Of a stretch of DNA of 64,000 nucleotides, positions 1 through 64,000 are shown piece by piece. The stretch is from Bacteroidales bacterium (GTDB lineage: Bacteria > Bacteroidota > Bacteroidia > Bacteroidales > UBA7332). The position numbers and the translations under genes are program-made. Location: contig JAQTZA010000006.1 in the NCBI GenBank assembly GCA_028687995.1, positions 32,486-96,485 of the forward strand, read 5' to 3'. Positions within the stretch are counted from its first letter, which is position 1; the number at the start of each line of letters is the position of its first letter. Under the pieces are notes generated by a model. The model made no database searches. It saw nothing but the letters and a program-made list of their open reading frames with translations, and had not been told where the DNA came from.

Positions 1-29
1 AATTTCTGACCCAATTAATACTTTGAGCT

Positions 30-155
30 ATGAAAACAACAAACAACACAACAGCCAAAATAGAAGAAATGACATTTTCAGCAATGAAACAAGTAAATGG
101 AGGTCAATATATTGAGATTATAATTGACGGAACAATTTATAGAATTAGAATTTAA
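30..155 (+). CDS. 41-residue double-glycine-leader peptide, copy 1
   Basis: The product has an N-terminal leader of about 25 residues ending in FSAMKQVNGG and a predicted 16-residue core, QYIEIIIDGTIYRIRI. The leader has the hallmarks of peptides cleaved after Gly-Gly by C39-type peptidase exporters: a hydrophobic Phe at about -10, Met at -7, Val at -4, then GG. The core alternates hydrophobic and polar residues and has no Cys, so it is not an obvious lanthipeptide or disulfide bacteriocin. Bacteroidales encode many GG-leader natural-product precursors and bacteroidetocin-like bacteriocins, but I cannot assign this one to a named family. It is followed by a second copy and two genes of unknown function. 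The exporter is not in the window. A secreted bacteriocin, a signal peptide or a modified natural product are all possible. Confidence 0.75.
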   Translation: MKTTNNTTAKIEEMTFSAMKQVNGGQYIEIIIDGTIYRIRI

Positions 156-185
156 TAATTTCTGACCCAATTAATACTTTGAGCT

Positions 186-311
186 ATGAAAACAACAAAC
201 AACACAACAGCCAAAATAGAAGAAATGACATTTTCAGCAATGAAACAAGTAAATGGAGGTCAATATATTGAGATTATAATTGATGGTACAATTTACCGTA
301 TCAAAATTTGA
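186..311 (+). CDS. 41-residue double-glycine-leader peptide, copy 2
   Basis: The protein is identical to copy 1 except that the penultimate residue is Lys instead of Arg (core ending YRIKI). At DNA level the leader and upstream bases match copy 1 exactly. The 3' part carries changes in the Asp, Gly, Tyr, Arg and Ile codons that keep the amino acid, one Arg-to-Lys change, and a TGA stop replacing TAA. That pattern is what selection on the encoded core would leave, and it is the best evidence that both frames are translated. The next gene starts 83 bases downstream. No close TAnnTTTG box precedes either copy, so transcription may begin outside the window. Confidence 0.75.
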   Translation: MKTTNNTTAKIEEMTFSAMKQVNGGQYIEIIIDGTIYRIKI

Positions 312-394
312 GTTCAGTCGCTTAATTTTTATAAAAATGATGATCATCGTGTTGATGAGCCAGTATTAAATTCTTTGAAAAGAAAATTACTGAT

Positions 395-1024
395 ATGAAG
401 AATAATTTTATTTCACCCCGAAATCTACCCCTAATGTCTGATTACATGAGGAGGAGAGAGAATAATATCATAACACTCGTAGATCGGTTGGGTGTTGATG
501 AATTTACTGATGATATAAAGATGAATGCTGCACTATCGCGGATCAAAGCAAGCATTTTATTAAAGCCGGTCTCATTCGGAGAACCGCAGTTTGAAGATTA
601 CAAGTATGAAGTGTCAACTCTCATGTTGAAGAATACAGCCATTGAGAATGATCTGTATGTTCATAAGATTTGTATTCCATTCACAGGAGATAAAGAAATA
701 TTCAAATATACGCCGTATAGCAATTTCCCTATTACGGAAGCGAACAAAGTCGTAGTTATACCTTTTGACGAAACATTAATTGTGTATGTCGCTCTCGATG
801 TACTTGATCCTGAATCAGCAATTGAACAGGCTCGTAAAATAATGCAATTGACAATACATCTTGTTAAAAGCAATAATGCAATGATTGAAATGTGGAACAA
901 ATCTGTTACGCATCAAATTGTTGAGAAAATGAGAGGTAAAAGTGAGCAATATCATCGCTTTGTACCCGAAAAACAGTTAAATATTTTTCATGCGCCTAAG
1001 ATTGATATTCAAAAACAGGCATAA
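395..1024 (+). CDS. Unrecognised 209-residue protein downstream of the peptide genes
   Basis: I do not recognise this protein. It has no signal peptide or membrane segment and looks like a soluble alpha/beta protein. The N-terminal 60 residues are basic and helical (YMRRRENNIITLVDRLG). A middle part with alternating beta-strand character follows (KVVVIPFDETLIVYVALDV at about 120-140), then a helix from about 140 and a basic tail ending in Gln-Ala. It starts at ATG 395, shortly after the second peptide gene and on the same strand, and is followed at 86 bases by another small gene. Its position suggests a role linked to the peptides, such as immunity, modification or regulation. That is inference from context only. 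Confidence 0.6.
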   Translation: MKNNFISPRNLPLMSDYMRRRENNIITLVDRLGVDEFTDDIKMNAALSRIKASILLKPVSFGEPQFEDYKYEVSTLMLKNTAIENDLYVHKICIPFTGDKEIFKYTPYSNFPITEANKVVVIPFDETLIVYVALDVLDPESAIEQARKIMQLTIHLVKSNNAMIEMWNKSVTHQIVEKMRGKSEQYHRFVPEKQLNIFHAPKIDIQKQA

Positions 1025-1109
1025 GTAATAAAATATTTAACGTTGAAATAATGGAACTAAGTAGTGCGATTATATCGCATGAACAAATATAAAATAATAT
1101 GAAAAGATT

Positions 1110-1376
1110 ATGAAAAGAAAGAAAATATCAAAAAGCAAATTCGAAATCTATACAGAATTGAACGTTTATCAAAATGCACCTGAAAAACCAGGTGTCTTCC
1201 TTCTATGGGCAAAACCATTTCGTGGAAATTGGGAGTGTTTTCATATTGGAAAATCTGACAATCTGAAATTTGATTTGCTTCAATTTTTGAGTCCAGACGA
1301 TTCTGAGAACCCAATCAAAGAGAAGGTTCGAAAGTTTATTTGCGGTTACGAATGGACTGATATTGCATTGGATTAA
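1110..1376 (+). CDS. 88-residue protein resembling a degenerate GIY-YIG fold
   Basis: The sequence contains PGVFLLWAKP near residue 30 and WECFHIGKSDNL near residue 46. The arrangement (GVxxL, about 15 residues, then xHIGKSxNL followed by a helix) recalls the core of GIY-YIG nucleases, where GIY and YIG strands precede an Arg-bearing helix. Here the second Tyr is His, and the expected catalytic Arg is not evident in the KFDLLQFL helix, so an active nuclease is doubtful. It lies on the same strand as the double-glycine peptide genes and the 209-residue gene, with an 85-base gap. The family match is by eye and tentative. The reading frame itself is clean, with a basic N-terminus. Confidence 0.5.
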   Translation: MKRKKISKSKFEIYTELNVYQNAPEKPGVFLLWAKPFRGNWECFHIGKSDNLKFDLLQFLSPDDSENPIKEKVRKFICGYEWTDIALD

Positions 1377-1592
1377 TTACAAACATTGAATTGTGCATAA
1401 AATAGTAAGAGATAAATTTTGAGAACTCCTGATAAGAGTCAATCATATCGTTTTTTTTGATTCAAACAATACCGTTGTGGAATGGGATTAGTTTGAAAAT
1501 GTTAGGTGAATATATAAATTGAGAAAGATGCCAGTGCTTGCCTGTGATAGGTAGGTACTGGTTAAATTTTTTTATAGGATATTTTTGAAAAA

Positions 1593-1630
1593 ATAAAAGG
1601 ACTCAACCAAATCAGTTAAAGTCCTTTTAT
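1593..1630 (-). terminator. Intrinsic terminator of the C1 peptidase gene
   Basis: An 11-bp perfect stem (ATAAAAGGACT at 1593-1603, complement at 1620-1630) with a 16-base loop lies just past the stop of the minus-strand gene ending at 1639. A run of A on the plus strand to its left gives a U-tract in the minus-strand transcript. Confidence 0.8.
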
Positions 1631-1638
1631 GATTGAGG

Positions 1639-2889
1639 TTATCTAAATTTTGCTAATAACTCTTTTACACCATCCTTATGGATGGTAAAGCCCATCATTT
1701 TAAGCTTGATATAATCTTCAGAGAAGAAATAATATCCAAATTCGGAGGCCGTTTTGTTGTTGTTTCGTGAGCCAGAACTAGAATCTTTGATAAGAAACCA
1801 GTCTTTACCATCGCCGTTATAGTTTGCTATGTAACCTACTAAATGCATTCCGTGATCGTCAGTGGTAGATTTGTTCGAAAAACGAAGTTGACGTGCATCT
1901 TCGTTTATGAATGCTGAAGGAATATCAAAGTCAGGTACAATTGCACACTGTGTCTCTTTTGAAAATCCAGCTTCAGAAACGTCTCCCCCAATGCTCATCG
2001 TGTACCCATTTCTTATAGCTTGTTTCACCGCTTTCATAAATTCATCAAGTGGCACATTGTAATAGTCGGCACTGTGCCACCAATTGTCTGGAACTTCATA
2101 TTCAACTTGTTGCCAATAGGATTTTTGTTTTAGTGAAAGTATCTCCACGTACTCTTTTGGATTAAATTTGAGATAATCTCTCATGTAGGTCTGAGGTGTA
2201 TATTCTTTACCATCCACTGTGAATTTAGTGGGTGGTTCGCCCAAATAGTGTTTTAGAATATCACGAATGGTCGAAGTAACTGCAGTCTCGTTCCAAGCAT
2301 TGTTGGATTTTACGGACTGTAAATAACTATTCATCTCTTTGTAGAGTGCCTCGTGTGTGTGGTATTTGCGTCCACAAATGAGACCAGTGTAAGCTGACTC
2401 GGGAATAATGCCATAGATAGACGTTAATCGTGCTAATGCATTACCCTCACTGCCTTCTTCAAAAAGAGAGTTGCCTCTTTCTTGAACAAATCGACGTGCT
2501 TTTTCTACATATTCCCAATATGTATTATAAATTTCGGACAACTTAACCTTTTTGCCTTGTAAGCGATAGATTTCAGTTTCGTAAAACGAAAGAGTCGAGA
2601 AATCCCAGCAAGTGCCAGTATTTCCTTGTGAAATAACTGGATTAGCCCATTGACGCTTGTAAAGTTCCACTTTGTTTGGAAGCTTTAATCCAGATTGATC
2701 CATCAGAAAACGATATTCGGGCATTTTCTTTATTAAGGAGTCATCTACGTGACTTACATCTTTGAGGATGGTTTCGTTGTAAAAACCTTTGCCTTCAGGT
2801 ATTTCAACCATTTTACCTTTGTCACTATTTTGTGCCAAAGCACTCATACCCCAGATGGTTAGGGAAGAAATTAATACTATTCTCTTCAT
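1639..2889 (-). CDS. Secreted C1-family (bleomycin hydrolase/PepC-like) cysteine peptidase
   Basis: A 416-residue papain-fold peptidase with a signal peptide (MKRIVLISSL to SALAQ). The catalytic Cys lies in QGNTGTCWDFSTLSFYE (about residue 94) and the catalytic His in DDHGMHLVGY (about residue 347), matching the C1B aminopeptidase C/bleomycin hydrolase layout. The third motif, usually NSWG, reads KDSSSGS, so the active-site Asn appears to be replaced by Asp. It probably hydrolyses peptides in the periplasm. It is monocistronic, with a TACTTTTG -7 box 24 bases upstream and its own terminator. It faces the double-glycine peptide genes. A role in processing them is possible but nothing shows it. 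Confidence 0.85.
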   Translation of the reverse strand: MKRIVLISSLTIWGMSALAQNSDKGKMVEIPEGKGFYNETILKDVSHVDDSLIKKMPEYRFLMDQSGLKLPNKVELYKRQWANPVISQGNTGTCWDFSTLSFYETEIYRLQGKKVKLSEIYNTYWEYVEKARRFVQERGNSLFEEGSEGNALARLTSIYGIIPESAYTGLICGRKYHTHEALYKEMNSYLQSVKSNNAWNETAVTSTIRDILKHYLGEPPTKFTVDGKEYTPQTYMRDYLKFNPKEYVEILSLKQKSYWQQVEYEVPDNWWHSADYYNVPLDEFMKAVKQAIRNGYTMSIGGDVSEAGFSKETQCAIVPDFDIPSAFINEDARQLRFSNKSTTDDHGMHLVGYIANYNGDGKDWFLIKDSSSGSRNNNKTASEFGYYFFSEDYIKLKMMGFTIHKDGVKELLAKFR

Positions 2890-2912
2890 ATCATATTGTT
2901 TAAACTGATTTC

Positions 2913-2920
2913 CAAAAGTA
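2913..2920 (-). promoter_or_regulatory. -7 box TACTTTTG of the C1 peptidase gene
   Basis: Read on the minus strand this is TACTTTTG, an exact match to the Bacteroidota TAnnTTTG element, 24 bases before the ATG. No clear -33 TTG partner is seen at 17-23 bases. Confidence 0.55.
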
Positions 2921-2984
2921 GAAATATTTTATTAAAGAGAGATTGTAAATTCTGATTTTAACCGTTTTTTTGAGGAATATCGCC

Positions 2985-2992
2985 TAAATTTG
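2985..2992 (+). promoter_or_regulatory. -7 box TAAATTTG of the ketopantoate reductase-like gene
   Basis: TAAATTTG matches TAnnTTTG and ends 21 bases before ATG 3014. The box overlaps an in-frame TTG at 2990, so that TTG cannot be the start. The transcript would begin near 2998. Confidence 0.6.
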
Positions 2993-3013
2993 GGAACTAA
3001 ACATAGTCGGTAT

Positions 3014-3943
3014 ATGAAATTGAAATATGCAATTATTGGAACTGGAGCATTAGGTGGGTTTTATGGAGGTAAATTGGCGAAAGCTGGTCATTCAGTCGAA
3101 TTCTTGCTTAATAGTGATTATGAATATGTAAAGGAAAAAGGGTTAAGAATTGATTCTGTTCTTGGAGATTTCCATTTGCCAGATATTTCGGCATTCAGGC
3201 AAACGGAGGAAATGTCGCTAGCAGATGTTGTATTTGTCTGTCTCAAGACAACGCAGAATCACTTATTGAAAAAACTACTGCCTCCAATTCTTCATGAAAA
3301 TACGCTTATAATATTACTTCAAAATGGGTTGGGAGTTGAAGCCGATGTAGCAAAAGAGTTCCCTAATCAAATGGTGGCGGGAGGAGTGGCATTTATCTGT
3401 TCTCAGAAGGTTGGTGCAGGTCACATCACGCATCTTGATTTAGGAAAAATAATTATGGGGATGCATCAAGGAGATAGGGGATCTGTACTAAAGCAGATTT
3501 GTGAAAATTTCATTTCGTCTGGTATAGATGCAGAGATGACTGCCGATTTAGATCTTATTCGATGGCGTAAATTGGTTTGGAATATACCATTTAATGGCAC
3601 TACTGTGGTGATGAATACGACAACAAACAGTTTGATACTTGATGAGGCGACACGACCTTTAATTTATAGCTTGATGAATGAAGTAGTGTGTGCCGCAAAT
3701 GCATGTGGAGTTGCCCTTAATGAAGAGTTTGCGCGAAAAATGATTGACATGACTGAGGCTATGATGCCATACGAACCAAGTATGAAGATCGATTTTGATC
3801 TTCGTAGAGAGATGGAAATTTTTTATATTTATACTCGTCCCATAGAATTGGCAGCAGCTGCGGGATATGATATGATTCGTGTCAGAATGTTGGAGCAGGA
3901 GTTGAGATTTATGCAGAAAAATTTATCGAATGACAAGGGTTGA
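3014..3943 (+). CDS. Ketopantoate reductase-like NAD(P)-dependent dehydrogenase (ApbA/PanE family)
   Basis: The product of about 309 residues starts with the dinucleotide-binding motif YAIIGTGALGGFYGGKLA, as in ApbA/PanE 2-dehydropantoate 2-reductases, which reduce ketopantoate to pantoate for coenzyme A synthesis. A second conserved block, LQNGLGVE (about residue 104), matches the family, and the C-terminal helical domain contains the usual KLVWNIPFN segment with a conserved Lys and Asn. I chose ATG 3014 because the upstream in-frame TTG lies inside the -7 box. The gene stands alone and ends at a strong bidirectional terminator. Several paralogues in this family act on other 2-oxo acids, so the substrate is not certain. 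Confidence 0.8.
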   Translation: MKLKYAIIGTGALGGFYGGKLAKAGHSVEFLLNSDYEYVKEKGLRIDSVLGDFHLPDISAFRQTEEMSLADVVFVCLKTTQNHLLKKLLPPILHENTLIILLQNGLGVEADVAKEFPNQMVAGGVAFICSQKVGAGHITHLDLGKIIMGMHQGDRGSVLKQICENFISSGIDAEMTADLDLIRWRKLVWNIPFNGTTVVMNTTTNSLILDEATRPLIYSLMNEVVCAANACGVALNEEFARKMIDMTEAMMPYEPSMKIDFDLRREMEIFYIYTRPIELAAAAGYDMIRVRMLEQELRFMQKNLSNDKG

Positions 3944-3947
3944 ATGT

Positions 3948-3982
3948 AAAAAGGGGTGCTTCTTAATGAAACACCCCTTTTT
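3948..3982. terminator. Bidirectional terminator between converging genes
   Basis: Perfect 11-bp stem: AAAAAGGGGTG at 3948-3958 pairs with CACCCCTTTTT at 3972-3982 around a 13-base loop. It provides a U-tract in both directions and serves the plus-strand gene ending at 3943 and the minus-strand gene ending at 4000. Confidence 0.9.
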
Positions 3983-3999
3983 AAGATTGATGAAGTTGA

Positions 4000-5688
4000 C
4001 TATTGAATCAATTTCAAGAAATCAAGATTCTTATTGAATTTTGAAAATTCGATATCAGTTAACGCTTTTTGAGCTTTTGATTTGTCTTTTGAAATTGCAT
4101 CTTTCAGATTACTTAAAACCATTCCTTCATTATTTGTACGAGCACCAACGACTGCCATCAAATAACTTGTAGTTGCATCTGGTGAAGATACGCCAGCCAA
4201 CGTGTTTTTAGCTTTGTTGTAATCTTTTACCAAGATTTGAGCTACTGCAGCATTGTTGCTTTTTGTTGCACCGAATGCATTCACAGCTTTATCATATTCT
4301 CCTTTTTTCAAGTAAAGAACTCCTAACCCTTCTCCTAACCCTTCAGCACCTGCTGCTTTACCAAATAACTCTTCGGCAGAACTTCCTTGGTTTTTGTTCA
4401 AAGCGATTAAGCCAAGATTCATCGAAACCTCTGGCGTATTATTCAACGTTTTCGCTTGGTTGAAGAGAGTTTCTGCTTCATCAAGTTTGCCTTGTTGGTA
4501 TTTTACCATACCTAAGTTATTGAATCCACGATAGTCAGATGGGTAAACTTCAGTAGCGCTTTTATAGATAGCGGCTTTGTTTGCACCTGATACTGTTGCA
4601 GCATAAAGTAATTCTTCGATAGTTAAAGCTTTAGGGTTTTCTGCTGCCAATTTAACCAATTCTGCATCAGATTTACCAATGATGTCGTAAGTGGCAGTTA
4701 AGCGAGAACGACGAAGTTGTGGCAAGATATCTTTAGCAATATTGCTGAATGCTACAGAGATATTTTTGATTTGAGCTTCTCTTTCAGCAGGATCGTTGTA
4801 GGTAGAAAGTACTCTCAATACCAATTCTTTATCCTGAATATTTGATTGACTCATCAATTCTTTGAATCCGTCCCAATCTTCAGCAGTAAATTTTGAATCA
4901 ACTGATGTGCTTACTTTGCCTTTTTTCAGCTCTTTGTTTAAATAGTCGAGCGTGTTTTTCTCACGTTTCTCAGCTAATTTTGTATTTAAATCTAAAGCAC
5001 CGTCTGGTGAAGCATAAGAAGAAACTTCAATTCCAGTCAATTTTTTAGAAGCATCACTTGCAGTAGCCTTGATATTTTTCTGCAAATCTTGCACAGATTC
5101 TGATTTCAATTCACTTGCACGAAGATTTGCTTGTTGAATTAAGAACAAGATGTTTGCTTTATAGGCGTCTTTAATAATGCGTTGGAATTTGTCCGCTGCA
5201 AGGGCAGGTGTAGAAGAAGTTGCAGATGCAATTTCTGAAGTAGAAAGTACACCGTCAGCTACTTTTACGCGAGGCAATTGATAAACTAATTTCCCTTGTT
5301 TTACCGCAAATGTAAGGAAAAGCTCAGAGCTTCTCATTGCATCTTCGTAAACAAAACTTGCAGGTACAGCTACTTTTCCGCCATCAAGATAGCTAATAAC
5401 TTGACCATTTGCTTGAACTTTTTCTCCTTGTAGTTGAACTGGTGTGCCTGCTACTTCTTTGCCTGCAAATACAAGAACAGGAGTGACAGTTACTTCAGCT
5501 TTTTTGTTGAAGAATTTGGCAGGAATAGTTCCTTCGATGGTGGCTTCTACCTTGCCGGCTTTTACTTCAAGAGGATTTGGAGTACATTTAAACAAGTCAG
5601 GAGACAAAGGTCCCATTTGCTTGTTACAAGAGGTAAAAGCAAAAATTACAGCCATCATTAAGATTGACAAATAAGATTTTCTTTTCAT
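4000..5688 (-). CDS. Lipoprotein with OmpA-like and TPR regions
   Basis: This 562-residue lipoprotein has a lipobox (FAFTSC) after a basic, hydrophobic signal peptide. The first half is beta-rich (KVEATIEGTIP and following strands). Around residue 225 there is a stretch, GIEVSSYASPDGALDLN followed by KLAEKREKN, that resembles the peptidoglycan-binding core of OmpA-like domains. The last third contains at least two or three TPR-like helix pairs (YRGFNNLGMVKYQQGKLDEA, VSMNLGLIALNKNQGSSAEE). Bacteroidota carry several such proteins, generally assumed to link outer membrane and cell wall or to scaffold complexes. It is monocistronic with a TATATTTG -7 box upstream. The exact role is unknown. Confidence 0.75.
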   Translation of the reverse strand: MKRKSYLSILMMAVIFAFTSCNKQMGPLSPDLFKCTPNPLEVKAGKVEATIEGTIPAKFFNKKAEVTVTPVLVFAGKEVAGTPVQLQGEKVQANGQVISYLDGGKVAVPASFVYEDAMRSSELFLTFAVKQGKLVYQLPRVKVADGVLSTSEIASATSSTPALAADKFQRIIKDAYKANILFLIQQANLRASELKSESVQDLQKNIKATASDASKKLTGIEVSSYASPDGALDLNTKLAEKREKNTLDYLNKELKKGKVSTSVDSKFTAEDWDGFKELMSQSNIQDKELVLRVLSTYNDPAEREAQIKNISVAFSNIAKDILPQLRRSRLTATYDIIGKSDAELVKLAAENPKALTIEELLYAATVSGANKAAIYKSATEVYPSDYRGFNNLGMVKYQQGKLDEAETLFNQAKTLNNTPEVSMNLGLIALNKNQGSSAEELFGKAAGAEGLGEGLGVLYLKKGEYDKAVNAFGATKSNNAAVAQILVKDYNKAKNTLAGVSSPDATTSYLMAVVGARTNNEGMVLSNLKDAISKDKSKAQKALTDIEFSKFNKNLDFLKLIQ

Positions 5689-5728
5689 AATTGATTTTGA
5701 TATTTAGTTAGATTGCTTAAATTCTGCA

Positions 5729-5736
5729 CAAATATA
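5729..5736 (-). promoter_or_regulatory. -7 box TATATTTG of the OmpA/TPR lipoprotein gene
   Basis: TATATTTG on the minus strand, 41 bases before the ATG; exact TAnnTTTG match. No well-spaced -33 element was found. Confidence 0.5.
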
Positions 5737-5861
5737 CAATATATTATTCATTCTCATTTTAACACAACTATGTCAAAAAAGAAGATTGGACTTGATTTTT
5801 AGTTAAATTAAGGTTTGGAATGCCTCTTTTAGATAGAATTATGGGATGTAAAATGAATAGT

Positions 5862-8072
5862 TTAGTAGATTATTACCTTTTGGCGCAATATTTGTTCGTC
5901 TCCTTGTATGTTCATCAAGAATATTCCGTTTGGTATGCGATTCAAAAGAAGTGAATTGTTTGATTCTAATTGTCTATTAATAATCAATCTGCCTGTTGTA
6001 TCGTATACACTTAATTTATAATTTGTCAAAGGTGTTAAACCTATAAAATATAATGTTCGAGATCGTGAGTCAAATATGATTTTTGCTGGTGGTAATGTAT
6101 CGATTGGTGACACAGCTGTAGCGCCTAATTGTATAATAGGATCAATCCACAAAGATGTTTTCATTGGCTTAGGATTGTAATCGGATAGTGCTCTCCATCC
6201 ATTTGGCACATCATTGATATAGGTTGAGTTAAAGGGTGATAAGCGACTTTTGACGTTGTAAACAGCAAAAGTGTCTATCGATGGATATTCAATTTGGTAA
6301 CTGATGAAAAAGCTGTAATCAACCTTAATAGGTGTCGGTAATTTAACAAACACATCGCTAGCATCTCCATTCGGTCTGGTTATTTGCTTAAGAGCACCTA
6401 AAGAATATGATAGATAACTTAGATTGAATGTGGTCGATGTGAGCAGCTGTCCGGGTGTAGTGTATCCATTGTAAATTTTGAAATTTACTTTACCATTCCA
6501 ATTAGATTTCCATTGAGGTAATACGATATTGAAACCGTAGATTGTTGTCTCTTTGGCAGTTATGAAACGTTCTCCAAATTCTTTTGTTTTTAAAGAATTA
6601 TGACCAAAGACTGGACCACTATTCTCATCTGTAAAATGAGTAACTTCCACATCTTCGTTGTTGGCAACATTACTCATCCTAATGCAAGCAGAGTCAGGGT
6701 ATGGATCATATCCATCTAATTTGTTGGCTCCTTTACTTAATGGGTCAAGCCAGTGCTTTAATTGGCGATTTGCTTCAGGATAATATGACCAGATTTTTTG
6801 CAATGCGAAATAATAGTCGTCGGTAGGAGTTGAGCAAAAGGAAGCACCTCCTGTTAATATCCCAATTACGCGTTTATTTGAGTCGAAAAGGGGTGATCCA
6901 GAAGAGCCGCCCTCTGTCGTTCCATCGAGCCAAGTGTCGATTTTCCAATGGTTATTTGGATCTATCGCATATCCCATATCATTCCCAGGATATGATTCAA
7001 GTGTTAATTTTTTCTCCGAAGTAGCAATTTTTTTGGTTTTACTCATCGGATGATGAATGCCAAAATAGGGAATTGTTGCTGGTGTTCCTACATTCCAACC
7101 TGCATAGTAGGGACGAAAATAGGTAGGTGGTTTTTGAGATAATTTTAATAACGCAACATCAATCAACGGCTCATTTACTACTAAATCTGCAGATGCTAAG
7201 CTCATCTCCTCTGAACCAACTACTGCAATTTGACAACTTGGATTTTGATAATTAAAGAATACAACTGTATTCTGGGCACGAGTTTCAGAAGTGGTTGTGC
7301 CACTTGGTAAGAAACAATGGGCTGCTGAAAGTAAATATGGAGTTCCGTCCTGTTCTACATTGTTCACTAAACAGCCTGTGCAATATTCATTACCATTGAT
7401 AATTAGAAGTGTCACCGCTTGTGTCTGGTCTTCATATTGGGGATAGCAAGCGGCATCTCGATGGCATGTTTGAGAACTACTCAAGGAACCTGGCCGTCCC
7501 CGGAAAGTCAACCCGCTATAATCATGATTTACCTCTCCAATCGTTATTTTTCCTTTGAATTCTGCATTTGCAGGTTCCTGGTATTCTACAATTATTTCAT
7601 CACCGTAGATAGGTGCTGTTGGTAACTTGTCGTATTTATTGTTGTTAATTTCGGTAAAAGCTCCGATCTTATGTGTTCGATTGATATTATATACGAATAG
7701 TTTTGCTCCAGATGGAACATGATATTCAGAAAAAAGAAGATTAATAGAATATGCGCCTTTGGAGCGAATACCGCATTGCCAGACATGCGTTCCATCTGCA
7801 GTAGTAAATCTAATTCCCGAACTCTGTGGACTTAAATCTGTGTAGAATTTCTTCGCAAAACGTGCTGCCCTGTGATGTAATGCTGCTATTGAGTCTTCTT
7901 TGAGCATAGGTTTTGCATCGAACGACTCCATTTCTACAAAAAGCGCTTCGCTAGCATGGCGAAACATTGTCGGAGGAAGCGGTTCACCCCCTTGACTTAT
8001 TTGACCAAAACTGATTTGGATGCCTATCCAAAGAAGAATATTGAATAAAATGTATTTCTCTTTTTTCATCAA
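5862..8072 (-). CDS. Secreted trypsin-like serine protease with a type IX secretion C-terminal domain
   Basis: The 736-residue protein has a signal peptide (IGIQISFG), an N-terminal pro-region, then a chymotrypsin-fold catalytic domain. Its triad is seen as His in YLLSAAHCF (about residue 251), Asp in PLIDVALLKL (about 309) and Ser in TEGGSSGSPLFD (about 395), resembling lysyl endopeptidase-type proteases. A beta-rich region follows. The last 80 residues form a T9SS type A sorting domain (NYKLSVYDTTGRLI to VIIY), which sends cargo through the PorSS/T9SS to the cell surface. It stands alone, with a TAAGTTTG -7 box 15 bases before the start. It probably degrades external protein. The presence of the sorting domain implies the host has T9SS. 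Confidence 0.9.
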   Translation of the reverse strand: MMKKEKYILFNILLWIGIQISFGQISQGGEPLPPTMFRHASEALFVEMESFDAKPMLKEDSIAALHHRAARFAKKFYTDLSPQSSGIRFTTADGTHVWQCGIRSKGAYSINLLFSEYHVPSGAKLFVYNINRTHKIGAFTEINNNKYDKLPTAPIYGDEIIVEYQEPANAEFKGKITIGEVNHDYSGLTFRGRPGSLSSSQTCHRDAACYPQYEDQTQAVTLLIINGNEYCTGCLVNNVEQDGTPYLLSAAHCFLPSGTTTSETRAQNTVVFFNYQNPSCQIAVVGSEEMSLASADLVVNEPLIDVALLKLSQKPPTYFRPYYAGWNVGTPATIPYFGIHHPMSKTKKIATSEKKLTLESYPGNDMGYAIDPNNHWKIDTWLDGTTEGGSSGSPLFDSNKRVIGILTGGASFCSTPTDDYYFALQKIWSYYPEANRQLKHWLDPLSKGANKLDGYDPYPDSACIRMSNVANNEDVEVTHFTDENSGPVFGHNSLKTKEFGERFITAKETTIYGFNIVLPQWKSNWNGKVNFKIYNGYTTPGQLLTSTTFNLSYLSYSLGALKQITRPNGDASDVFVKLPTPIKVDYSFFISYQIEYPSIDTFAVYNVKSRLSPFNSTYINDVPNGWRALSDYNPKPMKTSLWIDPIIQLGATAVSPIDTLPPAKIIFDSRSRTLYFIGLTPLTNYKLSVYDTTGRLIINRQLESNNSLLLNRIPNGIFLMNIQGDEQILRQKVIIY

Positions 8073-8087
8073 TTTGCTTTATAAAAA

Positions 8088-8095
8088 CAAACTTA
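8088..8095 (-). promoter_or_regulatory. -7 box TAAGTTTG of the T9SS protease gene
   Basis: Minus-strand TAAGTTTG, an exact TAnnTTTG match, 15 bases from the ATG; gives a very short leader. Confidence 0.5.
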
Positions 8096-8145
8096 CTACT
8101 TTTTTTAGAAAGTACTAAGTTTGCTTTGCAAAATGAAGACGAAAA

Positions 8146-8574
8146 TTAGAGAATCGGCTCTATTTGTGTATTAATTTTGATCGCTCCGAGCATGCTTAAA
8201 TTACTATTTTCAATTTTTGTTGAATGAAATATCACCGTTATTTCCACCGGTTGATTCTTTACTTCAGTAATTTCGAATGTCGCTACTAAGCAGGAAGAGA
8301 AATCAACTTTATTAATCAAAATCATATATTTCCCTTTTTTTATGTTTTCGATTGTCAGGTTTCCATTCGTATTGCATTGCTCCGATTTTATCACTTTTGT
8401 TGATTTTATACTGCGAATCGAAGCCATCACCTCCGTTAAAGGTTGGTTCTTTTCATCCGTCACTAACACTTTGATTTGTGTTCTTTCTCCTGCATAAATC
8501 GCTATGGACATTAATAGACCTACGATTATTAAAGCAATTTTACTCAAGTTGTTTTGAATAAGTTCTGGTTTCAT
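8146..8574 (-). CDS. Small exported protein with a carboxypeptidase-regulatory-like domain
   Basis: This 142-residue protein has an N-terminal hydrophobic signal (IALIIVGLLMSIAIYAG) followed by a single beta-sandwich of the CarboxypepD-regulatory type. The pattern is IKVLVTDEKNQPLTEVMASI, then a turn and strand (NGNLTIENIKKGKYMI), as in the extra domains of TonB-linked receptors. It lacks any catalytic or plug domain. It sits alone between the T9SS protease and the lar operon, pointing left. It may be a periplasmic or surface adaptor, and the function is unknown. Confidence 0.65.
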   Translation of the reverse strand: MKPELIQNNLSKIALIIVGLLMSIAIYAGERTQIKVLVTDEKNQPLTEVMASIRSIKSTKVIKSEQCNTNGNLTIENIKKGKYMILINKVDFSSCLVATFEITEVKNQPVEITVIFHSTKIENSNLSMLGAIKINTQIEPIL

Positions 8575-8712
8575 AATAAATTATTTTTAATTGTTAAACA
8601 TAATACCTTGTATTGCATAATTTATAGGTGTGGATTTCCTCAAATCTGCTTCTTTGTCTATTAGACGAAAGAAAGCAAAAGTTGGGTTGCAGTCTGAATA
8701 AATTTTTATAAA

Positions 8713-8746
8713 AAAAGCCCAACTAATCAGTGATAGTTGAGCTTTT
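8713..8746 (-). terminator. Terminator of the lar operon
   Basis: Stem AAAAGC-C-CAACTA (8713-8725) pairs with TAGTTG-A-GCTTTT (8734-8746), with one mismatch and an 8-base loop. The A-run to the left is the U-tract for minus-strand transcripts ending at larC (8770). Confidence 0.8.
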
Positions 8747-8769
8747 AAAGATTGCAAATTAAGAAATAG

Positions 8770-10050
8770 TTATCGTTCTCCTTTCGCTATTCTGATCACT
8801 TCATTATAAATATGAATCAAAGGCTTTCCCGTTTTTTCTGCGATAGCTCGACACTCTTCGTATTCAGGTGCATATTTGATTAATTCTCCGTTTCCATAGG
8901 CTTTTTTCACTGTGATTTCGCCATATTTTGTAGTCACTTTTTCAAATGTCCGCTCGAGCTCAGTGCGCTCCACGGCGTATTTTCGAATACCGAGTGTCGT
9001 TGTTTCAGTGAAAATAATCTCTTCGATTGTTTGAATATGTTCCTCTTTGCACAACACGCTAAGCTTGTTTGCCGGACGACCCTTTTTCATCGTTATGGGA
9101 GTAATGAAAACATCGAGAGCTCCGTTTTCCAACAATTTAGGGAAAATGTAGGAGTATATTTCAGGATTCATGTTGTCGATATTGGTTTCCAACATCATCA
9201 ATCCGCTTGTTTTTTTCTTTCCGATTACCACACGCAACACATTGGGTGTCTCCATATCTCGTTTACCCAAGCCGTATCCGATTTTCTCAATAACAAATTC
9301 TGGAAGCGTACCAAAACTCGTGCTCAGTGCTTTGATAATGGCTGCTCCCGTTGGAGTGGTCAGTTCGTTGTTTGCATTTTTGCTGTAAACGGGAACGCCT
9401 TGCAAGATTTCTAGTGTAGCCGGTGCAGGTACCGGAAAAACGCCATGCTCGCAATGAACAAATCCACTGCCCAGGTTTAAAGCCGAGCTTTGGATTTCAT
9501 CGACACCGAGCATTTCTATGCAGATGGCTGCTCCGATAATATCAACGATGGAATCGACTGCGCCAATTTCGTGAAAATGAATTTCGTCAATCGTTTTACC
9601 GTGAATTTTCGCTTCTGCTTCACCCACGATCCTGAAAATCTGTTTACTCGTCTTTTTTACAAATTCACTCAATTTACTTTCGTCAATAATCTGTTCGATC
9701 GTTTTCAGATTTCTGGCATGTCCGTGGGCATGTTCATGCTGTTTGGGTTCTTCGTGATGATGCGCATGAGTATGCTCATGAAGATGTTCGTGTTGGTGCG
9801 TGTGTGCTTGATCCTCTTCTTTCTCAAGCTCGTGTTCATGGGCATGATTTGTAACATGAACCGTGAAATCAGTTCCGGTAATTCCTTTTTTGATTCCCTT
9901 CTTGATTTCCAGCGTAAACTCATCCAGCTTGATCTCTTTCATTCTTTTAACAAAATCCTGTTGGTCGATGCCTAAATCCAATAGTGCACCTATAGTCATA
10001 TCGCCACTAATGCCGGAGAAGCAATCGAAGAATAATATTCGTTTTTCCAT
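8770..10050 (-). CDS. larC: LarC, nickel-inserting pincer-cofactor protein
   Basis: LarC is a CTP-dependent nickel insertase that completes the nickel-pincer nucleotide cofactor of lactate racemase and related enzymes. The product is 426 residues and starts EKRILFFDCFSGISGDM, the family's N-terminal signature. It has a large His-rich insert at about 90-135 (runs such as HTHQHEHLHEHTHAHHHEE) suited to holding nickel. The C-terminal domain (TNIDNMNPEIYSYI, KKGRPANKL) is in the same frame, so unlike the Lactobacillus larC1/larC2 pair no frameshift is needed. I chose ATG 10050, one base after the larB stop; the frame is open upstream to 10122 but that would overlap larB. Confidence 0.93.
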   Translation of the reverse strand: MEKRILFFDCFSGISGDMTIGALLDLGIDQQDFVKRMKEIKLDEFTLEIKKGIKKGITGTDFTVHVTNHAHEHELEKEEDQAHTHQHEHLHEHTHAHHHEEPKQHEHAHGHARNLKTIEQIIDESKLSEFVKKTSKQIFRIVGEAEAKIHGKTIDEIHFHEIGAVDSIVDIIGAAICIEMLGVDEIQSSALNLGSGFVHCEHGVFPVPAPATLEILQGVPVYSKNANNELTTPTGAAIIKALSTSFGTLPEFVIEKIGYGLGKRDMETPNVLRVVIGKKKTSGLMMLETNIDNMNPEIYSYIFPKLLENGALDVFITPITMKKGRPANKLSVLCKEEHIQTIEEIIFTETTTLGIRKYAVERTELERTFEKVTTKYGEITVKKAYGNGELIKYAPEYEECRAIAEKTGKPLIHIYNEVIRIAKGER

Positions 10051-10051
10051 G

Positions 10052-10816
10052 TTATTTTGAGTTTGATTCGATTTGTCTGATAATGGTAGCTGCCAAAAAT
10101 CCTGCGCCAAATCCATTATCAATATTTACTACGCCAATGCCACTGGCACAACTATTAAGCATGGCCAATAGTGCTGCTAAACCACCGAAGTTCGCACCAT
10201 ACCCAATGCTCGTGGGTACGGCAATCACCGGTTTGTCGGTCAAACCACCCACTACACTTGCCAAAGCACCTTCCATGCCAGCCACCGCTATGATTACCTG
10301 CGCTTCGTCGAGCAGATGCTTGTTCGCCAGCAGTCGATGAATTCCAGCCACACCCACGTCGTAAAGTTTTTCAACACGGCATCCAAGCTTTTCTGCAGTT
10401 ACCACAGCCTCTTCGGCTACAGGTATATCGGAAGTTCCGCCGGAAACAACGAGTATTTTGGATTTGCTTTGTTTAATTTCTGTCCGTTGAATGAAAATAG
10501 TTCTTGCCTCCGAATAATATTCAATATTGGAAGCTAAATCCTTTACCGCATCAAATATCTCCTGACTGGCACGACTTGCCATAATGTTTGTGTTTTTTGC
10601 CAATAAGCTAGTGATGATTCCTCTAATTTGCGAAGTTGATTTCCCCGGACAAAAAATAACCTCGGGATATCCTGTTCGGATTTCGCGATGATGATCAATT
10701 TTGGCATAGCCAAGATCTTCAAAAGGGAGGTTTTTGAGCTCTTCAATGGCTTGCGAGACCTCGATTTTCCCCTCTTTCACATCCGTAAGAAGCGCATATA
10801 TTCTATTCTCTGTCAT
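10052..10816 (-). CDS. larB: LarB, pyridinium-3,5-biscarboxylate mononucleotide synthase
   Basis: LarB carboxylates and hydrolyses nicotinic acid adenine dinucleotide, giving the pyridinium biscarboxylate nucleotide that LarE then sulfurates. The 254-residue product has the PurE/AIR-carboxylase-like C-terminal half: SGGTSDIPVAEEAVVTAEKLG, VAGIHRLL, VAGMEGALASVVGGL and PTSIGYGA. The N-terminal part includes the family motif REIRTGYPEVIFCPGKS. It sits between larE (3-base gap) and larC (1-base gap), consistent with translational coupling in one nickel-regulated operon. Confidence 0.93.
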   Translation of the reverse strand: MTENRIYALLTDVKEGKIEVSQAIEELKNLPFEDLGYAKIDHHREIRTGYPEVIFCPGKSTSQIRGIITSLLAKNTNIMASRASQEIFDAVKDLASNIEYYSEARTIFIQRTEIKQSKSKILVVSGGTSDIPVAEEAVVTAEKLGCRVEKLYDVGVAGIHRLLANKHLLDEAQVIIAVAGMEGALASVVGGLTDKPVIAVPTSIGYGANFGGLAALLAMLNSCASGIGVVNIDNGFGAGFLAATIIRQIESNSK

Positions 10817-10819
10817 AAA

Positions 10820-11629
10820 TTATGCCTTTCCGATTTTTCGATTCAAACTTCCGGTTTTGTAGCCTTCTAGTTCGAGACAAACATAAGTGTAACCGAATGA
10901 TTTCAACTTTGTAGAGATGTCGTCCAATAATTTCTCGTCAAATAATTTCGTGCGCTCCGAAGGATCCACCTCAATCCGTGCCATATCGTCGTGTGAACGC
11001 ACACGAAATTGGATCAAGCCTTTGCTGCGAATATAATCCTCTGATTTGTCAATTTTGGTAAGTTTTTCAATGGTAATGCGTTCACCATAAGGAACGCGAG
11101 ACCCTAGACAGGCTAAAGCTGGCTTATTCCATGTACGCAATCCCAATTGATGAGAGAGTTCGCGAATGTCGCTTTTTGTTAGACCCGCCATACGCAATGG
11201 ACTAATTACTTTCAGCTCGGCCAATGCCTGAAGACCCGGACGATAATCAGACATGTCATCCATGTTTGACCCATCATACACGATTTTGATTCCTTCCTCA
11301 CTTGCTTTTTCCAGAATTTTGGTAAATTCAGTCTTTTTGCAATGATAGCACCGATTCACGGGATTGGCTAACACCTCCTCTTCCACCTCTTTCTCTAAGA
11401 TTTGGTAATGGCGAATGCCAATTTCCTTTGCCAAGTCTTCGGCATCTTTCATCTCAGATTGCGCATTCATGGGCGAAACCAATGTGATGGCTATTGCATT
11501 TTCTCCTAATACATCATATCCGACTTTTGCCAATAATGTACTATCTACGCCACCCGAATAAGCCACCGCCGCTTTCCCTGATTCAGCAATGACGGCTTTT
11601 AATTTCTCGTATTTTTCTTGTAAATCCAT
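10820..11629 (-). CDS. larE: LarE, pincer-cofactor sulfur insertase
   Basis: LarE is a PP-loop ATP pyrophosphatase that converts the LarB product to its dithiocarboxylate form. The 269-residue protein shows the PP-loop AVAYSGGVDSTLLAKVGYDV (residues 21-40) and the conserved SRVPYGERIT segment. Three cysteines stand out: Cys94 and Cys97 in NRCYHCKK, and Cys174 in ALACLGSRVP. LarE proteins occur as a single-cysteine sacrificial type and a multi-cysteine iron-sulfur type. The extra CxxC pair may point to the second, but I cannot confirm this by eye. The gene follows the permease gene with a 12-base gap. Confidence 0.92.
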   Translation of the reverse strand: MDLQEKYEKLKAVIAESGKAAVAYSGGVDSTLLAKVGYDVLGENAIAITLVSPMNAQSEMKDAEDLAKEIGIRHYQILEKEVEEEVLANPVNRCYHCKKTEFTKILEKASEEGIKIVYDGSNMDDMSDYRPGLQALAELKVISPLRMAGLTKSDIRELSHQLGLRTWNKPALACLGSRVPYGERITIEKLTKIDKSEDYIRSKGLIQFRVRSHDDMARIEVDPSERTKLFDEKLLDDISTKLKSFGYTYVCLELEGYKTGSLNRKIGKA

Positions 11630-11641
11630 TTTTTTCTTTTA

Positions 11642-12373
11642 TTATAATCCTAAAAATTGAATCGCAACACCGCACAAAAACAACGTAGTTCCTGCTAAGG
11701 CATGCGAGTATTTTTCAAATTTGCCAAATTTCAAAAAGGAGATTCCGTATTTCATAAGCAGCACAACCACAGTCATGGTGGCAATTGTGACGATTCCAAA
11801 TATGGAGGTGAAAAGAACTATCCCAACGGTATCATGCTGATAGGCCAAATACATTAGCATCGGGATGAGTACTTCGCAAGGACCGAAGATGAAAATTAGG
11901 AACAATAACCACGGCGTGAGACTTTTATATGATTTCTTCGCAGATGTTTCGTCCTCAAAATGTGGATGGACATGTTCTGTGGAATGGTCGTGGTCGTGTT
12001 TGTGCCAAAACCCATGAGCATGGAAATGCGCATGACTATGAATTCTATTTTTAGTAACCTGCCTTAATCCCCAAAGTGCATAAACTAAACCAAATGTAAT
12101 GAGGAGCCATCCAGCTATGTTTCCACGAATGGAATCGAAATAATTGAGCTTCGAAATGGCTAATCCGAACGCAATACCGATAGCGCCTAAAACAACAGAG
12201 CCACCGATGTGTCCTATTCCGCACACAATCGTGATCCAGATTGTTTTGAAATTACTCCACTTGCGTGCTTTAGATAGTGCTACAAAAGGGAGGTAATGAT
12301 CGGGACCTAGCACCGTATGTACGAATCCTAATGATGCTGCGGTAAAAGCCAGAATGTAAAGTTGTGAGTTCAT
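11642..12373 (-). CDS. NicO/UreH-type nickel or cobalt permease
   Basis: The 243-residue membrane protein has about six hydrophobic segments. The motif HTVLGPDHYLPF in the first helix is the His-x4-Asp-His metal-selectivity signature of NiCoT/NicO/UreH transporters. A second conserved patch, GPCEVLIPML, lies after a cytosolic loop rich in His (HSHAHFHAHGFWHKHDHDHS, about 120-140). Both fit nickel handling. It lies between nikR (57-base gap) and larE, so it most likely brings nickel into the cell for the pincer cofactor. Nickel versus cobalt specificity is inferred from context. Confidence 0.88.
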   Translation of the reverse strand: MNSQLYILAFTAASLGFVHTVLGPDHYLPFVALSKARKWSNFKTIWITIVCGIGHIGGSVVLGAIGIAFGLAISKLNYFDSIRGNIAGWLLITFGLVYALWGLRQVTKNRIHSHAHFHAHGFWHKHDHDHSTEHVHPHFEDETSAKKSYKSLTPWLLFLIFIFGPCEVLIPMLMYLAYQHDTVGIVLFTSIFGIVTIATMTVVVLLMKYGISFLKFGKFEKYSHALAGTTLFLCGVAIQFLGL

Positions 12374-12430
12374 AGTGAGATGAAATGGTGTTATTAATTA
12401 AAGAAATCGTATTACGATAAAGGCGAAAAA

Positions 12431-12832
12431 TTATTCCGCTTTGCTCATGATCAATTTCCCGTGTTCGATGCCTTTTATGCTAATTAATTTATCGGATAAT
12501 TCGGTAAGTTTATACGAAGGCCCTTTTAAGGCGACGATAGTCAAATATTTTTCAGAAGAAATAAAGAAATGTTGTGCAGAGAGAATAATATTGGAATAAT
12601 CTGATTGAGTTAAACTGATTTTGCTTTGTAAATCAGCTTTGCTTATGTTGTAAATCAAGACGATTGCACCTGCAACAATATTATTGCATTGCCATTTAGA
12701 TTCCACTATATTTTTTTCAATGAGATGGCGAATTGCCTGCGATCGATTGGGGAAATGATTGGTTTCTACATATCCATCTAATGCGTCCAATAGATCGCTT
12801 TCTAATGAAACTCCAAATCGTGTGACAGCCAT
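12431..12832 (-). CDS. nikR: NikR-family ribbon-helix-helix regulator with an altered metal site
   Basis: The 133-residue protein has the exact length and layout of NikR: an N-terminal ribbon-helix-helix (TRFGVSLESDLLDALDGYV, then NRSQAIRHLI) and a C-terminal ACT-type domain. Nickel-NikR normally represses nickel uptake. Aligned by eye with E. coli NikR around the TQ and ALKG landmarks, only the residue matching His87 is kept (AQHFF). The positions of His76, His89 and Cys95 read Ser, Phe and Tyr. Its effector may therefore differ. It is the first gene of the permease-lar operon and a perfect palindrome lies 2 bases upstream of its start. Confidence 0.88.
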   Translation of the reverse strand: MAVTRFGVSLESDLLDALDGYVETNHFPNRSQAIRHLIEKNIVESKWQCNNIVAGAIVLIYNISKADLQSKISLTQSDYSNIILSAQHFFISSEKYLTIVALKGPSYKLTELSDKLISIKGIEHGKLIMSKAE

Positions 12833-12833
12833 C

Positions 12834-12861
12834 GTGTTACTATATTTTAAATTAGTAACAC
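12834..12861 (-). promoter_or_regulatory. NikR operator GTGTTAC-N14-GTAACAC
   Basis: GTGTTAC at 12834-12840 and GTAACAC at 12855-12861 form a perfect inverted repeat with a 14-base spacer; one more pair (T/A) extends each arm. This agrees with the GTGTTAC-N13/14-GTAACAC motif predicted for non-enterobacterial NikR. The site covers the expected transcription start of nikR, so binding should block the whole operon. Confidence 0.85.
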
Positions 12862-12868
12862 AAACTTA
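12861..12868 (-). promoter_or_regulatory. -7 box TAAGTTTG of the nikR-lar operon
   Basis: Minus-strand TAAGTTTG, an exact TAnnTTTG match, abutting the operator by one base. Transcription would start about six bases inside the palindrome. Confidence 0.65.
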
Positions 12869-12940
12869 CGATTTATTTCTAAAGAATTTGTTTTAATCGG
12901 AAAATAATTAGAAGGAAGACTTCGTGTTTTCACATAAAAA

Positions 12941-12966
12941 AAGACCTCATATTTCTATGAAGTCTT
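12941..12966 (-). terminator. Terminator of tRNA-His
   Basis: Stem AAGAC-c-TCAT / ATGA-a-GTCTT with a 6-base loop, followed on the minus strand by a U-tract (A-run at 12935-12942). It lies 8 bases past the tRNA 3' end. Confidence 0.7.
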
Positions 12967-12973
12967 CTTCGTG

Positions 12974-13047
12974 GGTGGGAGACGGGATTCGAACCCGCGA
13001 CTTTCGGCACCACAAACCGACGCTCTAACCAGCTGAGCTACAACCAC
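12974..13047 (-). tRNA. tRNA-His (GTG)
   Basis: The minus strand folds as a tRNA. The D arm is GCTCAGCTGGTTAGAGC, the anticodon stem TCGGT/GCCGA has loop TTGTGGT (anticodon GTG, His), and the T arm is GCGGG-TTCGAAT-CCCGT. A G at 13048 would supply the -1 nucleotide typical of tRNA-His, opposite C73. The acceptor strands are GTGGTTG and CTCCCAC, which leaves pairs 5:68 and 6:67 mismatched (T/C and T/T). The CCA end is not fully encoded. Confidence 0.88.
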
Positions 13048-13115
13048 CATTTTTGCTTAAAAGCGATGCAAAAATACAACGGATTTTGCATTTGTGCAAG
13101 CCTTCAGCGATATTT

Positions 13116-13997
13116 TTATTTGTAAATCTCTTTCTTACCAGCTAACAAGGTGTTTTTCAGGAGAGAAACAATTGTCATTGGTCCAACTCCGCCTGGAACT
13201 GGTGTGATGAATGCACATTTTGGTGCAACTTCGTCAAATTTTACATCACCAGTCAGCTTAAATCCTGATTTGGTGAGGGTAGAAGGTACGCGGGTAGTTC
13301 CTACGTCGATTACTGTTGCACCCGGTTTTACCATATCACCTTTCAAAAATTCTGGAACACCCAAAGCAGCAATGATGATGTCAGCTTTTAGGCATTGTTC
13401 TTTCAAATCAGATGAGTAGCTGTGACATATTGTTACGGTTGCATTTCCAGGATTGGTTTTTGCCATCATCAAGTTAGCAACAGGTTTTCCAACGATGTTG
13501 CTGCGACCGAGTACCACGCAATGTTTGCCTTTGGTGTCGATGTTGTAACGTTTCAGCAATTCCATAATACCAGCGGGTGTAGCCGACACGAAGCATGGCA
13601 AACCGATCGACATTCGACCAACGTTTATCGGGTGAAATCCGTCCACATCTTTGCGGTAATCGATTGCTTCGATCACTTTCTGTTCGTTGATGTGTTTCGG
13701 TAGCGGAAGTTGCACAATGAATCCGTCCACGTCGGCATCGTTGTTCAGCTCGTTCACCTTGTCGAGGATTTGTTGCTCGGTAGCATTATCCTCAAAGCGA
13801 ATCAAGGTTGATTTGAAACCAACTTGTTCGCATGATTTTACCTTATGTGCTACGTATGTTTCGCTTCCGCCGTCGTGACCTACCAAAATGGCTGCCAAAT
13901 GAGGAATTTTACCTCCTGCAGCTTTGATTTGTTCTACTTCGGCAGCAATCTCTTGCTTTACCTGATCTGAAATTGCTTTTCCGTCAATTAATTGCAT
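13116..13997 (-). CDS. folD: FolD, methylenetetrahydrofolate dehydrogenase/cyclohydrolase
   Basis: FolD converts 5,10-methylene-THF to 10-formyl-THF in two steps, supplying one-carbon units for purines and formyl-Met. The 293-residue product shows the family signatures: substrate site with [14 protein letters not shown] (Lys at about residue 56), [10 protein letters not shown] (about 103), the cofactor loop [17 protein letters not shown] (about 165), and [10 protein letters not shown] near the C-terminus. It lies left of ffh on the same strand with a 95-base gap that holds an octamer repeat and a hairpin, so it is probably transcribed separately or as a weakly coupled pair. Confidence 0.96.
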
Positions 13998-14011
13998 AAT
14001 CTTTTATATTT

Positions 14012-14041
14012 AAACGCAAAGTTGCGAAGGCGCAAAGTTGC
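14012..14041. repeat. Short 8-bp-period repeat (GCAAAG type)
   Basis: Reads as octamers cGCAAAGt, tGCGAAGg, cGCAAAGt followed by TGC. Related octamer runs appear at 25349-25376 and, inverted, at 25458-25485. All three lie in intergenic spaces. Confidence 0.7.
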
Positions 14042-14064
14042 ATTTGTAATGTAGTTCTCTTAAG

Positions 14065-14081
14065 CCACTCCTCGGGAGTGG
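14065..14081 (-). terminator. Hairpin downstream of ffh
   Basis: CCACTCC-TCG-GGAGTGG is a perfect 7-bp stem with a triloop, 11 bases past the ffh stop. It has no clear U-tract on the minus strand, so it could be a terminator, a processing site or a protector of the 3' end. Confidence 0.4.
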
Positions 14082-14092
14082 TTGGGAAGGTG

Positions 14093-15418
14093 TTATCTTC
14101 TCATCTTTTTCATTAGGCTGGGATTACTTTGCGCAGTTGTCACCATTTTCATCATTTTGCGAGTCTCTTCGAACTGTTTCAATAAGCGATTTACCTCTTG
14201 GATATTTGTTCCACTACCGTTAGCGATACGTTGGCGACGGCTTCCATTGAGAAGTTGCGGATTCTCACGTTCTTTAGGAGTCATAGAATGAATGATAGCT
14301 TCTACGCTTTTGAATGCGTTGTCATCTAAGTCAATATCTTTGATAGCTTTTCCAACTCCAGGAATCATCGCGGCAAGATCTTTGATGTTTCCCATCTTTT
14401 TAATTTGCTGAATCTGACTTAAGAAGTCGTTGAAGTCAAATTGATTTTTTGCAATTTTCTTTTGCAGACGGCGGGCTTCTTCTTCGTTATATTGATCTTG
14501 AGCTCTCTCTACAAGTGAGACGATATCACCCATTCCGAGAATACGATCAGCCATACGATCGGGGTGAAAGACATCGAGTGCTTCCATTTTTTCGCCCGTA
14601 CCGACGAATTTGATTGGTTTGTTTACTACCGAACGAATCGAAAGTGCAGCACCACCACGGGTATCTCCATCAAGTTTAGTCAATACTACACCATCAAAAT
14701 CGAGTCTGTCGTTGAACTCTTTAGCTGTATTTACAGCATCTTGTCCTGTCATCGAATCGACTACAAACAAGATTTCATCTGGTTTTACAGCCGCTTTGAT
14801 GGCTGCAATTTCGTTCATCATCAGCTCATCTACGGCAAGGCGACCTGCGGTATCGATAATTACCAAATCGTGACCATTCTCGCGGGCGAATTTGATACCA
14901 GCATTGGCTATTGAAATTGGATTGTTGTTTCCTAAATCGGAATAGACCGCAACTTCGATTTGCTCACCAAGAATCCTAAGCTGCTCAACAGCTGCAGGAC
15001 GATAGACATCACATGCTACCAAAAGCGGATTTTTGCCACGTTTGGTCTTGAGCATTTTAGCTAATTTCCCAGAGAATGTGGTTTTACCAGACCCTTGCAA
15101 ACCGGACATTAAAATAACGGATGGTTTGCTTTTCATGTTGATATCAACACTGCTTCCACCCATCAATTTTGCCAATTCGTCGTGAACGATTTTCACCATC
15201 AACTGGCTAGGTTTCACCGAAGTGAGCACGTTCTGCCCTAGAGCTTGTTCCTTCACCGTATCGGTGAAAGTTTTTGCCACTTTGTAGTTGACGTCGGCAT
15301 CCAAAAGTGCACGGCGCACATCTTTCAGTGTTTCTGCAACGTTGATTTCGGTGATTTTACCTTCGCCTTTGAGTATCTTGAATGACCTTTCGAGTCTATC
15401 ACTTAAATTTTCAAACAT
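14093..15418 (-). CDS. ffh: Ffh, signal recognition particle GTPase
   Basis: Ffh binds signal sequences on nascent membrane proteins and 4.5S RNA and docks with FtsY. The 441-residue protein has the N domain ([14 protein letters not shown]...), the GTPase domain with P-loop [15 protein letters not shown] (106-120), [10 protein letters not shown], and [14 protein letters not shown], and the Met-rich M domain with the RNA-binding helix [13 protein letters not shown] and tail MMKMV. Length is typical. A TACATTTG -7 box lies 30 bases before the start. Confidence 0.97.
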
Positions 15419-15448
15419 AATCTATTATCTGTTAGTCGATTTGGAGCG

Positions 15449-15456
15449 CAAATGTA
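15449..15456 (-). promoter_or_regulatory. -7 box TACATTTG of ffh
   Basis: Minus-strand TACATTTG, exact TAnnTTTG match, 30 bases before the ffh ATG. No clean -33 TTG was found at the usual distance. Confidence 0.5.
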
Positions 15457-15563
15457 CAAAATTTTGCTTTATCCAGAGTTGTTTCATTTTGATTATTAAC
15501 AAAAATAATACCCAGTAATTTGAAGTATATACCTATTTTCTTGGAAAATAATTTTCAAAAAAA

Positions 15564-15596
15564 GAGACTGAACTCAATGAAAGTAGAGTCAGTCTC
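15564..15596 (-). terminator. Terminator of the acyl-CoA carboxylase operon
   Basis: GAGACTGA-a-CTC (15564-15575) pairs with GAG-TCAGTCTC (15586-15596). Only one base is bulged. The A-run at 15557-15563 becomes a U-tract on the minus strand. Confidence 0.88.
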
Positions 15597-15622
15597 CTTA
15601 TAATTATCCAGAAATAAAGGGA

Positions 15623-17158
15623 TTATAATGGAATATTTCCGTGTTTTTTAGCAGGATTACTGCGGTTCTTGGTGTGAGTCATATTCAAAGCTTGAATAAT
15701 CTTCGCACGTGTTTGTTGTGGCAAAATGATTTCATCCACATAGCCCAATTCTGCAGCACGGTAAGGATTTGAGAATTTCTCTTCATATTCTGCCAACGCT
15801 TTTGCTTTTGTCTCTTCGTCTGCATTTCTGTAAAGAATGTTGACAGCGCCAGCAGCCCCCATCACTGCAATTTCTGCACTTGGGTAAGCAAAACAAGCAT
15901 CAGAACCAGTATGTTTACTTGACATAACGATATATGCACCACCGTATGCTTTACGTGTAATTACTGTTATTTTTGGCACTGTTGCTTCTACAAAAGCGTA
16001 CACGATTTTTGCTCCGTGGCGGATAATTCCATGATGCTCTTGAGTGGTTCCAGGTAAGAATCCAGGAACATCTTCAAACGTTATCAATGGAATATTGAAA
16101 CAGTCGCAGAAACGGATAAAACGAGCTGCTTTGTCAGAAGCATCGATATCAAGTACTCCTGCTAAATAATTGGGTTGATTGGCAACAATACCAACTGTTT
16201 TTCCTCCCAAGTGAGCAAATCCGATGACAATATTTTGTGCAAACAGACCCATTACTTCAAAGAAATATTGGTCATCTACAACCGCTTCAATCAATTCTTT
16301 AATGTCGTAAGGTTTGTTTGGATCCAATGGAACAATGCTATTTAAGCGAGTGTCTTCACGAGACACATCATCCAACGATTTAGCGCGAGGTGCATCTTCC
16401 ATGTTGTTGCTCGGCAAGAAAGACAATAATTCTCGAACCATCATCAAGGTATCTTCTTCACTATCTCCCATGAAGTGAGAAACCCCACTGACAGAGCAAT
16501 GAGTGTGTGCACCACCAAGCTCTTCCTTGGTCACATCTTCATGTGTAACTGTTTTTACAACATCTGGCCCAGTCACAAACATGTGACTTTTCTCTTTCAC
16601 CATGAAGATGAAATCGGTAAGAGCCGGAGAGTAGCAAGCGCCACCAGCACAAGGACCTAGAATAACTGAAATTTGAGGAATCACACCAGATGAAATGGTG
16701 TTTTGGAAAAATATATCTCCATACCCTGCTAAGCTTGCAACTCCTTCTTGAATACGTGCTCCACCTGAATCATTCAATGCAATAATAGGAGCACCCATTT
16801 TGATTGCCATTCGTTGTAGTTTCACGATTTTATTAGCTCCCGTTCTGCTTAGAGAACCACCGAAGACAGTAAAATCATACGCATAAACAAAGATTAAACG
16901 TCCATCTACTCTTCCATGACCAGCAACAATACCATCACCTGCAATTTTGGTTTTTTCCATACCAAAATTATTGCATTGATGAACTACAAATTTGTCAACT
17001 TCAACAAAAGTTCCTTTATCTAGCAATATGTCAATGCGTTCGCGGGCGGTATTTTTGCCCGATTCGTGCTGTTTATTTATTTTGTCGGCACCACCGCCTA
17101 AGTCGGCAATACGGTTTTTTTCTAGGAAAGCTTCTTGGATTTGGTTTTTGTGTTTCAT
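15623..17158 (-). CDS. Acyl-CoA carboxylase carboxyltransferase subunit (propionyl-CoA carboxylase beta-like)
   Basis: The 511-residue protein is a fused beta-type carboxyltransferase that moves CO2 from carboxybiotin to an acyl-CoA or back. Visible signatures are GGGADKINKQHESGKNTARE near the N-terminus, NDSGGARIQEGVASLAGYG (about 125), GPCAGGACYSPALTDF (about 168), and the C-terminal half with FEDVPGFLPGTTQEHHGIIRHG and TRKAYGGAYIVMSSK. This type includes propionyl-CoA carboxylase and methylmalonyl-CoA decarboxylase alpha. It is last in the operon after the biotin carboxylase and carrier genes. In a succinate/propionate-forming Bacteroidales, propionyl/methylmalonyl-CoA is the likely substrate, but acetyl-CoA is not excluded. 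Confidence 0.92.
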   Translation of the reverse strand: MKHKNQIQEAFLEKNRIADLGGGADKINKQHESGKNTARERIDILLDKGTFVEVDKFVVHQCNNFGMEKTKIAGDGIVAGHGRVDGRLIFVYAYDFTVFGGSLSRTGANKIVKLQRMAIKMGAPIIALNDSGGARIQEGVASLAGYGDIFFQNTISSGVIPQISVILGPCAGGACYSPALTDFIFMVKEKSHMFVTGPDVVKTVTHEDVTKEELGGAHTHCSVSGVSHFMGDSEEDTLMMVRELLSFLPSNNMEDAPRAKSLDDVSREDTRLNSIVPLDPNKPYDIKELIEAVVDDQYFFEVMGLFAQNIVIGFAHLGGKTVGIVANQPNYLAGVLDIDASDKAARFIRFCDCFNIPLITFEDVPGFLPGTTQEHHGIIRHGAKIVYAFVEATVPKITVITRKAYGGAYIVMSSKHTGSDACFAYPSAEIAVMGAAGAVNILYRNADEETKAKALAEYEEKFSNPYRAAELGYVDEIILPQQTRAKIIQALNMTHTKNRSNPAKKHGNIPL

Positions 17159-17265
17159 ACAATCTTTTGTTAAGTTTTAAATTATATCGCGTTGCTCAGA
17201 AGTAATGAGGCGGCGCTATAAAATTTTATTTTAATATTATTGTTGAATTCTAAAATTTGAATAAA

Positions 17266-17769
17266 TTATTCAAGTGTTATCAATGTTTGTCCACCATCAA
17301 TTGTATCGCCTTCTGCAACTAAGATTTGTTTAATCGTACATCCTTTTTTTACTTTGTAATCACTCTGCATTTTCATTGCTTCAATCACAATCATTGATTG
17401 TCCTGGCTCTACAACTTGACCTTCCGTAACCAAAATTTTAACCACTTTGCCTGGCATGGGCGAGAAAATACGATCTTGCATTTCGTCGGTGTCATCTTTT
17501 TTTCTGCTTCGCAAATATTTTGCTTGAAGATCAACAATCTGAACCGGAAACGTATTGAAATGAGTGTTTACGATGTAGGATTTTCCATTGTCTGATTTTG
17601 TAATTTCGGCATTGTAGGATTTGCCATTATTTAAGATTGAGCAAACACCATTTTCTGCCATCACAACATCCAAATCATAGGTTTTATCATCGATTTGAAT
17701 AACGACTTTGTTGTCCTCTTTGCTGATTAGTTCTACTTGAGCTATTCTGTCTCCAATATGAATTTCCAT
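17266..17769 (-). CDS. Biotin carboxyl carrier protein
   Basis: The 167-residue protein ends in a biotinyl domain: PMPGKVVKILVTEGQVV then VIEAMKMQSDYK, with the biotin-accepting Lys at residue 133. The N-terminal half is a beta-rich domain likely to bind the partner subunits, joined by a short charged linker (RSRKKDDTDEMQD). It lies between the biotin carboxylase (43-base gap) and the carboxyltransferase (107-base gap), so the three form one complex. No hydrophobic segment is present, so the complex is soluble and not a sodium-pumping decarboxylase by itself. Confidence 0.93.
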   Translation of the reverse strand: MEIHIGDRIAQVELISKEDNKVVIQIDDKTYDLDVVMAENGVCSILNNGKSYNAEITKSDNGKSYIVNTHFNTFPVQIVDLQAKYLRSRKKDDTDEMQDRIFSPMPGKVVKILVTEGQVVEPGQSMIVIEAMKMQSDYKVKKGCTIKQILVAEGDTIDGGQTLITLE

Positions 17770-17812
17770 AATTTCTTCTTAATTAGCATCCAATCTGATT
17801 AGATTGAGTTGA

Positions 17813-19327
17813 TTAGATTCTTAACATTGCTTTTTGTTTGCCAAATTCTCTCCAACGACTAATCGGTCTATTATCCGTATCTTGAGGAGCATTTTCTTCG
17901 AGATTCAAAATGTAATCTACATAAGCCGCAATGATGGCAATGTCTTCTGTTTCATCCTTTGTACCTTCGTATGTGGTTTTAAGCAGAAAATCGCTGTTTT
18001 TTTCAATAAAGTGAGTGTCATATTTGCCCGATACGAAATCAGGAGTGTCCATGATTCGACGTAAATAGCTGATATTTGATTTGATTCCCGTGATTTTGTA
18101 TTCATGCAAAACACGTCTCATACGTTCGATAGCATATTCACGGTTGACAGCCCAAACAATAAGTTTCCCCATCATTGGATCGTAATGCATCGGAATTTCA
18201 TAACCTTCATACACATAACTGTCAACGCGGGTTCCAATACCCAGAGGCTCTGTCAATTGTTTGATAATGCCAGGACTTGGCATAAAATTGTTTTCAGTAT
18301 CCTCAGCGCAAATACGGCATTCAATAGCGTGACCAATTTGTACAATGTCTGATTGTTTAAGTCTGAGAGGAAGATTGTTTGCGATGTTGATTTGCTCTTT
18401 TACTAAGTCGATTGATAATACTTCTTCGGTAATAGGATGCTCAACTTGCAAGCGAGTATTCATTTCAAGGAAGTAGAAATTGTGATCGTTGTCAACCAAA
18501 AACTCTATTGTTCCTGCACCAGAGTAGTTAACTGCCTTCGCAGCCATTACAGCCTTTTCTCCCATTTCGGCACGAAGTGCGGGTGTCATCAAAGGTGATG
18601 GGCTCTCTTCGACAATTTTTTGGTGGCGACGTTGAACGGAACATTCACGTTCACACAAATGGATTACGTTCCCATGATTGTCTCCTAAAATCTGAAATTC
18701 GATGTGGTGAGGAGATTCTATGTATTTTTCAATGTAAACAATGTCATTGCCGAATGAGTTTGCAGCTTCTGATTTCGCAGAGAAAAAAGCGTCTTCAATT
18801 TCGCTCTCTTGACGAATCAATCTCATACCTTTGCCACCACCACCGGCAGTCGCCTTCAACATTACTGGAAGTCCGATGGTTTTTACCATCTCTTTCATCT
18901 GTTCGATGGTCTTCAAGTTGTCTTGAGAACCAGGAACAACAGGTACGCCTGCCGCAATCATCGTTTCGCGTGCCGATATTTTATCACCCATGGCAATCAT
19001 CGCTTCTGCTGATGGACCAACAAATATAATACCTTCGGCTTTGCATCGTCTTACAAATGCTGAACTTTCCGATAAAAATCCATACCCTGGATGAATGGCA
19101 TCAGCGCCAAATCGTTTGGCTGCTTCGATGATATTATCAATAACTAAATAACTCTCTTTGGAGGATGCCGGCCCGATACAACAGGCTTCGTCGGCGTATA
19201 AAACATGACCAGAGGTTCTGTCTGCTTCTGAATAGACTGCTACTGTTTTTATTCCCATCTCTTTGCAAGAACGCATCACGCGAATCGCAATTTCACCTCT
19301 ATTTGCAATAAGTATTTTTTTTATCAT
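17813..19327 (-). CDS. Biotin carboxylase subunit
   Basis: The 504-residue ATP-grasp enzyme carboxylates biotin with bicarbonate and ATP. It begins IKKILIANRGEIAIRVMRSC, followed by IHPGYGFLSE (about 79), the glycine-rich loop KATAGGGGKGMRLI (about 158), RDCS-type motif LCERECSVQRRHQKIVEE (about 220), and FLEMNTRLQVEHPITEE (about 280). It is longer than E. coli AccC by a C-terminal tail of about 50 residues (ending REFGKQKAMLRI), as in the alpha subunits of propionyl-CoA carboxylases lacking the fused BCCP. It is first in the operon, behind a TTG-N23-TACTTTTG promoter. Confidence 0.94.
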   Translation of the reverse strand: MIKKILIANRGEIAIRVMRSCKEMGIKTVAVYSEADRTSGHVLYADEACCIGPASSKESYLVIDNIIEAAKRFGADAIHPGYGFLSESSAFVRRCKAEGIIFVGPSAEAMIAMGDKISARETMIAAGVPVVPGSQDNLKTIEQMKEMVKTIGLPVMLKATAGGGGKGMRLIRQESEIEDAFFSAKSEAANSFGNDIVYIEKYIESPHHIEFQILGDNHGNVIHLCERECSVQRRHQKIVEESPSPLMTPALRAEMGEKAVMAAKAVNYSGAGTIEFLVDNDHNFYFLEMNTRLQVEHPITEEVLSIDLVKEQINIANNLPLRLKQSDIVQIGHAIECRICAEDTENNFMPSPGIIKQLTEPLGIGTRVDSYVYEGYEIPMHYDPMMGKLIVWAVNREYAIERMRRVLHEYKITGIKSNISYLRRIMDTPDFVSGKYDTHFIEKNSDFLLKTTYEGTKDETEDIAIIAAYVDYILNLEENAPQDTDNRPISRWREFGKQKAMLRI

Positions 19328-19386
19328 AGAAATATATTATTGTGGTTTTGTGTGTGATTTGAATGTCTAACAATGCCAAAACGAGG

Positions 19387-19421
19387 CAAAAGTAAGGAGA
19401 ATTTATTAAGAAAGCATCAAA
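19387..19421 (-). promoter_or_regulatory. Promoter of the acyl-CoA carboxylase operon
   Basis: Minus-strand -7 box TACTTTTG at 19387-19394 with a TTTG element at 19418-19421; the spacing from TTG is 23 bases. Transcription would begin near 19380, about 50 bases before the start codon. Confidence 0.65.
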
Positions 19422-19760
19422 ATAATGATGTTTTTGCACAATTATTCAGATTTTGTGCATTCGATTTGGTCTATAAGCAGATTAAAAATATTCATTATCT
19501 GAATGTTAGGTTAATATACCTATTGAATGTAATTTATTGCATGGGTATCTATTTGAAAAGAATAGCCAAGTTTGCCCAAATAATAATATTTTTTTAAATA
19601 ATCAGTGATTTGATTAGGGTGAAATCGTTGCATTACGGTTATGTGTTGTAGATAAAATCAGTATTTCATATACGAATAAGATTAATCTGAAGCGAAAAAA
19701 AGAGTTGGCTACAACTAAAAATAGTTTCTACTTATTTAATGGGGTGTTTTACTGAATTTG
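19422..19760. other. AT-rich intergenic stretch with no gene
   Basis: This divergent spacer between the carboxylase operon and the 19865 lipoprotein gene has no supported coding frame. An open frame across its left part (19373-19597) lacks a start context, covers the carboxylase promoter and has no recognisable sequence. No hairpin with a U-tract, riboswitch-like or tRNA-like fold was seen. Confidence 0.6.
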
Positions 19761-19792
19761 TTTGCAATAAAAGAATGGTAATGATATTTTTG
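19761..19792 (+). promoter_or_regulatory. Promoter TTTG-N20-TATTTTTG
   Basis: TTTG at 19761-19764 and TATTTTTG at 19785-19792, 20 bases apart, match the Bacteroidota consensus. Transcription of the lipoprotein gene would start near 19798, leaving a leader of about 65 bases. Confidence 0.75.
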
Positions 19793-19864
19793 CGAAGTAA
19801 TTACAATGCAATTTTACCCATTGACCCAAGAAAATTAAATTAGTAACAATTAAAATTTATAGTT

Positions 19865-20962
19865 ATGAAAACGAAGAGTTTTTATTTAGCGCTTATCTCT
19901 TTCGCAATGATTGCATGGAGTTGTAGCAAATCAGATGATGTAGTCGGTACTGGCAATTCTGCCTCTCTGAAATCTTCTATTAATACAAGTGTGCAGAATC
20001 TGAACACGGCATTAAGTAAGATTACGTCATCTACTGGTTACCAGTTGTTGTCAGATGGAGTTACAATGAAAAGTACAGCAGAATCTCCTGTTGATTCTCT
20101 TTTGACCAATCAGATTCTTTTGTCTGATATTGCTGGAGAGTACAACTATATGATGCCATCCACTAAAAGAGGATCCATCAATAGCCAACGTTTCTTTACC
20201 AAAGTGGCAGAAAATCCATTGATGTTGATTCGTTTACCAGAGGAAAAGGTGAAGAATTGGAAGACAATGTTGACATACCACGCAGCTGACACGGCATTGG
20301 TAAATAACTACGTGATTAGTTTATCGGAATATGAATACAAATTTCACAATTATGTAGGATGGACTTATAAAATGGCCTCTGGAATCAATGTAAAAGGAGT
20401 GGATGCAGGTGTATTGAGAATATCTTCATCAAACAACAAAATACAGGGTTACAAGTATTCTTCTGAGTTTGATTTTGCAGGAGGTTACAAAACCATTTGT
20501 TCATACACTACAGGTGATACTATTGTGTCAGATTATGCCATTACCGATGGCACAAAAACACTTTACGAAGAAAAATATACTGCCATCAAAACAAATGCAG
20601 ATTTCAAACATCGTGAAAAGGAGTTCTCTTTAACCATTGGCGACGTGAAGATTGTGAGAAATGCAAGCCTTGGCAAAGCTGGTCTAGATAGTGCAAAAGT
20701 TTATGTTGCAGGTGTTTTGCAAGTAAATTCGAAAGTGACAATTGTGGATAAAACTACTGATCCGACAGCAACTTCAGTAACTCAAAAGAAAAGAGAGTTA
20801 CAGATCACATTTGATGATGGCACGATAGCTACATTCTCTCAATTAGCAGGTGCTGCCATTACCAACATCAGCGATTTGTTCACAACAATGCGTCAAGTAA
20901 CGTTCTCTACCAATGTAGTTGACTGGATTGCCTGGGATACGTACAAAGCAAATAAGAAATAA
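19865..20962 (+). CDS. Lipoprotein of unknown function
   Basis: The 365-residue product has a signal peptide ending in the lipobox IAWSC, followed by Ser-Lys-Ser-Asp. The acidic residues after Cys resemble the surface-export signal of Bacteroidota lipoproteins. The mature part is a long, mostly beta-rich region with no Cys other than the lipidated one and several in the middle (SYTTGD context). I recognise no domain. It has its own promoter and a 185-base gap to the next gene, the sensor kinase. A surface or periplasmic binding role is possible. Confidence 0.7.
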   Translation: MKTKSFYLALISFAMIAWSCSKSDDVVGTGNSASLKSSINTSVQNLNTALSKITSSTGYQLLSDGVTMKSTAESPVDSLLTNQILLSDIAGEYNYMMPSTKRGSINSQRFFTKVAENPLMLIRLPEEKVKNWKTMLTYHAADTALVNNYVISLSEYEYKFHNYVGWTYKMASGINVKGVDAGVLRISSSNNKIQGYKYSSEFDFAGGYKTICSYTTGDTIVSDYAITDGTKTLYEEKYTAIKTNADFKHREKEFSLTIGDVKIVRNASLGKAGLDSAKVYVAGVLQVNSKVTIVDKTTDPTATSVTQKKRELQITFDDGTIATFSQLAGAAITNISDLFTTMRQVTFSTNVVDWIAWDTYKANKK

Positions 20963-21098
20963 GTAGTTTTAATTAATTAGTTTTTTGGTTGAGTAATGGA
21001 GAGGCTGTTTCGTAAGATTCAGTCTCTTCTTTTTTTAATTCATTTGACTGAATAGGATTAGACTTTGACTGAGTTTTATCTTCAATCTGCTGATAACG

Positions 21099-21130
21099 TT
21101 TGGCATTGTTACCATAGAAGTTTATATTTG
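21099..21130 (+). promoter_or_regulatory. Promoter TTTG-N20-TATATTTG of the kinase/regulator pair
   Basis: TTTG at 21099-21102 and TATATTTG at 21123-21130 with a 20-base spacer; the start ATG lies 17 bases past the box. Confidence 0.75.
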
Positions 21131-21147
21131 TGAAATAAATAGATCTG

Positions 21148-22305
21148 ATGAAAGAGAAAGCGTTAAATATCAAAATGATTGAATTGATTGTGTTTGTTCT
21201 TATTTGGACAGCCATATTCTCGATTCCATTTTTCAACCAAAGGATTTATAATACGGTAAGTTGGGATAAAGTGACGAAAGAGTGGATAAGAATGTCGTCT
21301 TATCTGATCATTTTTATCCTGAATATCTATGTTCTTGTTCCTCAACTCTTGTTTAAAAAGAAATACGTTCTCTATTTAAGCATCTCTTTTCTGGTCATTT
21401 TAGTGGTTTTTGGCATTAGTATGATGTTTCGAGACTATCTTTTCCCTCGACAAATAGCCATGCCACCCATGGATTTTGGTCCTGGTATGCCACCTATGGA
21501 GCTAAACTCAGGTATGCCAGCACCACTTGGCTACAAACCGGCGATTCCCATTCCTGAGAAATCAATATTCATGATTTTTGCAGATAATTTTATGATTTCT
21601 ATCCTCGTGGTGGGCGCAGGGACTTCCGTGAAGATGCTTTCGAAATGGTTGAACGAAGAGGGTAAACGCAAAGATGTGGAGAAGGAACAACTCAAAACAG
21701 AATTGGCGTTTCTTCGTCATCAGGTTAGTCCTCATTTTTTTATGAATACGTTGAATAACATTCATGCTCTAATAGACATCAATACCGAAACGGCGAAAGA
21801 TTCAATTATTAGACTTTCAACGCTGATGCGTTATTTGCTCTATGAAACAGCTCATGGGCAAACGAGTCTGAAAAAAGAGGTAGAGTTTATCGAAAGTTAT
21901 ATTGCGCTGATGCAGTTGCGTTTTTCTAAGAAAGTAACAATTTCGGTTGAAGTACCAACCACGATACCTGATATTCAGATACCTCCCATGTTGTTTATTT
22001 CCATTCTCGAGAATTCTTTTAAGCATGGAGTGAGTTATCAGGCTGAATCGTATGTAATTTTCAAATTAGAACTAAACGATAACAGCCTCAAATGTGTCGT
22101 TAAAAACAGCAAACATAAATCGAAGGAGAATGCCGATAAAACGAATTCAGGAATCGGATTGTCAAACATTAGAAAAAGTCTTGCATTGCTTTATGGCGAA
22201 GATTATACACTCGACATTTTTGATCAACCAACCGATTTTGAGGTAGAGTTGACAATCCCTATTTATGAAACGAATGTCTCGAAAAGCGAGATCCCTGAAT
22301 CATAA
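21148..22305 (+). CDS. LytS/YehU-type sensor histidine kinase with a Met/Pro-rich loop
   Basis: The 385-residue protein has four predicted membrane helices (about 10-30, 45-70, 75-95, 140-165). The cytosolic part has the His_kinase domain of the LytS class: phospho-acceptor His in FLRHQVSPHFFMNTLNNIHAL (about 195) and an ATPase region with ISILENSFKHGV (about 287) and SGIGLSNIRKSL (about 345). Between helices three and four there is an unusual stretch with repeated MPPM and GMP motifs rich in Met and Pro, outside the membrane by the predicted topology. Met clusters of this sort can bind copper or silver, but that is only a suggestion. The partner regulator follows after 43 bases. Confidence 0.88.
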   Translation: MKEKALNIKMIELIVFVLIWTAIFSIPFFNQRIYNTVSWDKVTKEWIRMSSYLIIFILNIYVLVPQLLFKKKYVLYLSISFLVILVVFGISMMFRDYLFPRQIAMPPMDFGPGMPPMELNSGMPAPLGYKPAIPIPEKSIFMIFADNFMISILVVGAGTSVKMLSKWLNEEGKRKDVEKEQLKTELAFLRHQVSPHFFMNTLNNIHALIDINTETAKDSIIRLSTLMRYLLYETAHGQTSLKKEVEFIESYIALMQLRFSKKVTISVEVPTTIPDIQIPPMLFISILENSFKHGVSYQAESYVIFKLELNDNSLKCVVKNSKHKSKENADKTNSGIGLSNIRKSLALLYGEDYTLDIFDQPTDFEVELTIPIYETNVSKSEIPES

Positions 22306-22348
22306 CATCCATCTATTCCCCCATTTATGATATTCTAAATTTACAACA

Positions 22349-23068
22349 ATGAAAATAAAATGTCTTGCCATTGACGACGAACCTCTTGCTCTAAAACAAA
22401 TAGCGGCATATATTGACAAAACACCTTTCTTAGAACCCATCGCGTTTTGCCAAAGTGCGTTCGAAGCCATTGAATATTTGACTAAAAATGAGATAGACTT
22501 GATGTTTGTTGATATCAATATGCCCGATATCAACGGACTCGATTTTGTGAAATCATTGGAGAAAAAGCCGCAGGTGATTTTTACTACAGCGTATAGCGAA
22601 TATGCGATAGAGGGGTTTCAGGTCGATGCTCTCGATTATATCTTGAAACCTATCAGCTATGCGGTATTCTTGAAAGCTGCCAACAAAGCCAAAGCGTGGT
22701 TCGAACTCAACCAGAAACAAGCCGAAGTGGTGCAGACTACTCAAGATTTCTTGTTTGTAAAATCGGAATACAAGCTGATTCGAATCCTGCTTTCAGAGAT
22801 AAAGTACATCGAAAGCGCCAACGAATACATTCAGATTCATCTGATTAATAATGAATCGGTGACAACCCTCATCCGACTCAAAGTGATGGAAGAACAACTA
22901 CCCAAGGATAAGTTTATGCGTGTTCATCGCTCCTTTATCGTCAATCTCGATCGGGTGAAAGTGATAGAACGAAACCGCATTATTTTCGATAAAAATGTTT
23001 ACATTCCCATCGGCGAGCAATACAAAGAACAATTTCAGGCATTCATCGACAAGACTTTCTTGATGTAA
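22349..23068 (+). CDS. LytTR-family response regulator
   Basis: The 239-residue protein has an N-terminal receiver (CLAIDDEPLALKQI with the acidic pair; phospho-accepting Asp in LMFVDINMPDINGLDF near residue 54; Lys in DYILKPISYAVF near 101). The C-terminal LytTR DNA-binding domain has the family pattern FLFVKSEYKLIRI, IKYIESANEYIQIHL and FMRVHRSFIVNLDRV. It pairs with the upstream kinase and has no other regulator beside it. Its targets are not in evidence. The adjacent lipoprotein genes are the obvious candidates. Confidence 0.93.
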   Translation: MKIKCLAIDDEPLALKQIAAYIDKTPFLEPIAFCQSAFEAIEYLTKNEIDLMFVDINMPDINGLDFVKSLEKKPQVIFTTAYSEYAIEGFQVDALDYILKPISYAVFLKAANKAKAWFELNQKQAEVVQTTQDFLFVKSEYKLIRILLSEIKYIESANEYIQIHLINNESVTTLIRLKVMEEQLPKDKFMRVHRSFIVNLDRVKVIERNRIIFDKNVYIPIGEQYKEQFQAFIDKTFLM

Positions 23069-23167
23069 ATGTGTATTTTTAGAGGCAATTTCTAAGTTTT
23101 GACTTGAAATATTTTTACCTTAGCCGTTCAAAAATATTTTTCACATCATTTCTTTACACGTTTGCCT

Positions 23168-24328
23168 ATGAAACGCCTTTTATTCGCCCTTTCCATAGTT
23201 ATTCTCACTGCTTGTGGGTCATCTAAAAAAGCTCTTCAAAATGGTCGTTTCGACGAAGCCATTCAACGTTCGGTAAAGAGTTTGCTTAAAAATCCAGAGA
23301 AAGAGAAAGAGATAAATATTTTATCTCAAGCTTATGTCAAAGCTGAACAAATTGATTTAGAAAGAATCCAATTCTTGAAAGCAGGATCAGAAGAATCTGC
23401 TTGGGAAGAGATTTTCAATCGGTACAATGATTTGCAGAGCCGTCAGACATTGGTCTCCAGTTTGCCGCACACCACTTTGCAAGCGATTCAGTTTTCTCCC
23501 AAAGACTTCTCTCGTGATTTGTTTGCTGCCAAGAAACGAGCATCCGATTTCCTTTATCAACGTGCACTCGCGGAGCTGTCTGCCGGTAATCGCTACAAGG
23601 CACGCGATGCATTCTACGATTTGCAAAAGGTGAAACGCTACTCACCCGACTACAAAGATGTGGATCGCCGTCTCGACGAAGCCGCTTATAAAGGCACCAA
23701 TCAGGTACTATTCAAAATTAGAAATGGGGCGAATGTCATCATTCCGCGAGAATTGGAAGCTGAAGTGCTTAAAATCAGCATGAAAGATTTGAATGTCGAT
23801 TGGCTTAACTACGACACCAAGGCAATAGCCGGCACCACGTATGACTACTACATTATTCTGACCATAAAATCAATTTTTGTATCGCCAGAACAGGTGAAAG
23901 AGACCGAATTTACAGACGAAAAAGAGATTCAAGATGGTTTCAAATACCAACTTGATAAGAAAGGAAACGTGGCAAAAGATTCGGCAGGAAACGATATCAA
24001 GCTACCTATCTACAAGAAAATAACCTGCAAAGTAATAGAAACGCGTCAGTGGAAGACATCGTTAATCGGTGGCTCTCTCGATTACCTCGATGCGCGATCA
24101 AATCAACTAATCAAAACAGTACCAATTTCTGCAGAAATGGTGTTTGAGAACCGAGCGGCCACGGCAGTTGGGGATAAAGAGGCTCTCAAGCAAGAATCTC
24201 GCAAATGGTTGGGCAATCGCATCGTGCCATTTCCCACAAACGAGCAGATGGTGTTTGATGGGGGCGCGGTGCTAAAAGACAAGGTAAAAGAGACGCTTTG
24301 GAACAACCGTAAATGGCTGAAAGAGTAG
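23168..24328 (+). CDS. Lipoprotein with TPR-like N-terminal helices
   Basis: The product of about 386 residues has a signal peptide and lipobox (LTACGSSKKAL). Helical N-terminal repeats follow (NGRFDEAIQRSVKSLLKNPE and similar), which look TPR-like, then a beta-rich C-terminal half (YDYYIILTIKSIFV, YKKITCKVIETRQWK). I chose ATG 23168 over an in-frame TTG two codons upstream. It comes 99 bases after the response regulator gene and may share its transcript. Function is unknown; the domain mix suggests an outer-membrane-associated scaffold. Confidence 0.7.
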   Translation: MKRLLFALSIVILTACGSSKKALQNGRFDEAIQRSVKSLLKNPEKEKEINILSQAYVKAEQIDLERIQFLKAGSEESAWEEIFNRYNDLQSRQTLVSSLPHTTLQAIQFSPKDFSRDLFAAKKRASDFLYQRALAELSAGNRYKARDAFYDLQKVKRYSPDYKDVDRRLDEAAYKGTNQVLFKIRNGANVIIPRELEAEVLKISMKDLNVDWLNYDTKAIAGTTYDYYIILTIKSIFVSPEQVKETEFTDEKEIQDGFKYQLDKKGNVAKDSAGNDIKLPIYKKITCKVIETRQWKTSLIGGSLDYLDARSNQLIKTVPISAEMVFENRAATAVGDKEALKQESRKWLGNRIVPFPTNEQMVFDGGAVLKDKVKETLWNNRKWLKE

Positions 24329-24386
24329 CTCACCCACTTAAATCATAGCCAAGTTCACCATAATCATAAACTATCGTGACAAAAAC

Positions 24387-24575
24387 CTAAATGCATTTAC
24401 CTTTTTCCTGAATTCATTGATGTAAAAGGTAAATGAATTCACCTCAGAGGTCAATTCATTTAGGTGAAAGGTTAATTAATTCACCTCCGACATGAATTAA
24501 TTCAGGTCAGAAGTAAATTAATTGAATTCAGAAGTCAATTCATTCATGTAAAAGGTAAATGAATTCAACTTTGAA
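24387..24575. repeat. Nine-unit array with an exact 21-bp period
   Basis: Nine consecutive 21-base units, none shortened or lengthened, share a core AAT[T/G][A/C]ATT followed by CACCT or similar. On the minus strand the units read as heptapeptides such as LNSFTFY, MNELTSE, LNELTSE and VNSFTFY, with three in-frame TAA codons all at the third heptad position. The units are close to self-complementary: neighbouring ones form long hairpins (for example AAATGAATT at 24431-24439 with AATTCATTT at 24453-24461). The array lies in the gap between converging genes, before a terminator. Confidence 0.9.
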
Positions 24576-24580
24576 GTGGG

Positions 24581-24616
24581 AGGGGGTACTTCCGAAGTAC
24601 CCCCTTTGGGGGTTTT
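24581..24616 (+). terminator. Strong terminator after the 23168 lipoprotein gene
   Basis: AGGGGGTACTT-CCG-AAGTACCCCCT (24581-24605) is a perfect 11-bp hairpin. A second option, CCCCC-TTT-GGGGG followed by TTTTT (to 24616), gives the U-tract on the plus strand. It ends at the stop codon of the converging methyltransferase gene. Confidence 0.8.
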
Positions 24617-25335
24617 TATGCCTTTAGAATCAATTCGGCAAGATAGTGGAAGTGATCGTCTTCGTAGATTTTGGTGCATGAAAATCCGTGCTGCTCGGCG
24701 AGTGTGGTGAGTGTGTCGAAATCGATGTAAATCCAATCAAAAGGTATGCCTTTGTAGTTGGCAAAATCCATCCGATAGGTCATTTCGCCATAATAGTTGG
24801 AGTTGAGATCGATTAAAGCGCTTCCGTCATCATCGGCAAACATATAGATGATATTCGAAGAATCGAGAATAATCTTTCCTCCCGGGTGGAGGAGTGATTT
24901 CGCTTGAACGAAGAAGCGGGTGAAGTTTTCCATCCGTTCCACAATGCCTACGCCGTTCATGAGTAGGAGCAGGGTGTCGAATTTTTCCTCTTTTAGTGTG
25001 AAGAAATCTACTAGGCGGGCATCGTTCACACCTCGTTTTTGCATCACCTCTACTGCTCCTTCCGAAATGTCGATGGCGGTCACTGTTTTTCCTGAATTCT
25101 GAAGGTGAAGCGCATGGCTTCCTGCTCCTGCACCAGCATCGAGCACTCTGCCTTCGCAGCGCGACAGGGCGATTTGCTCAATCTCTGGCATTTCGTCGAA
25201 CGAACGAAAAAAGAGCGCGATGTCCCACTTTTCGGTAGCGGCAAGGTCGCTAAACACGCTGAACTTTGCACTGCGTTTGCCTTGCCAGTAGGCCTTCAGG
25301 CCTTTTCCGTAGGCATCTCTGTCGATTTTCTTCAT
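24616..25335 (-). CDS. Class I SAM-dependent methyltransferase
   Basis: The 239-residue protein has the SAM-binding motif RVLDAGAGAGSHALHLQ (about residue 65) followed by VTAIDISEGAVEVMQKRG with the acidic residue binding ribose (about 89), then a motif II segment FDTLLLLMNGVGIV. The rest is of the Methyltransf_25/11 type with no identifiable substrate domain. It is preceded by an octamer-repeat palindrome and has no TAnnTTTG box close to its start. The substrate is unknown, and small molecules are as likely as protein. Confidence 0.85.
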   Translation of the reverse strand: MKKIDRDAYGKGLKAYWQGKRSAKFSVFSDLAATEKWDIALFFRSFDEMPEIEQIALSRCEGRVLDAGAGAGSHALHLQNSGKTVTAIDISEGAVEVMQKRGVNDARLVDFFTLKEEKFDTLLLLMNGVGIVERMENFTRFFVQAKSLLHPGGKIILDSSNIIYMFADDDGSALIDLNSNYYGEMTYRMDFANYKGIPFDWIYIDFDTLTTLAEQHGFSCTKIYEDDHFHYLAELILKA

Positions 25336-25348
25336 GCTATTTTTATTT

Positions 25349-25485
25349 AAACGCGAAGGGGCTAAGACGCTAAGTCTTTTGAATTTGTTCTCTGGTGTTT
25401 TGTTTTCAACCTTTTTTGCCTCAATAGTTCTAAAATGCTATGAGGCAGATATCCTTTAAACTTTGCGTCTTCGCCCCTTTGCGTT
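25349..25485. repeat. Palindromic element bounded by inverted octamer repeats
   Basis: The left arm 25349-25376 (octamers cGCGAAGg, gGCTAAGa, cGCTAAGt) and the right arm 25458-25485 are imperfect inverted copies of about 28 bases. Inside, TGCCTCA-a-TAG pairs with CTA-TGAGGCA, so the whole element could fold into one long cruciform or RNA hairpin. It fills the gap between the methyltransferase start and the ABC-F stop. Confidence 0.75.
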
Positions 25486-25492
25486 CAATCTC

Positions 25493-27130
25493 TTACTGTT
25501 TCCGTTCTATTTCACGAAGGTTTTCCATCTTCTTTTTCTCGAGGAATCCGTATATGCCTTCGAGGTGTTCGGTCACTTTCTTGTGGCTGAATTCGTACAC
25601 TTTTGTCACTAAACCGTCCAAGAAATCGCGGTCGTGCGACACCACAATCAGTGTACCATCGAAGTCATTCAATGCCGCTTTCAGAATGTCTTTCGTCTTC
25701 ATATCGAGGTGGTTGGTCGGCTCATCGAGAATGAGCAGATTCACCGGTTCGAGCAGCAGTTTAATCATGGCCAGACGGGTACGTTCGCCTCCCGACAGCA
25801 CTTTCACTTTTTTAGCAGATGCCTCGCCACCAAACATAAAGGCGCCGAGAAAATCTTTCACTTTTGTGCGAATGTCACCCACCGCCACGTCGTCGATGGT
25901 TTGAAAAACGGTCAGGTTTTCGTCCAACATAGAAGCTTGATTCTGCGCAAAATAGCCAATCATCACGTTGTGTCCGAGGGTTAAATGTCCCTCGAAATCA
26001 ATCTCTTTCATAATTGATTTCACTAAGGTTGATTTTCCTTCGCCGTTGCGGCCTACAAACGCCACTTTTTCGCCACGCTCGATGGCGAAGTTAGCATTCT
26101 GATACACCACATGATCGCCGTATTTTTTACCCAATCCATCAGCTACTACAGGATAAGTGCCCGAACGAGGTGAGGCTGGAAAGCGCAATCTCAATGCCGA
26201 AGTATCCTCTTCGTCCACCTCCAGAATCTCCAGCTTTTCGAGCATTTTCACCCGCGAACTTACCTGATTGGTTTTCGAATAGGTGCCTTTGAATCGCTCG
26301 ATGAACTCCATGTTCTCGGCAATCATCTTTTGTTGCTCTTCGAAAGCTTTTTGTTGATGCACGCGTCGGTCTTTTCGAAGCTCAAGGTAAGACGAATAGT
26401 TTACTTTGTAGTCGTAGATACGACCCATTGTTACTTCGATGGTGCGGGTCGTAATATTATCGACAAATGCGCGGTCGTGCGAAATCACAATTACCGCTTT
26501 GGCGTTGTTGATCAAGAAATCCTCCAGCCACTGAATCGAGTCGATGTCGAGGTGATTGGTGGGCTCATCGAGCAGAATCACATCTGGTTTTTTGAGCAGT
26601 ATTTTAGCCAACTCGATGCGCATGCGCCAACCACCGCTGAAATCGCTGGTCGGTCGGGTGAAATCTTCGCGTTTGAAACCCAATCCGAGCAATGTCTTTT
26701 CAACCTCAGCATCATTGTTTGATGTGTCGGCAGAGTAGAATTTTTCGCTGAGTGTGGATACTTTTTCGATCAGTTCGTAGTAGCTCTCAGAATCATAATC
26801 TGTGCGTTCAGACAGTTCCAAATTGGCCGTTTCGAGCTCTTTCTCCATTTCTAGAATATGAGAAAATGTACGCGAAGTTTCGTCGAACACCGAGCTATCG
26901 TTTTCGGTCATCAAATGCTGTGGAAGATAAGCTACAACTGCCTCTTTGGGTACAGACACTTTCCCTCTATTAGGCTGTCGTTCGCCTGCCAATATCTTGA
27001 GCAGAGTCGATTTCCCTGCGCCATTTTTGCCCATCAATGCGATGCGGTCTTTTTCGTTTATTACAAATGAAATATCCTGAAAGAGGGTCGTTCCTCCAAA
27101 CTCTACTGCTAATCCGTCAACTGAAATCAT
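25493..27130 (-). CDS. ABC-F family ATPase
   Basis: The 545-residue soluble protein has two ABC ATPase domains in tandem. Walker A motifs are GKNGAGKSTLLK (about 35) and GRNGEGKSTLVK (about 357). The signatures are DFSGGWRMRIELA and VLSGGERTRLAM, each followed by LLDEPTNHLD or LILDEPTNHLD. The linker between them, with the charged RKDRRVHQQKAFEEQQ stretch, is the ribosome-contacting P-site tRNA interaction motif region of ABC-F proteins. These proteins rescue or tune stalled ribosomes. The length and order fit the Uup/YbiT-like groups common in Bacteroidota. It is monocistronic with a TATCTTTG -7 box 23 bases upstream. Confidence 0.93.
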   Translation of the reverse strand: MISVDGLAVEFGGTTLFQDISFVINEKDRIALMGKNGAGKSTLLKILAGERQPNRGKVSVPKEAVVAYLPQHLMTENDSSVFDETSRTFSHILEMEKELETANLELSERTDYDSESYYELIEKVSTLSEKFYSADTSNNDAEVEKTLLGLGFKREDFTRPTSDFSGGWRMRIELAKILLKKPDVILLDEPTNHLDIDSIQWLEDFLINNAKAVIVISHDRAFVDNITTRTIEVTMGRIYDYKVNYSSYLELRKDRRVHQQKAFEEQQKMIAENMEFIERFKGTYSKTNQVSSRVKMLEKLEILEVDEEDTSALRLRFPASPRSGTYPVVADGLGKKYGDHVVYQNANFAIERGEKVAFVGRNGEGKSTLVKSIMKEIDFEGHLTLGHNVMIGYFAQNQASMLDENLTVFQTIDDVAVGDIRTKVKDFLGAFMFGGEASAKKVKVLSGGERTRLAMIKLLLEPVNLLILDEPTNHLDMKTKDILKAALNDFDGTLIVVSHDRDFLDGLVTKVYEFSHKKVTEHLEGIYGFLEKKKMENLREIERKQ

Positions 27131-27152
27131 ATTCTGTTTTTAAATTCGGCTG

Positions 27153-27160
27153 CAAAGATA
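27153..27160 (-). promoter_or_regulatory. -7 box TATCTTTG of the ABC-F gene
   Basis: Minus-strand TATCTTTG, exact TAnnTTTG match, 23 bases before the ATG. Confidence 0.5.
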
Positions 27161-27205
27161 GGAAAGATTGACGAGAAACTCGTTGATTCGGAGTAGTCAT
27201 AAAAA

Positions 27206-27230
27206 AAGGTCAAACGCTTTGTTTGACCTT
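27206..27230 (-). terminator. Terminator of the LruC-domain gene
   Basis: Perfect 10-bp stem AAGGTCAAAC / GTTTGACCTT with a 5-base loop; the A7 run to the left gives a minus-strand U-tract. It lies 9 bases past the gene's stop. Confidence 0.92.
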
Positions 27231-27238
27231 CTGATGTT

Positions 27239-28576
27239 TTAATATATCAATGAGGATTGCCGATAACCTGTTTTGGAATCATACCAATCAGAAAATTCAC
27301 TTCCAGAACTTTCAGCCCATCGAATTAGATGTAAATAGGCGTTTTCTATGGAGGTATGTTCAACTGGGTAGTCGAATCCTTGCACAACATTTAATGCCCA
27401 AGGCAGATTGCTTTGTGTTTTGTAAAAGCGAGAAGAGCCTGCCGAATCGTCGTCCCCTTTTCCTAGATAAGAGCGATTGGCTAAATCGGTAGGTCGTCTG
27501 TCGGGTAGATGCACTTCAATCTCTCTATTGCGATTAGAGATAATATAAAAATTGTAACCAGAAATTTGCAAGTCAGTAAAATCAATGGCACCACCTGCTG
27601 GTACAATACCATTATCAATGAATTTAATGGTCATCGTGATTGTCTTTGAATTGGCTCGTTGACTAGCCTTTTCAGTATTTACTCCAACTCCTGTTCCATT
27701 CTTTGGAATAAGATCAAAGAAATTATCAAAAACGATACAATTAGGTGAAGTTTGACCATTCTCTAATCCTCTTGGATTAAGCGAAATATAAGATCCAGAG
27801 CTTAAATTCGAACCAGAAACAGAAGATATTTGATTATTGTTGATATTGTCTAATTGAAAGCCAAATCCGTGACTGTATGTTGCACCAGAAGCTTTTAACG
27901 TAAATTGTCCAATAACTTCAACTATTTTATTTCGAGAATTTGTAACTGTGTTTAAGTTGTAGTCAACTACCACGTCGTTGAAGTCATAATCTCCTTTTGT
28001 TGGCCAATTATCTTCAAAGGCCAACGTGCCAGTTGAATTCTTAGAAGGGAAATAGTTGTTATACGCTTTGTTTGGATCAGTAGGATAGTCATCATCTCTA
28101 TCTGCAACTCCATCTTCATCTTGATCTCTGGCATCTATTTGGCTAGTAGTTCTTTTTTGTATGCTTGCGCTTGAAGGTGTTGTGAATTTTGAAAAATCGA
28201 CATCTGCTTTACCACTCGCAATTACTACCTTTTGTTCTTGAGAATTAAATTTTAACGTCAAATTCTTTTCGTTTGATGGGATTGTTAATTTTAATGTTTG
28301 CTTGTTTGATTCTTTATAAAGCGATTTAAAATATGAGCCACCCAAACCTTCAATTGATAAGGTAGATTCAATAGGTGCCGAGGTGGTCTGTCCAATTAGA
28401 TTGATTGTAACTATTTGAGTTGTTGTCCATTTAAAATTAGTTGGAGCAACCATTTGATTGAAATTTTGTGCATTATCAGAGGGCTTTAAATCGTCGATGG
28501 TAAAATCTGTACAACTTGTCGCTGCAAAAATTACCGTTATAAAGCTTAAAAGAGGAAGAAATTTTATTGTTTTCAT
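27239..28576 (-). CDS. LruC-domain surface lipoprotein
   Basis: The 445-residue lipoprotein has a lipobox (FAATSC) followed by acidic residues typical of surface-exported lipoproteins. After about 140 residues comes a thrombospondin-3/dockerin-like calcium motif, DQDEDGVADRDDDYPTDP. An LruC domain follows (LAFEDNWPTKGDYDFNDVVVDY and GFGFQLDNI). This family is common in Bacteroidota and marine bacteria; its role in adhesion or glycan binding is unproven. It stands alone with its own -7 box TATCTTTG and terminator. Confidence 0.88.
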   Translation of the reverse strand: MKTIKFLPLLSFITVIFAATSCTDFTIDDLKPSDNAQNFNQMVAPTNFKWTTTQIVTINLIGQTTSAPIESTLSIEGLGGSYFKSLYKESNKQTLKLTIPSNEKNLTLKFNSQEQKVVIASGKADVDFSKFTTPSSASIQKRTTSQIDARDQDEDGVADRDDDYPTDPNKAYNNYFPSKNSTGTLAFEDNWPTKGDYDFNDVVVDYNLNTVTNSRNKIVEVIGQFTLKASGATYSHGFGFQLDNINNNQISSVSGSNLSSGSYISLNPRGLENGQTSPNCIVFDNFFDLIPKNGTGVGVNTEKASQRANSKTITMTIKFIDNGIVPAGGAIDFTDLQISGYNFYIISNRNREIEVHLPDRRPTDLANRSYLGKGDDDSAGSSRFYKTQSNLPWALNVVQGFDYPVEHTSIENAYLHLIRWAESSGSEFSDWYDSKTGYRQSSLIY

Positions 28577-28659
28577 TTTTTTTGGTGGTATAAAGAATGA
28601 AGTTTATTACAGAATGTAAAGGTTTATTCGCCTCATTTGTATTGTCTATTGTACAGAAG

Positions 28660-28667
28660 CAAAGATA
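28660..28667 (-). promoter_or_regulatory. -7 box TATCTTTG of the LruC-domain gene
   Basis: Minus-strand TATCTTTG, exact TAnnTTTG match, about 83 bases before the ATG. Confidence 0.5.
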
Positions 28668-28804
28668 GGGAATTCAATTTTAAAAACAAAAGAGTAAAGG
28701 GGACAAAATAGGGACAAGCACAGTGTCAGGTCTGTCGATTATTCTTCCATTTAGAATAACTATGTATTTATTTGCATCGTGCTTATTTATTCTAGATAAA
28801 TATT

Positions 28805-29797
28805 TTAATTATAGAAATTTTTCTCAAATGCTTTAAATTCACTTTTTTGTAGAATGATTTGTCTCCAAGTAGCTTTCAAAAATCCCAAACCGTAGCCAAA
28901 TAGTTGTACAAATGAAGCGGGTATTGAAAATAGCCCAACTTGAATGTTATGATTCTTAAAAGTAGAATCTAAAAAGACAATTAATATATATAGAATGATT
29001 GGCAATGCACTTAAACTATTAAAAAAAATAGCATAAATAGCAAGGCTAAACATGGTAATTGTAAAAAGAGTCGGTAGTAAATGAACTAGCTTAAGAGATT
29101 CGGGATGTTTTTTGAAGAGATTAATTCTGGCAATTCCAGAATTAAAGACTTGCCTGTAAAATTTTCTGAGATCAACTCGTCGTTTATGATAAACCCAGGC
29201 TTCCGAGAATAATCGCACCTTGTATCCTGCTTTAAAAAGCCTGATACTGAAATCGATATCTTCACCAAAACGCATGTTTGAAAATCCATTAAGTCTCGTA
29301 AAAGCCTCTTTGCTTACTCCCAAATTAAAACTACGAGGATAAAATTTATCTAGTTTTTTATTGCCACCACGTATTCCCCCAGTAGTGAAAAATGAGGTCA
29401 TGCTGTAATTTATCGCTTTTTGCATGGTGGAAAAGGAAGAGTGGGCTTTATCTGGTCCGCCAAAAGCATCGCAAGCTTCTATTTTGAGAGCCTTCGTAAC
29501 TTCTGCCATGTATTTCGGAGGAATGATGCAGTCCGAATCAAGAATTATGAAATAATCACCATTGGCTTTAGACGCACCGTAATTTCTTGAATCACCAGGA
29601 CCCGAATTTTCTTTATAATAGTAGCGAACCTTCAACATTGAGTCGTATTTTTTGACTATTTCATGACAAGAAACTGTTGAGCCGTCTTCTACTATAATTA
29701 CTTCAAAATTTAAGACTGTTTGATGGGAGAGACTATCTAATAATTCAGATATCTCATTTGGGCGGTTAAATACAGGGACGATAATTGAAAAAAGCAT
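28805..29797 (-). CDS. Family 2 glycosyltransferase, membrane-associated
   Basis: The 330-residue protein begins with the GT2 fold: FSIIVPVFNRPNEISELLDSL (nucleotide-binding), VIIVEDGST and YFIILDSDCIIPP, whose DxD carries the metal-binding Asp. The acceptor-side motif FGEDIDFSIRLFKAG follows near residue 180. Two or three C-terminal hydrophobic helices (LVHLLPTLFTITMFSLAIYA, ALPIILYILIVFLDS) anchor it at the inner membrane. It likely adds a sugar to a lipid-linked or envelope glycan. It is not in a glycan cluster, so acceptor and donor are unknown. Confidence 0.88.
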   Translation of the reverse strand: MLFSIIVPVFNRPNEISELLDSLSHQTVLNFEVIIVEDGSTVSCHEIVKKYDSMLKVRYYYKENSGPGDSRNYGASKANGDYFIILDSDCIIPPKYMAEVTKALKIEACDAFGGPDKAHSSFSTMQKAINYSMTSFFTTGGIRGGNKKLDKFYPRSFNLGVSKEAFTRLNGFSNMRFGEDIDFSIRLFKAGYKVRLFSEAWVYHKRRVDLRKFYRQVFNSGIARINLFKKHPESLKLVHLLPTLFTITMFSLAIYAIFFNSLSALPIILYILIVFLDSTFKNHNIQVGLFSIPASFVQLFGYGLGFLKATWRQIILQKSEFKAFEKNFYN

Positions 29798-29833
29798 AAA
29801 TTTAGGGTCAATAGGGATAAAATTTTACGGTTT

Positions 29834-29841
29834 CAAATATA
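29834..29841 (-). promoter_or_regulatory. -7 box TATATTTG of the glycosyltransferase gene
   Basis: Minus-strand TATATTTG, exact TAnnTTTG match, 37 bases upstream of the ATG. The remaining AT-rich spacer to 30090 shows no further signal. Confidence 0.5.
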
Positions 29842-30090
29842 TAGAAAATAATTGGAATGGTCTGTTCGTAATTTCCGAAAAGAGGTAATTAAAGAAATAA
29901 ATAGAGAATTTCTTCCTTGCGTATTTTTCTTTCAGTATGATTTTTTATTGTATTCTCAATCTAATTTTTCGCTATTATATTTTTTTATTTTTATGCTTTT
30001 AATTACAAGAAGATTGTACCCCAAATAATTAATAATTGCTAAACAATAATAAAATCTAGGATTTAGTACTTTGTATTAAAGTTTTATGCA

Positions 30091-30837
30091 ATGATTATCA
30101 ATACATTTGATGGCATAACGTTGATTTGTTTGCTTTGCAGGGTTTATAATTTATCTCCAATTGTGAAACGAAAAACCGTCTTTTTATTTTTGTTGGGCCT
30201 TCAAATTTTGACAGTTTCGGCTGTCAATCAGGTGCGTCAGGTAGATAGTGCAACGTATGCTTCAACTCAAGAAATGTTGATGCAAGAATACGGGCAACAC
30301 CTGATGTGTCCTGAGGAATTTAGTTTGCAAATGCTCATTGCGCTCTCGCATTATCCTGAATTGCAGAATATTTCTATAGTTGTTAAATTTGCCAAAATAG
30401 GTACAACAGCATCTTGTCGCCCCATTTTGCCATCGAAAGGAACGAAAGTGGAGGTCGATTCTGTGCTCAAGAAATATCACCGAAAATATGTGATACGCAT
30501 CAACGTGAAACCCGATTTTCGTGGAGTTTTGCTCAAGGATGTCCCGTTCAATGCGCAGGTAGGTGCTTTGGCTCACGAATTGGGACATATTCTGGACTAT
30601 GAAAAGCGGAGCAGCATTGGTTTAATGGAGCGCGCTGTCGATTATACCAAGAGTGGGTGGAAGCGGAAATTTGAGACCAAAATAGATAAAATTACTATTG
30701 CTCACGGCATGGGTTGGCAACTTTACGATTGGGCCGATTTTGTGATGAATAAATCGACTGCAACCGATAAATACAAGGCTTTTAAGCGAAAAATATATAT
30801 GTCGCCGGAGCAAATAGCAAAATACATTGCTGAATGA
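30091..30837 (+). CDS. Exported HELGH putative zinc metalloprotein
   Basis: The 248-residue product contains VGALAHELGHILDYEKR (about residue 165), the HExxH zinc motif of gluzincin- or metzincin-like peptidases. A hydrophobic segment, KTVFLFLLGLQILTVSAVN, at about residues 28-46 looks like a signal peptide. This suggests that the true start could be the in-frame GTG at 30163 rather than ATG 30091. A third metal ligand is not certain; ITIAHGMGWQLYDWADF is a candidate region. The family is not one I can name. It is monocistronic and ends close to the converging PUL. Confidence 0.7.
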   Translation: MIINTFDGITLICLLCRVYNLSPIVKRKTVFLFLLGLQILTVSAVNQVRQVDSATYASTQEMLMQEYGQHLMCPEEFSLQMLIALSHYPELQNISIVVKFAKIGTTASCRPILPSKGTKVEVDSVLKKYHRKYVIRINVKPDFRGVLLKDVPFNAQVGALAHELGHILDYEKRSSIGLMERAVDYTKSGWKRKFETKIDKITIAHGMGWQLYDWADFVMNKSTATDKYKAFKRKIYMSPEQIAKYIAE

Positions 30838-30871
30838 TTGCCGTTTGAATCAATAGTGATTCTCAGTACCG

Positions 30872-32047
30872 CTACAATTTCAGAATTATTCCTCTTTTAT
30901 ATAACCAGTTGCATACTGTCCAGTTTAAAACGACAAAGAAAATAGCAAAAAGGAGAGAACTTATTTTTGGAATTATAAATATATGGTCGAATAAGTAGAC
31001 TACATTATCTTTGATCGTGCCCGTCAATCCAAAAACCGATGGATGAATAGTCTCGATCAGAGCTGCGAAAATGGTGGCAAAGATGTAGATTGCCAGGGGA
31101 TTTACGCCGAAAGTCACGAAGAATTTGCTCCATTTTTGCTTTTGTTTGTCGTCGATAATCCAAATCAACAGAGTCAACGCAAGGGTGGCAAACCCGGCAG
31201 AGACAAGGACAAAGGTCGGAGACCATATTTTTTTGCTCAACGGAATTAACTCCACAAATAAGAATCCAGAAAACAGCAATATGATTCCGGTGATGGATAA
31301 TTTTACCATCATCTGATCGAGATTTTTGGCTTTCTTGATGATGCTACCCACAAAAAATCCAATCAGAACGTGGGCTACAGCAGGCAAATTGCTCAATAGA
31401 CCTTCGGGGTCGAAAATAATCCGATCGCCAGAGGGCAACCAATCTTTATACATGTGTGGTTCGGTGAGGATTGCTTTGTCAAAAACGGCGATGATATTGT
31501 CTGTCGAAAACTCAAATCCGTTTCCGAAAAGCAACAAAAACGAATAGAATACAAGAATGCCAATGGAAATAGCGCCAATGTAGATTCTCGGAATACTCAA
31601 AATGATCAGGGAGCCTATGAGATAGACCACCGCGAATCGTTGAAAAACACCAAGTATACGAATGTGTGGCAGAATATCCGAGATACGATTGATCTTTTCA
31701 CTCCATTGGAGACCACTATTGTCAAAAATGATTTTGAAAAATGGACCGAGAAAGTTTAAAATTACTCCGATCGCAAACAACATTATTGACCGCACAACAA
31801 TTTTTTTTGCCAACGCAGGCGTAAATTTAAACTCCTGTTTTGACAGGGAGAGATACATTGAAACTCCCATGATAAAGATGAAAAAAGGGAAAATAAGATC
31901 GGTTGGAGTCATGCCAGTCCAGGGCGCATGTTCAAAGGGCGTGTAAATAGCACCCCAGTTTCCCGGGTTATTTACCAAGATCATTCCTGATATTGTAATT
32001 CCTCTGAGCACATCTAGTGAAACCAAGCGTTGCGATGTATTTGACAT
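30872..32047 (-). CDS. HGSNAT-like membrane acyltransferase of the PUL (DUF5009/NagX type)
   Basis: The 391-residue protein has about ten membrane helices and starts RLVSLDVLRGITISGMILVN, followed by HAPWTGMTPTDLIFPFFIFIMG, the signature of the heparan-alpha-glucosaminide N-acetyltransferase/NagX group. Proteins of this group in Bacteroidota PULs are thought to act on amino sugars. They may also transport N-acetylglucosamine-derived products, and the real activity is unsettled. It is the last gene of the PUL, 20 bases after the GH20 gene, which supports an amino-sugar glycan as substrate. Confidence 0.88.
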   Translation of the reverse strand: MSNTSQRLVSLDVLRGITISGMILVNNPGNWGAIYTPFEHAPWTGMTPTDLIFPFFIFIMGVSMYLSLSKQEFKFTPALAKKIVVRSIMLFAIGVILNFLGPFFKIIFDNSGLQWSEKINRISDILPHIRILGVFQRFAVVYLIGSLIILSIPRIYIGAISIGILVFYSFLLLFGNGFEFSTDNIIAVFDKAILTEPHMYKDWLPSGDRIIFDPEGLLSNLPAVAHVLIGFFVGSIIKKAKNLDQMMVKLSITGIILLFSGFLFVELIPLSKKIWSPTFVLVSAGFATLALTLLIWIIDDKQKQKWSKFFVTFGVNPLAIYIFATIFAALIETIHPSVFGLTGTIKDNVVYLFDHIFIIPKISSLLFAIFFVVLNWTVCNWLYKRGIILKL

Positions 32048-32067
32048 AATGTATGGATGTTATCGGA

Positions 32068-34569
32068 TTATTTTTCCGGTTGATAAATCGTTGTTACACT
32101 CTCTTTGTTTAAAAAGAAACATTTAGCTTTCAATATTTCTCCGTTATATTTTACAGGACACTGCCACAATCTATCAGTCGAGGTTGGTTCGCGACCATCA
32201 GTGGTGAAGCGTATTTGACCATTTTTGAGCGTCGTATTGGCGTAAATCGAATCATTTATTATTGTGATGCCGGGTTGCTCGATTCTGAAGTTGCAATTTT
32301 TTTTCGCTAAATAAGGTAGCTCGATCTCAGCTATCTTCGCCAGATAGTTCGCCAACGCTTTTTGATACAGTTGAGCCTCTCTTGTCGAATCATTTTCGGC
32401 TGCCCATGCCGGATAAGCGTTCCATCCTCGTTCTATCAAACCGAACATTTTTGGGAAAAGTGCATATTGTGCCCAATTCGCATTGGGAATATTCTCTGAA
32501 AAAAGTTCGCCCTGAACACCTTTTATCCTGGAAATGGCATTTTTATTCAATCTAGGCTTTCCTTTTTCCTGCAAGCGAAGGTTGTTTTTTTCTCCTTTAA
32601 AATTCGTTCGGTTCGATTTGTAGATGTCGAAAGGCAACATGTTAAACGAACTGACCTCATCTACAAATCCAGCCCAATAAAGACCTCTTTCGCAGGGATG
32701 TTTATTGTACGCCAAATCAAAATAGAAGTTGCTTACGTTGCATAATATGACGTTGTATCCGGCATTTGCCAAATTGTAAGGAATGACATCTCCGCCCCAT
32801 TCGGACACCGTATTCCAGCAGTAAACTCCGTCGGTGATGGTCTTTAAATCGGATTTCACACTCTCCTTTTTGGTTAATGCAATCTCTTGCCATCCGAGCA
32901 TTCTCAAGTGGTATGGTTGGAATATTGAATCCACTCTTTTGAAAAACCCAGATGAAAATTCCTCTTTCTTCAATCTATATTTCTCCTCCATTGACCGGAA
33001 AATAGGAGAACCTATCCATGCGCCATCCGGTACTTCATCACCACCAATATGGATATTCGAAAGAGGAATTTGTGCTTCGCGATAGATATCCACTATTTCA
33101 CTCGTTACTTTATTAATAAAACGATAGGTGGACGGTAACGCAATATTAACCACATTATCGGTGTATCCTTGGGCAGATTGATATTTCGACGAATCGGCAA
33201 AATCCGACAACAGGAACTCTTCTGCTTTTGCCGGATCAGTGGCAATGTATTTGTTGTAGCGGGCTTTCATACTGACGATAGCTGCACGAGCATGACCCGG
33301 AAAATCAATTTCCGGAATAACCGTTACGTGATGTTTTGCTGCAAATTGTAAGATTTCGATGAAATCCTGACGAGAATAAAATCCATTTCCGGACGATTGC
33401 GCATTCGTTGCCGACCAACCGCTGCCGAAAGCGGGAAACAGTGACGTCAATTCATCGTGTGTGTGTCCTCTTCTGGCTCCAATTTGCGTGAGCTCTTCGA
33501 GTCCCTTTATTTCGATGCGCCACCCTTCGTCGTCGGTTGCATGCAGATGCAAGGTGTTTATTTTGTAGGAAGAGAATAGCTCAATGAGCTTCATCAGTTC
33601 TTCTTTCGGCATAAAGTTCCGAGCAACATCAATCAATTGCCCGCGGTAAGCCAAATCAGGATAATCTGTGATGATGCAGTTGTCAAGTAGCTTCCCTTTT
33701 TTGAGAAGAGACAAAAATGTTTGTATTCCATCGAAAATGGCTATCGGTTGATTTCCCTGAATTAGAATCTCGTTGTGGTGAATTTGCAATCTGTAGTATT
33801 CTTTATTTCTGGAAGCAACGCTCGATGGTAGTTTTTCTAAGACGATTTTGAATGAACTATTTCCGTCGTTTTTTATTTGATAAAGCGAAAGCAGTTCGTC
33901 TCCCAGAATCTCCTGTTCATTTTTGAAAGCAGCGTTAAACACGATGTTAACACGCTCTTTTAAGGCTGTTTTACCTCCAAGAGATTGGTAGTTCTTCACT
34001 GAAGGTAGTATATCCTGGAATGCTAAATTTCCTTGACCGATCTCCTGATTTCGGGCAAATATTCTATCTCCTGAAGGATAAGGAAGCTCAGGAACCAGCG
34101 GTCGCGACCACTGATTTTCATTCGTAAATGGTACCACATCTATCGGAATGGAAACTGGTTCAGTCTCTTTCTTGTCTGTTGTCGTAACCCAATAAGCTCC
34201 GTTAGGAGCATGCGACTCTTTAATAAGACCATTCGTCGCCATAAAGGAGATAATGATTGAATCGTGAGGCGGAATCGGTTGATAGAAATTTGAGGGAGAA
34301 AGTTTGAAATAGTCGGCGTTAATTTTTGAAATCAAGACAGGTGCCTGCGAATCTTGTTTTATGGTTCGGGGCATTTGGTTGAAGTAAAGCGACCAATTGG
34401 CCGCAAGAGGCATCTCGGTGTTGTTTGTCAGCACAAAACGATTGGAGTAGTACCCTTTTACAATTCCGTTTACACCCATTTCCCACTTCAGAGAAACTGG
34501 TTCTATGCTATTTATAGTGAATGTTACCAGCAACCATATCCATGGAAGAATAAGAATCTTTCTAATCAT
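32068..34569 (-). CDS. Exo-beta-N-acetylhexosaminidase, GH20
   Basis: The 833-residue exported enzyme removes terminal beta-GlcNAc/GalNAc from glycans by substrate-assisted catalysis. It has a signal peptide, an N-terminal CHB/HEX-type beta domain and a GH20b alpha/beta domain. The catalytic barrel starts RGQLIDVARNFMPKEEL, with LHLHATDDEGWRIEI and the catalytic Asp-Glu pair in ISNIHIGGDEVPDGAWIG read as SNIHIGGDEVPDGAW (about residue 510). A C-terminal chitobiase-like sandwich (QIRFTTDGREPTSTDRLW) ends the protein. It belongs to the same operon as susC/D. Likely substrates are chitin-derived oligosaccharides, host N-glycans or peptidoglycan fragments. Confidence 0.94.
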   Translation of the reverse strand: MIRKILILPWIWLLVTFTINSIEPVSLKWEMGVNGIVKGYYSNRFVLTNNTEMPLAANWSLYFNQMPRTIKQDSQAPVLISKINADYFKLSPSNFYQPIPPHDSIIISFMATNGLIKESHAPNGAYWVTTTDKKETEPVSIPIDVVPFTNENQWSRPLVPELPYPSGDRIFARNQEIGQGNLAFQDILPSVKNYQSLGGKTALKERVNIVFNAAFKNEQEILGDELLSLYQIKNDGNSSFKIVLEKLPSSVASRNKEYYRLQIHHNEILIQGNQPIAIFDGIQTFLSLLKKGKLLDNCIITDYPDLAYRGQLIDVARNFMPKEELMKLIELFSSYKINTLHLHATDDEGWRIEIKGLEELTQIGARRGHTHDELTSLFPAFGSGWSATNAQSSGNGFYSRQDFIEILQFAAKHHVTVIPEIDFPGHARAAIVSMKARYNKYIATDPAKAEEFLLSDFADSSKYQSAQGYTDNVVNIALPSTYRFINKVTSEIVDIYREAQIPLSNIHIGGDEVPDGAWIGSPIFRSMEEKYRLKKEEFSSGFFKRVDSIFQPYHLRMLGWQEIALTKKESVKSDLKTITDGVYCWNTVSEWGGDVIPYNLANAGYNVILCNVSNFYFDLAYNKHPCERGLYWAGFVDEVSSFNMLPFDIYKSNRTNFKGEKNNLRLQEKGKPRLNKNAISRIKGVQGELFSENIPNANWAQYALFPKMFGLIERGWNAYPAWAAENDSTREAQLYQKALANYLAKIAEIELPYLAKKNCNFRIEQPGITIINDSIYANTTLKNGQIRFTTDGREPTSTDRLWQCPVKYNGEILKAKCFFLNKESVTTIYQPEK

Positions 34570-34575
34570 TGTGAT

Positions 34576-35529
34576 CTATTTTTTATTAGTCCAAAGTGAA
34601 GCTCCCAACTCGTATTTATTGGAGTTTATCTCGCTATTGTAATCTGATAATGAAGTGATTTCGGTGCCATTTCGGTCAGCAATATAGAGGTCGTAGCCAT
34701 TATTTTTTACTTTAGTGGCAGATAGGATTAACCAATTGTCGTCTATTGGGCACGCATCAGAAAGATCAAAATCAGGTTTGTTGAATGGGAGTTTTTCGGC
34801 TCTCAATCCACTGAAATAGCCATCAAACAGTTGATCGACTCCGTTGGTTTCTGAAGACGTGGCGGAGAAATAAAATTTATCGGAACTATAGGTAATGGGA
34901 TAATACTCCGCTATGTTCTGTCGATCATACAAGGCAGTTTCTTTTTTCGTCAACACATCGATGAGTACGATGGATGAGTTTTTCCCTGCACCTTTCGAAC
35001 AGACAATCTGCTTGTCGTCTTTCGAAAAATAAGGCATCGAGTATTCGGAGGAATGATTATCGGTCAGAACCTCAATTTGATTAGTCTGAAGATTGTATAT
35101 CGCAATTTGTCCGTCACGTTTGTAGGTGATGAGATGCCCGTCATGCGAAAACTTTGGATCTTCGTTGCGATGGATTTCTCCCGCAGTAAGATTGGTGGGT
35201 TGATGGGTTGTGTTTAATTGATAAAGAAACAAATCCCACTGATTGTTTGATATAGCCATAAAGGTGATGCTCTTTCCATCGGGTGAGAAATGAGCATTCA
35301 TAGTATTGGTAATAGACCAATTTTTACTAATGTTTTGTAATTGATTGTGAGAAAAATCATAAATGAATAACTCAGCATCCATCGCATCGTAGCTTGTGTA
35401 GCGATGAAAAGCCAATAACCCATCTATGAGTGGTAAGTTTTTGTTTTCGCTCACAGATTTACTGCATCCGTGATACAAAAATAAGAGCAAAAACAACAAG
35501 GGTAGTATGCGGTGTATGGGTATTAGCAT
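34576..35529 (-). CDS. TolB-like beta-propeller lipoprotein
   Basis: The product of about 317 residues has a lipobox (FLYHGCSKS). It then carries repeated WD40-like/PD40 blades, including NAHFSPDGKSITFMA, DPKFSHDGHLITYK and MPYFSKDDKQIVCSK, a pattern of about 40 residues typical of TolB propellers. I chose the ATG at 35529; the frame is open upstream to 35580, but that region forms the hairpin at 35548-35584. It lies between the susE/F-like and GH20 genes and may bind sugars or protein partners at the membrane. Confidence 0.78.
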   Translation of the reverse strand: MLIPIHRILPLLFLLLFLYHGCSKSVSENKNLPLIDGLLAFHRYTSYDAMDAELFIYDFSHNQLQNISKNWSITNTMNAHFSPDGKSITFMAISNNQWDLFLYQLNTTHQPTNLTAGEIHRNEDPKFSHDGHLITYKRDGQIAIYNLQTNQIEVLTDNHSSEYSMPYFSKDDKQIVCSKGAGKNSSIVLIDVLTKKETALYDRQNIAEYYPITYSSDKFYFSATSSETNGVDQLFDGYFSGLRAEKLPFNKPDFDLSDACPIDDNWLILSATKVKNNGYDLYIADRNGTEITSLSDYNSEINSNKYELGASLWTNKK

Positions 35530-35547
35530 GGTTATATAAAGTAAAAG

Positions 35548-35584
35548 GTCGGTGCTGCTTTGATGTAAATAAAACAGCACCGAC
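35548..35584 (-). terminator. Intercistronic hairpin between the sus genes and downstream genes
   Basis: GTCGGTGCTG (35548-35557) pairs perfectly with CAGCACCGAC (35575-35584) around a 17-base loop, 7 bases past the susE/F-like stop. The following U-tract is weak, so partial termination or 3'-end protection of the susCDE message is more likely than a full stop. Confidence 0.65.
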
Positions 35585-35590
35585 TGAAGG

Positions 35591-36946
35591 TTATTGTGTC
35601 ACTAAACGTTCAAACAAAATCTTGGTTTTTGGTAAACCTGCAGATACATCGACCGTTAGTCTGTAGAAACCAGGTACAAATCCAGTAGTACTCAGAATGT
35701 CAGCACTTGCGCCTCCTGCATACTTAATACCTTCGGCATCACCAGTGAATGATGTATCGTCGAAGACTGCCATGTCTGCCGACCAGGTTCTGTTGCTGTA
35801 GAGTTGAAGGTCGAAATCTCCCCAATCGTGTGTATTTACCAAATAAACCTGAGCCTGATATTTACTGCCGCCAATGGGTCGGAAGTATGCTAATTGAGCA
35901 GGATCGTCAAGATCCCATCCGATGGAGTTGAATCCTGTATTCCAAACGAATGAAGAGTTGAAACCGTGGCCCACACCCCACAAACATTTAGGATACACAT
36001 CGTTCATGCGATTCACCCAGAAATATTTGTATTTCAAGGAGTAATAGACATCCCAATCACCTGTTTCGCCTGTAAATGTAAATTTCTTGGTTGTGGCGTT
36101 GTAAGTGAAGAAATCGCGATTATACTGAAGTTCAGGATTATCGATGCCTGTAATGTCGAACTCTTCGTTTTTCACAAAACTTACTTTTGAATAGAAATAA
36201 CTGCCATTGCCCGAGAATGTTTTATTTTTCACCACAAGTGTTACCTCTTGTCCTTCAACGCTAACCTTAAAAGTTTCGGCATCAAAAATGATTCGACTGA
36301 CCAACCATGTTGGGAACGAAATATTCATATCACTGCCAAAACGGTCGGTAATCAGTGCGTTGTTTGCCGATTGACCAGCTCCCCAAATAAACGAGGCTGT
36401 TTCCAGATCATTACCAGTGGCTACTTTGGCTGTAAAAATAGATTTGTAGCTACCCTCTTCCGATGCGTATTGTGATGTGCCCGTTATTTTAGCCAATTTC
36501 ACATCGGCTCCCCCGCTTTTTAAATAGAGAGTGTCGGGCAAAATAGGTCTTTTCAGCGTAATGTTTTTGGTAACTGTTACTTCGTTTCCATCCACATTGA
36601 TTAGTGTAAATTTCACATCTACCGCTTTCCCATCTTTTACATTCGGTAGAAATGGAAAATCGAGAACTTCGTTCGTCAAACTAACACTGTTCCCTTTTGT
36701 ACGGATAGATTTGTGCAGAAACACATTTGCTCCATCCTTCACTTCTACCTCGAGAGTGGATAGTGGTGTTACTGCATCGGCAACATTGGCGCTAAAATTG
36801 ATAGCTCCTGGTACTGAAAGCTCCGATCCTGTATTTATGGTGACCGAATTGATGGCCGGAACAGAGTATCGCACCGGATCATTTTTGGTACAGCCCCAAC
36901 CCAGCAATAGGGTTAAAAGCAATATATAATTAGCTCTTTTTTTCAT
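35591..36946 (-). CDS. SusE/SusF-like glycan-binding lipoprotein
   Basis: The 451-residue lipoprotein has a lipobox (LGWGCTKND) and an N-terminal Ig-like domain (INSVTINTGSELSVPGAINFSA). Beta-rich modules follow, and the C-terminal region contains VYYSLKYKYFWVN and FYRLTVDVSAGLPKTKILFE. It sits directly after susD, where SusE/F-type proteins are normally found. Those proteins bind starch or other glycans at the cell surface. The name is by position and architecture. The binding sites are not identifiable by eye. Confidence 0.8.
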   Translation of the reverse strand: MKKRANYILLLTLLLGWGCTKNDPVRYSVPAINSVTINTGSELSVPGAINFSANVADAVTPLSTLEVEVKDGANVFLHKSIRTKGNSVSLTNEVLDFPFLPNVKDGKAVDVKFTLINVDGNEVTVTKNITLKRPILPDTLYLKSGGADVKLAKITGTSQYASEEGSYKSIFTAKVATGNDLETASFIWGAGQSANNALITDRFGSDMNISFPTWLVSRIIFDAETFKVSVEGQEVTLVVKNKTFSGNGSYFYSKVSFVKNEEFDITGIDNPELQYNRDFFTYNATTKKFTFTGETGDWDVYYSLKYKYFWVNRMNDVYPKCLWGVGHGFNSSFVWNTGFNSIGWDLDDPAQLAYFRPIGGSKYQAQVYLVNTHDWGDFDLQLYSNRTWSADMAVFDDTSFTGDAEGIKYAGGASADILSTTGFVPGFYRLTVDVSAGLPKTKILFERLVTQ

Positions 36947-36974
36947 CGTATTTCTTTCTTAAAGGTTCGTATAA

Positions 36975-38435
36975 TTAATAACCTGCATTTTGAGTCAGAT
37001 TTGGATTTTTATCCTTCTCAGTTTGTGGTATTGGCAATAGGATTGCGGTTGATTTCACTCCTTTTTTGATGAATAGATTGCCATTTTTATCCTTGTGTTT
37101 GCTCATCACAGCCACCACACGGTCGTTGCGTTGAAGATCAAACCAGCGTTGAGCCTCTAATACCAACTCCAATTGACGTTCGTTTTCAACCGCCAATCGG
37201 GCATCTGCTTGACTCATTGCTGTATTAAGAGCGCCTATTCCAGCACGAGTTCTGATGGTGTTGACAATAGCCATAGCAGAACTTACATTATTCATTTCCA
37301 CCAATGCTTCTGCTTTGAGCAATAAAATATCAGCTAAGCGAATCAGAATAATGTCTGAGCTTTTCTCCCGTATTTTGTAAGCAAACGGATAGTTCTTGGA
37401 TGGATAAAAAGCTTCGTAAGGTGCTTCCTTGAAAATAAATGAGGAGGCATAGCGTTTGTCACCTTGCTCATATTTACCCAACAATTCGTGTGTGGGCGTG
37501 CAATAGCGTCTCCAGGTCACCGACCCGTCGTCTTCTTTGAGCAACACCCAGTATGCCCAGTTTGGCGATTCGCTGGTGAAGTATATTTCGAAGATCGATT
37601 CGTTAGTGAACTTGTTATCAGCATTCCATAGAGCGTCAAACTCTGGTTCCAATTGATAACCTTCGCCAATCACTTTGTCGCAGTAGCTTACCACTTTGCT
37701 GTAGTCGCGAGATGCTTTCGTTCCTCGGGTGGCATATACTTTTGCCAATAATGCTTCTGTAGCGCCTTTAGTAGCTTTGAATGCTCCGTGACTGACCGAT
37801 GGCAGAACGGCTTCTGCTTCTGTCAGATCTTTGATGATCTGATCGTAAATCACGTCACTTTTCGTACGCGCTGGATAGAAGAGAGGATACACTTCATCGA
37901 TGTTTTGCGATGTGATTGGAGGCACAAGGCTCAAAAGAGTTGGGGCATCACCCCATAATCTAACGATATCGAAATAGGCATACGCACGGATGAATTTTGC
38001 CTCAGCGATGATTTGTTGTTTGTCAGCATCTGTAATAGTGCCGGCAGTCATCAATTTGGTATTTTCGATCACAGTGGTAGCGCTACCAGCCATGCCGTAG
38101 TACTCTTCCCAATCGAGTCCCACTTTGAAATTCAGTGGACTGATCGATACGTTGTCAAACTCTTCTGCTGCTACTTCATCAGACCCCAAATAGCAGTTGT
38201 CAGATTGAATATCGTTCAGCACGAAGTTTTCCAATTGGAAGATATCTTGTTTGAATTTTGAATAGGCTCCGTTGAGGTCACCTTGAGCGTCGGACAAACT
38301 CTTGTATTTTGATTCCAACGTGCCAACAGCTTTCTCTTCACTTGTGAAGTCAGATAACGGTTGTTTGTTGATGAAATCTTCGCACGAAGAAAGGAGTACC
38401 GTCGCAAGAATGAATATACTAAATTTAGTTTTCAT
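36975..38435 (-). CDS. SusD/RagB-type glycan-binding lipoprotein
   Basis: The 486-residue lipoprotein forms the lid of the SusC transporter. The lipobox is LSSCEDFINKQPLSDF, and the PL[ST]-D start is typical of SusD. The helix-rich TPR-like body includes AEAKFIRAYAYFDIVRLWGD and IRTRAGIGALNTAMSQ. The C-terminal signature ENERQLELVLEAQRWFDLQR is the classical SusD box. It follows susC by 18 bases and precedes a susE/F-like gene. Confidence 0.95.
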   Translation of the reverse strand: MKTKFSIFILATVLLSSCEDFINKQPLSDFTSEEKAVGTLESKYKSLSDAQGDLNGAYSKFKQDIFQLENFVLNDIQSDNCYLGSDEVAAEEFDNVSISPLNFKVGLDWEEYYGMAGSATTVIENTKLMTAGTITDADKQQIIAEAKFIRAYAYFDIVRLWGDAPTLLSLVPPITSQNIDEVYPLFYPARTKSDVIYDQIIKDLTEAEAVLPSVSHGAFKATKGATEALLAKVYATRGTKASRDYSKVVSYCDKVIGEGYQLEPEFDALWNADNKFTNESIFEIYFTSESPNWAYWVLLKEDDGSVTWRRYCTPTHELLGKYEQGDKRYASSFIFKEAPYEAFYPSKNYPFAYKIREKSSDIILIRLADILLLKAEALVEMNNVSSAMAIVNTIRTRAGIGALNTAMSQADARLAVENERQLELVLEAQRWFDLQRNDRVVAVMSKHKDKNGNLFIKKGVKSTAILLPIPQTEKDKNPNLTQNAGY

Positions 38436-38453
38436 AATTGTTTGTATAATAAG

Positions 38454-41400
38454 TTAGAATTCAACATTTACCCCACAAATGAAGGCTTTTGATTGAGGAT
38501 ACGTTCCATAATCGACACCCAATGCTGTGGCACTGTTTCCATAGGCATTTACTTCAGGGTCGTATCCTTTGTATTTTGTCCAAGTCACAATGTTTTGAGC
38601 GGTGAAATAGGGTTGAACTTTGCCAATTTTGTATTTTCTCAAGAACGATGATTTGAAATTATAAGAGAGCGTTACATTCTTAATTCTTAAATAAGAGCCA
38701 TCTTCTACAAAACGGGTAGAGTTGTTGATGTTATCTACGTTCCCCGCTTTCGGCATATCGGTCTCTTGACCGGGACGCACCCAACGTCTCAATACATCTA
38801 CCGACTGATTACGGAAATCTTTCATTCCTTCAATATCAATCCGAGTGGCATTGAAAATATCGTTGCCTTCACTGCCTTGTAAGAAGATAGAAAGATCAAA
38901 TCCTTTGTAGCTAAAGCTGTTGGTGAACCCATAAATATACTTAGGTTGAGCGTTGCCAATCACGGTTCTGTCTTCTGGATCGGTGATTCCGTTTTTGTTT
39001 AGGTCAGCATATATGAGATTACCGGTTTCTGGATCAACCCCTTGCGATACATATCCGTAGAAAGAACCCAACGGCAATCCTTCTTTCAGAATGATAGCAT
39101 TTTGATTGGTCTCGTACATTGGTGCATAGAAATAGACTTTACTCAATCCTAATTTTGTCAATTTATTTCGGTTGAATGAGATATTAAAGTCTGAATTCCA
39201 TTTGAATTTTCCGGTCAAATTATGTGTTGTCAATGCAAATTCCAATCCTTTGTTTTCCATTTCTCCATCGTTACGGGTAATTCCACCGGGCAGATTGCTA
39301 CTGCTTGGTAAGGATACGGTAAGCAACAGATCTGTGGTTTTTTTGTAGTAGGCATCTGCGGTGAAAAGTATTCTCGAATCGAACATCGATAGATCGATAC
39401 CTATGTTGTTCTGAGTTGTTTTCTCCCATGTTAGATTTGGATTTGCTGCCGAATATTGCGAAATAGCATATCCCGGTAAATTGTTGTCGGTGGTAGGTGG
39501 TACTCGGGTGGCGCTGTATTGTGCTAAATAGGCATAATTGCCAATTCCATTTTGGTTACCATTCATCCCCCAACCGGCACGGATTTTTAAGTCGTTAATC
39601 ACCTCTTTGGTTCCTTCCATAAATTTTTCAGACGAGATTCTCCAACCGGCAGATACAGAAGGGAAAATACCCCATCTTTTGCCGGGTGCAAATCGAGATG
39701 AACCATCTGAACGTACGTTGGCAGTCAACAAATAGCGACTATCGTAGTTGTATGATGCCCGACCGATAAACGAAGCCAAAGCCCATTCGGTAGCCGTCGA
39801 CCATGTTTCGTTTTTCGTAATTTGATTGGCTGAACTCGCGGTGTGCAAATTTGGATAACTTGGCATCAAGTCGATACCTGCCAACTGACTCGCTTCGTAT
39901 TTCGAATTCTGGATAGTAGAACCGCCTAACAACGATATATTGTGGTTCTCAATTTGGGCATCGTATGTCAATAGATTCTCCAATATCCATTCAAAGTTTT
40001 TGGCAAATCCTTCTTGCACAATCCCTTTTGTGTTTCGTCCGTCAACGGTCGAAAGTGGATCTAAGTAATAGTTGTGTTTGGTATTCGTCAAATCTAATCC
40101 GAAGTTACTTTTGAAATTCAACCCTTTGTAGAGTGTGATGTTCATATTCATTGCTCCAATCATCCGGTCTTGAATGTTTGTTTGATCGGCCTGATTGGCT
40201 GCCATTGGGTTCGGTATGCGAGCACCATAAGCATCTTCATCGTATTGGGTAGGATCGGTCGGACTCCACACTTGCATAAAAGGAGGAGTGTTAATCACCG
40301 ATAAAATTGACCCTGCACGCATCGAGCTTCTGTTTTCGTACACCTCACGACCTTCGTTGTGTGTATAAGACATATTCAATCCAATCTTCATCCAGTCGGT
40401 TTGTTGACTTTCGAGGTTGGTTCTGAATGAATAGCGGTTGAAGTTGGATTTATTCACAATTCCTTTTTCGCCCATGTAACCCCCCGAAATGAAATAGAGT
40501 AATTTGTCAGTTCCTTTCGAAACCGATAGCTGATAGCTTTGGTTAGTTCCAGTTTTGAAAAATTCTTTTGTCCAATCGGTATAGCGAGTCTCTTCTGCTG
40601 GAATAGTAGGAATGGCAGTAGTGCTAGCACTCAATTCGGTCATCAGTTTTTTGTATTGCTCTGTGTTGAGCGCTTTGAGCTCTTTGCCCAACGACGATAC
40701 TCCGAAATAAGAACTAAATTTTACCAATGCAGCACCATTTGTTCCTCTTTTGGTGGTGATCAAGACCACGCCGTTTGCTGAACGTGCACCATAGATAGCC
40801 GCCGAAGAGGCATCTTTCAAAATCTGCATACTCTCAATATCGTTGGGACTCAAGTGAGAAATATTGTCTGTCGGAATACCATCCACCACATATAGCGGTT
40901 CGTTATCAGCGTTTACTGAGGTCGATCCACGCACACGGATAGAGAGTCCCGCTCCCGGTTGTCCCGATGGTTGCACCACTTGCACCCCAGCCGCCTTACC
41001 TTGTATAGCCTGAATGGCCGATGTCATCGGGCGCTCTTCGATATCGGTCGTCGATACTACCGACACAGCCGTCGTGATGTCTTTTCTTTTCACCGAACCG
41101 TATCCAATCACGACAATCTCTTCCAGATTTTTCGAATCTTCTTGCAAAACGATGCGTAACGATGTGCGATTCGGATTCAGGATAATTGTTTGAGAAATAC
41201 AACCCAAATAGGTTATCTCCAATTTGCTGTTTGTGGCAGTCTCGATAGAGAAATTTCCATCTATGTCGGAAATTGTGCCTTTGTCTCCACGTACAAAAAT
41301 GTTTGCGCCGATAATGGGTACACCTTTTTCGTCTGTCACCTTACCCGTGAATTTCTTGTGTGTGTTTTTGAATTCAGTTTTGCTCTTATCGACTAGCACA

Positions 41401-41717
41401 ATCAGGTTTTTGTTTGCTTTATCGAAGCTAAAACTGATGTTTGTGCCATCAAAGAGTTGGTGAAGCACCGTTTCGATGGGTGCATTCGTCACCTCGATAG
41501 ACGATTTCTTATTTAAATCATCCAACCCTTCGTTGTAGAAAAACTGATACTTGCTGCTCAGTTCTATCTTCTTTAATACGGAGCGAAGCGATTGATTTTT
41601 CTCATTCAGAGAGATCTGCGCTAAACTGGTGGTGACTACACCAAACATCAGTACCACTGCAATGCCTATTCGTTGCATTACCCTCACTGAAGCCCGTTTT
41701 GGTTTTAAATGTTTCAT
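38454..41717 (-). CDS. SusC-type TonB-dependent transporter with an N-terminal STN domain
   Basis: The 1087-residue outer-membrane protein has a signal peptide and an STN domain (about 35-110; SLNEKNQSLRSVLKKIE) of the kind that talks to FecR anti-sigma factors. A carboxypeptidase-regulatory domain (KVTDEKGVPIIGANIFVRG) and a TonB plug (LYVVDGIPTDNI, then ASSAAIYGARSANGVVLITT) follow. The rest is the 22-strand barrel. Transport of oligosaccharides with SusD is expected. The STN domain implies signalling to an ECF sigma/FecR pair such as the one at 47574-49282, now 5.9 kb away across the toxin island. It is the first gene of the PUL. Confidence 0.95.
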   Translation of the reverse strand: MKHLKPKRASVRVMQRIGIAVVLMFGVVTTSLAQISLNEKNQSLRSVLKKIELSSKYQFFYNEGLDDLNKKSSIEVTNAPIETVLHQLFDGTNISFSFDKANKNLIVLVDKSKTEFKNTHKKFTGKVTDEKGVPIIGANIFVRGDKGTISDIDGNFSIETATNSKLEITYLGCISQTIILNPNRTSLRIVLQEDSKNLEEIVVIGYGSVKRKDITTAVSVVSTTDIEERPMTSAIQAIQGKAAGVQVVQPSGQPGAGLSIRVRGSTSVNADNEPLYVVDGIPTDNISHLSPNDIESMQILKDASSAAIYGARSANGVVLITTKRGTNGAALVKFSSYFGVSSLGKELKALNTEQYKKLMTELSASTTAIPTIPAEETRYTDWTKEFFKTGTNQSYQLSVSKGTDKLLYFISGGYMGEKGIVNKSNFNRYSFRTNLESQQTDWMKIGLNMSYTHNEGREVYENRSSMRAGSILSVINTPPFMQVWSPTDPTQYDEDAYGARIPNPMAANQADQTNIQDRMIGAMNMNITLYKGLNFKSNFGLDLTNTKHNYYLDPLSTVDGRNTKGIVQEGFAKNFEWILENLLTYDAQIENHNISLLGGSTIQNSKYEASQLAGIDLMPSYPNLHTASSANQITKNETWSTATEWALASFIGRASYNYDSRYLLTANVRSDGSSRFAPGKRWGIFPSVSAGWRISSEKFMEGTKEVINDLKIRAGWGMNGNQNGIGNYAYLAQYSATRVPPTTDNNLPGYAISQYSAANPNLTWEKTTQNNIGIDLSMFDSRILFTADAYYKKTTDLLLTVSLPSSSNLPGGITRNDGEMENKGLEFALTTHNLTGKFKWNSDFNISFNRNKLTKLGLSKVYFYAPMYETNQNAIILKEGLPLGSFYGYVSQGVDPETGNLIYADLNKNGITDPEDRTVIGNAQPKYIYGFTNSFSYKGFDLSIFLQGSEGNDIFNATRIDIEGMKDFRNQSVDVLRRWVRPGQETDMPKAGNVDNINNSTRFVEDGSYLRIKNVTLSYNFKSSFLRKYKIGKVQPYFTAQNIVTWTKYKGYDPEVNAYGNSATALGVDYGTYPQSKAFICGVNVEF

Positions 41718-41928
41718 AAATTGTTCATAGATTAATTAATAATTAATTGTTTCAGAAACCAAGGTGGCATTCGAATTGTATGCATTTTCATCTTCTGCCT
41801 TTGTAAGTAATACAACTAAGTGACGTGCAATCCTTTAATCTATTTGTATTTATTAACTATCATTAACGTTTTCGGATCAGGTGTAAAGGTAGTCTTTGTG
41901 AATGTCGTTTGGTGTTAATGGCTCTTGT

Positions 41929-42222
41929 TTTAACTATGATGGAGTGGCTCCACGTGATGAAAAGCAGGGTGCTGTTTTGATTTTGCAGGAGCGAGAGATG
42001 AGTTTTCAGTTTGGACAATCAATCTTTGTAGCAGCAAAATGTATATTGCAGTTCGAAGAACTGAAACTGCCGTCACGAAAATGTAAACCGCAGGATGGAG
42101 ATTTAAAGTCGCAGGTATGAAAATGTAAACCGCAGGACGGAAAATGTAAGTCGCAGGAGCAAAATTTAAAACCGCAGGAGCAAGATTTAAAGTCGCAGGT
42201 ATGAGAATGTAAACCGTAGGAG
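41929..42222. repeat. Second exact 21-bp array, about 14 units
   Basis: Conserved GCAGG cores recur at fixed steps of 21 bases (for example at 41964, 41985, 42195 and between). The seven units at 42076-42222 are close to GAAAATGTAAACCGCAGG plus three bases. Older, eroded units extend left to about 41929. On the minus strand one frame stays open across the array (41930-42259) and reads as heptapeptides such as IPATLNL, APAVLNF, APATYIF and RPAVYIF. The array lies upstream of susC, in a gap with no other gene. Confidence 0.88.
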
Positions 42223-42244
42223 GCTCATCGGGTTTTGCAGAATC

Positions 42245-42406
42245 CGGCTGGCACAGCATCGCTAAGCGAAAAGAATAAAGTGGTTTCAGTCACCACGATT
42301 GAAGCCGTTTTTGCATTATAAAGATAAGAAAGTTTAACTTTTCGTTGTATTTCCGAATCAGAACTTACTATATTTGCTGCGATAAGATTCGGAAATGATG
42401 GTGGCA
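42245..42406 (+). repeat. Terminator-promoter repeat, copy 1
   Basis: A roughly 160-base element shared with 47334-47491 and partly with 45241-45337. Features in order are the CGGCTGGC end, a GGTTTCA/TGAAGCC hairpin followed by T-rich bases, AAGATAAGAAAGTTTAACTT, a TTG-N21-TATATTTG promoter and an inverted GATTCGGAAAT end. Here it delivers the promoter for the 42395 gene. Confidence 0.85.
42345..42376 (+). promoter_or_regulatory. Promoter TTG-N21-TATATTTG inside repeat copy 1
   Basis: TTG at 42345-42347 and TATATTTG at 42369-42376, 21 bases apart. Transcription would start close to 42382, about 13 bases before ATG 42395. Confidence 0.7.
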
Positions 42407-43006
42407 ATTAAAAGAACTCTATTTTTTATTTTCTTAATATGTATTGTTAAGAGTGGCTATTCTTCAATATATGAACCTTCAATTGACACAGTGTACTCTG
42501 AAAATAAAATTTACAAAGTTATTATAAGCCCTTTGTTTTGTAATAAAGATAGTTGTCTTCCAAACTCATATAAATTGAGTTATCTAAATACAACTATAGA
42601 CAGTGATTTTAGAAAACAGCAAATATTTTCATATAAGCAAGTAAATGATAAATATCAAAAAATAAATATTTATGAAGTACCGGTCAATAAATTCTTTTTC
42701 TCAGGAGGATATAATACTAAATTAAGTAATGATGGCACAAAAGTCATGTTTTTCAATCCCAATGAATTATATGGGGCAATTATTAACATGAAAGAGACTG
42801 TCAATATTGTTGAATTCAATGTGTTTTCTGATTTTAATTTGTCTCCTAGCGAAAGCGTTCGTTTAAATGAAGAGTTAAGATTCAAAGAAGGTAAGTCCAA
42901 AATTCTAGTAAAATTGACAAATGATAGATGTACTATTCGTTTGTGTTATTATAATGAGAAAGGGAAACGGTATCTTAATAAAAAGAGAATATTCTACTTG
43001 AAATAA
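42395..43006 (+). CDS. Exported protein of unknown function, possible immunity or cargo gene
   Basis: The 203-residue product has an N-terminal signal peptide (FFIFLICIVKSGYSS) and a mature part with alternating beta-strand character and three Cys residues, two close together in FCNKDSCLP. I recognise no domain. Base composition is clearly more AT-rich than the neighbouring PUL genes. Its start lies at the very end of repeat copy 1, which carries its promoter. The setting in a toxin island suggests an immunity protein or a remnant, but this is inference. Confidence 0.6.
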   Translation: MMVAIKRTLFFIFLICIVKSGYSSIYEPSIDTVYSENKIYKVIISPLFCNKDSCLPNSYKLSYLNTTIDSDFRKQQIFSYKQVNDKYQKINIYEVPVNKFFFSGGYNTKLSNDGTKVMFFNPNELYGAIINMKETVNIVEFNVFSDFNLSPSESVRLNEELRFKEGKSKILVKLTNDRCTIRLCYYNEKGKRYLNKKRIFYLK

Positions 43007-43040
43007 GTGTTGGTTATTTCCGTCCCCGTTCGGCGTAGCG

Positions 43041-43083
43041 AGTAATAAACCGTAGTGCGGTCGTTTGGTGTAGCGTCCTCGTC
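43041..43083 (+). repeat. Dispersed mosaic motif, copy A
   Basis: The bases around CCGTAGTGCGGTCGTTTGG recur inverted at 45421-45456 and direct at 47263-47295. After this copy the sequence ATATGAACCTGAAG up to ATCCCGC resembles 47085-47140. The segment from 43007 to 43183 is a patchwork of such pieces with no gene. Confidence 0.65.
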
Positions 43084-43183
43084 ATAGCCGTCAAGCTAAT
43101 TTCGCCTGTCACCTAGGATATGAACCTGAAGAAAGATGATGTTCCGTTCGTGGGATATGTTATCCCGCTAACGTACACCTCCA

Positions 43184-43531
43184 TTGTGCGGTATATCCGA
43201 AGTGACGGGATATAGAACTTCAATTTTATCAGAAGGTCAAGTCGGATCGCAAGAGAACTTTGTGAACACTTATGATTTTGGGGACAAGTATAAACTGTAT
43301 GATATTGCTCTTGCCTATGGTGTAGGTGCTGGATATTCTCAGAATTATGAACATGGGTATTTTAAAAATCATTCGGCTAACGCAGGATTTAACAGTGTAG
43401 GAGCATCTTATAACTGGTCTAATGGTCACGTCAATGATAATTTTTGGGGACTAGATATTAGCGGCAAGATTGCATTGGGTTGGGGTGTCAAAGGATCTAT
43501 TAAGATTGGGTTTATAAATATATTTAAATAG
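43184..43531 (+). pseudogene. Orphan C-terminal tip of a polymorphic-toxin-like protein
   Basis: The open frame (about 100 meaningful residues, only TTG available as start) begins abruptly after mosaic repeat DNA. Its text is glycine- and aromatic-rich: YGVGAGYSQNYEHGYF, GASYNWSNGHVNDNFWGLD, GWGVKGSIKIGF. That style recalls displaced toxin C-termini of Rhs-type proteins in Bacteroidota, perhaps the polymorphic toxin type 23 group, but I am not certain. No N-terminal delivery domain exists upstream, so it is likely a silent cassette. The next gene, 5 bases after its stop, encodes a membrane protein that could be its immunity partner. Confidence 0.5.
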
Positions 43532-43536
43532 AAAAT

Positions 43537-44154
43537 ATGAAAAAAAGAATTCTGATTACCATTTCATTGTCGTTATATTTGGTTGGATTATTACTTCTAT
43601 CTTTTTTATTATATCCAAATGGGATGTTTGCAAAACTTGAAGTATTGTGTGGTATCGGTTTCTCATTTATTATATTTAGCATTTTTATTGGATTTAGGTT
43701 ATGGATATATAGAGACAAGTCGATTGGAGAGAAACGAGTATCAGGGCTATTGACACCGCTATATAGTATCTATTTACCACTCGCAATCTTATTTCTAATA
43801 TTATACACACTAACGGTTGTTTTTTTTCATTTATATAATGATAATATTGCTGACTATATCATAATTGGTTTAGTTTTTACTTTCTGGTTTTTTATTGCGA
43901 CTAAATATAGAAAGTTGAAAATGATATATCTTTTGAAAGATGAAATAGTTTATACGGATCTATTCAGTATAAATAAATGTAAACTAAACCATATTAAAAA
44001 TATAAAACCATATATGAGATATTTATATAAAATTGAAATAAAAATTGAGGATCAAGAATTTGATATAATTTTTCTACCTCGATTAAGGGAATCAATTTTT
44101 ATATTTAGTAAGTCAAAAAGCATAGAAGAGTTAAAATCTAGGATTATTGGGTAA
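43537..44154 (+). CDS. Membrane protein, possible immunity protein
   Basis: The 205-residue product has about four membrane helices in its first 130 residues (SLSLYLVGLLLLSFLLYP, IGFSFIIFSIFIGFRLWIY, LPLAILFLILYTLTVVFF, IIGLVFTFWFFIATKY). A cytosolic tail rich in Lys and Ile follows. It is strongly AT-rich. It follows the orphan toxin tip by 5 bases, the usual toxin-immunity spacing. No family is recognised. Confidence 0.6.
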   Translation: MKKRILITISLSLYLVGLLLLSFLLYPNGMFAKLEVLCGIGFSFIIFSIFIGFRLWIYRDKSIGEKRVSGLLTPLYSIYLPLAILFLILYTLTVVFFHLYNDNIADYIIIGLVFTFWFFIATKYRKLKMIYLLKDEIVYTDLFSINKCKLNHIKNIKPYMRYLYKIEIKIEDQEFDIIFLPRLRESIFIFSKSKSIEELKSRIIG

Positions 44155-44224
44155 TGTAGGTAATTTGGTGATAGCAATTCAAATAGTTGAATATCAGTAA
44201 TAATTAGCAAATAATAATCGAAGA

Positions 44225-44491
44225 GTGGTGGGTAGAAATGCTCACCATTCTCACTATGGATTGGATCTGAATGGTGCTTGGAATAAGATGGAGGTCTCTA
44301 GTTTTTATCATTATTCACGACATCCAGATGATTATCATAATTTTGTTTTGAAGGGAATGGAGAATGCTCATTATAGAGTAATGGATGCTGGAGGATTCGG
44401 TAATAGTGATTTATTCTTGAAATATTTCTATGAATATATAAAAATGCCAATAATTAGAAACCCAAATATGTTGAATAAAACAGGATGGTGA
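44225..44491 (+). pseudogene. Orphan AHH-type nuclease toxin domain
   Basis: The frame reads VGRNAHHSHYGLDLNGAWN, then HYSRHPDDYHNFVLKGMENA. The AHH start, the G(L/I)DLN patch and the (R)HPxxYHxxV segment are the hallmarks of the AHH subgroup of HNH/endonuclease VII toxins used as C-terminal tips of polymorphic toxins. Only a GTG start is available, and no delivery or Rhs region precedes it, so it is a free-standing cassette or relic. Its stop and the ATG of the following Imm11-like gene are one base apart. Confidence 0.62.
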
Positions 44492-44492
44492 T

Positions 44493-45083
44493 ATGGAGTA
44501 TTTTATTTTAGCAGAGAAAGTAAAAAAAGGTACAGCTATGGCGTGTTCAGTGGGGGAAGTTCCCCCACTGCATTTATTTGTAAAAGAACTAAAGGATAAA
44601 CTTGAATTTCCATTTGAGTTAGTATTCCAAAAATCGACTATTGTGAAAGGGCGTTGGCAGCCGAACGATGATATTTCTGATTTGACTATTTTTTGGACAG
44701 ATTTTATTTTAAATGATAGAGCACTACCATTTATGTCTGAAAAAATGAAAGAAATCATTGACCATAATCTAACAGGAAATGAAGGAGTTGCTTGGATGCA
44801 AATAGGAGTAAATCTTCTAAATGAAAGGCGTATATATTATTTGCCGCGGTTTGAAAAGAAACTAGATGTGTTAGATCTTCAAAAAACTATTTTTGTTGAG
44901 AGTTCAGGGTTAGTACTAAAACCAACTTTCTCCAAAAATAAAGTGGCTAATCTAAGTATTTTTCATTTACCAGATTTTAAATGGGAAATGCCATCTGGAT
45001 TATATGTAAATGAAATTGTGAAAAAAGAGATGCAAAAGGCAAAGCTCACGGGTGTTGGATTTGAAAGTGCTCGGGTAGAATAA
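44493..45083 (+). CDS. Imm11-like (DUF1629) immunity protein
   Basis: The 196-residue soluble protein matches the layout of the Imm11/DUF1629 group: an N-terminal beta region, then LPFMSEKMKEIIDHNLTG (about 76-95, where a helix precedes the ligand cleft), YYLPRFEKKLDVLD, and a C-terminal strand pair ending VNEIVKKEMQKAKLTGVGFE. Such proteins neutralise nuclease toxins. It is placed one base after the AHH toxin tip, so the two form a toxin-immunity pair. The name is by eye, at moderate confidence. Confidence 0.62.
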   Translation: MEYFILAEKVKKGTAMACSVGEVPPLHLFVKELKDKLEFPFELVFQKSTIVKGRWQPNDDISDLTIFWTDFILNDRALPFMSEKMKEIIDHNLTGNEGVAWMQIGVNLLNERRIYYLPRFEKKLDVLDLQKTIFVESSGLVLKPTFSKNKVANLSIFHLPDFKWEMPSGLYVNEIVKKEMQKAKLTGVGFESARVE

Positions 45084-45220
45084 CTTCAAATTCGATGGTG
45101 CAAATGCATTGATTTATGCAGGTAGAGGGCAATGGGGGAATACAGGGATAAGTTTGGCAGGATTTTACCCGGTTTGCCGTAGGCTGGCGAAGGCCGTTGA
45201 GCAAAGGCTCTGCCTTTGTT

Positions 45221-45337
45221 CGTGCTAAAAGCCAGCCTCCCGGCTGGCAAAGTATCGCGTAGCGAGAAATAAGAAAGCGGTTTCAGTCCATAAGATTGAA
45301 GCCGCTTTTGCATAAAAGATAAGAATCGTTATCTTTG
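45221..45337 (+). repeat. Terminator-promoter repeat, copy 2
   Basis: Identical to copy 3 from CGTGCTAAAAGCCAGCC through the GCGGTTTCAGTC/GATTGAAGCCGC hairpin (12 bp with two G-T pairs) to AAGATAAGAA. It then diverges but still ends in a TAnnTTTG box (TATCTTTG). It begins with its own GCCAGCC-TCCC-GGCTGGC hairpin. Confidence 0.85.
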
Positions 45338-45420
45338 TGTTTATTGGAAATTATACCTATTATTCGCTCGGTTGAGAAAATTGGATTGATGCGAACTATT
45401 CGTTAGTTGAATTTGCAAGC

Positions 45421-45456
45421 GAGGACGCTACGCCAAACGACCGCGCTACGGTTTTG
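45421..45456 (-). repeat. Dispersed mosaic motif, copy B (inverted)
   Basis: The reverse complement reads CCAAAACCGTAGCGCGGTCG and continues TTTGGCGTAGCGTCC, nearly identical to copies A (43041-43083) and C (47263-47295). Confidence 0.7.
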
Positions 45457-45537
45457 GTAGGCTACGGCGAACTAGGGATTTAACACAGAAAGTTTATTCC
45501 TCGTGGCAACAATATCCACAAAATGTTAAATTAATAA

Positions 45538-46215
45538 ATGTATATGGTAGCCGACATGGAAGGAAATAAAGTTTCAAAGTTGCTTTTAGCCATTCTTACA
45601 GTACTCATTTTGTCTAATTGTACTTACTCTCTTGATGGTTATGATTACACAAAGTCAATCTTTAGAAAATATTATTCTAAAAAAGATATTACATCGCATT
45701 TCCCAGTAAAGACAGGCGATAAATGCTATGGATATTTCTTTGGACCTAGTAGCAAAGTGAATTTTGGAGATATGTATCTTGCAGAATTTACGACATCTGA
45801 AAAAATTGAAGAAGTCAAAAAAGAACATTTTCAATACATTGACAGATTCGGAAGCGATAAGCTTTTTTCAATTAAGATTGATTTAGTTCGAGATAGTTCA
45901 GAAATATGCAGAAGTGGCATTTCTAATAATTTTATTCCAATAGCAGATATTGAATCTTTAAATCTGGGATTAGGTGAATTGGAAGATTCAATATATAACC
46001 CTGATATTCAGAAATATATTCCAATAAGTAAATATATCATGCCTAAAGATCTTATTGTGTACGTAATTGAAGCAAAAAGTGGAGATTATTGGGAGAAAGC
46101 TGTTATACGACAATCTCGATTTAGTCTTCTTGGAAAATGGAAAAACGGATTTTCAAGAGGTTACGCAATTTCTGAAAAAGAAAAAATTTTGATTTATTGG
46201 GTGGCTGCGTGGTAG
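45538..46215 (+). CDS. Lipoprotein of unknown function in the toxin island
   Basis: The 225-residue product has a signal peptide and lipobox (ILSNCTYS), with in-frame ATGs at 45538, 45544 and 45556 as possible starts. The mature protein is mixed alpha/beta with no recognised domain; GYFFGPSSKVNFGDMYLAEF and DLIVYVIEAKSGDYWEK are notable segments. It is AT-rich like the other island genes. A lipoprotein immunity factor is plausible in this setting, though nothing in the sequence proves it. Confidence 0.6.
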   Translation: MYMVADMEGNKVSKLLLAILTVLILSNCTYSLDGYDYTKSIFRKYYSKKDITSHFPVKTGDKCYGYFFGPSSKVNFGDMYLAEFTTSEKIEEVKKEHFQYIDRFGSDKLFSIKIDLVRDSSEICRSGISNNFIPIADIESLNLGLGELEDSIYNPDIQKYIPISKYIMPKDLIVYVIEAKSGDYWEKAVIRQSRFSLLGKWKNGFSRGYAISEKEKILIYWVAAW

Positions 46216-46318
46216 GGTGGACGTATGACAAATCAGGAGTTGTTAAAGACAAATCGTGGTAGAATTATTACTGCGCGGGGTCGAGGCGGCGCGCGTTGAT
46301 AAAGTAAAAAGAAATAAA

Positions 46319-46453
46319 ATGAAGAAATTTATAATTATCGTCATTGCTATAGTTCTTGTAATTCAGGGGTTGTCGCTTATTACAAGATACACCCTTGTAA
46401 TTCCTCTTTCAGATGCCGACAAGATTGAGTCTGATTATGGCAAACTTAGGTAA
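46319..46453 (+). CDS. 44-residue membrane peptide, probably a truncated gene
   Basis: The frame starts MKKFIIIVIAIVLVIQGL with one membrane helix, followed by about 20 residues. The latter part (LVIPLSDADKIESDYGKLR) reads like the beginning of a larger periplasmic protein cut short. It follows a small GC-rich patch (46274-46296) unlike its surroundings. No family is recognised; decay after a recombination event is likely. Confidence 0.35.
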   Translation: MKKFIIIVIAIVLVIQGLSLITRYTLVIPLSDADKIESDYGKLR

Positions 46454-46572
46454 TGTATTAGATTTGGCGATAGAGAAGTAATACATTGTAACCCAATCCT
46501 GATTTACAAAAACACAATAGCGAATGGAGGGTGTCTGCTCACCATTCGCTATTTTTATGAGCGTAAAACGAC

Positions 46573-47091
46573 TTGAAAAGAAGTATGAAGAAGGAAAATG
46601 ATGGTTCGTGTTTCAGATTTGGCGATGGCTATAAATGCCCTATATGTGAGTCGCAAGAATTAGTAAAAAATGGCAAGACTAGTACTGGTAAACAACGGTA
46701 CAACTGTAAAGAGTGTAAGAAACGGTTTATCATCGACTATACCTATAACGCTTATAAAAGCAATATTGACCAACAAATTGTTCTTTTCACGAAAGAAGGA
46801 TTAGGCATACGCAGCACTGCCAGAGTGTTGCAAATATCAGCCACTACGCTGCTGAAACGAATCATAACCATAGCCTCCCACATTGCGCAACCTCCGATAG
46901 TCAAAGGACGGACGTATGAAGTGGATGAGATGAGAACTTACATCGGCAAGAAATCGAGATTGCGTTGGATTGTGTATGCGTTGGATCGGGAAAGTCGTGC
47001 AGTGGTCGATTTCAATGTGGGCAGGCGCACAAACAGAACGTTGAATCGGGTAATCACAAGTCTGGAGCTATCCCCGTCCCACCGGATATGA
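46573..47091 (+). pseudogene. Truncated IS1-family transposase
   Basis: The N-terminal zinc region (CPICESQELVKNGKTSTGKQ, then YNCKECKKRF) and helix-turn-helix (IRSTARVLQISATTLL) match the InsA part of IS1-type elements. YEVDEMRTYIGKKSRLRWIV matches the start of the InsB catalytic part, with the first acidic residue of the DDE triad. The reading frame stops soon after NRTLNRVITSLELSPSH, so the rest of the catalytic domain is lost. The sequence then runs directly into mosaic DNA. No terminal inverted repeats were found. Confidence 0.8.
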
Positions 47092-47262
47092 AGCCGTAGA
47101 AAAATGATGTTTCGTTGGCGGGATCTGTGCTCCCGCCTTTTGAATACTATAAGCATTTGTAATGCGAAAAAACAATATCTTTGCAACAATCAAAAAAAAC
47201 AAATGAACATTGCAAACCGCATCACCGGCGAAGTATGGTTCGTCCCCCAGTTGGTCGTAGCG

Positions 47263-47295
47263 TGCCAAAACCGTAGCGCGGTCGTTCGGCATAGT
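47263..47295 (+). repeat. Dispersed mosaic motif, copy C
   Basis: Carries GCCAAAACCGTAGCGCGGTC followed by GTTCGGCATAGTC. Same orientation as copy A and inverted relative to copy B. Confidence 0.65.
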
Positions 47296-47308
47296 CTCCT
47301 GACTATGT

Positions 47309-47491
47309 CGTGCTAAAAGCCAGCCTCCCGGCTGGCAAAGTATCGCGTAGCGAGAAATAAGAAAGCGGTTTCAGTCCATAAGATTGAAGCCTTTTTTGCG
47401 TCATAAAGATAAGAAAGTTTAACTTTTGGTTGTATTTCCGAACCAGAACTTACTATATTTGTTGTGATAAGATTCGGAAATGGTGGCGGAA
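47309..47491 (+). repeat. Terminator-promoter repeat, copy 3
   Basis: The longest copy: GCCAGCC/GGCTGGC hairpin, GCGGTTTCAGTC hairpin with a following T-tract, AAGATAAGAAAGTTTAACTT, TTG-N21-TATATTTG, then GATAAGATTCGGAAATGGTG. It matches copy 1 along its right two-thirds and copy 2 along its left half. Confidence 0.85.
47430..47461 (+). promoter_or_regulatory. Promoter TTG-N21-TATATTTG of the ECF sigma gene
   Basis: TTG at 47430-47432 and TATATTTG at 47454-47461, spaced 21 bases. A transcript from here would have a leader of about 105 bases to the sigma gene at 47574. Confidence 0.7.
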
Positions 47492-47573
47492 GTTTGATCG
47501 TTTTCGTTTTTTTGAATGGATGTTAAATGCCTGTAAATCAGCGATTCGTATTATTTGATACAGAGAGATTGTA

Positions 47574-48161
47574 ATGAGTGAAGCCCACGAAAATAGAGCT
47601 ATTCTTGAACGCCTAAAGGCGGGATCGATGGAGGCATTCGAGCAGATTTATAGAAAATATAATGCTGCGCTGTTTAATTATGTGCTCAAAATATCGAAAG
47701 GCGACCGATATATTGCCGAAGAGATTGTTCAGATTATTTTTATTAAAATCTGGGAAACACGTGCCAATATCGATCCCGAACGCTCCTTCTATGCCTATCT
47801 GGCCACCATTGCCAAAAATCATCTGTACAATTCGTATCAACGAAATCTGATTGAGCATATCTATGTGGATCATGTGCAAAAGCAGTCGGTCGAATCTGAT
47901 GGTGAGATGGAGTTGGTCATCGAGCAACACTCGTTGGAGTCGTTTATGGATAAAGTGATCGAAAATTTACCCCCTGCGAGAAAGAATATCTTTATTTTGA
48001 GCAGAAAGAAATTTAAAACCAACCGCGAAATTGCGGCTGAGCTGGGTATTGCCGAAAGCACGGTAGAGACACAATTGTCGTTGGCCAACAAATACATGCG
48101 AAAGGTTTTTACGATGTATATTGATAAGATTTTACTGATTGTTGGTTATTTGATAAATTAA
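47574..48161 (+). CDS. ECF-family sigma factor
   Basis: The 195-residue protein has region 2 (FEQIYRKYNAALFNYVLKIS and AEEIVQIIFIKIWETR, -10 recognition) and region 4 (IENLPPARKNIFILSRKKFK, then TNREIAAELGIAESTVETQL, -35 recognition) of Bacteroidota SusC-linked ECF factors. The partner FecR-type anti-sigma follows after 134 bases. It likely activates susC at 41717, which carries the matching STN domain. The pair is divergent from susC but separated by the toxin island. Confidence 0.93.
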   Translation: MSEAHENRAILERLKAGSMEAFEQIYRKYNAALFNYVLKISKGDRYIAEEIVQIIFIKIWETRANIDPERSFYAYLATIAKNHLYNSYQRNLIEHIYVDHVQKQSVESDGEMELVIEQHSLESFMDKVIENLPPARKNIFILSRKKFKTNREIAAELGIAESTVETQLSLANKYMRKVFTMYIDKILLIVGYLIN

Positions 48162-48295
48162 AAAATACTAATTATTAGGATTTGAATAGTGGACAAGGTC
48201 TGTCCAATTTGTATGTATGATAGTCGGGCGATTCGTTTCAACCGGATGTTGGAAATCGAGCAATCTATTTTCGACAAAAAAGCACTCATGAACCC

Positions 48296-49282
48296 ATGAA
48301 GATAAAGAAATATTACATTGATCTTTTTGAAAAATATTTGAGAAACGATATTACCGTTATGGAGCTGTCGGAACTCAAAGCATTTATTCTCAATAATGAA
48401 ACAATTGATGAATGGATGAAAGATGAGCTGATGAATAGCTCAACGGAGATTTCGATGGAAGAGCAAGAAAAAATGTGGCGCGGCATCAAAGAGGGTGTGA
48501 TTCATCATTCTGCGAAGAAGAAAAATGTTGTCACGCTACAAAAAAGGATGATTGAATACACCAAATGGGCAGCCATCTTGATTCTTCCACTTTTGTCGGT
48601 GCTTTTCACCTACTATTATCTGAATGGTAATCAACGCAATATGCCCGTGAAAGTGTACGCTCAACGCGGTGAAAAAGCGATCGTATCGTTGCCCGATGGC
48701 ACCAAAGTATGGCTGAATAGTGAATCGACTGTGAGTTACGATAACACGTTCAATCATCGGAATCGGAAGGTCTCTCTTGTTGGGGAGGCGTATTTCGAAG
48801 TGAGGCCCGACAAAACCCGTCCTTTCATTGTGGAGACCAAAGCGCTCGATGTGCAGGCGCTGGGCACCAAGTTTAATGTGCGGGCGTTCGACGAATCAAA
48901 CGAAGTGACAGTGGTGCTTTTGTCTGGAAAAGTGAAGGTGTACAACGAGTATAATTCAGCCATTTTGATGCCCAACGAAGCCATTCGATTTAATACAATA
49001 AGCCACAGTTCGGTGAAATCAAAAGTATATGCGCAAGATTTCACGACGTGGAAAGATGGCGTGATTCGATTCAATAACGAGGATTTCGAAAGCATTGCCA
49101 GAACGTTATCGCGCATCTATAATGTGAACATTGTGATAGAAACACCATCGCTTAAGAAACAAAAATTCACCGGTATCGTGGGAAGTAGTGGTCTCAACAA
49201 CATCTTGAATATTTTGTCGATGACCTCCACCATGGAGTATCGGATGAAAGATTCGACCACCATTGCCCTCTACGAAAAATAA
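48296..49282 (+). CDS. FecR-type anti-sigma factor
   Basis: The 328-residue protein has a cytosolic N-terminal helical domain (about 1-75), one membrane helix (WAAILILPLLSVLFTYYYL, about 90-110) and a periplasmic FecR domain (RGEKAIVSLPDGTKVWLNSE, then YFEVRPDKTRPFIVETKALD). The C-terminal part has the DUF4974 pattern (FNNEDFESIARTLSRIYNVN), which contacts the STN domain of the cognate SusC. It forms a signalling unit with the ECF sigma gene and probably with SusC at 38454-41717. Confidence 0.93.
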   Translation: MKIKKYYIDLFEKYLRNDITVMELSELKAFILNNETIDEWMKDELMNSSTEISMEEQEKMWRGIKEGVIHHSAKKKNVVTLQKRMIEYTKWAAILILPLLSVLFTYYYLNGNQRNMPVKVYAQRGEKAIVSLPDGTKVWLNSESTVSYDNTFNHRNRKVSLVGEAYFEVRPDKTRPFIVETKALDVQALGTKFNVRAFDESNEVTVVLLSGKVKVYNEYNSAILMPNEAIRFNTISHSSVKSKVYAQDFTTWKDGVIRFNNEDFESIARTLSRIYNVNIVIETPSLKKQKFTGIVGSSGLNNILNILSMTSTMEYRMKDSTTIALYEK

Positions 49283-49291
49283 TTATTTATA

Positions 49292-49975
49292 ATGAGAAAA
49301 GAGCTATTTGCATTTACACTTCTATTTGTTTTGGTAGCAACGACTGCCAGCGGACAAGATTGGGCAAATCTGAATCGATTTGCAAAAGAAAACGATTCGC
49401 TGAAATCGACACCTGCTGTCGAAGATCGGGTGGTGATGATGGGCAACTCCATCACCGAAGGGTGGAGCAAGTTTAATCCAGCATTTTTTGCCAAACATCC
49501 CAATATGGTGAATCGCGGCATCAGCGGACAAACCACGCCTCAAATGTTGTTGCGTTTCCGTGCCGATGTGATTGCCTTGCATCCCAAAGCGGTAGTGATT
49601 TTGGCAGGCATAAACGATATTGCAGGTAATACAGGTCCTTCTACGTTAGAGATGATCGAAGACAATATATCGTCGATGGTAGATCTCGCAACAAGTAACG
49701 GCGTAAAAGTGGTCTTATCTTCGGTCTTGCCTGCTTACGATTTTTATTGGAATCTGGGGCAGCGACCAGCAGATAAAGTAGTTGCACTCAACAAATGGAT
49801 TAAGTCTTATGCACAACTTCGTGGATGCTCTTATGTCGATTATTTCACCCCGATGGCAGACGAACGAAAGGGACTGAAAAAGGAGTATTCCGAAGATGGG
49901 GTTCATCCCAATCTGAAAGGATATGAATTGATGGATCCGCTATTGGAAGCCGCTTTAGCAAATATCCTACCATAG
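49292..49975 (+). CDS. Exported SGNH/GDSL hydrolase
   Basis: The 227-residue protein has a signal peptide (FTLLFVLVATTASGQ) and the four SGNH blocks: catalytic Ser in VVMMGNSITEGWSK (about 50), Gly in NRGISGQTTPQML (about 75), Asn in VVILAGINDIAGN (about 107), and Asp/His in YSEDGVHPNLKGYELM (about 205). Such enzymes deacetylate sugars or cleave lipids. It begins 9 bases after the FecR gene and is followed by a GDPD gene at 10 bases, so all three may be co-transcribed. A role in removing acetyl groups from the PUL substrate is possible. Confidence 0.9.
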   Translation: MRKELFAFTLLFVLVATTASGQDWANLNRFAKENDSLKSTPAVEDRVVMMGNSITEGWSKFNPAFFAKHPNMVNRGISGQTTPQMLLRFRADVIALHPKAVVILAGINDIAGNTGPSTLEMIEDNISSMVDLATSNGVKVVLSSVLPAYDFYWNLGQRPADKVVALNKWIKSYAQLRGCSYVDYFTPMADERKGLKKEYSEDGVHPNLKGYELMDPLLEAALANILP

Positions 49976-49985
49976 CTTCTTCTTT

Positions 49986-50762
49986 ATGAATTTTCTGACC
50001 AAAACGCTCTGGATCTATCTCTTTTGTGGCTGTTTTGTTTCCGAAATAGTTGCGGTGAAAGTGATTGCTCATCGGGGCGCCTGGAAACAATGCGCTATTC
50101 CCAAGAATTCGATACAATCGCTCAAAAACTCTGCTAAGTTGGGAGTTTATGGGTCGGAATTTGATGTACACTACACGAAGGATAATATCGGAATCATTGT
50201 CCACGACGATTCGTTGAAAAATGAGTTGATCGAAAAGCTTCGATTCGACGATATCAAACAGATTCGGATTGGCGGAAATGAATACCTGCCAACATTGAAA
50301 TCTTTTCTGAAAACTGCAAAACATCTTCCTGAGATCGTGCTCTTCATGGAAATTAAGCCCACCTCGTCTCCCGAGCGGGATAGAGAGGTTGCCGCTTTGG
50401 TTCTGAAAAACATAACCCAGTGGGGAAGGGGTGTACCCATTGAGTTTATCACCTTTAGTCAGTCTGTGGCCAGGGAGTTGCTCCGATTATCGCCTGATGT
50501 TCATGTGCATTACCTCGAAGGTGAATTCACACCGTCACAAATCAAAGCGAAAGGTTTTTCAGGACTCGATTATCATTTTTCGGTCTATCAAATCCATCCC
50601 GATTGGGTGACAGAGGCGAAAGAATTGAACCTAAAGACCAACGTTTGGACTGTAAATTCTCCCGAAATCATGAAGCAGATGATTCTTCTCAACGTTGATT
50701 ACATCACTACCGACGAACCGCAACAGTTGCTGGAGTTGCTTTCCACACAAGCTCAACCATAA
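49986..50762 (+). CDS. Glycerophosphodiester phosphodiesterase family protein
   Basis: The 258-residue exported protein starts with a signal peptide and has the GDPD motif KVIAHRGAWKQCAIPKNS (about 23-40) with catalytic HR. EFDVHYTKDNIGIIVHDD (about 58-75) supplies metal ligands and the second His. VLFMEIKP carries a further ligand and VWTVNSPEIMKQMI the typical last strand. It would hydrolyse deacylated phospholipids to glycerol-3-phosphate. It overlaps no gene and follows the SGNH hydrolase gene by 10 bases. Confidence 0.9.
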   Translation: MNFLTKTLWIYLFCGCFVSEIVAVKVIAHRGAWKQCAIPKNSIQSLKNSAKLGVYGSEFDVHYTKDNIGIIVHDDSLKNELIEKLRFDDIKQIRIGGNEYLPTLKSFLKTAKHLPEIVLFMEIKPTSSPERDREVAALVLKNITQWGRGVPIEFITFSQSVARELLRLSPDVHVHYLEGEFTPSQIKAKGFSGLDYHFSVYQIHPDWVTEAKELNLKTNVWTVNSPEIMKQMILLNVDYITTDEPQQLLELLSTQAQP

Positions 50763-50766
50763 AAAA

Positions 50767-50794
50767 TAGGTTTGTCATTAATCCGACAAACCTA
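50767..50794 (-). terminator. Terminator inside the 3' end of the SDR gene
   Basis: Perfect 10-bp stem TAGGTTTGTC / GACAAACCTA with an 8-base loop. The A-run at 50761-50766 gives the minus-strand U-tract. The right arm overlaps the last codons of the SDR gene, whose stop is at 50778. Confidence 0.88.
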
Positions 50795-51641
50795 CTGTAT
50801 AATCCCAAACCTTCTTCCGAACAGAAGCATCGAGTATCACCCGAGGCCATTTTGCCTGTTTCACATTCTTATCGAAATATAGTCCAGTTTTGCCCTCTAT
50901 TTCAGGAGAGGTAGCTAAAAATACTGAAGATCGAGACGCCTTCTTGGCCGATTTGCCAGCATCAGAACGAACGAAAAATTTGAATAAAGGGAAGATAAGT
51001 TTCATTATGCCTGGGAGCATATCTGCGGTGACATTTTGTGTCATATTGGTGCTTGCCTGCCCTGGATAACAGACATTTACAGTTATATTCTGACCTTTAA
51101 GTCGCTCTGCATATTCATACATCACAGCCATCATGGTAAGTTTCGATTGTGAATAGTAATTCAACCCATCAAATGATTTCTCTGCTTGTAAATTATGCAA
51201 ATCCAACTTCTTTGGCAAGTCACCTCCCATAAGCGTAATCACTCTCGGAGACGAGGCGTTACGAAGAAAAGTTGTCATTAAGCCGATCAGCAAATAGGGT
51301 GCCATCACATTCGTGGCAAAATTAAGTTCAATGCCATCAGAGGTAAGCTTTCTCTCAGATGCAGCACAGCCCGCATTGTTAATCAACACATCGAGTTTGT
51401 TGAACTTCGTTCCGAACTGTTTTACAAGTTCTTTAATTCCAAATCTTGTTGATATATCAGCCAGAATGAGTTCAATATTGTCGTTGCCACTGATATCTCT
51501 GATTTCGGAAATGGCTTTTTCCCCACTCGCTTTGTTACGACCAGTAATGATAACTGTTGCGCCCAATTTTGCCAATGAGATCGCTGTCTGGTTGCCAATT
51601 CCACCAGTTGCTCCTGTTATCAAAACGATTTTAGACTTCAT
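50778..51641 (-). CDS. Short-chain dehydrogenase/reductase
   Basis: The 287-residue protein has the classical SDR features: VLITGATGGIGNQTAISLAK (NAD(P)-binding TGxxxGIG), VLINNAG (about 85), the catalytic LNYYSQSKLTMMA (Tyr and Lys, about 160) and VCYPGQASTNM. Sequence style is close to retinol dehydrogenase-like proteins. It overlaps the upstream NmrA-like gene by one base (TAATG), a translationally coupled pair. Substrate unknown. Confidence 0.9.
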   Translation of the reverse strand: MKSKIVLITGATGGIGNQTAISLAKLGATVIITGRNKASGEKAISEIRDISGNDNIELILADISTRFGIKELVKQFGTKFNKLDVLINNAGCAASERKLTSDGIELNFATNVMAPYLLIGLMTTFLRNASSPRVITLMGGDLPKKLDLHNLQAEKSFDGLNYYSQSKLTMMAVMYEYAERLKGQNITVNVCYPGQASTNMTQNVTADMLPGIMKLIFPLFKFFVRSDAGKSAKKASRSSVFLATSPEIEGKTGLYFDKNVKQAKWPRVILDASVRKKVWDYTVGLSD

Positions 51642-52501
51642 TATTTTAAGTTTTTGACGTATTTTTCAATTGTAACAGCGGGTTTACTCAATTCGTCCCA
51701 TGTTTTTTGTGATTCGAAAGGTTCTTTATTGGCATACATTACATCCATTAGCTTGGTCACAAATTTTAATTCCCCTACAAAAATTGCTAGAAATTTAAAT
51801 AATCCCATTGGTGCATGGCTGAGCGTGAGTTTTTGCTTAGCATAGTTTTCTACTGCAATCTGGCAAGCCTCGCCGATAGTAAGTGCTTCGAGTCCCTGCA
51901 CCGGATACTCTCTATTTTTTGCTTTCTCGAGATTGAAGGCCGCAACCACCGTACGCCCAAAATCTTCACCGGAAATCCACCACGCCTTTTCTTTTGGATT
52001 TCCCATAATGGTCATTTTATTGCCTCGTACAAAGCCATTCTCGAAATTCTCCATAAAATTAGAAGGATAGAAGATTGTATAATTCAATCCACTATTCTTC
52101 ACCTTTTGGATGCTCTTGTTTTTGGCTTTCATCACCCACCAATCGCCTTTATAATTGCGTGCCAAAAACGATGAGAGATAAGCGACTTGCTTTATTCTTA
52201 GCTCTTTGGCAACAGATAGGATATTGTCTAGTCCATCCGTTTCGGGATTAAATTCACTCTCTTTGTCGGTAGCTTTTGTAGAAATGTTTACATACAAGCC
52301 ATCAGCCTCTTTCAAAGATTCGGCAATAGATATTTTATCGTTCAAATCGCCTTTCACGTAATTAATTCCTGAGCCAAATATTTTTTTAGCCTTTTCAATA
52401 TTTCTAACTAAGAGAGTTACGTCAAAACCTGCTTTTATGAGTTCTTTGGTAACCGGTACGCCAATCATACCTGTAGATCCAATGACCGTTATTTTTTTCA
52501 T
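51641..52501 (-). CDS. NmrA-like atypical SDR, NAD(P)-binding
   Basis: The 286-residue protein starts ITVIGSTGMIGVPVTKELIK, an NAD(P)-binding Rossmann motif, followed by FDVTLLVRN and YVKGDLND, typical of NmrA-like proteins. These include redox sensors, quinone reductase-like enzymes and isoflavone reductases. No SDR catalytic Tyr-Lys pair was seen in the usual place. It is the first gene of a two-gene unit with the SDR gene. The function may be regulatory or enzymatic. Confidence 0.85.
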   Translation of the reverse strand: MKKITVIGSTGMIGVPVTKELIKAGFDVTLLVRNIEKAKKIFGSGINYVKGDLNDKISIAESLKEADGLYVNISTKATDKESEFNPETDGLDNILSVAKELRIKQVAYLSSFLARNYKGDWWVMKAKNKSIQKVKNSGLNYTIFYPSNFMENFENGFVRGNKMTIMGNPKEKAWWISGEDFGRTVVAAFNLEKAKNREYPVQGLEALTIGEACQIAVENYAKQKLTLSHAPMGLFKFLAIFVGELKFVTKLMDVMYANKEPFESQKTWDELSKPAVTIEKYVKNLK

Positions 52502-52595
52502 ATCTTTTTGTTCTAATGATAAGTGTATTTGATTTTGCGAAATTAGACCTTAATCTATGATTGCGAAAGTAATTTTCAGCTTTAGTATGGCACTT

Positions 52596-53069
52596 TTAAT
52601 CTTTGCGCACCGGACGTTTCCCTTTTACGTTGAATAACCCGACAAAAACAGAATAGCCCAGTAACGCTCCAAAACCAATCTGTTTCATCACACCCAATAA
52701 ATCGGTTGTTTGCCACTCTTGCATCACTTTTCCATCTTTTATTTTTCGCATAAATATACCGTGAACTTCCAGGTTTCGTTTATTGGCAGGTGCTCCCATA
52801 AAACTACCTGTGTTCACCGCGGTAGAGATAAAGCGAATCGAAACCATATCACCTTCGGCAATAAGAGAGGGAAAACTCATTTTTAGATTGGAAAAAGCAG
52901 CCTTCATATCTTGCATGAATCCAATGTATTCGTCCTTTGTATACACAAATCCATCACCAGTATAGGTGAAATCTTTGTCAAGCAATAGATCCAAGTCATT
53001 CCATCTTCCATCCATTATTGAAGTTGATACCGCCAAAGCTACTTTTTTGTTTTCTTCTAAATTCTCCAT
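52596..53069 (-). CDS. SnoaL/NTF2-like protein
   Basis: The 157-residue protein has an NTF2-like cone fold: an N-terminal helix (ENKKVALAVSTSIMDGRWND), LDKDFTYTGDGF, AFSNLKMSFPSLIAEGDMVSIRF and LEVHGIFMRKIKDGKVMQEWQTTD, as in SnoaL-like polyketide cyclase homologues. Most bind small molecules. It is divergent from the HxlR regulator, with a common intergenic region that includes a palindrome, so HxlR probably controls it. Confidence 0.85.
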   Translation of the reverse strand: MENLEENKKVALAVSTSIMDGRWNDLDLLLDKDFTYTGDGFVYTKDEYIGFMQDMKAAFSNLKMSFPSLIAEGDMVSIRFISTAVNTGSFMGAPANKRNLEVHGIFMRKIKDGKVMQEWQTTDLLGVMKQIGFGALLGYSVFVGLFNVKGKRPVRKD

Positions 53070-53101
53070 TTTCGTAATGTTTTAAAATTGTTTGTGCAAA
53101 G

Positions 53102-53114
53102 GTGCGATATGCAC
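53102..53114. promoter_or_regulatory. Candidate HxlR operator GTGC-gatat-GCAC
   Basis: Short perfect palindrome in the spacer between the divergent SnoaL-like and hxlR genes. HxlR proteins act as dimers on such sites. The assignment is by position only. Confidence 0.35.
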
Positions 53115-53181
53115 TATTCAAATGCAATATACTTCCCAAAAAGAAAGTGTCTTTTTAAAGGGTAAACTTCAGAATATGGGT

Positions 53182-53189
53182 TACTTTTG
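53182..53189 (+). promoter_or_regulatory. -7 box TACTTTTG of the hxlR gene
   Basis: Exact TAnnTTTG match, 20 bases before ATG 53209. This also argues against the upstream in-frame TTG at 53092 as the start. Confidence 0.6.
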
Positions 53190-53208
53190 TCAGAAATATT
53201 TATACAAT

Positions 53209-53568
53209 ATGAGACGATATAAATTAGATGGCACCTATTTCTATTGTCCGGTCGATTTAACCTTGTCGGTGATTGGCGGTAGATGGAAAAGCTTGGTGTT
53301 CTGGAATCTGCGGGATGGTGCAAAACGCTACAGCGAGCTGAAACGCATTTTGGTTGGCATCAACGATAAAATGCTTTCACAGGTGTTGAAGGAATTAGAA
53401 ATTAGTGGGATAGTCTCTCGAAAAGATTATTCCACCATTCCACCGAAAGTAGAATATTCGCTCACCGAAGAGGGATTGAGATTATTACCGGTTATGAAAC
53501 TTATGGAGGAGTGGGGAGCAAAATTTGAAGTGATTGCGTCAGATGTAAATACAATTGAAGAGAATTAA
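53209..53568 (+). CDS. HxlR-family transcriptional regulator
   Basis: The 119-residue winged-helix protein has the HxlR signature: YCPVDLTLSVIGGRWKSLVFWNL with a Cys near the N-terminus, RYSELKRILVGINDKMLSQVLKELE and the wing VEYSLTEEGLRLLPVM. Many HxlR members sense electrophiles or oxidants through the conserved Cys. I chose ATG 53209; upstream the frame remains open to a TTG at 53092, but the -7 box lies inside that stretch. It is divergent from the SnoaL-like gene. Confidence 0.92.
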   Translation: MRRYKLDGTYFYCPVDLTLSVIGGRWKSLVFWNLRDGAKRYSELKRILVGINDKMLSQVLKELEISGIVSRKDYSTIPPKVEYSLTEEGLRLLPVMKLMEEWGAKFEVIASDVNTIEEN

Positions 53569-53600
53569 TGAACCACATTGATGCTGGAAGACGATTTAAT

Positions 53601-53635
53601 AAAAAAACGGTTGAAGCATATTCAACCGTTTTTTT
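53601..53635. terminator. Bidirectional terminator between hxlR and the SQR unit
   Basis: Perfect 15-bp stem: AAAAAAACGGTTGAA (53601-53615) with TTCAACCGTTTTTTT (53621-53635) and a 5-base loop. It has U-tracts in both directions. Confidence 0.95.
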
Positions 53636-53658
53636 GTTAAGGAAAAAAGGATTTAAAA

Positions 53659-53823
53659 TCAAGAGTGGCCACCCACAACGATGCGCATAATGCGTAAGTT
53701 GAGAACCACAAACCGAATGGCTTGATAAATCACACATGTTCTCCAAAATTTCGTCAGACCAGTAGGTTCAGTAGCGTAAGAGATTTGACTATAAGGAGTT
53801 GTTTTCTCTATTTCAGATTTCAT
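53659..53823 (-). CDS. 54-residue protein downstream of the SQR-like gene
   Basis: This small frame reads MKSEIEKTTPYSQISYATEP, then TGLTKFWRTCVIYQAIRF and VVLNLRIMRIVVGGHS. It has an ATG start and lies 45 bases after the SQR-like stop on the same strand. The middle part is an amphipathic or membrane-associated helix rich in Arg and hydrophobic residues (QAIRFVVLNLRIMRIVV). It ends just before the bidirectional terminator. I believe similar small ORFs sit beside SQR genes in other Bacteroidota, but that is from memory and unverified. It may help to attach the enzyme to the membrane. Confidence 0.6.
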   Translation of the reverse strand: MKSEIEKTTPYSQISYATEPTGLTKFWRTCVIYQAIRFVVLNLRIMRIVVGGHS

Positions 53824-53868
53824 AATATTTGGTTTTAGTTTGTTCGGTAGAAAATATTGTTCTTAGAA

Positions 53869-55317
53869 TTATTCAGGAATCATCCACCACAAGGGCAACG
53901 CTTTGGCTTTGTAGATGAAAAGATAGTGCATGAAAAGTTTCATCCAGTGTCCGGCTAATCCCACTTCTCCAACGGTGTATGAAATGTCTCTTCCCCATTT
54001 CGGGTATTTTTCCCAATCAGCCACAATCGGGAAAACAGTCATCACCGCTGCTTGACCTTTCGTCAATCCGTATCCGGCTGACACAATACACGCGGCGCCC
54101 ATTTTTGCCATTGAGGCTTTGTGTTTATGATCTTTGGTGCCAGTTTTGATCTTTTCGACAATATTCTCGGCTACGATGCGTCCCATTACTCCCGACGGCA
54201 TGCCCGTGCGAGGAGGTGTTGGGTTGATTTGTGTGCCATTTTTACTTTTCATCGGTTTCGACATCGGATGAGGCGGTGCAAAAGCAATCCCCGCAGCATA
54301 TACATTTTCATAGCTAGGACATTGATAAACGGATGGCCAATCGCTGGCTTTCCACTCTTCGAACGGTTTGGGCGTGTAATCCGCATCCACTTTCATCAAT
54401 CCATTGGGCGCAAAAATTTGAGGGGTAATATCTTCGTTGTTTTTGTCAAAAGCCTTCATGCCTGCTCCGGCAAAACTTGGAATGAGCATCGAAAAGTCAA
54501 ACTCTTGCGTATGAAATTCGCCATCCAGCGTTTCGTAATGAGCCACACCTTCTGTCACTTTTTGCACACCCGCTCCGATAATCCAATGAATATTATTCTC
54601 CTTGAATATAGATTCGGCAAATATCTTTGTTGGAGTAATGTAACCTCCTCGTTTCACATAAGCACCGCCCATCCCAAAATCGCCTAATTCGTATTCGTTC
54701 GAAATCCAGACCAACTCAGCGAGATGTTCTAGTTTTCTTTTCTTTATTTCGAAGGCAATGTTTAGAATGTATTCGAAAGCTGCACCCTGACAGGTGGCCA
54801 ACGGGTGTCCAGTTCCAATCAGGAAACGTTGTTTTTCACCCTTTTCCATCTTGGCGAGCGACGATTGTAGATTTTTCCATGCGTGAGCAGCATGATCGAA
54901 AGTACAAACCGAGTTGGAGAATTTGTCCGGACCCAATCCTTCTGTAGCAGCGAAATTTAATTTCGGACCCGTAGCATTGATCAGAAAATCATAAGTTACA
55001 TTCTCTTCCCGATCTCCGGCAATGTGTTTCACTTTCACAAATCCGGAAGTTGTTTGCGCATCGCCATCGGGATGAATCGAAACAGCGATTGCCTGTTTGT
55101 AAACTATTCCCATTTTTTTATAAACAGGAGCCAATGGGAATTTCACCTGATCCGGAGTCATGAGCCCTACGCCCACCCAAATGTTGGACGGCACCCATTG
55201 ATAATTGCTATTGGGACTGACAACCACCACTTCATGATTCTTGCCTAATTGTTTTTTTGCAATGAGCGCAGCCGTGTGTCCTGCAATGCCTGCTCCTAAG
55301 ATTACTACTCTTGCCAT
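53869..55317 (-). CDS. Sulfide:quinone oxidoreductase-like flavoprotein
   Basis: The 482-residue protein has the FAD-binding motif RVVILGAGIAGHTAALIAKK at the N-terminus, SNYQWVPSNIWVGVG, a second nucleotide motif region (YDFLINATGPKLNF, about 115), and a C-terminal part with NVYAAGIAFAPPHP and VMGRIVAENIVEKI. This is the SQR-like layout, where sulfide is oxidised to polysulfide and electrons go to quinone. The key Cys residues cannot be placed with certainty; TCQGAAFEY and IVSAGYGL are candidates. It is followed by a 54-residue gene and is near the Crp/Fnr-controlled sulfur operon. Confidence 0.85.
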   Translation of the reverse strand: MARVVILGAGIAGHTAALIAKKQLGKNHEVVVVSPNSNYQWVPSNIWVGVGLMTPDQVKFPLAPVYKKMGIVYKQAIAVSIHPDGDAQTTSGFVKVKHIAGDREENVTYDFLINATGPKLNFAATEGLGPDKFSNSVCTFDHAAHAWKNLQSSLAKMEKGEKQRFLIGTGHPLATCQGAAFEYILNIAFEIKKRKLEHLAELVWISNEYELGDFGMGGAYVKRGGYITPTKIFAESIFKENNIHWIIGAGVQKVTEGVAHYETLDGEFHTQEFDFSMLIPSFAGAGMKAFDKNNEDITPQIFAPNGLMKVDADYTPKPFEEWKASDWPSVYQCPSYENVYAAGIAFAPPHPMSKPMKSKNGTQINPTPPRTGMPSGVMGRIVAENIVEKIKTGTKDHKHKASMAKMGAACIVSAGYGLTKGQAAVMTVFPIVADWEKYPKWGRDISYTVGEVGLAGHWMKLFMHYLFIYKAKALPLWWMIPE

Positions 55318-55497
55318 ATATTTATTAATGTTAATTATTTGTTGAAATATCTTGTGTTAAATCGTTATCGCTTTAGTAAGTATTCCAAAATAAATTCATC
55401 CTGAAATAGGATGGATAATGTATTATGCGCGAGAAGAATTTAGGAAAATGTGTTTTTCAGGTCGCGATTTTGATCTTTAAAAGAAAAAGTCAAAGTG

Positions 55498-55505
55498 CAA
55501 ATATA
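55498..55505 (-). promoter_or_regulatory. -7 box TATATTTG upstream of the SQR-like gene
   Basis: Exact TAnnTTTG on the minus strand, about 180 bases before the start; a long leader or a second promoter nearer the gene is possible. Nothing else was seen in the 55318-55582 spacer. Confidence 0.4.
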
Positions 55506-55582
55506 AATTTATATTGATATATTGATTGTGTTTTTTGGATTAAAATAGAAAGTTGCAGGTTAATTTAGAAAGAAAATTTATT

Positions 55583-56278
55583 TTAGCCATTTTTGCTTAG
55601 TAATTGTAATTTCTGCGTGTCGATGAGAATGATGTCTTTTTCATTGAGGGAGATAATCTCCTCTTTTTCAAATGATTTAAGTAGTTTAACGGCACTTTCT
55701 GTAGAGATTCCGGCAAAGTCGGCGATGTCTTTGCGCGAAAGCATCTGGAAAATCTCGGGCATTTCCGGTTTCATTGCTTCGAGATAGAGTAGTGTGTCGG
55801 CCAGTCGGCCATTCATCTGTTTGTATAGCACGGTGCGTAAAGTGTCAAACAGTTTGGTGTTTTGTTGGCAGTAGCGTTTGATGATGTTGAATGAAAAGGC
55901 GCTGTTCATTTTTGCTACGTGTTCTACCGCTGCATTTTCTATCAAAAAGGCCTGACAATCAGTGATCGCGACAACCGAATAGTTGTATGTGCTTTTTGAG
56001 TATACGGAAGAAAGTCCGACAAAATCACCCGGTTTTACAATGCTCATATTGAAGCTTTTGTTTTGCTCGCCTTCGATGTATTGTTTTCCTATGCCATTGA
56101 CAATGAAAAGAATATACGAGGCAAAAGCGCCCTGTTTTGTGAGCGTGTCTCCTTTGCGAAAAGAGACCTGAGTCTTACTGGCTCTCACAAATTCAATCTC
56201 TTCGGGCGAAAGCATCTGAAAGCAGGGGGCACTTATATCGCAAATAAACTCTTGGTCTGATTCTGAAATTGTATTCAT
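55583..56278 (-). CDS. Crp/Fnr-family transcriptional regulator
   Basis: The product of about 231 residues has a cyclic-nucleotide-type sensor domain (SFRKGDTLTKQGAFASYILF, VKPGDFVGLSSVY) and a C-terminal winged helix (SRKDIADFAGISTESAVKLL, then KSFEKEEIISLNEKDI). The first 30 residues contain two Cys (FICDISAPCFQM), not the four-cysteine pattern of FNR proper, so cluster sensing is uncertain. I chose ATG 56278; the frame is open upstream to 56320 but that overlaps an Fnr-like box. It is divergent from the thioredoxin operon. Confidence 0.9.
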   Translation of the reverse strand: MNTISESDQEFICDISAPCFQMLSPEEIEFVRASKTQVSFRKGDTLTKQGAFASYILFIVNGIGKQYIEGEQNKSFNMSIVKPGDFVGLSSVYSKSTYNYSVVAITDCQAFLIENAAVEHVAKMNSAFSFNIIKRYCQQNTKLFDTLRTVLYKQMNGRLADTLLYLEAMKPEMPEIFQMLSRKDIADFAGISTESAVKLLKSFEKEEIISLNEKDIILIDTQKLQLLSKNG

Positions 56279-56306
56279 TATACGCTTACTTGATTTGAAG
56301 GTAAAG

Positions 56307-56342
56307 TTAATCATAATCAACTAAAAAGTTGAGATAAATCAA
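56307..56342. promoter_or_regulatory. Two Fnr-like boxes 22 bp apart
   Basis: Box A is TTAAT-CATA-ATCAA (56307-56320) and box B is TTGAG-ATAA-ATCAA (56329-56342). Each differs by one base from the TTGAT-N4-ATCAA consensus of FNR-type sites, and their centres are 22 bases apart, about two helical turns. They sit in the 154-base spacer between the Crp/Fnr gene and the thioredoxin operon. Confidence 0.65.
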
Positions 56343-56397
56343 TCAAAAGTTTGGAAACTGCAAACGCCTTCTCCTTTAGTTATCATCCGCTATGCCG

Positions 56398-56405
56398 TAA
56401 TTTTG
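56398..56405 (+). promoter_or_regulatory. -7 box TAATTTTG of the thioredoxin operon
   Basis: Exact TAnnTTTG match, 27 bases before ATG 56433. The Fnr-like box B is centred about 76 bases upstream of the predicted start of transcription. Confidence 0.6.
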
Positions 56406-56432
56406 TACCATCATAATTCAATCTATTTTCGT

Positions 56433-56849
56433 ATGCAAACAGCATTCATCATTCTTGGCGGATTAGCCGTCGCATTTTTTGCTTTTGTCTATTTCGCAAA
56501 ATCTTCGATGAAGAATATTCCTAATGTGGAGAGCCATGCAGAGATTCTCATTTTAACCGATAAAAACTTTCAGCAACAGTTGAAAAATCGAATAGTGTTA
56601 GTCGATTTCTGGGCAGAATGGTGTGCCCCCTGTCGCATGATGGCACCCGTGCTCAACGAAATTGCCGCTGAATTACCCGCTGACCGATTCGTTGGAAAAC
56701 TCAATGTGGAAGAGTATCAATCTCTCTCTCAAAAATTTAAAGTCAGGGGAATTCCAACAATGATTCTTTTGAAAGATGGAGAAGAGGTGAATCGTTTCGT
56801 CGGTGTGAAATCAAAAGATTTTTTGCTGAAAGAGATAAATAATGCGTAA
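56433..56849 (+). CDS. Membrane-anchored thioredoxin
   Basis: The 138-residue protein has one N-terminal membrane helix (AFIILGGLAVAFFAFVYFA) and a thioredoxin domain with active site VDFWAEWCAPCRMMAPV (WCAPC, redox Cys pair) and the cis-Pro loop VRGIPTMILLKDG. Its orientation, with few positive residues before the helix, does not settle which side the domain faces. It is the first gene of a six-gene operon, which starts with the -7 box at 56398. A thiol-reducing role in sulfur stress is likely. Confidence 0.9.
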   Translation: MQTAFIILGGLAVAFFAFVYFAKSSMKNIPNVESHAEILILTDKNFQQQLKNRIVLVDFWAEWCAPCRMMAPVLNEIAAELPADRFVGKLNVEEYQSLSQKFKVRGIPTMILLKDGEEVNRFVGVKSKDFLLKEINNA

Positions 56850-56851
56850 GG

Positions 56852-57361
56852 ATGGGAAAGAAGAACAGCATGTTAAAAGTATTGGTTGATAAGCGAATGA
56901 TGATTCTCGCTGCGTTAGGAGTTGCTCTCTACGTTGCGGTTTCTCAATACCAAATTTCGCTTTGGTATGTATTGATTGCGGGAGTGGCATTGGGTGGCAT
57001 TTTCGGAAAAGTATTTTGTCGATGGGTTTGTCCGATGGGATTGATCATGGAGCTGATGATGAGCATGAGCCCCGATGGTAAAGTGAAACAGATGTATCAG
57101 TATCACAAACTCGGCTGTCCGATCGCTTGGATTTCGGGAGGACTTAACAAATTCTCTCTTTTCAGAATCAAAGTGAATAATGATAGCTGCGTGAGTTGTG
57201 GCAAGTGCGACAAACAGTGTTACATCGTTGCGATGGAGCCAACAAAATACAGTCTATATAAACCTAAATTCGAAACGCCGGGCGAAAGCTATACCTGCTC
57301 CAAGTGTTTGAAGTGCGTAGCTAATTGTCCGAATGGCAGTTTAACTTATAAAATTCGATAA
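56852..57361 (+). CDS. NapH/MauN-type 4Fe-4S membrane protein
   Basis: The 169-residue protein has two membrane helices (MMILAALGVALYVAVS and ISLWYVLIAGVALGGIFG), then VFCRWVCPMG with the paired CxxxCP motif of NapH/CcoG-like proteins. Two ferredoxin-type motifs follow, CVSCGKCDKQC and CSKCLKCVANCP. It likely passes electrons between quinol and a periplasmic or cytosolic partner. It is 2 bases after the thioredoxin stop, and the phosphatase-like gene follows at 10 bases. Confidence 0.88.
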   Translation: MGKKNSMLKVLVDKRMMILAALGVALYVAVSQYQISLWYVLIAGVALGGIFGKVFCRWVCPMGLIMELMMSMSPDGKVKQMYQYHKLGCPIAWISGGLNKFSLFRIKVNNDSCVSCGKCDKQCYIVAMEPTKYSLYKPKFETPGESYTCSKCLKCVANCPNGSLTYKIR

Positions 57362-57371
57362 TTCAAATAAT

Positions 57372-57839
57372 ATGGCAACAACAATCAACAACTATTACGA
57401 GTACACCGATAAATTAGCAGCCGGAGGTCAACCTACACTGGAGCAACTACAAAAACTGAACGAAGCCGGCTTTGAGGCAGTTATTAATATTTCACCCGTT
57501 TCGGCACGCAATGCTGTACACAACGAACATCAGCTGGTAGAATCATTGAACATGGATTATGTCCATTTCCCAGTCGATTGCTCACGTCTTCAGGAGCACC
57601 ATTATCTTACTGTCCGTTCATTATTTAACTCTTTCGAAGGGAAAAAAGTCTTTGTTCATTGCGGTGGAAATATCAAAACTTCTAACTTTGTACACATGTA
57701 TTCTGTTCTCGAAAAAAAGATGGAAGAGTCAGAATCACTCCAGACATTACTCAAAATTCAACAACCGGAAGCAAAATGGTTCTCCTATTTCAAAAAGATG
57801 GGAATGAAAGGTATCGAATTAGTAGAAACTCAAAATTAA
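57372..57839 (+). CDS. DUF442/phosphatase-like protein with a degenerate active-site loop
   Basis: The 155-residue protein has the layout of the beta-lactamase-hydrolase-like phosphatase (DUF442) group, which often accompanies SQR and rhodanese genes. Seen are YYEYTDKLAAGGQPTLEQLQ, EAVINISPVSARN and the P-loop VFVHCGGNIKTSNF. The catalytic Cys is present, but the usual Gly and Arg of CxxGxR(S/T) read Asn and Lys. It could be inactive as a phosphatase or act through the Cys alone, for instance on persulfides. It is translated in the thioredoxin operon. Confidence 0.78.
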   Translation: MATTINNYYEYTDKLAAGGQPTLEQLQKLNEAGFEAVINISPVSARNAVHNEHQLVESLNMDYVHFPVDCSRLQEHHYLTVRSLFNSFEGKKVFVHCGGNIKTSNFVHMYSVLEKKMEESESLQTLLKIQQPEAKWFSYFKKMGMKGIELVETQN

Positions 57840-57851
57840 AATTTAGAAATT

Positions 57852-58055
57852 ATGAAAACAAATGTTGGAACAATTGACAAAGTAGTGAGATTCTTAGTGG
57901 CAGTCGTCATCATTGGTTTGTATTTTGCAAACGTAATATCCGGAACAATCGCTATTATCGGGCTTGTATTAGCCATCGTGTTTATCCTTACCGGACTAAT
58001 TAGTTTTTGCCCACTGTATCTTCCATTTGGTATCAATACCGGGAAAAAGAAATAA
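57852..58055 (+). CDS. DUF2892-family small membrane protein
   Basis: The 67-residue protein has two membrane helices (VVRFLVAVVIIGLYFA and IAIIGLVLAIVFILTGL) and the conserved tail LISFCPLYLPFGINT, the DUF2892/YgaP-like pattern in which a Cys near the membrane end is conserved. YgaP fuses it to a rhodanese in E. coli, and here a rhodanese gene follows at 21 bases. That makes a split version of the same unit. Confidence 0.88.
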   Translation: MKTNVGTIDKVVRFLVAVVIIGLYFANVISGTIAIIGLVLAIVFILTGLISFCPLYLPFGINTGKKK

Positions 58056-58076
58056 TCTCGTAATACAAATAAACTC

Positions 58077-58466
58077 ATGAAACTTAAATATTGGCTACCG
58101 GCATTTGTGCTGATGCTTACCTCTTTCGCTACAATTGATGCGCAAAACAAGAAAGAAGTTGTCTCTTCTGACGTTGTAACAATGCTTCAAAAAGACAAGA
58201 AACTGGTTGTGCTAGATGTGCGTTCTCCAGAAGAATTTAGCGAAGGACACATCAAAGGAGCACTCAACATCGATATTCGCCAATCGGATGCAACAGCAAA
58301 AATTGACAAGCTCGATAAAAATGCGAAATACATTGTGCATTGTCGTACCAATCATCGAAGTTCAATGGCTGTCAGTTACATGATGCAGAAAGGTTTTAAA
58401 ACCATTTTTCAAATGATGGATGGATTTTCGGGTTGGGCTGCCAATGGATTACCTATCCAGAAATAA
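58077..58466 (+). CDS. Exported rhodanese-domain sulfurtransferase
   Basis: The 129-residue protein starts with a signal peptide (WLPAFVLMLTSFATIDAQ) and has a single rhodanese domain with VVLDVRSPEEFSEGHIKGAL and the active loop YIVHCRTNHRSSMA, the Cys being the persulfide carrier. It is likely periplasmic and probably passes sulfane sulfur between SQR, thioredoxin and other partners. It is fifth in the operon. Confidence 0.93.
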   Translation: MKLKYWLPAFVLMLTSFATIDAQNKKEVVSSDVVTMLQKDKKLVVLDVRSPEEFSEGHIKGALNIDIRQSDATAKIDKLDKNAKYIVHCRTNHRSSMAVSYMMQKGFKTIFQMMDGFSGWAANGLPIQK

Positions 58467-58478
58467 GAAAAATCAAAA

Positions 58479-58940
58479 ATGGAAAATCAAAAGCGACTTT
58501 ATAGCAAATCGGATATACAGACCATGCGCATGGCGGATGAATCGCGGATCATGGGCAAAAATAGAGTCGATGAATTAATCAATTTTGCACAAAACTCAGG
58601 ACTCAAACGAATTGGAATTGCTCATTGCATCGGTATGCAGAAAGAAGCCGACAAACTTAAAAGTCGATTGTCTGAAAAATTTGAAGTTTATTCTGTGGAT
58701 TGCAAGTATGGTCGTATTCCTTCGTCTGAAATGCTCGAAAATGATTCGAAAGGCATTTCGTGCAACCCTGCCGGACAAGCTGACTTTTTGTCACAAAACG
58801 ATACGGAGTTAAATATTTCGTTTGGGTTGTGTGTGGGTCACGACATTGTATTCAATCAGAAATCGAAAGTTCCAACGACGACTTTGATCGTAAAAGATCG
58901 TGAGCATAAACACAATCCTTACAAAGAGTTCGAAGATTAA
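58479..58940 (+). CDS. DUF1847 metal-binding protein
   Basis: The 153-residue soluble protein has four conserved Cys regions: IGIAHCIGMQ, YSVDCKYGRI, KGISCNPAGQADFL and FGLCVGHDIVF, the family layout for DUF1847. Such proteins are assumed to bind zinc or an iron-sulfur centre. Function is unknown; its place at the end of the sulfur operon suggests a cytosolic role in persulfide or metal handling. It ends just before a bidirectional terminator. Confidence 0.82.
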   Translation: MENQKRLYSKSDIQTMRMADESRIMGKNRVDELINFAQNSGLKRIGIAHCIGMQKEADKLKSRLSEKFEVYSVDCKYGRIPSSEMLENDSKGISCNPAGQADFLSQNDTELNISFGLCVGHDIVFNQKSKVPTTTLIVKDREHKHNPYKEFED

Positions 58941-58963
58941 ATCTTTGATTTTTTTATAAAAAT

Positions 58964-59000
58964 AAAACGGTTTCGTTCATATTCTGAGCAAAACCGTTTT
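58964..59000. terminator. Bidirectional terminator between the sulfur operon and the EF-G2-like gene
   Basis: AAAACGGTTT (58964-58973) pairs with AAACCGTTTT (58991-59000) around a 17-base loop; T-rich flanks on both sides. Confidence 0.8.
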
Positions 59001-59020
59001 TGTTTAATAAGAGCTAGGTG

Positions 59021-61180
59021 TCAATCGTGTTCTTGATGCACTGCTTCGTATTCTTTCAGCAACTTGTCTTGCACATCTGCCGGTACCAATTCATAACTGG
59101 CAAATTTCATCGAAAAAGCCGCACGACCACCAGTGAGTGAACTCATAGCTGTAGAGTAATTACCCATCTCTTTGAGTGGTACTTTTGCACTCAGCTTTTC
59201 GAATCCTTTGTCGCTTTGCATACCCATGATGATGGCTCTTCTACCTTGTAAATCGCTCATTACATCTCCTAGCTTGTCGGCAGGAGTAAGTACTTCGATG
59301 TCGTAGATTGGTTCCAATATTTTCGGTCCAGCAGTTTTGAATGCTTCGATAAATGCATTACGTCCCGCTAATCGGAATGATATTTCATTAGAATCTACAG
59401 GGTGCATTTTGCCATCATATACAATTACGCGTACGTCACGAGCATAAGAGCCGGTAAGTGGGCCCTGTTCAAGTCTATCCATAATTCCTTTCAATATAGC
59501 CGGTAAAAACCGAGTGTCGATGGATCCACCAACGATGCTGTTTACAAATATCAATTTGCCACCCCAGTCTAGTTCATGTACTTGCGTGTCACGTACAGAA
59601 ACTTTAAACTCTTGTCCATTGAATTTGTATGTTTCTGGAATTGGAGCACCTTCTATGAATGGTTCCACGATCAAATGCACTTCTCCAAACTGACCTGCCC
59701 CACCAGATTGTTTTTTGTGGCGATAATCGGCTCTTGCAGCCTTGGTGATGGTCTCTCTATATGGAATTTTAGGTTCAGAGTATTCGATTAACATTTTATC
59801 GTCGTGTTCCAATCTCCATTTGAGGGTTTTGAGGTGGAATTCACCTTGTCCCTTTACAATGATCTGTTTCAACTCTTTTGAATGCTCTATAATCCATGTT
59901 GGATCTTCTTCGTGCATACGAGTAAGCAATTCGCTCAGTTTTTCTGCATCAGCTTCGTTTACAGGTTTTATTGCACGACGATATTTAGGCTCAGGATATT
60001 TGATGAAATTAAATTGATATTCGCATCCTTTTGCATTAAGGGTAGCGCCTGTTTTAGTCTCTTTCAATTTAAGAGTGACGCCTATATCACCAGCTACTAT
60101 CTCCTCTACTTTGTTTCGAATTTGACCAGAAGCACAGAATACTTGAGCGATGCGCTCTTTTGATCCTCTATTTGCATTAATGACATCCACTCCTTCGTGC
60201 AGTTTTCCAGACATCACTTTGAAATAAGTCACTTCGCCAATGTGCGGTTCTACCGATGTTTTGAACACGTAAACGCTTGTTGGTCCGTTTACTTCTGGTG
60301 AAATATCTTCGCCTTCCGAAGTAGTCACATGAGGCATTTCGCTAACAAATGGGCAAACATTTCCTAAAAATTCCATCAGGCGACGTACGCCCATATCCCG
60401 ACCACCATCTACGCAAAAAACAGGGAACATTCCTCTCGAAAGCAATCCTTTGTGAATTCCTTCTCTCATTTCGTCTTCAGACAATGTGCCTTGATCAAAG
60501 AATTTTTCCATCAAAGATTCATCATTCTCGGCGGCTGCTTCTACTAATTTTTGGTGAAGTTCTTCGGCTTTGTCTTTTTCTGAACCTGGTATTTCTAAAA
60601 CTTCTGGAGCGCCACCTTCTGGTCTCCATTTATACATTTTCATTTTCAATACATCAATTACTGCATTGAATTGAGGTCCACAGACTACGGGATATTGTAT
60701 CAACACTATTTTACCTCCGTAAGTTTCTGTTAGTTGCTCGACTGTGCTGTCGAAATCCGCCTTTTCTCCGTCCAATTGATTGGCAACGAAAATTAGCGGC
60801 TTGTTTAATTTTTCCGTAATACGAAATTGATTTTGTGTGCCCACTTCCACTCCATATTGGGTGTTTACTACCATTAAGGCGGTATCGGTCACATTTAATG
60901 CTGTATAAACCCCACCCACAAAGTCATCGGAGCCGGGGCAATCAATAAAATTTAGTTTCTTTCCGTTCCATTCTACGTGGAAAACAGTTGGGAAGACGCT
61001 GTATCCGTATTCTTGCTCTACGGGGAAATAGTCACAAACGGTGTTTTTGGAATCCACGTTTCCTCTACGTTTGGTGTATCCACCCTCGTAGAGCATTGAC
61101 TCAGCGAGCGTGGTTTTCCCCGATCCAGAACTTCCCAAAAGGGAGATGTTCTTGATTTCATGCGATTGATAGACTTTCAT
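59021..61180 (-). CDS. EF-G2-like elongation factor G paralogue with an altered GTPase centre
   Basis: The 719-residue protein has all five EF-G domains. The P-loop reads LLGSSGSGKTTLAES (15-29), G3 reads DCPGSDDF (80-87) and the G4 motif is ANQLDGEK. Domain IV with KQSGGAGQFGEVHLIVEP and domain V with YDIEVLTPADKLGDVMSDL are intact. Canonical EF-G has DTPGHVDF at G3; here the catalytic His is Ser. This fits Bacteroides EF-G2, a paralogue reported to support translation with little or no GTP hydrolysis. I chose ATG 61180 rather than the in-frame TTG two codons upstream. It is monocistronic. Confidence 0.9.
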   Translation of the reverse strand: MKVYQSHEIKNISLLGSSGSGKTTLAESMLYEGGYTKRRGNVDSKNTVCDYFPVEQEYGYSVFPTVFHVEWNGKKLNFIDCPGSDDFVGGVYTALNVTDTALMVVNTQYGVEVGTQNQFRITEKLNKPLIFVANQLDGEKADFDSTVEQLTETYGGKIVLIQYPVVCGPQFNAVIDVLKMKMYKWRPEGGAPEVLEIPGSEKDKAEELHQKLVEAAAENDESLMEKFFDQGTLSEDEMREGIHKGLLSRGMFPVFCVDGGRDMGVRRLMEFLGNVCPFVSEMPHVTTSEGEDISPEVNGPTSVYVFKTSVEPHIGEVTYFKVMSGKLHEGVDVINANRGSKERIAQVFCASGQIRNKVEEIVAGDIGVTLKLKETKTGATLNAKGCEYQFNFIKYPEPKYRRAIKPVNEADAEKLSELLTRMHEEDPTWIIEHSKELKQIIVKGQGEFHLKTLKWRLEHDDKMLIEYSEPKIPYRETITKAARADYRHKKQSGGAGQFGEVHLIVEPFIEGAPIPETYKFNGQEFKVSVRDTQVHELDWGGKLIFVNSIVGGSIDTRFLPAILKGIMDRLEQGPLTGSYARDVRVIVYDGKMHPVDSNEISFRLAGRNAFIEAFKTAGPKILEPIYDIEVLTPADKLGDVMSDLQGRRAIIMGMQSDKGFEKLSAKVPLKEMGNYSTAMSSLTGGRAAFSMKFASYELVPADVQDKLLKEYEAVHQEHD

Positions 61181-61428
61181 GTTCAATCAGATTTAAATGG
61201 TTAATGAATAAGGAAATAAGTATGCGCAAATTAGAATAATTTCGCCAAATAAACAATCTTATGACAGTGTTAGAAAACATAATTGTTTGACAGACGTTTT
61301 AAGGTTGTTCTGCTACATTTTGAAAGTGAGATTTTTTAGAATTCTGAGAAGTAAATTCATCAGAAATGTACGAATAAGTGGCTATAGCAAAATATTTCCT
61401 CTATTTTTACACTGTTAATAAAAGAGAT

Positions 61429-62559
61429 TTGGCTGGAATTTATATACACATACCTTTTTGTAAAATGCGATGTAGTTATTGCGATTTTTTTTCAACCACG
61501 AATGACTCTACCGCGAGTCGCTATGTGGATGCAGTATGTCGTGAGCTTGAAACCCGTAGAAACGAATTACCTAATGAAACGATTCAGACTATATATTTTG
61601 GTGGTGGCACTCCTTCGCAACTGACGATTGGTCAATTTGGTCAGATATTTGAATCGATCCATGCGAATTTTAAAATTGAGGAAAGTGCTGAAATTACGAT
61701 CGAGGCAAATCCTGATGATATGACTGAATCGTATGTATCTGGAATCACTACTTTGCCATTCAACCGCGTGAGCATGGGCGTACAGAGTTTTGATGACCAC
61801 GACTTGAAAAGTTTGAATAGGAGACACGACGCCCGTCAAGCGTTGGATGTGATTGAATTGTGTCGCAAAAACGGATTGACTAACATTAGTATCGATCTGA
61901 TGTATGGCTTGCCAAATCAAACCATTGAAGCCTGGAGAAAAAATGTAGACATTGCCATTTCGCTGCCTGTGCAGCATATTTCTGCCTATCATTTGATTTA
62001 CGAAAAAGGAACAAATCTTTATCGCAAACTTAAGAAAGGTGAAGTAAAAGAGGCGGATGAAGAATTAAGTGTTGCTATGTTTCAATATTTACGTGAGAAG
62101 CTGATGGCAAAAGAATTTCTACATTATGAGATTTCCAATTTTGCACTCAATGGTTTCTTCTCGCAACATAACTCATCCTATTGGCAAGGTATTCCTTATC
62201 TTGGAATTGGCACATCAGCACACTCGTTTGATGGTGTGAGTCGGTTCTGGAATCCATCCAATATCAAACTCTATTTGGAGCAAGCCGAAAAGGGCATTTT
62301 TTCGCCTGAAATTGAAGAAAGCTCGCTTCACAGTCGATACAACGATTTCGTAATAGTGACTCTACGAACAATGTGGGGTCTCAACTTGATAGAATTAGAA
62401 AAACGGTATGGAAAAGAACTAGCCACGTTTTTCCTCAAAGAAGCAGAGCCGTTTCTTAAAAATGGCATGTTGTTGAAAAATGGTAATCAATTTTCGATTT
62501 CTAGCAAAGGGCTTTTTGTTTCCGATACCGTGATGTCTCAACTCCTTTTTGTCGATTAA
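61429..62559 (+). CDS. HemW-like radical SAM protein
   Basis: The product of about 376 residues starts AGIYIHIPFCKMRCSYCDFF with the CxxxCxxC radical-SAM cluster motif. It then has TIYFGGGTPSQL, IEANPDDM, RVSMGVQSFDD and DLMYGLPNQT, and the C-terminal HemW-type domain. HemW is a haem chaperone, and older annotation as anaerobic coproporphyrinogen oxidase is usually wrong for this group. The frame is open upstream to a GTG at 61378. I prefer TTG 61429 because it gives the standard N-terminus and follows an AAAAGAGA stretch; this is inference. Confidence 0.88.
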   Translation: MAGIYIHIPFCKMRCSYCDFFSTTNDSTASRYVDAVCRELETRRNELPNETIQTIYFGGGTPSQLTIGQFGQIFESIHANFKIEESAEITIEANPDDMTESYVSGITTLPFNRVSMGVQSFDDHDLKSLNRRHDARQALDVIELCRKNGLTNISIDLMYGLPNQTIEAWRKNVDIAISLPVQHISAYHLIYEKGTNLYRKLKKGEVKEADEELSVAMFQYLREKLMAKEFLHYEISNFALNGFFSQHNSSYWQGIPYLGIGTSAHSFDGVSRFWNPSNIKLYLEQAEKGIFSPEIEESSLHSRYNDFVIVTLRTMWGLNLIELEKRYGKELATFFLKEAEPFLKNGMLLKNGNQFSISSKGLFVSDTVMSQLLFVD

Positions 62560-62787
62560 TTTCCCTCAATTTCTTCGTATTCTTTCTGCTATTTCTTCCA
62601 AGATTAAGCTAACTGCTTGATTTTATGTTAAATCCGATATTTAGGTAAAAAAACAAAAATGTTATATAAATGCGTTATTCAGTTTGCATAAATTGAATAT
62701 TTTCTCGTTTAAGTTATAATTTGAAGTTTTCATAAATAAAATGCAGCAAATGAAAAACTTAGACTTTATAAAAAAAAGTCCATAAAA
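62560..62787. other. AT-rich intergenic stretch without a gene
   Basis: Nothing recognisable is seen between the HemW-like stop and the promoter of the sensor kinase; no hairpin with a U-tract follows the stop. Confidence 0.6.
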
Positions 62788-62818
62788 TTTGCAATTAACA
62801 AGTAAATAGTTAAATTTG
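62788..62818 (+). promoter_or_regulatory. Promoter TTTG-N19-TAAATTTG of the sensor kinase
   Basis: TTTG at 62788-62791 and TAAATTTG at 62811-62818 with a 19-base spacer, close to the ideal. The leader to ATG 62956 is about 130 bases and contains a short hairpin (TTAGCGTTT / AAATGCTAA, 62834-62854). Confidence 0.75.
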
Positions 62819-62955
62819 CAGTTTAAAGTTAAATGATTAGCGTTTAATAAATGCTAAAAAAAACAAACAATTTAACTTTTAACTTGTTTAAATAGGATGA
62901 ATTCGCGCTTAAATCCTTTGAAAAGAACCATTAAATTGACCCACGCCTGCTGATA

Positions 62956-64000
62956 ATGAAAAAATCGACGATATGGTTATTGATAATGGTTATGGTGCTC
63001 ACTTTCGTTACGTTACTTGGTCTTCAGATAGACTATATTAATGTGATGGTAAAAATGAGAAACGAGCAATTTAATGAAGCAGTAACTCGCAGTTTATATC
63101 AAGTTTCCAAAACATTAGAATACGAAGAAACACGACAATACCTTGAGGAAGATGTGGTAGAGACCGCAGAAATTGTCCACAAATATAATTTTGCAAAGCT
63201 GAGTGAAAAATACCTCGATATTCAGAACAATAATAACCCGTTTGTCGAGCAAAATCGTCAAATTCAACTCATAACCGACAGTTTAAACCAAAAGGTGGTT
63301 TCGCCCAAAGTTTATATCTCTTCGGGGCATGGAGTGAATAGCATTTTGCATACATCGCGAGAACTTCAAGATGTACTCAAAGGTAGATATTTGTATGAAA
63401 AGGCATTGCTCGACGAAGTTATATTGAATATCCTATATCAATCGGGTACACGCCGACTCGAAAATCGGTTGGATATGAAGGGGTTGAATGATATGTTGAA
63501 ATCGGAATTGCAAAATAACGGTTTGAATTTGTTCTTTGAATATGAGGTAGTTGACAACGATAAGAGAGTTATATATCGTAACTCGGTGGAAGATTTTGAT
63601 CAGCAAGATGATGTTTATACACAAATTTTATTTCCGAATGATACGCCGTTGAAATTAAACTTATTGAGAGTGCATTTCCCAACCAAACAGAGTTATATAT
63701 ATAGTTCTGTTCGTTTTATGATACCGTCGTTTATTTTTACTTTCATCTTGTTGATTACGTTTGGCTTTACCACCTATATAATTTACAGGCAGAAGAGGGT
63801 TTCTGAGATGCGGAATGATTTTATAAACAATATGACGCATGAATTTAAAACGCCACTTTCGACTATTTCTCTCGCTGCGCAAATGTTGAAAGACCCTGCG
63901 GTTACGAAAAATCCAACGCTGTTTCAGCATATATCAGGAGTGATAATGGATGAAACAAAAAGATTGAGTTTTCAAGTTGAGAAGGTGTTGCAAATGTCCC
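62956..64000 (+). CDS. Sensor histidine kinase, N-terminal part (cut by the window edge)
   Basis: The open frame from ATG 62956 to the end encodes 348 residues. It has an N-terminal membrane helix (STIWLLIMVMVLTFVTLLG), a periplasmic domain of about 230 residues with no obvious motif, a second helix (FMIPSFIFTFILLITFGF, about 255-280) and a HisKA domain with phospho-acceptor His in NDFINNMTHEFKTPLSTISL. The ATPase domain is missing because the window ends. The layout resembles RprX-like kinases of Bacteroides. The gene for its regulator probably lies to the right. Confidence 0.88.
   Translation, partial: MKKSTIWLLIMVMVLTFVTLLGLQIDYINVMVKMRNEQFNEAVTRSLYQVSKTLEYEETRQYLEEDVVETAEIVHKYNFAKLSEKYLDIQNNNNPFVEQNRQIQLITDSLNQKVVSPKVYISSGHGVNSILHTSRELQDVLKGRYLYEKALLDEVILNILYQSGTRRLENRLDMKGLNDMLKSELQNNGLNLFFEYEVVDNDKRVIYRNSVEDFDQQDDVYTQILFPNDTPLKLNLLRVHFPTKQSYIYSSVRFMIPSFIFTFILLITFGFTTYIIYRQKRVSEMRNDFINNMTHEFKTPLSTISLAAQMLKDPAVTKNPTLFQHISGVIMDETKRLSFQVEKVLQMS

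Follow-up and report, generated by a model that had tools for sequence, protein, structure and literature searches.

Peptide pheromones that are sensed by a histidine kinase are textbook Gram-positive biology. In Streptococcus pneumoniae, ComABCDE forms a pheromone loop around a peptide with a double-glycine (GG) leader, and its mechanism is established (PMC5295010). The same pheromone mechanism has been established for BlpABC/BlpRH (PMC7595303). ComD and ComE belong to the LytTR family, and a survey placed the complete Com(ABDEX) set in bacilli only (PMC8895600). Described Bacteroidota peptides include the bacteroidetocins, which have a leader of 15–16 aa, a core of 42–48 aa, at least two Cys, and an associated thiol oxidoreductase and five-TM protein (PMC6671954). 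A mining study of Bacteroidales RiPP clusters found the precursor of one cluster, BGC5, near a histidine kinase and a response regulator; BGC5 has no C39 exporter, and the authors considered that the peptides of four clusters with nearby signalling proteins might signal (PMC10352776).

The locus described here was found in a 64,000-nucleotide stretch of a Bacteroidales genome (the window, positions 32486-96485 of contig C26; the genome, G000, has 3.56 Mb in 26 contigs). It begins with an array of small peptide genes. The array has in common with ComABCDE and BlpABC/BlpRH a small GG-leader precursor, a C39 ABC exporter with an accessory protein and an adjoining kinase and regulator. Its peptide promoter also carries direct repeats, a putative operator, and a wider candidate regulon goes with them. 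It differs from ComABCDE in its Gram-negative host, its predicted hairpin core and its tandem precursor copies, and it uses a HisKA/HATPase_c kinase with a periplasmic sensor and an OmpR/PhoB-type regulator where ComD and ComE are LytTR proteins (PMC8895600). No sequence homology was found between the array peptide and the ComABCDE or Blp peptides. Judged by its architecture, the array system is an analogue of the ComABCDE and BlpRH systems and not a member of them.

The bacteroidetocins share with the array a GG-leader peptide, C39 ABC export (predicted here) and a Bacteroidota host, whereas the array peptide has a 25-aa leader and a 16-aa core without Cys, and is accompanied by a kinase-regulator pair instead (PMC6671954). 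A bacteroidetocin identity was rejected on leader, size and Cys, and no thiol oxidoreductase or five-TM gene was recognised among the neighbouring genes. The resemblance to BGC5 lies in a peptide precursor near a histidine kinase and a response regulator; the RiPP clusters are radical-SAM clusters, whereas the core system of the array has no modification enzyme, a predicted hairpin core and a defined operator (PMC10352776). No description of a GG-peptide/two-component pheromone in Bacteroidota was found in the literature searched, which held few subscription papers and no preprints, and as far as we could find a cell-to-cell peptide-signalling system of the kind known in streptococci is seemingly undescribed in this phylum.

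The tandem precursor array

A preliminary description of the window had reported two 156-bp tandem units encoding 41-aa GG-leader peptides with a 16-aa core, and both genes were confirmed where it had placed them (Table 1). Each precursor consists of the leader MKTTNNTTAKIEEMTFSAMKQVNGG followed by the core QYIEIIIDGTIYRI(R/K)I. Bases 1-127 of the 156 are identical between the two units. The eight differences that had been listed, namely six synonymous changes, one Arg-to-Lys change (Arg40Lys) and one change of stop codon (TAA to TGA), do fall within the ORF, but the units differ at nine positions, the ninth lying past the stop. Since nine positions differ, the window copies are not one copy assembled twice. 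With eight substitutions placed randomly in codons 33-42, the probability of no more than one residue change was P = 1.3e-4 to 4.9e-4. Given this bias towards synonymous differences, the peptide core seems to be under purifying selection, as the preliminary description had claimed.

Table 1. Coordinates of the array and associated features. Positions are those of the window unless contig C26 is named.
Feature	Position	Strand	Remarks
Precursor copy 0	C26:32259-32384		left of the window
Scaffold gap	C26:32386-32485		exactly 100 N, directly left of window position 1
Tandem unit 1	1-156	+	second or later array copy
Precursor gene 1, 41 aa	30-155	+	leader 30-104 (25 aa, VNGG end); core 105-152, QYIEIIIDGTIYRIRI; stop TAA
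Tandem unit 2	157-312	+	last array copy
Precursor gene 2, 41 aa	186-311	+	leader 186-260; core 261-308, QYIEIIIDGTIYRIKI; stop TGA
209-aa protein	395-1024	+	possibly co-transcribed with the array
88-aa protein	1110-1376	+	possibly co-transcribed; UvrC N-terminal part, E 0.0025, below cut-off
Terminator-like hairpin and T run	1530-1562	+	possible transcript end
Response regulator, OmpR/PhoB-type	C26:29736-30446		divergent from array; Response_reg + Trans_reg_C
Histidine kinase	C26:30468-31820		divergent from array, 438 bp away; HisKA + HATPase_c
C39-peptidase ABC exporter	C26:167958-170129		HlyD upstream; 135 kb from array

A look to the left for further copies had been recommended, and a third (copy 0), with its own promoter, was found beyond the scaffold gap, which lies inside the array. 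Copy 0 has the same core as the first window copy; its leader departs from that copy by Met11Ile, Leu16Phe and a single synonymous change, and there are no other differences. The first copy of the array is thus distinct only at its 5′ part and the last only at its 3′ part, which fits an internally homogenised array and agrees with the recent duplication or gene conversion proposed earlier. The repeat itself probably caused the assembly break at the gap. Because the 100 N may hide further copies, the copy number is given as at least three. Among the copies, only copy 0 is preceded by a recognisable promoter, and the 29 bp found ahead of each window ATG suggests a single polycistronic transcript.

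All three copies, and all relatives described below, satisfy the GG-leader pattern (GG end, hydrophobic residues at −4, −7 and −12). A strict form of the pattern was matched by 4 ORFs per 5.0 Mb of shuffled sequence, which excludes a match by chance; over all the fetched loci it returned the family peptides and one unrelated GG peptide. The window peptides gave no match to any Pfam or NCBIfam profile at E up to 10, which bears out the earlier remark that they resemble no named bacteriocin. The peptide of the same genus had no NCBIfam match at E up to 0.01, and those of three loci in other families (G224, G304 and G354:C7) had no Pfam match at the same limit. AlphaFold2, given the single 41-aa sequence, placed strands at residues 25-32 and 35-40 with a turn at D33-G34 (pLDDT about 91 for residues 21-40). 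On this single-sequence model the window core is likely to be a beta-hairpin, and every core of the family follows the plan strand-(D/N/H)G-strand. A translated and selected GG-leader peptide that would be secreted by a Bacteroidota host is well supported at the level of sequence.

Kinase, regulator, exporter and operator

In the kinase encoded divergently from the array, about 159 residues separate two hydrophobic segments. A search for a C39 peptidase or exporter had been recommended in the preliminary description; the genome encodes one C39 protein, the exporter of Table 1, which scored 531.7 bits against TIGR01193 (peptide cleavage/export transporters; cut-off 523.85). This exporter does not carry the operator of the peptide promoter, and no outer-membrane channel gene is adjacent to the exporter genes.

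GG-leader homologues in related genomes had been named as a test of the peptide, and they are present both in the same genus and in other families. Two genomes of the genus (G001 and G002) encode MKKADKKNAAQLRELSTAELKKVNGG followed by TTFCMI(V/I)DGKKIYITI. The absence of Cys, true of the window core, is not a family trait because this core has one. In G001 the peptide gene is divergent from an orthologous kinase (62% identity) and regulator (56%), and HlyD and a C39-peptidase ABC exporter, 75% identical to its G000 orthologue, lie 3 kb downstream of the peptide. In G002 the peptide and its operator are on a short contig, where the kinase gene was not found. The kinases of G000 and G001 share 80% identity in the kinase core and 36% in the sensor, and their peptide cores agree at 5/16 positions. 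Low identity of sensor and peptide is as expected if signal and receptor were diverging together, though other causes also make sensors diverge.

The peptide promoter of G000 consists of ATTAG-N6-ATGAG-N6-ATGAG-N6-ATTAG, a repeat with 11-bp spacing, then exactly 22 bp, then TAATATTG. A spacing of 11 bp is that of PhoB-type regulators, and TAATATTG resembles the Bacteroidota −7 element. The AT(G/T)AG repeats with the constant 22-bp spacer and TAATATTG were found at seven promoters: those of the peptides of G000, G001 and G002, that divergent from a kinase in a Paludibacter MAG (L044), and three more in G000. Matches to the operator pattern in G000 numbered 14, against 1 for a reversed control. 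The repeats are the putative sites bound by the regulator adjacent to the array.

The three other operator promoters of G000 stand upstream of what are, by their sequences, mostly secreted proteins. One precedes an operon that encodes proteins of 166 aa and 202 aa besides two large ones (one DUF6443), the second a 452-aa protein with a match to a T9SS tail below cut-off, and the third a protein of 293 aa that carries a T9SS sorting tail. The operon (L147:10528-11644) opens with the 166-aa frame, which is made of short LHxxxxSLHNxxAGLHRTD repeats, and the 202-aa protein; the large DUF6443-type proteins come after these. A single operator rule for all the loci was rejected, since no 11-bp repeat reached significance at two loci in G134 (G134a and G134b) or at G354:C9. 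A different element, a triple TCAG repeat with 11-bp spacing, is present in G224 and G304. Both the hairpin consensus and the operator of the genus (AT[G/T]AG repeats spaced by 11 bp, then 22 bp and TAATATTG) can serve as search keys.

Recurrence in other families

A search of 393 Bacteroidales genomes with the sensor half of the kinase gave three loci with a GG peptide divergent from the kinase (G354:C7 and two in G134), the peptides being MKRKTVKTEFVKLEKQSMKGIMGG followed by KHIIIFIHGRPIVLEV, MKKTKIKDFKKLEKKDLKKIQGG by VKHYVCINGEYFYYEE and MKNLLANTQIRILTNKELVKITGG by GRWVVVDGELVFVNN. A profile search added G224 and G304, in each of which the peptide, C39 exporter and HlyD genes are contiguous and divergent from the kinase and regulator, and G354:C9 (core IWYLVRREDGSIGLVFRRD), with an exporter and HlyD nearby. 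Thus six kinase loci with a divergent GG peptide lie outside the genus, in other families, and a peptide is next to histidine kinase and response regulator genes in G000, G001, G354:C7, G354:C9, G134 (twice), G224 and G304. A peptide-profile search independently matched G304, beside its kinase, and G354:C9. In the kinase tree the coupling to a GG peptide appears in four lineages or more, which implies either an ancient origin or several separate ones.

Eleven loci with weaker kinase-sensor matches served as negative controls (L061-L063, L112, L116, L117 and L119-L123), and none has a divergent GG peptide. The Paludibacter locus L044 keeps the kinase and the operator and has no recognisable GG peptide at the locus or genome-wide; the kinase may therefore have another input. 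At the place in L044 where the peptide would be expected (L044:7602-7900, minus strand) there is a frame reading VYLKKVNTG, possibly a decayed leader. The sensor profile gave nothing significant against solved structures (best E 0.02).

When the 393 genomes were searched with the peptide alone, clear matches were obtained in the genus only. The weaker ones were unrelated GG peptides (e.g. G181 and G187) or chance ORFs. A desulfoferrodoxin-like match in G011 (L006) was seemingly a chance match to a hairpin within a folded protein. Two of the loci showed further features. At G354:C9 (L115:6964-16980) three related histidine kinases, just one of them with an adjacent regulator, are grouped around HlyD, a C39 exporter and one GG peptide, which suggests receptor duplication. 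In G134, near a GG-peptide/kinase locus, three identical tandem genes for a 56-aa peptide (MEKKKISELVNQLENESNS...; L060:10410-11237) form another tandem precursor array, adjoining a radical SAM protein and a C39 exporter.

The proposed signalling loop and its alternatives

The kinase and regulator, the operator and the recurrence elsewhere suggest that the peptide is a signal controlled by a two-component system. The 'new secreted peptide' of the preliminary description was apt in that the peptide is selected and apparently secreted, but the regulatory system around the array lay outside its view. The predicted export of the peptide and its regulatory coupling to the two-component system are both well supported by sequence. 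In our preferred reading, to which we give a probability of roughly 0.6, the array product is a hairpin pheromone that is secreted and then sensed by the neighbouring kinase. Such a system would resemble streptococcal ComABCDE by analogy and not by homology. We consider it about equally probable that this kinase has the peptide as its ligand. The OmpR-type regulator would bind the 11-bp-spaced AT(G/T)AG half-sites and activate the TAATATTG promoter 22 bp downstream, and this single promoter, ahead of copy 0, would drive transcription of the tandem precursor genes. We infer that the core is exported after cleavage at the GG: the C39-peptidase ABC exporter and HlyD would cut there and release the 16-residue beta-hairpin. 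The hairpin would then get to the periplasmic sensor domain of the divergent kinase, which would phosphorylate the regulator, and the phosphorylated regulator would reinforce peptide expression and turn on a small regulon made up mainly of secreted proteins.

Extended to the other loci, the pheromone reading gives a Bacteroidales family of secreted beta-hairpin pheromones, each with its own divergent kinase, OmpR-type regulator and C39 exporter. Such a family would have been put together independently in Gram-negative bacteria as a counterpart of the competence-pheromone systems. It would control secreted proteins, and in one lineage its targets may include a radical-SAM peptide cluster. We lean slightly towards this wider view. 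A compact Bacteroidota version, with its peptide, kinase, operator and candidate regulon, would open density signalling in this phylum to direct tests. If the pheromone reading is true, the peptide must get to a periplasmic sensor, and its path across the outer membrane, at 16 residues, would call for an explanation. Other points also weigh against the reading: the L044 locus without a GG peptide, the distance of 135 kb between exporter and array in G000 with no operator at the exporter, and the lack of a significant 11-bp repeat at G134a, G134b and G354:C9.

In the main rival reading, which we consider rather unlikely, the peptide is a small antibacterial agent whose production responds to stress. 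It would act as an effector, either a bacteriocin of very small size and without modification or some other antagonistic peptide. The role of the two-component system would be merely to switch production on when it senses envelope stress or another cue. A GG leader and C39/HlyD export are indeed common to class II bacteriocins and bacteroidetocins, but the cores here, at 15-24 residues, are smaller than the 42 residues of bacteroidetocins (PMC6671954). One of the G134 peptides adjoins a radical-SAM peptide cluster with a C39 exporter, and L044 retains the kinase and operator without a peptide, both of which would suit an effector. However, no conserved candidate for an immunity gene adjoins the peptide. 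The 209-aa protein, considered as an immunity factor, found no homologue among seven related or system-bearing genomes (in a search that had no positive control), and the place of its gene is taken in G001 by that of an unrelated HU-Ig protein. The divergence of peptide core and sensor, with kinase core and exporter kept, also speaks against an effector.

The barrier presented by the outer membrane to re-entry of a 16-mer could mean that the peptide acts in the envelope of its own producer, as a periplasmic modulator (an inhibitor or sensor cofactor) of the kinase, without any signalling between cells. The pairing of kinase and peptide and the lack of a channel gene beside the exporter genes agree with this. 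It is nevertheless improbable, as C39/HlyD exporters are normally trans-envelope conduits whose TolC-like partner is encoded elsewhere. The near-identical copies abutting the scaffold gap might suggest an assembly artefact, or a repeat without function whose ORFs arose by chance. This can be dismissed given the synonymous bias of the copy differences and a layout kept within the genus and recurring in other families, which already refutes it for the family.

Because of the position of the terminator-like hairpin, the 209-aa and 88-aa genes could share the array transcript. The 209-aa protein has no Pfam match, a weak match to the PADLOC candidate defence family PDC-S54 (E 1.7e-6) and a poor model (mean pLDDT 47), and the 88-aa protein is perhaps a minimal GIY-YIG-like fold. 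Beyond them, on the minus strand at 1639-2889, is a gene for a 416-aa secreted C1-type cysteine peptidase (Peptidase_C1_2, bleomycin-hydrolase-like). On the other side of the array, just past the response regulator, lies a serpin gene (C26:28486-29739, L003:8486-9739) with a Pfam E of 3e-103.
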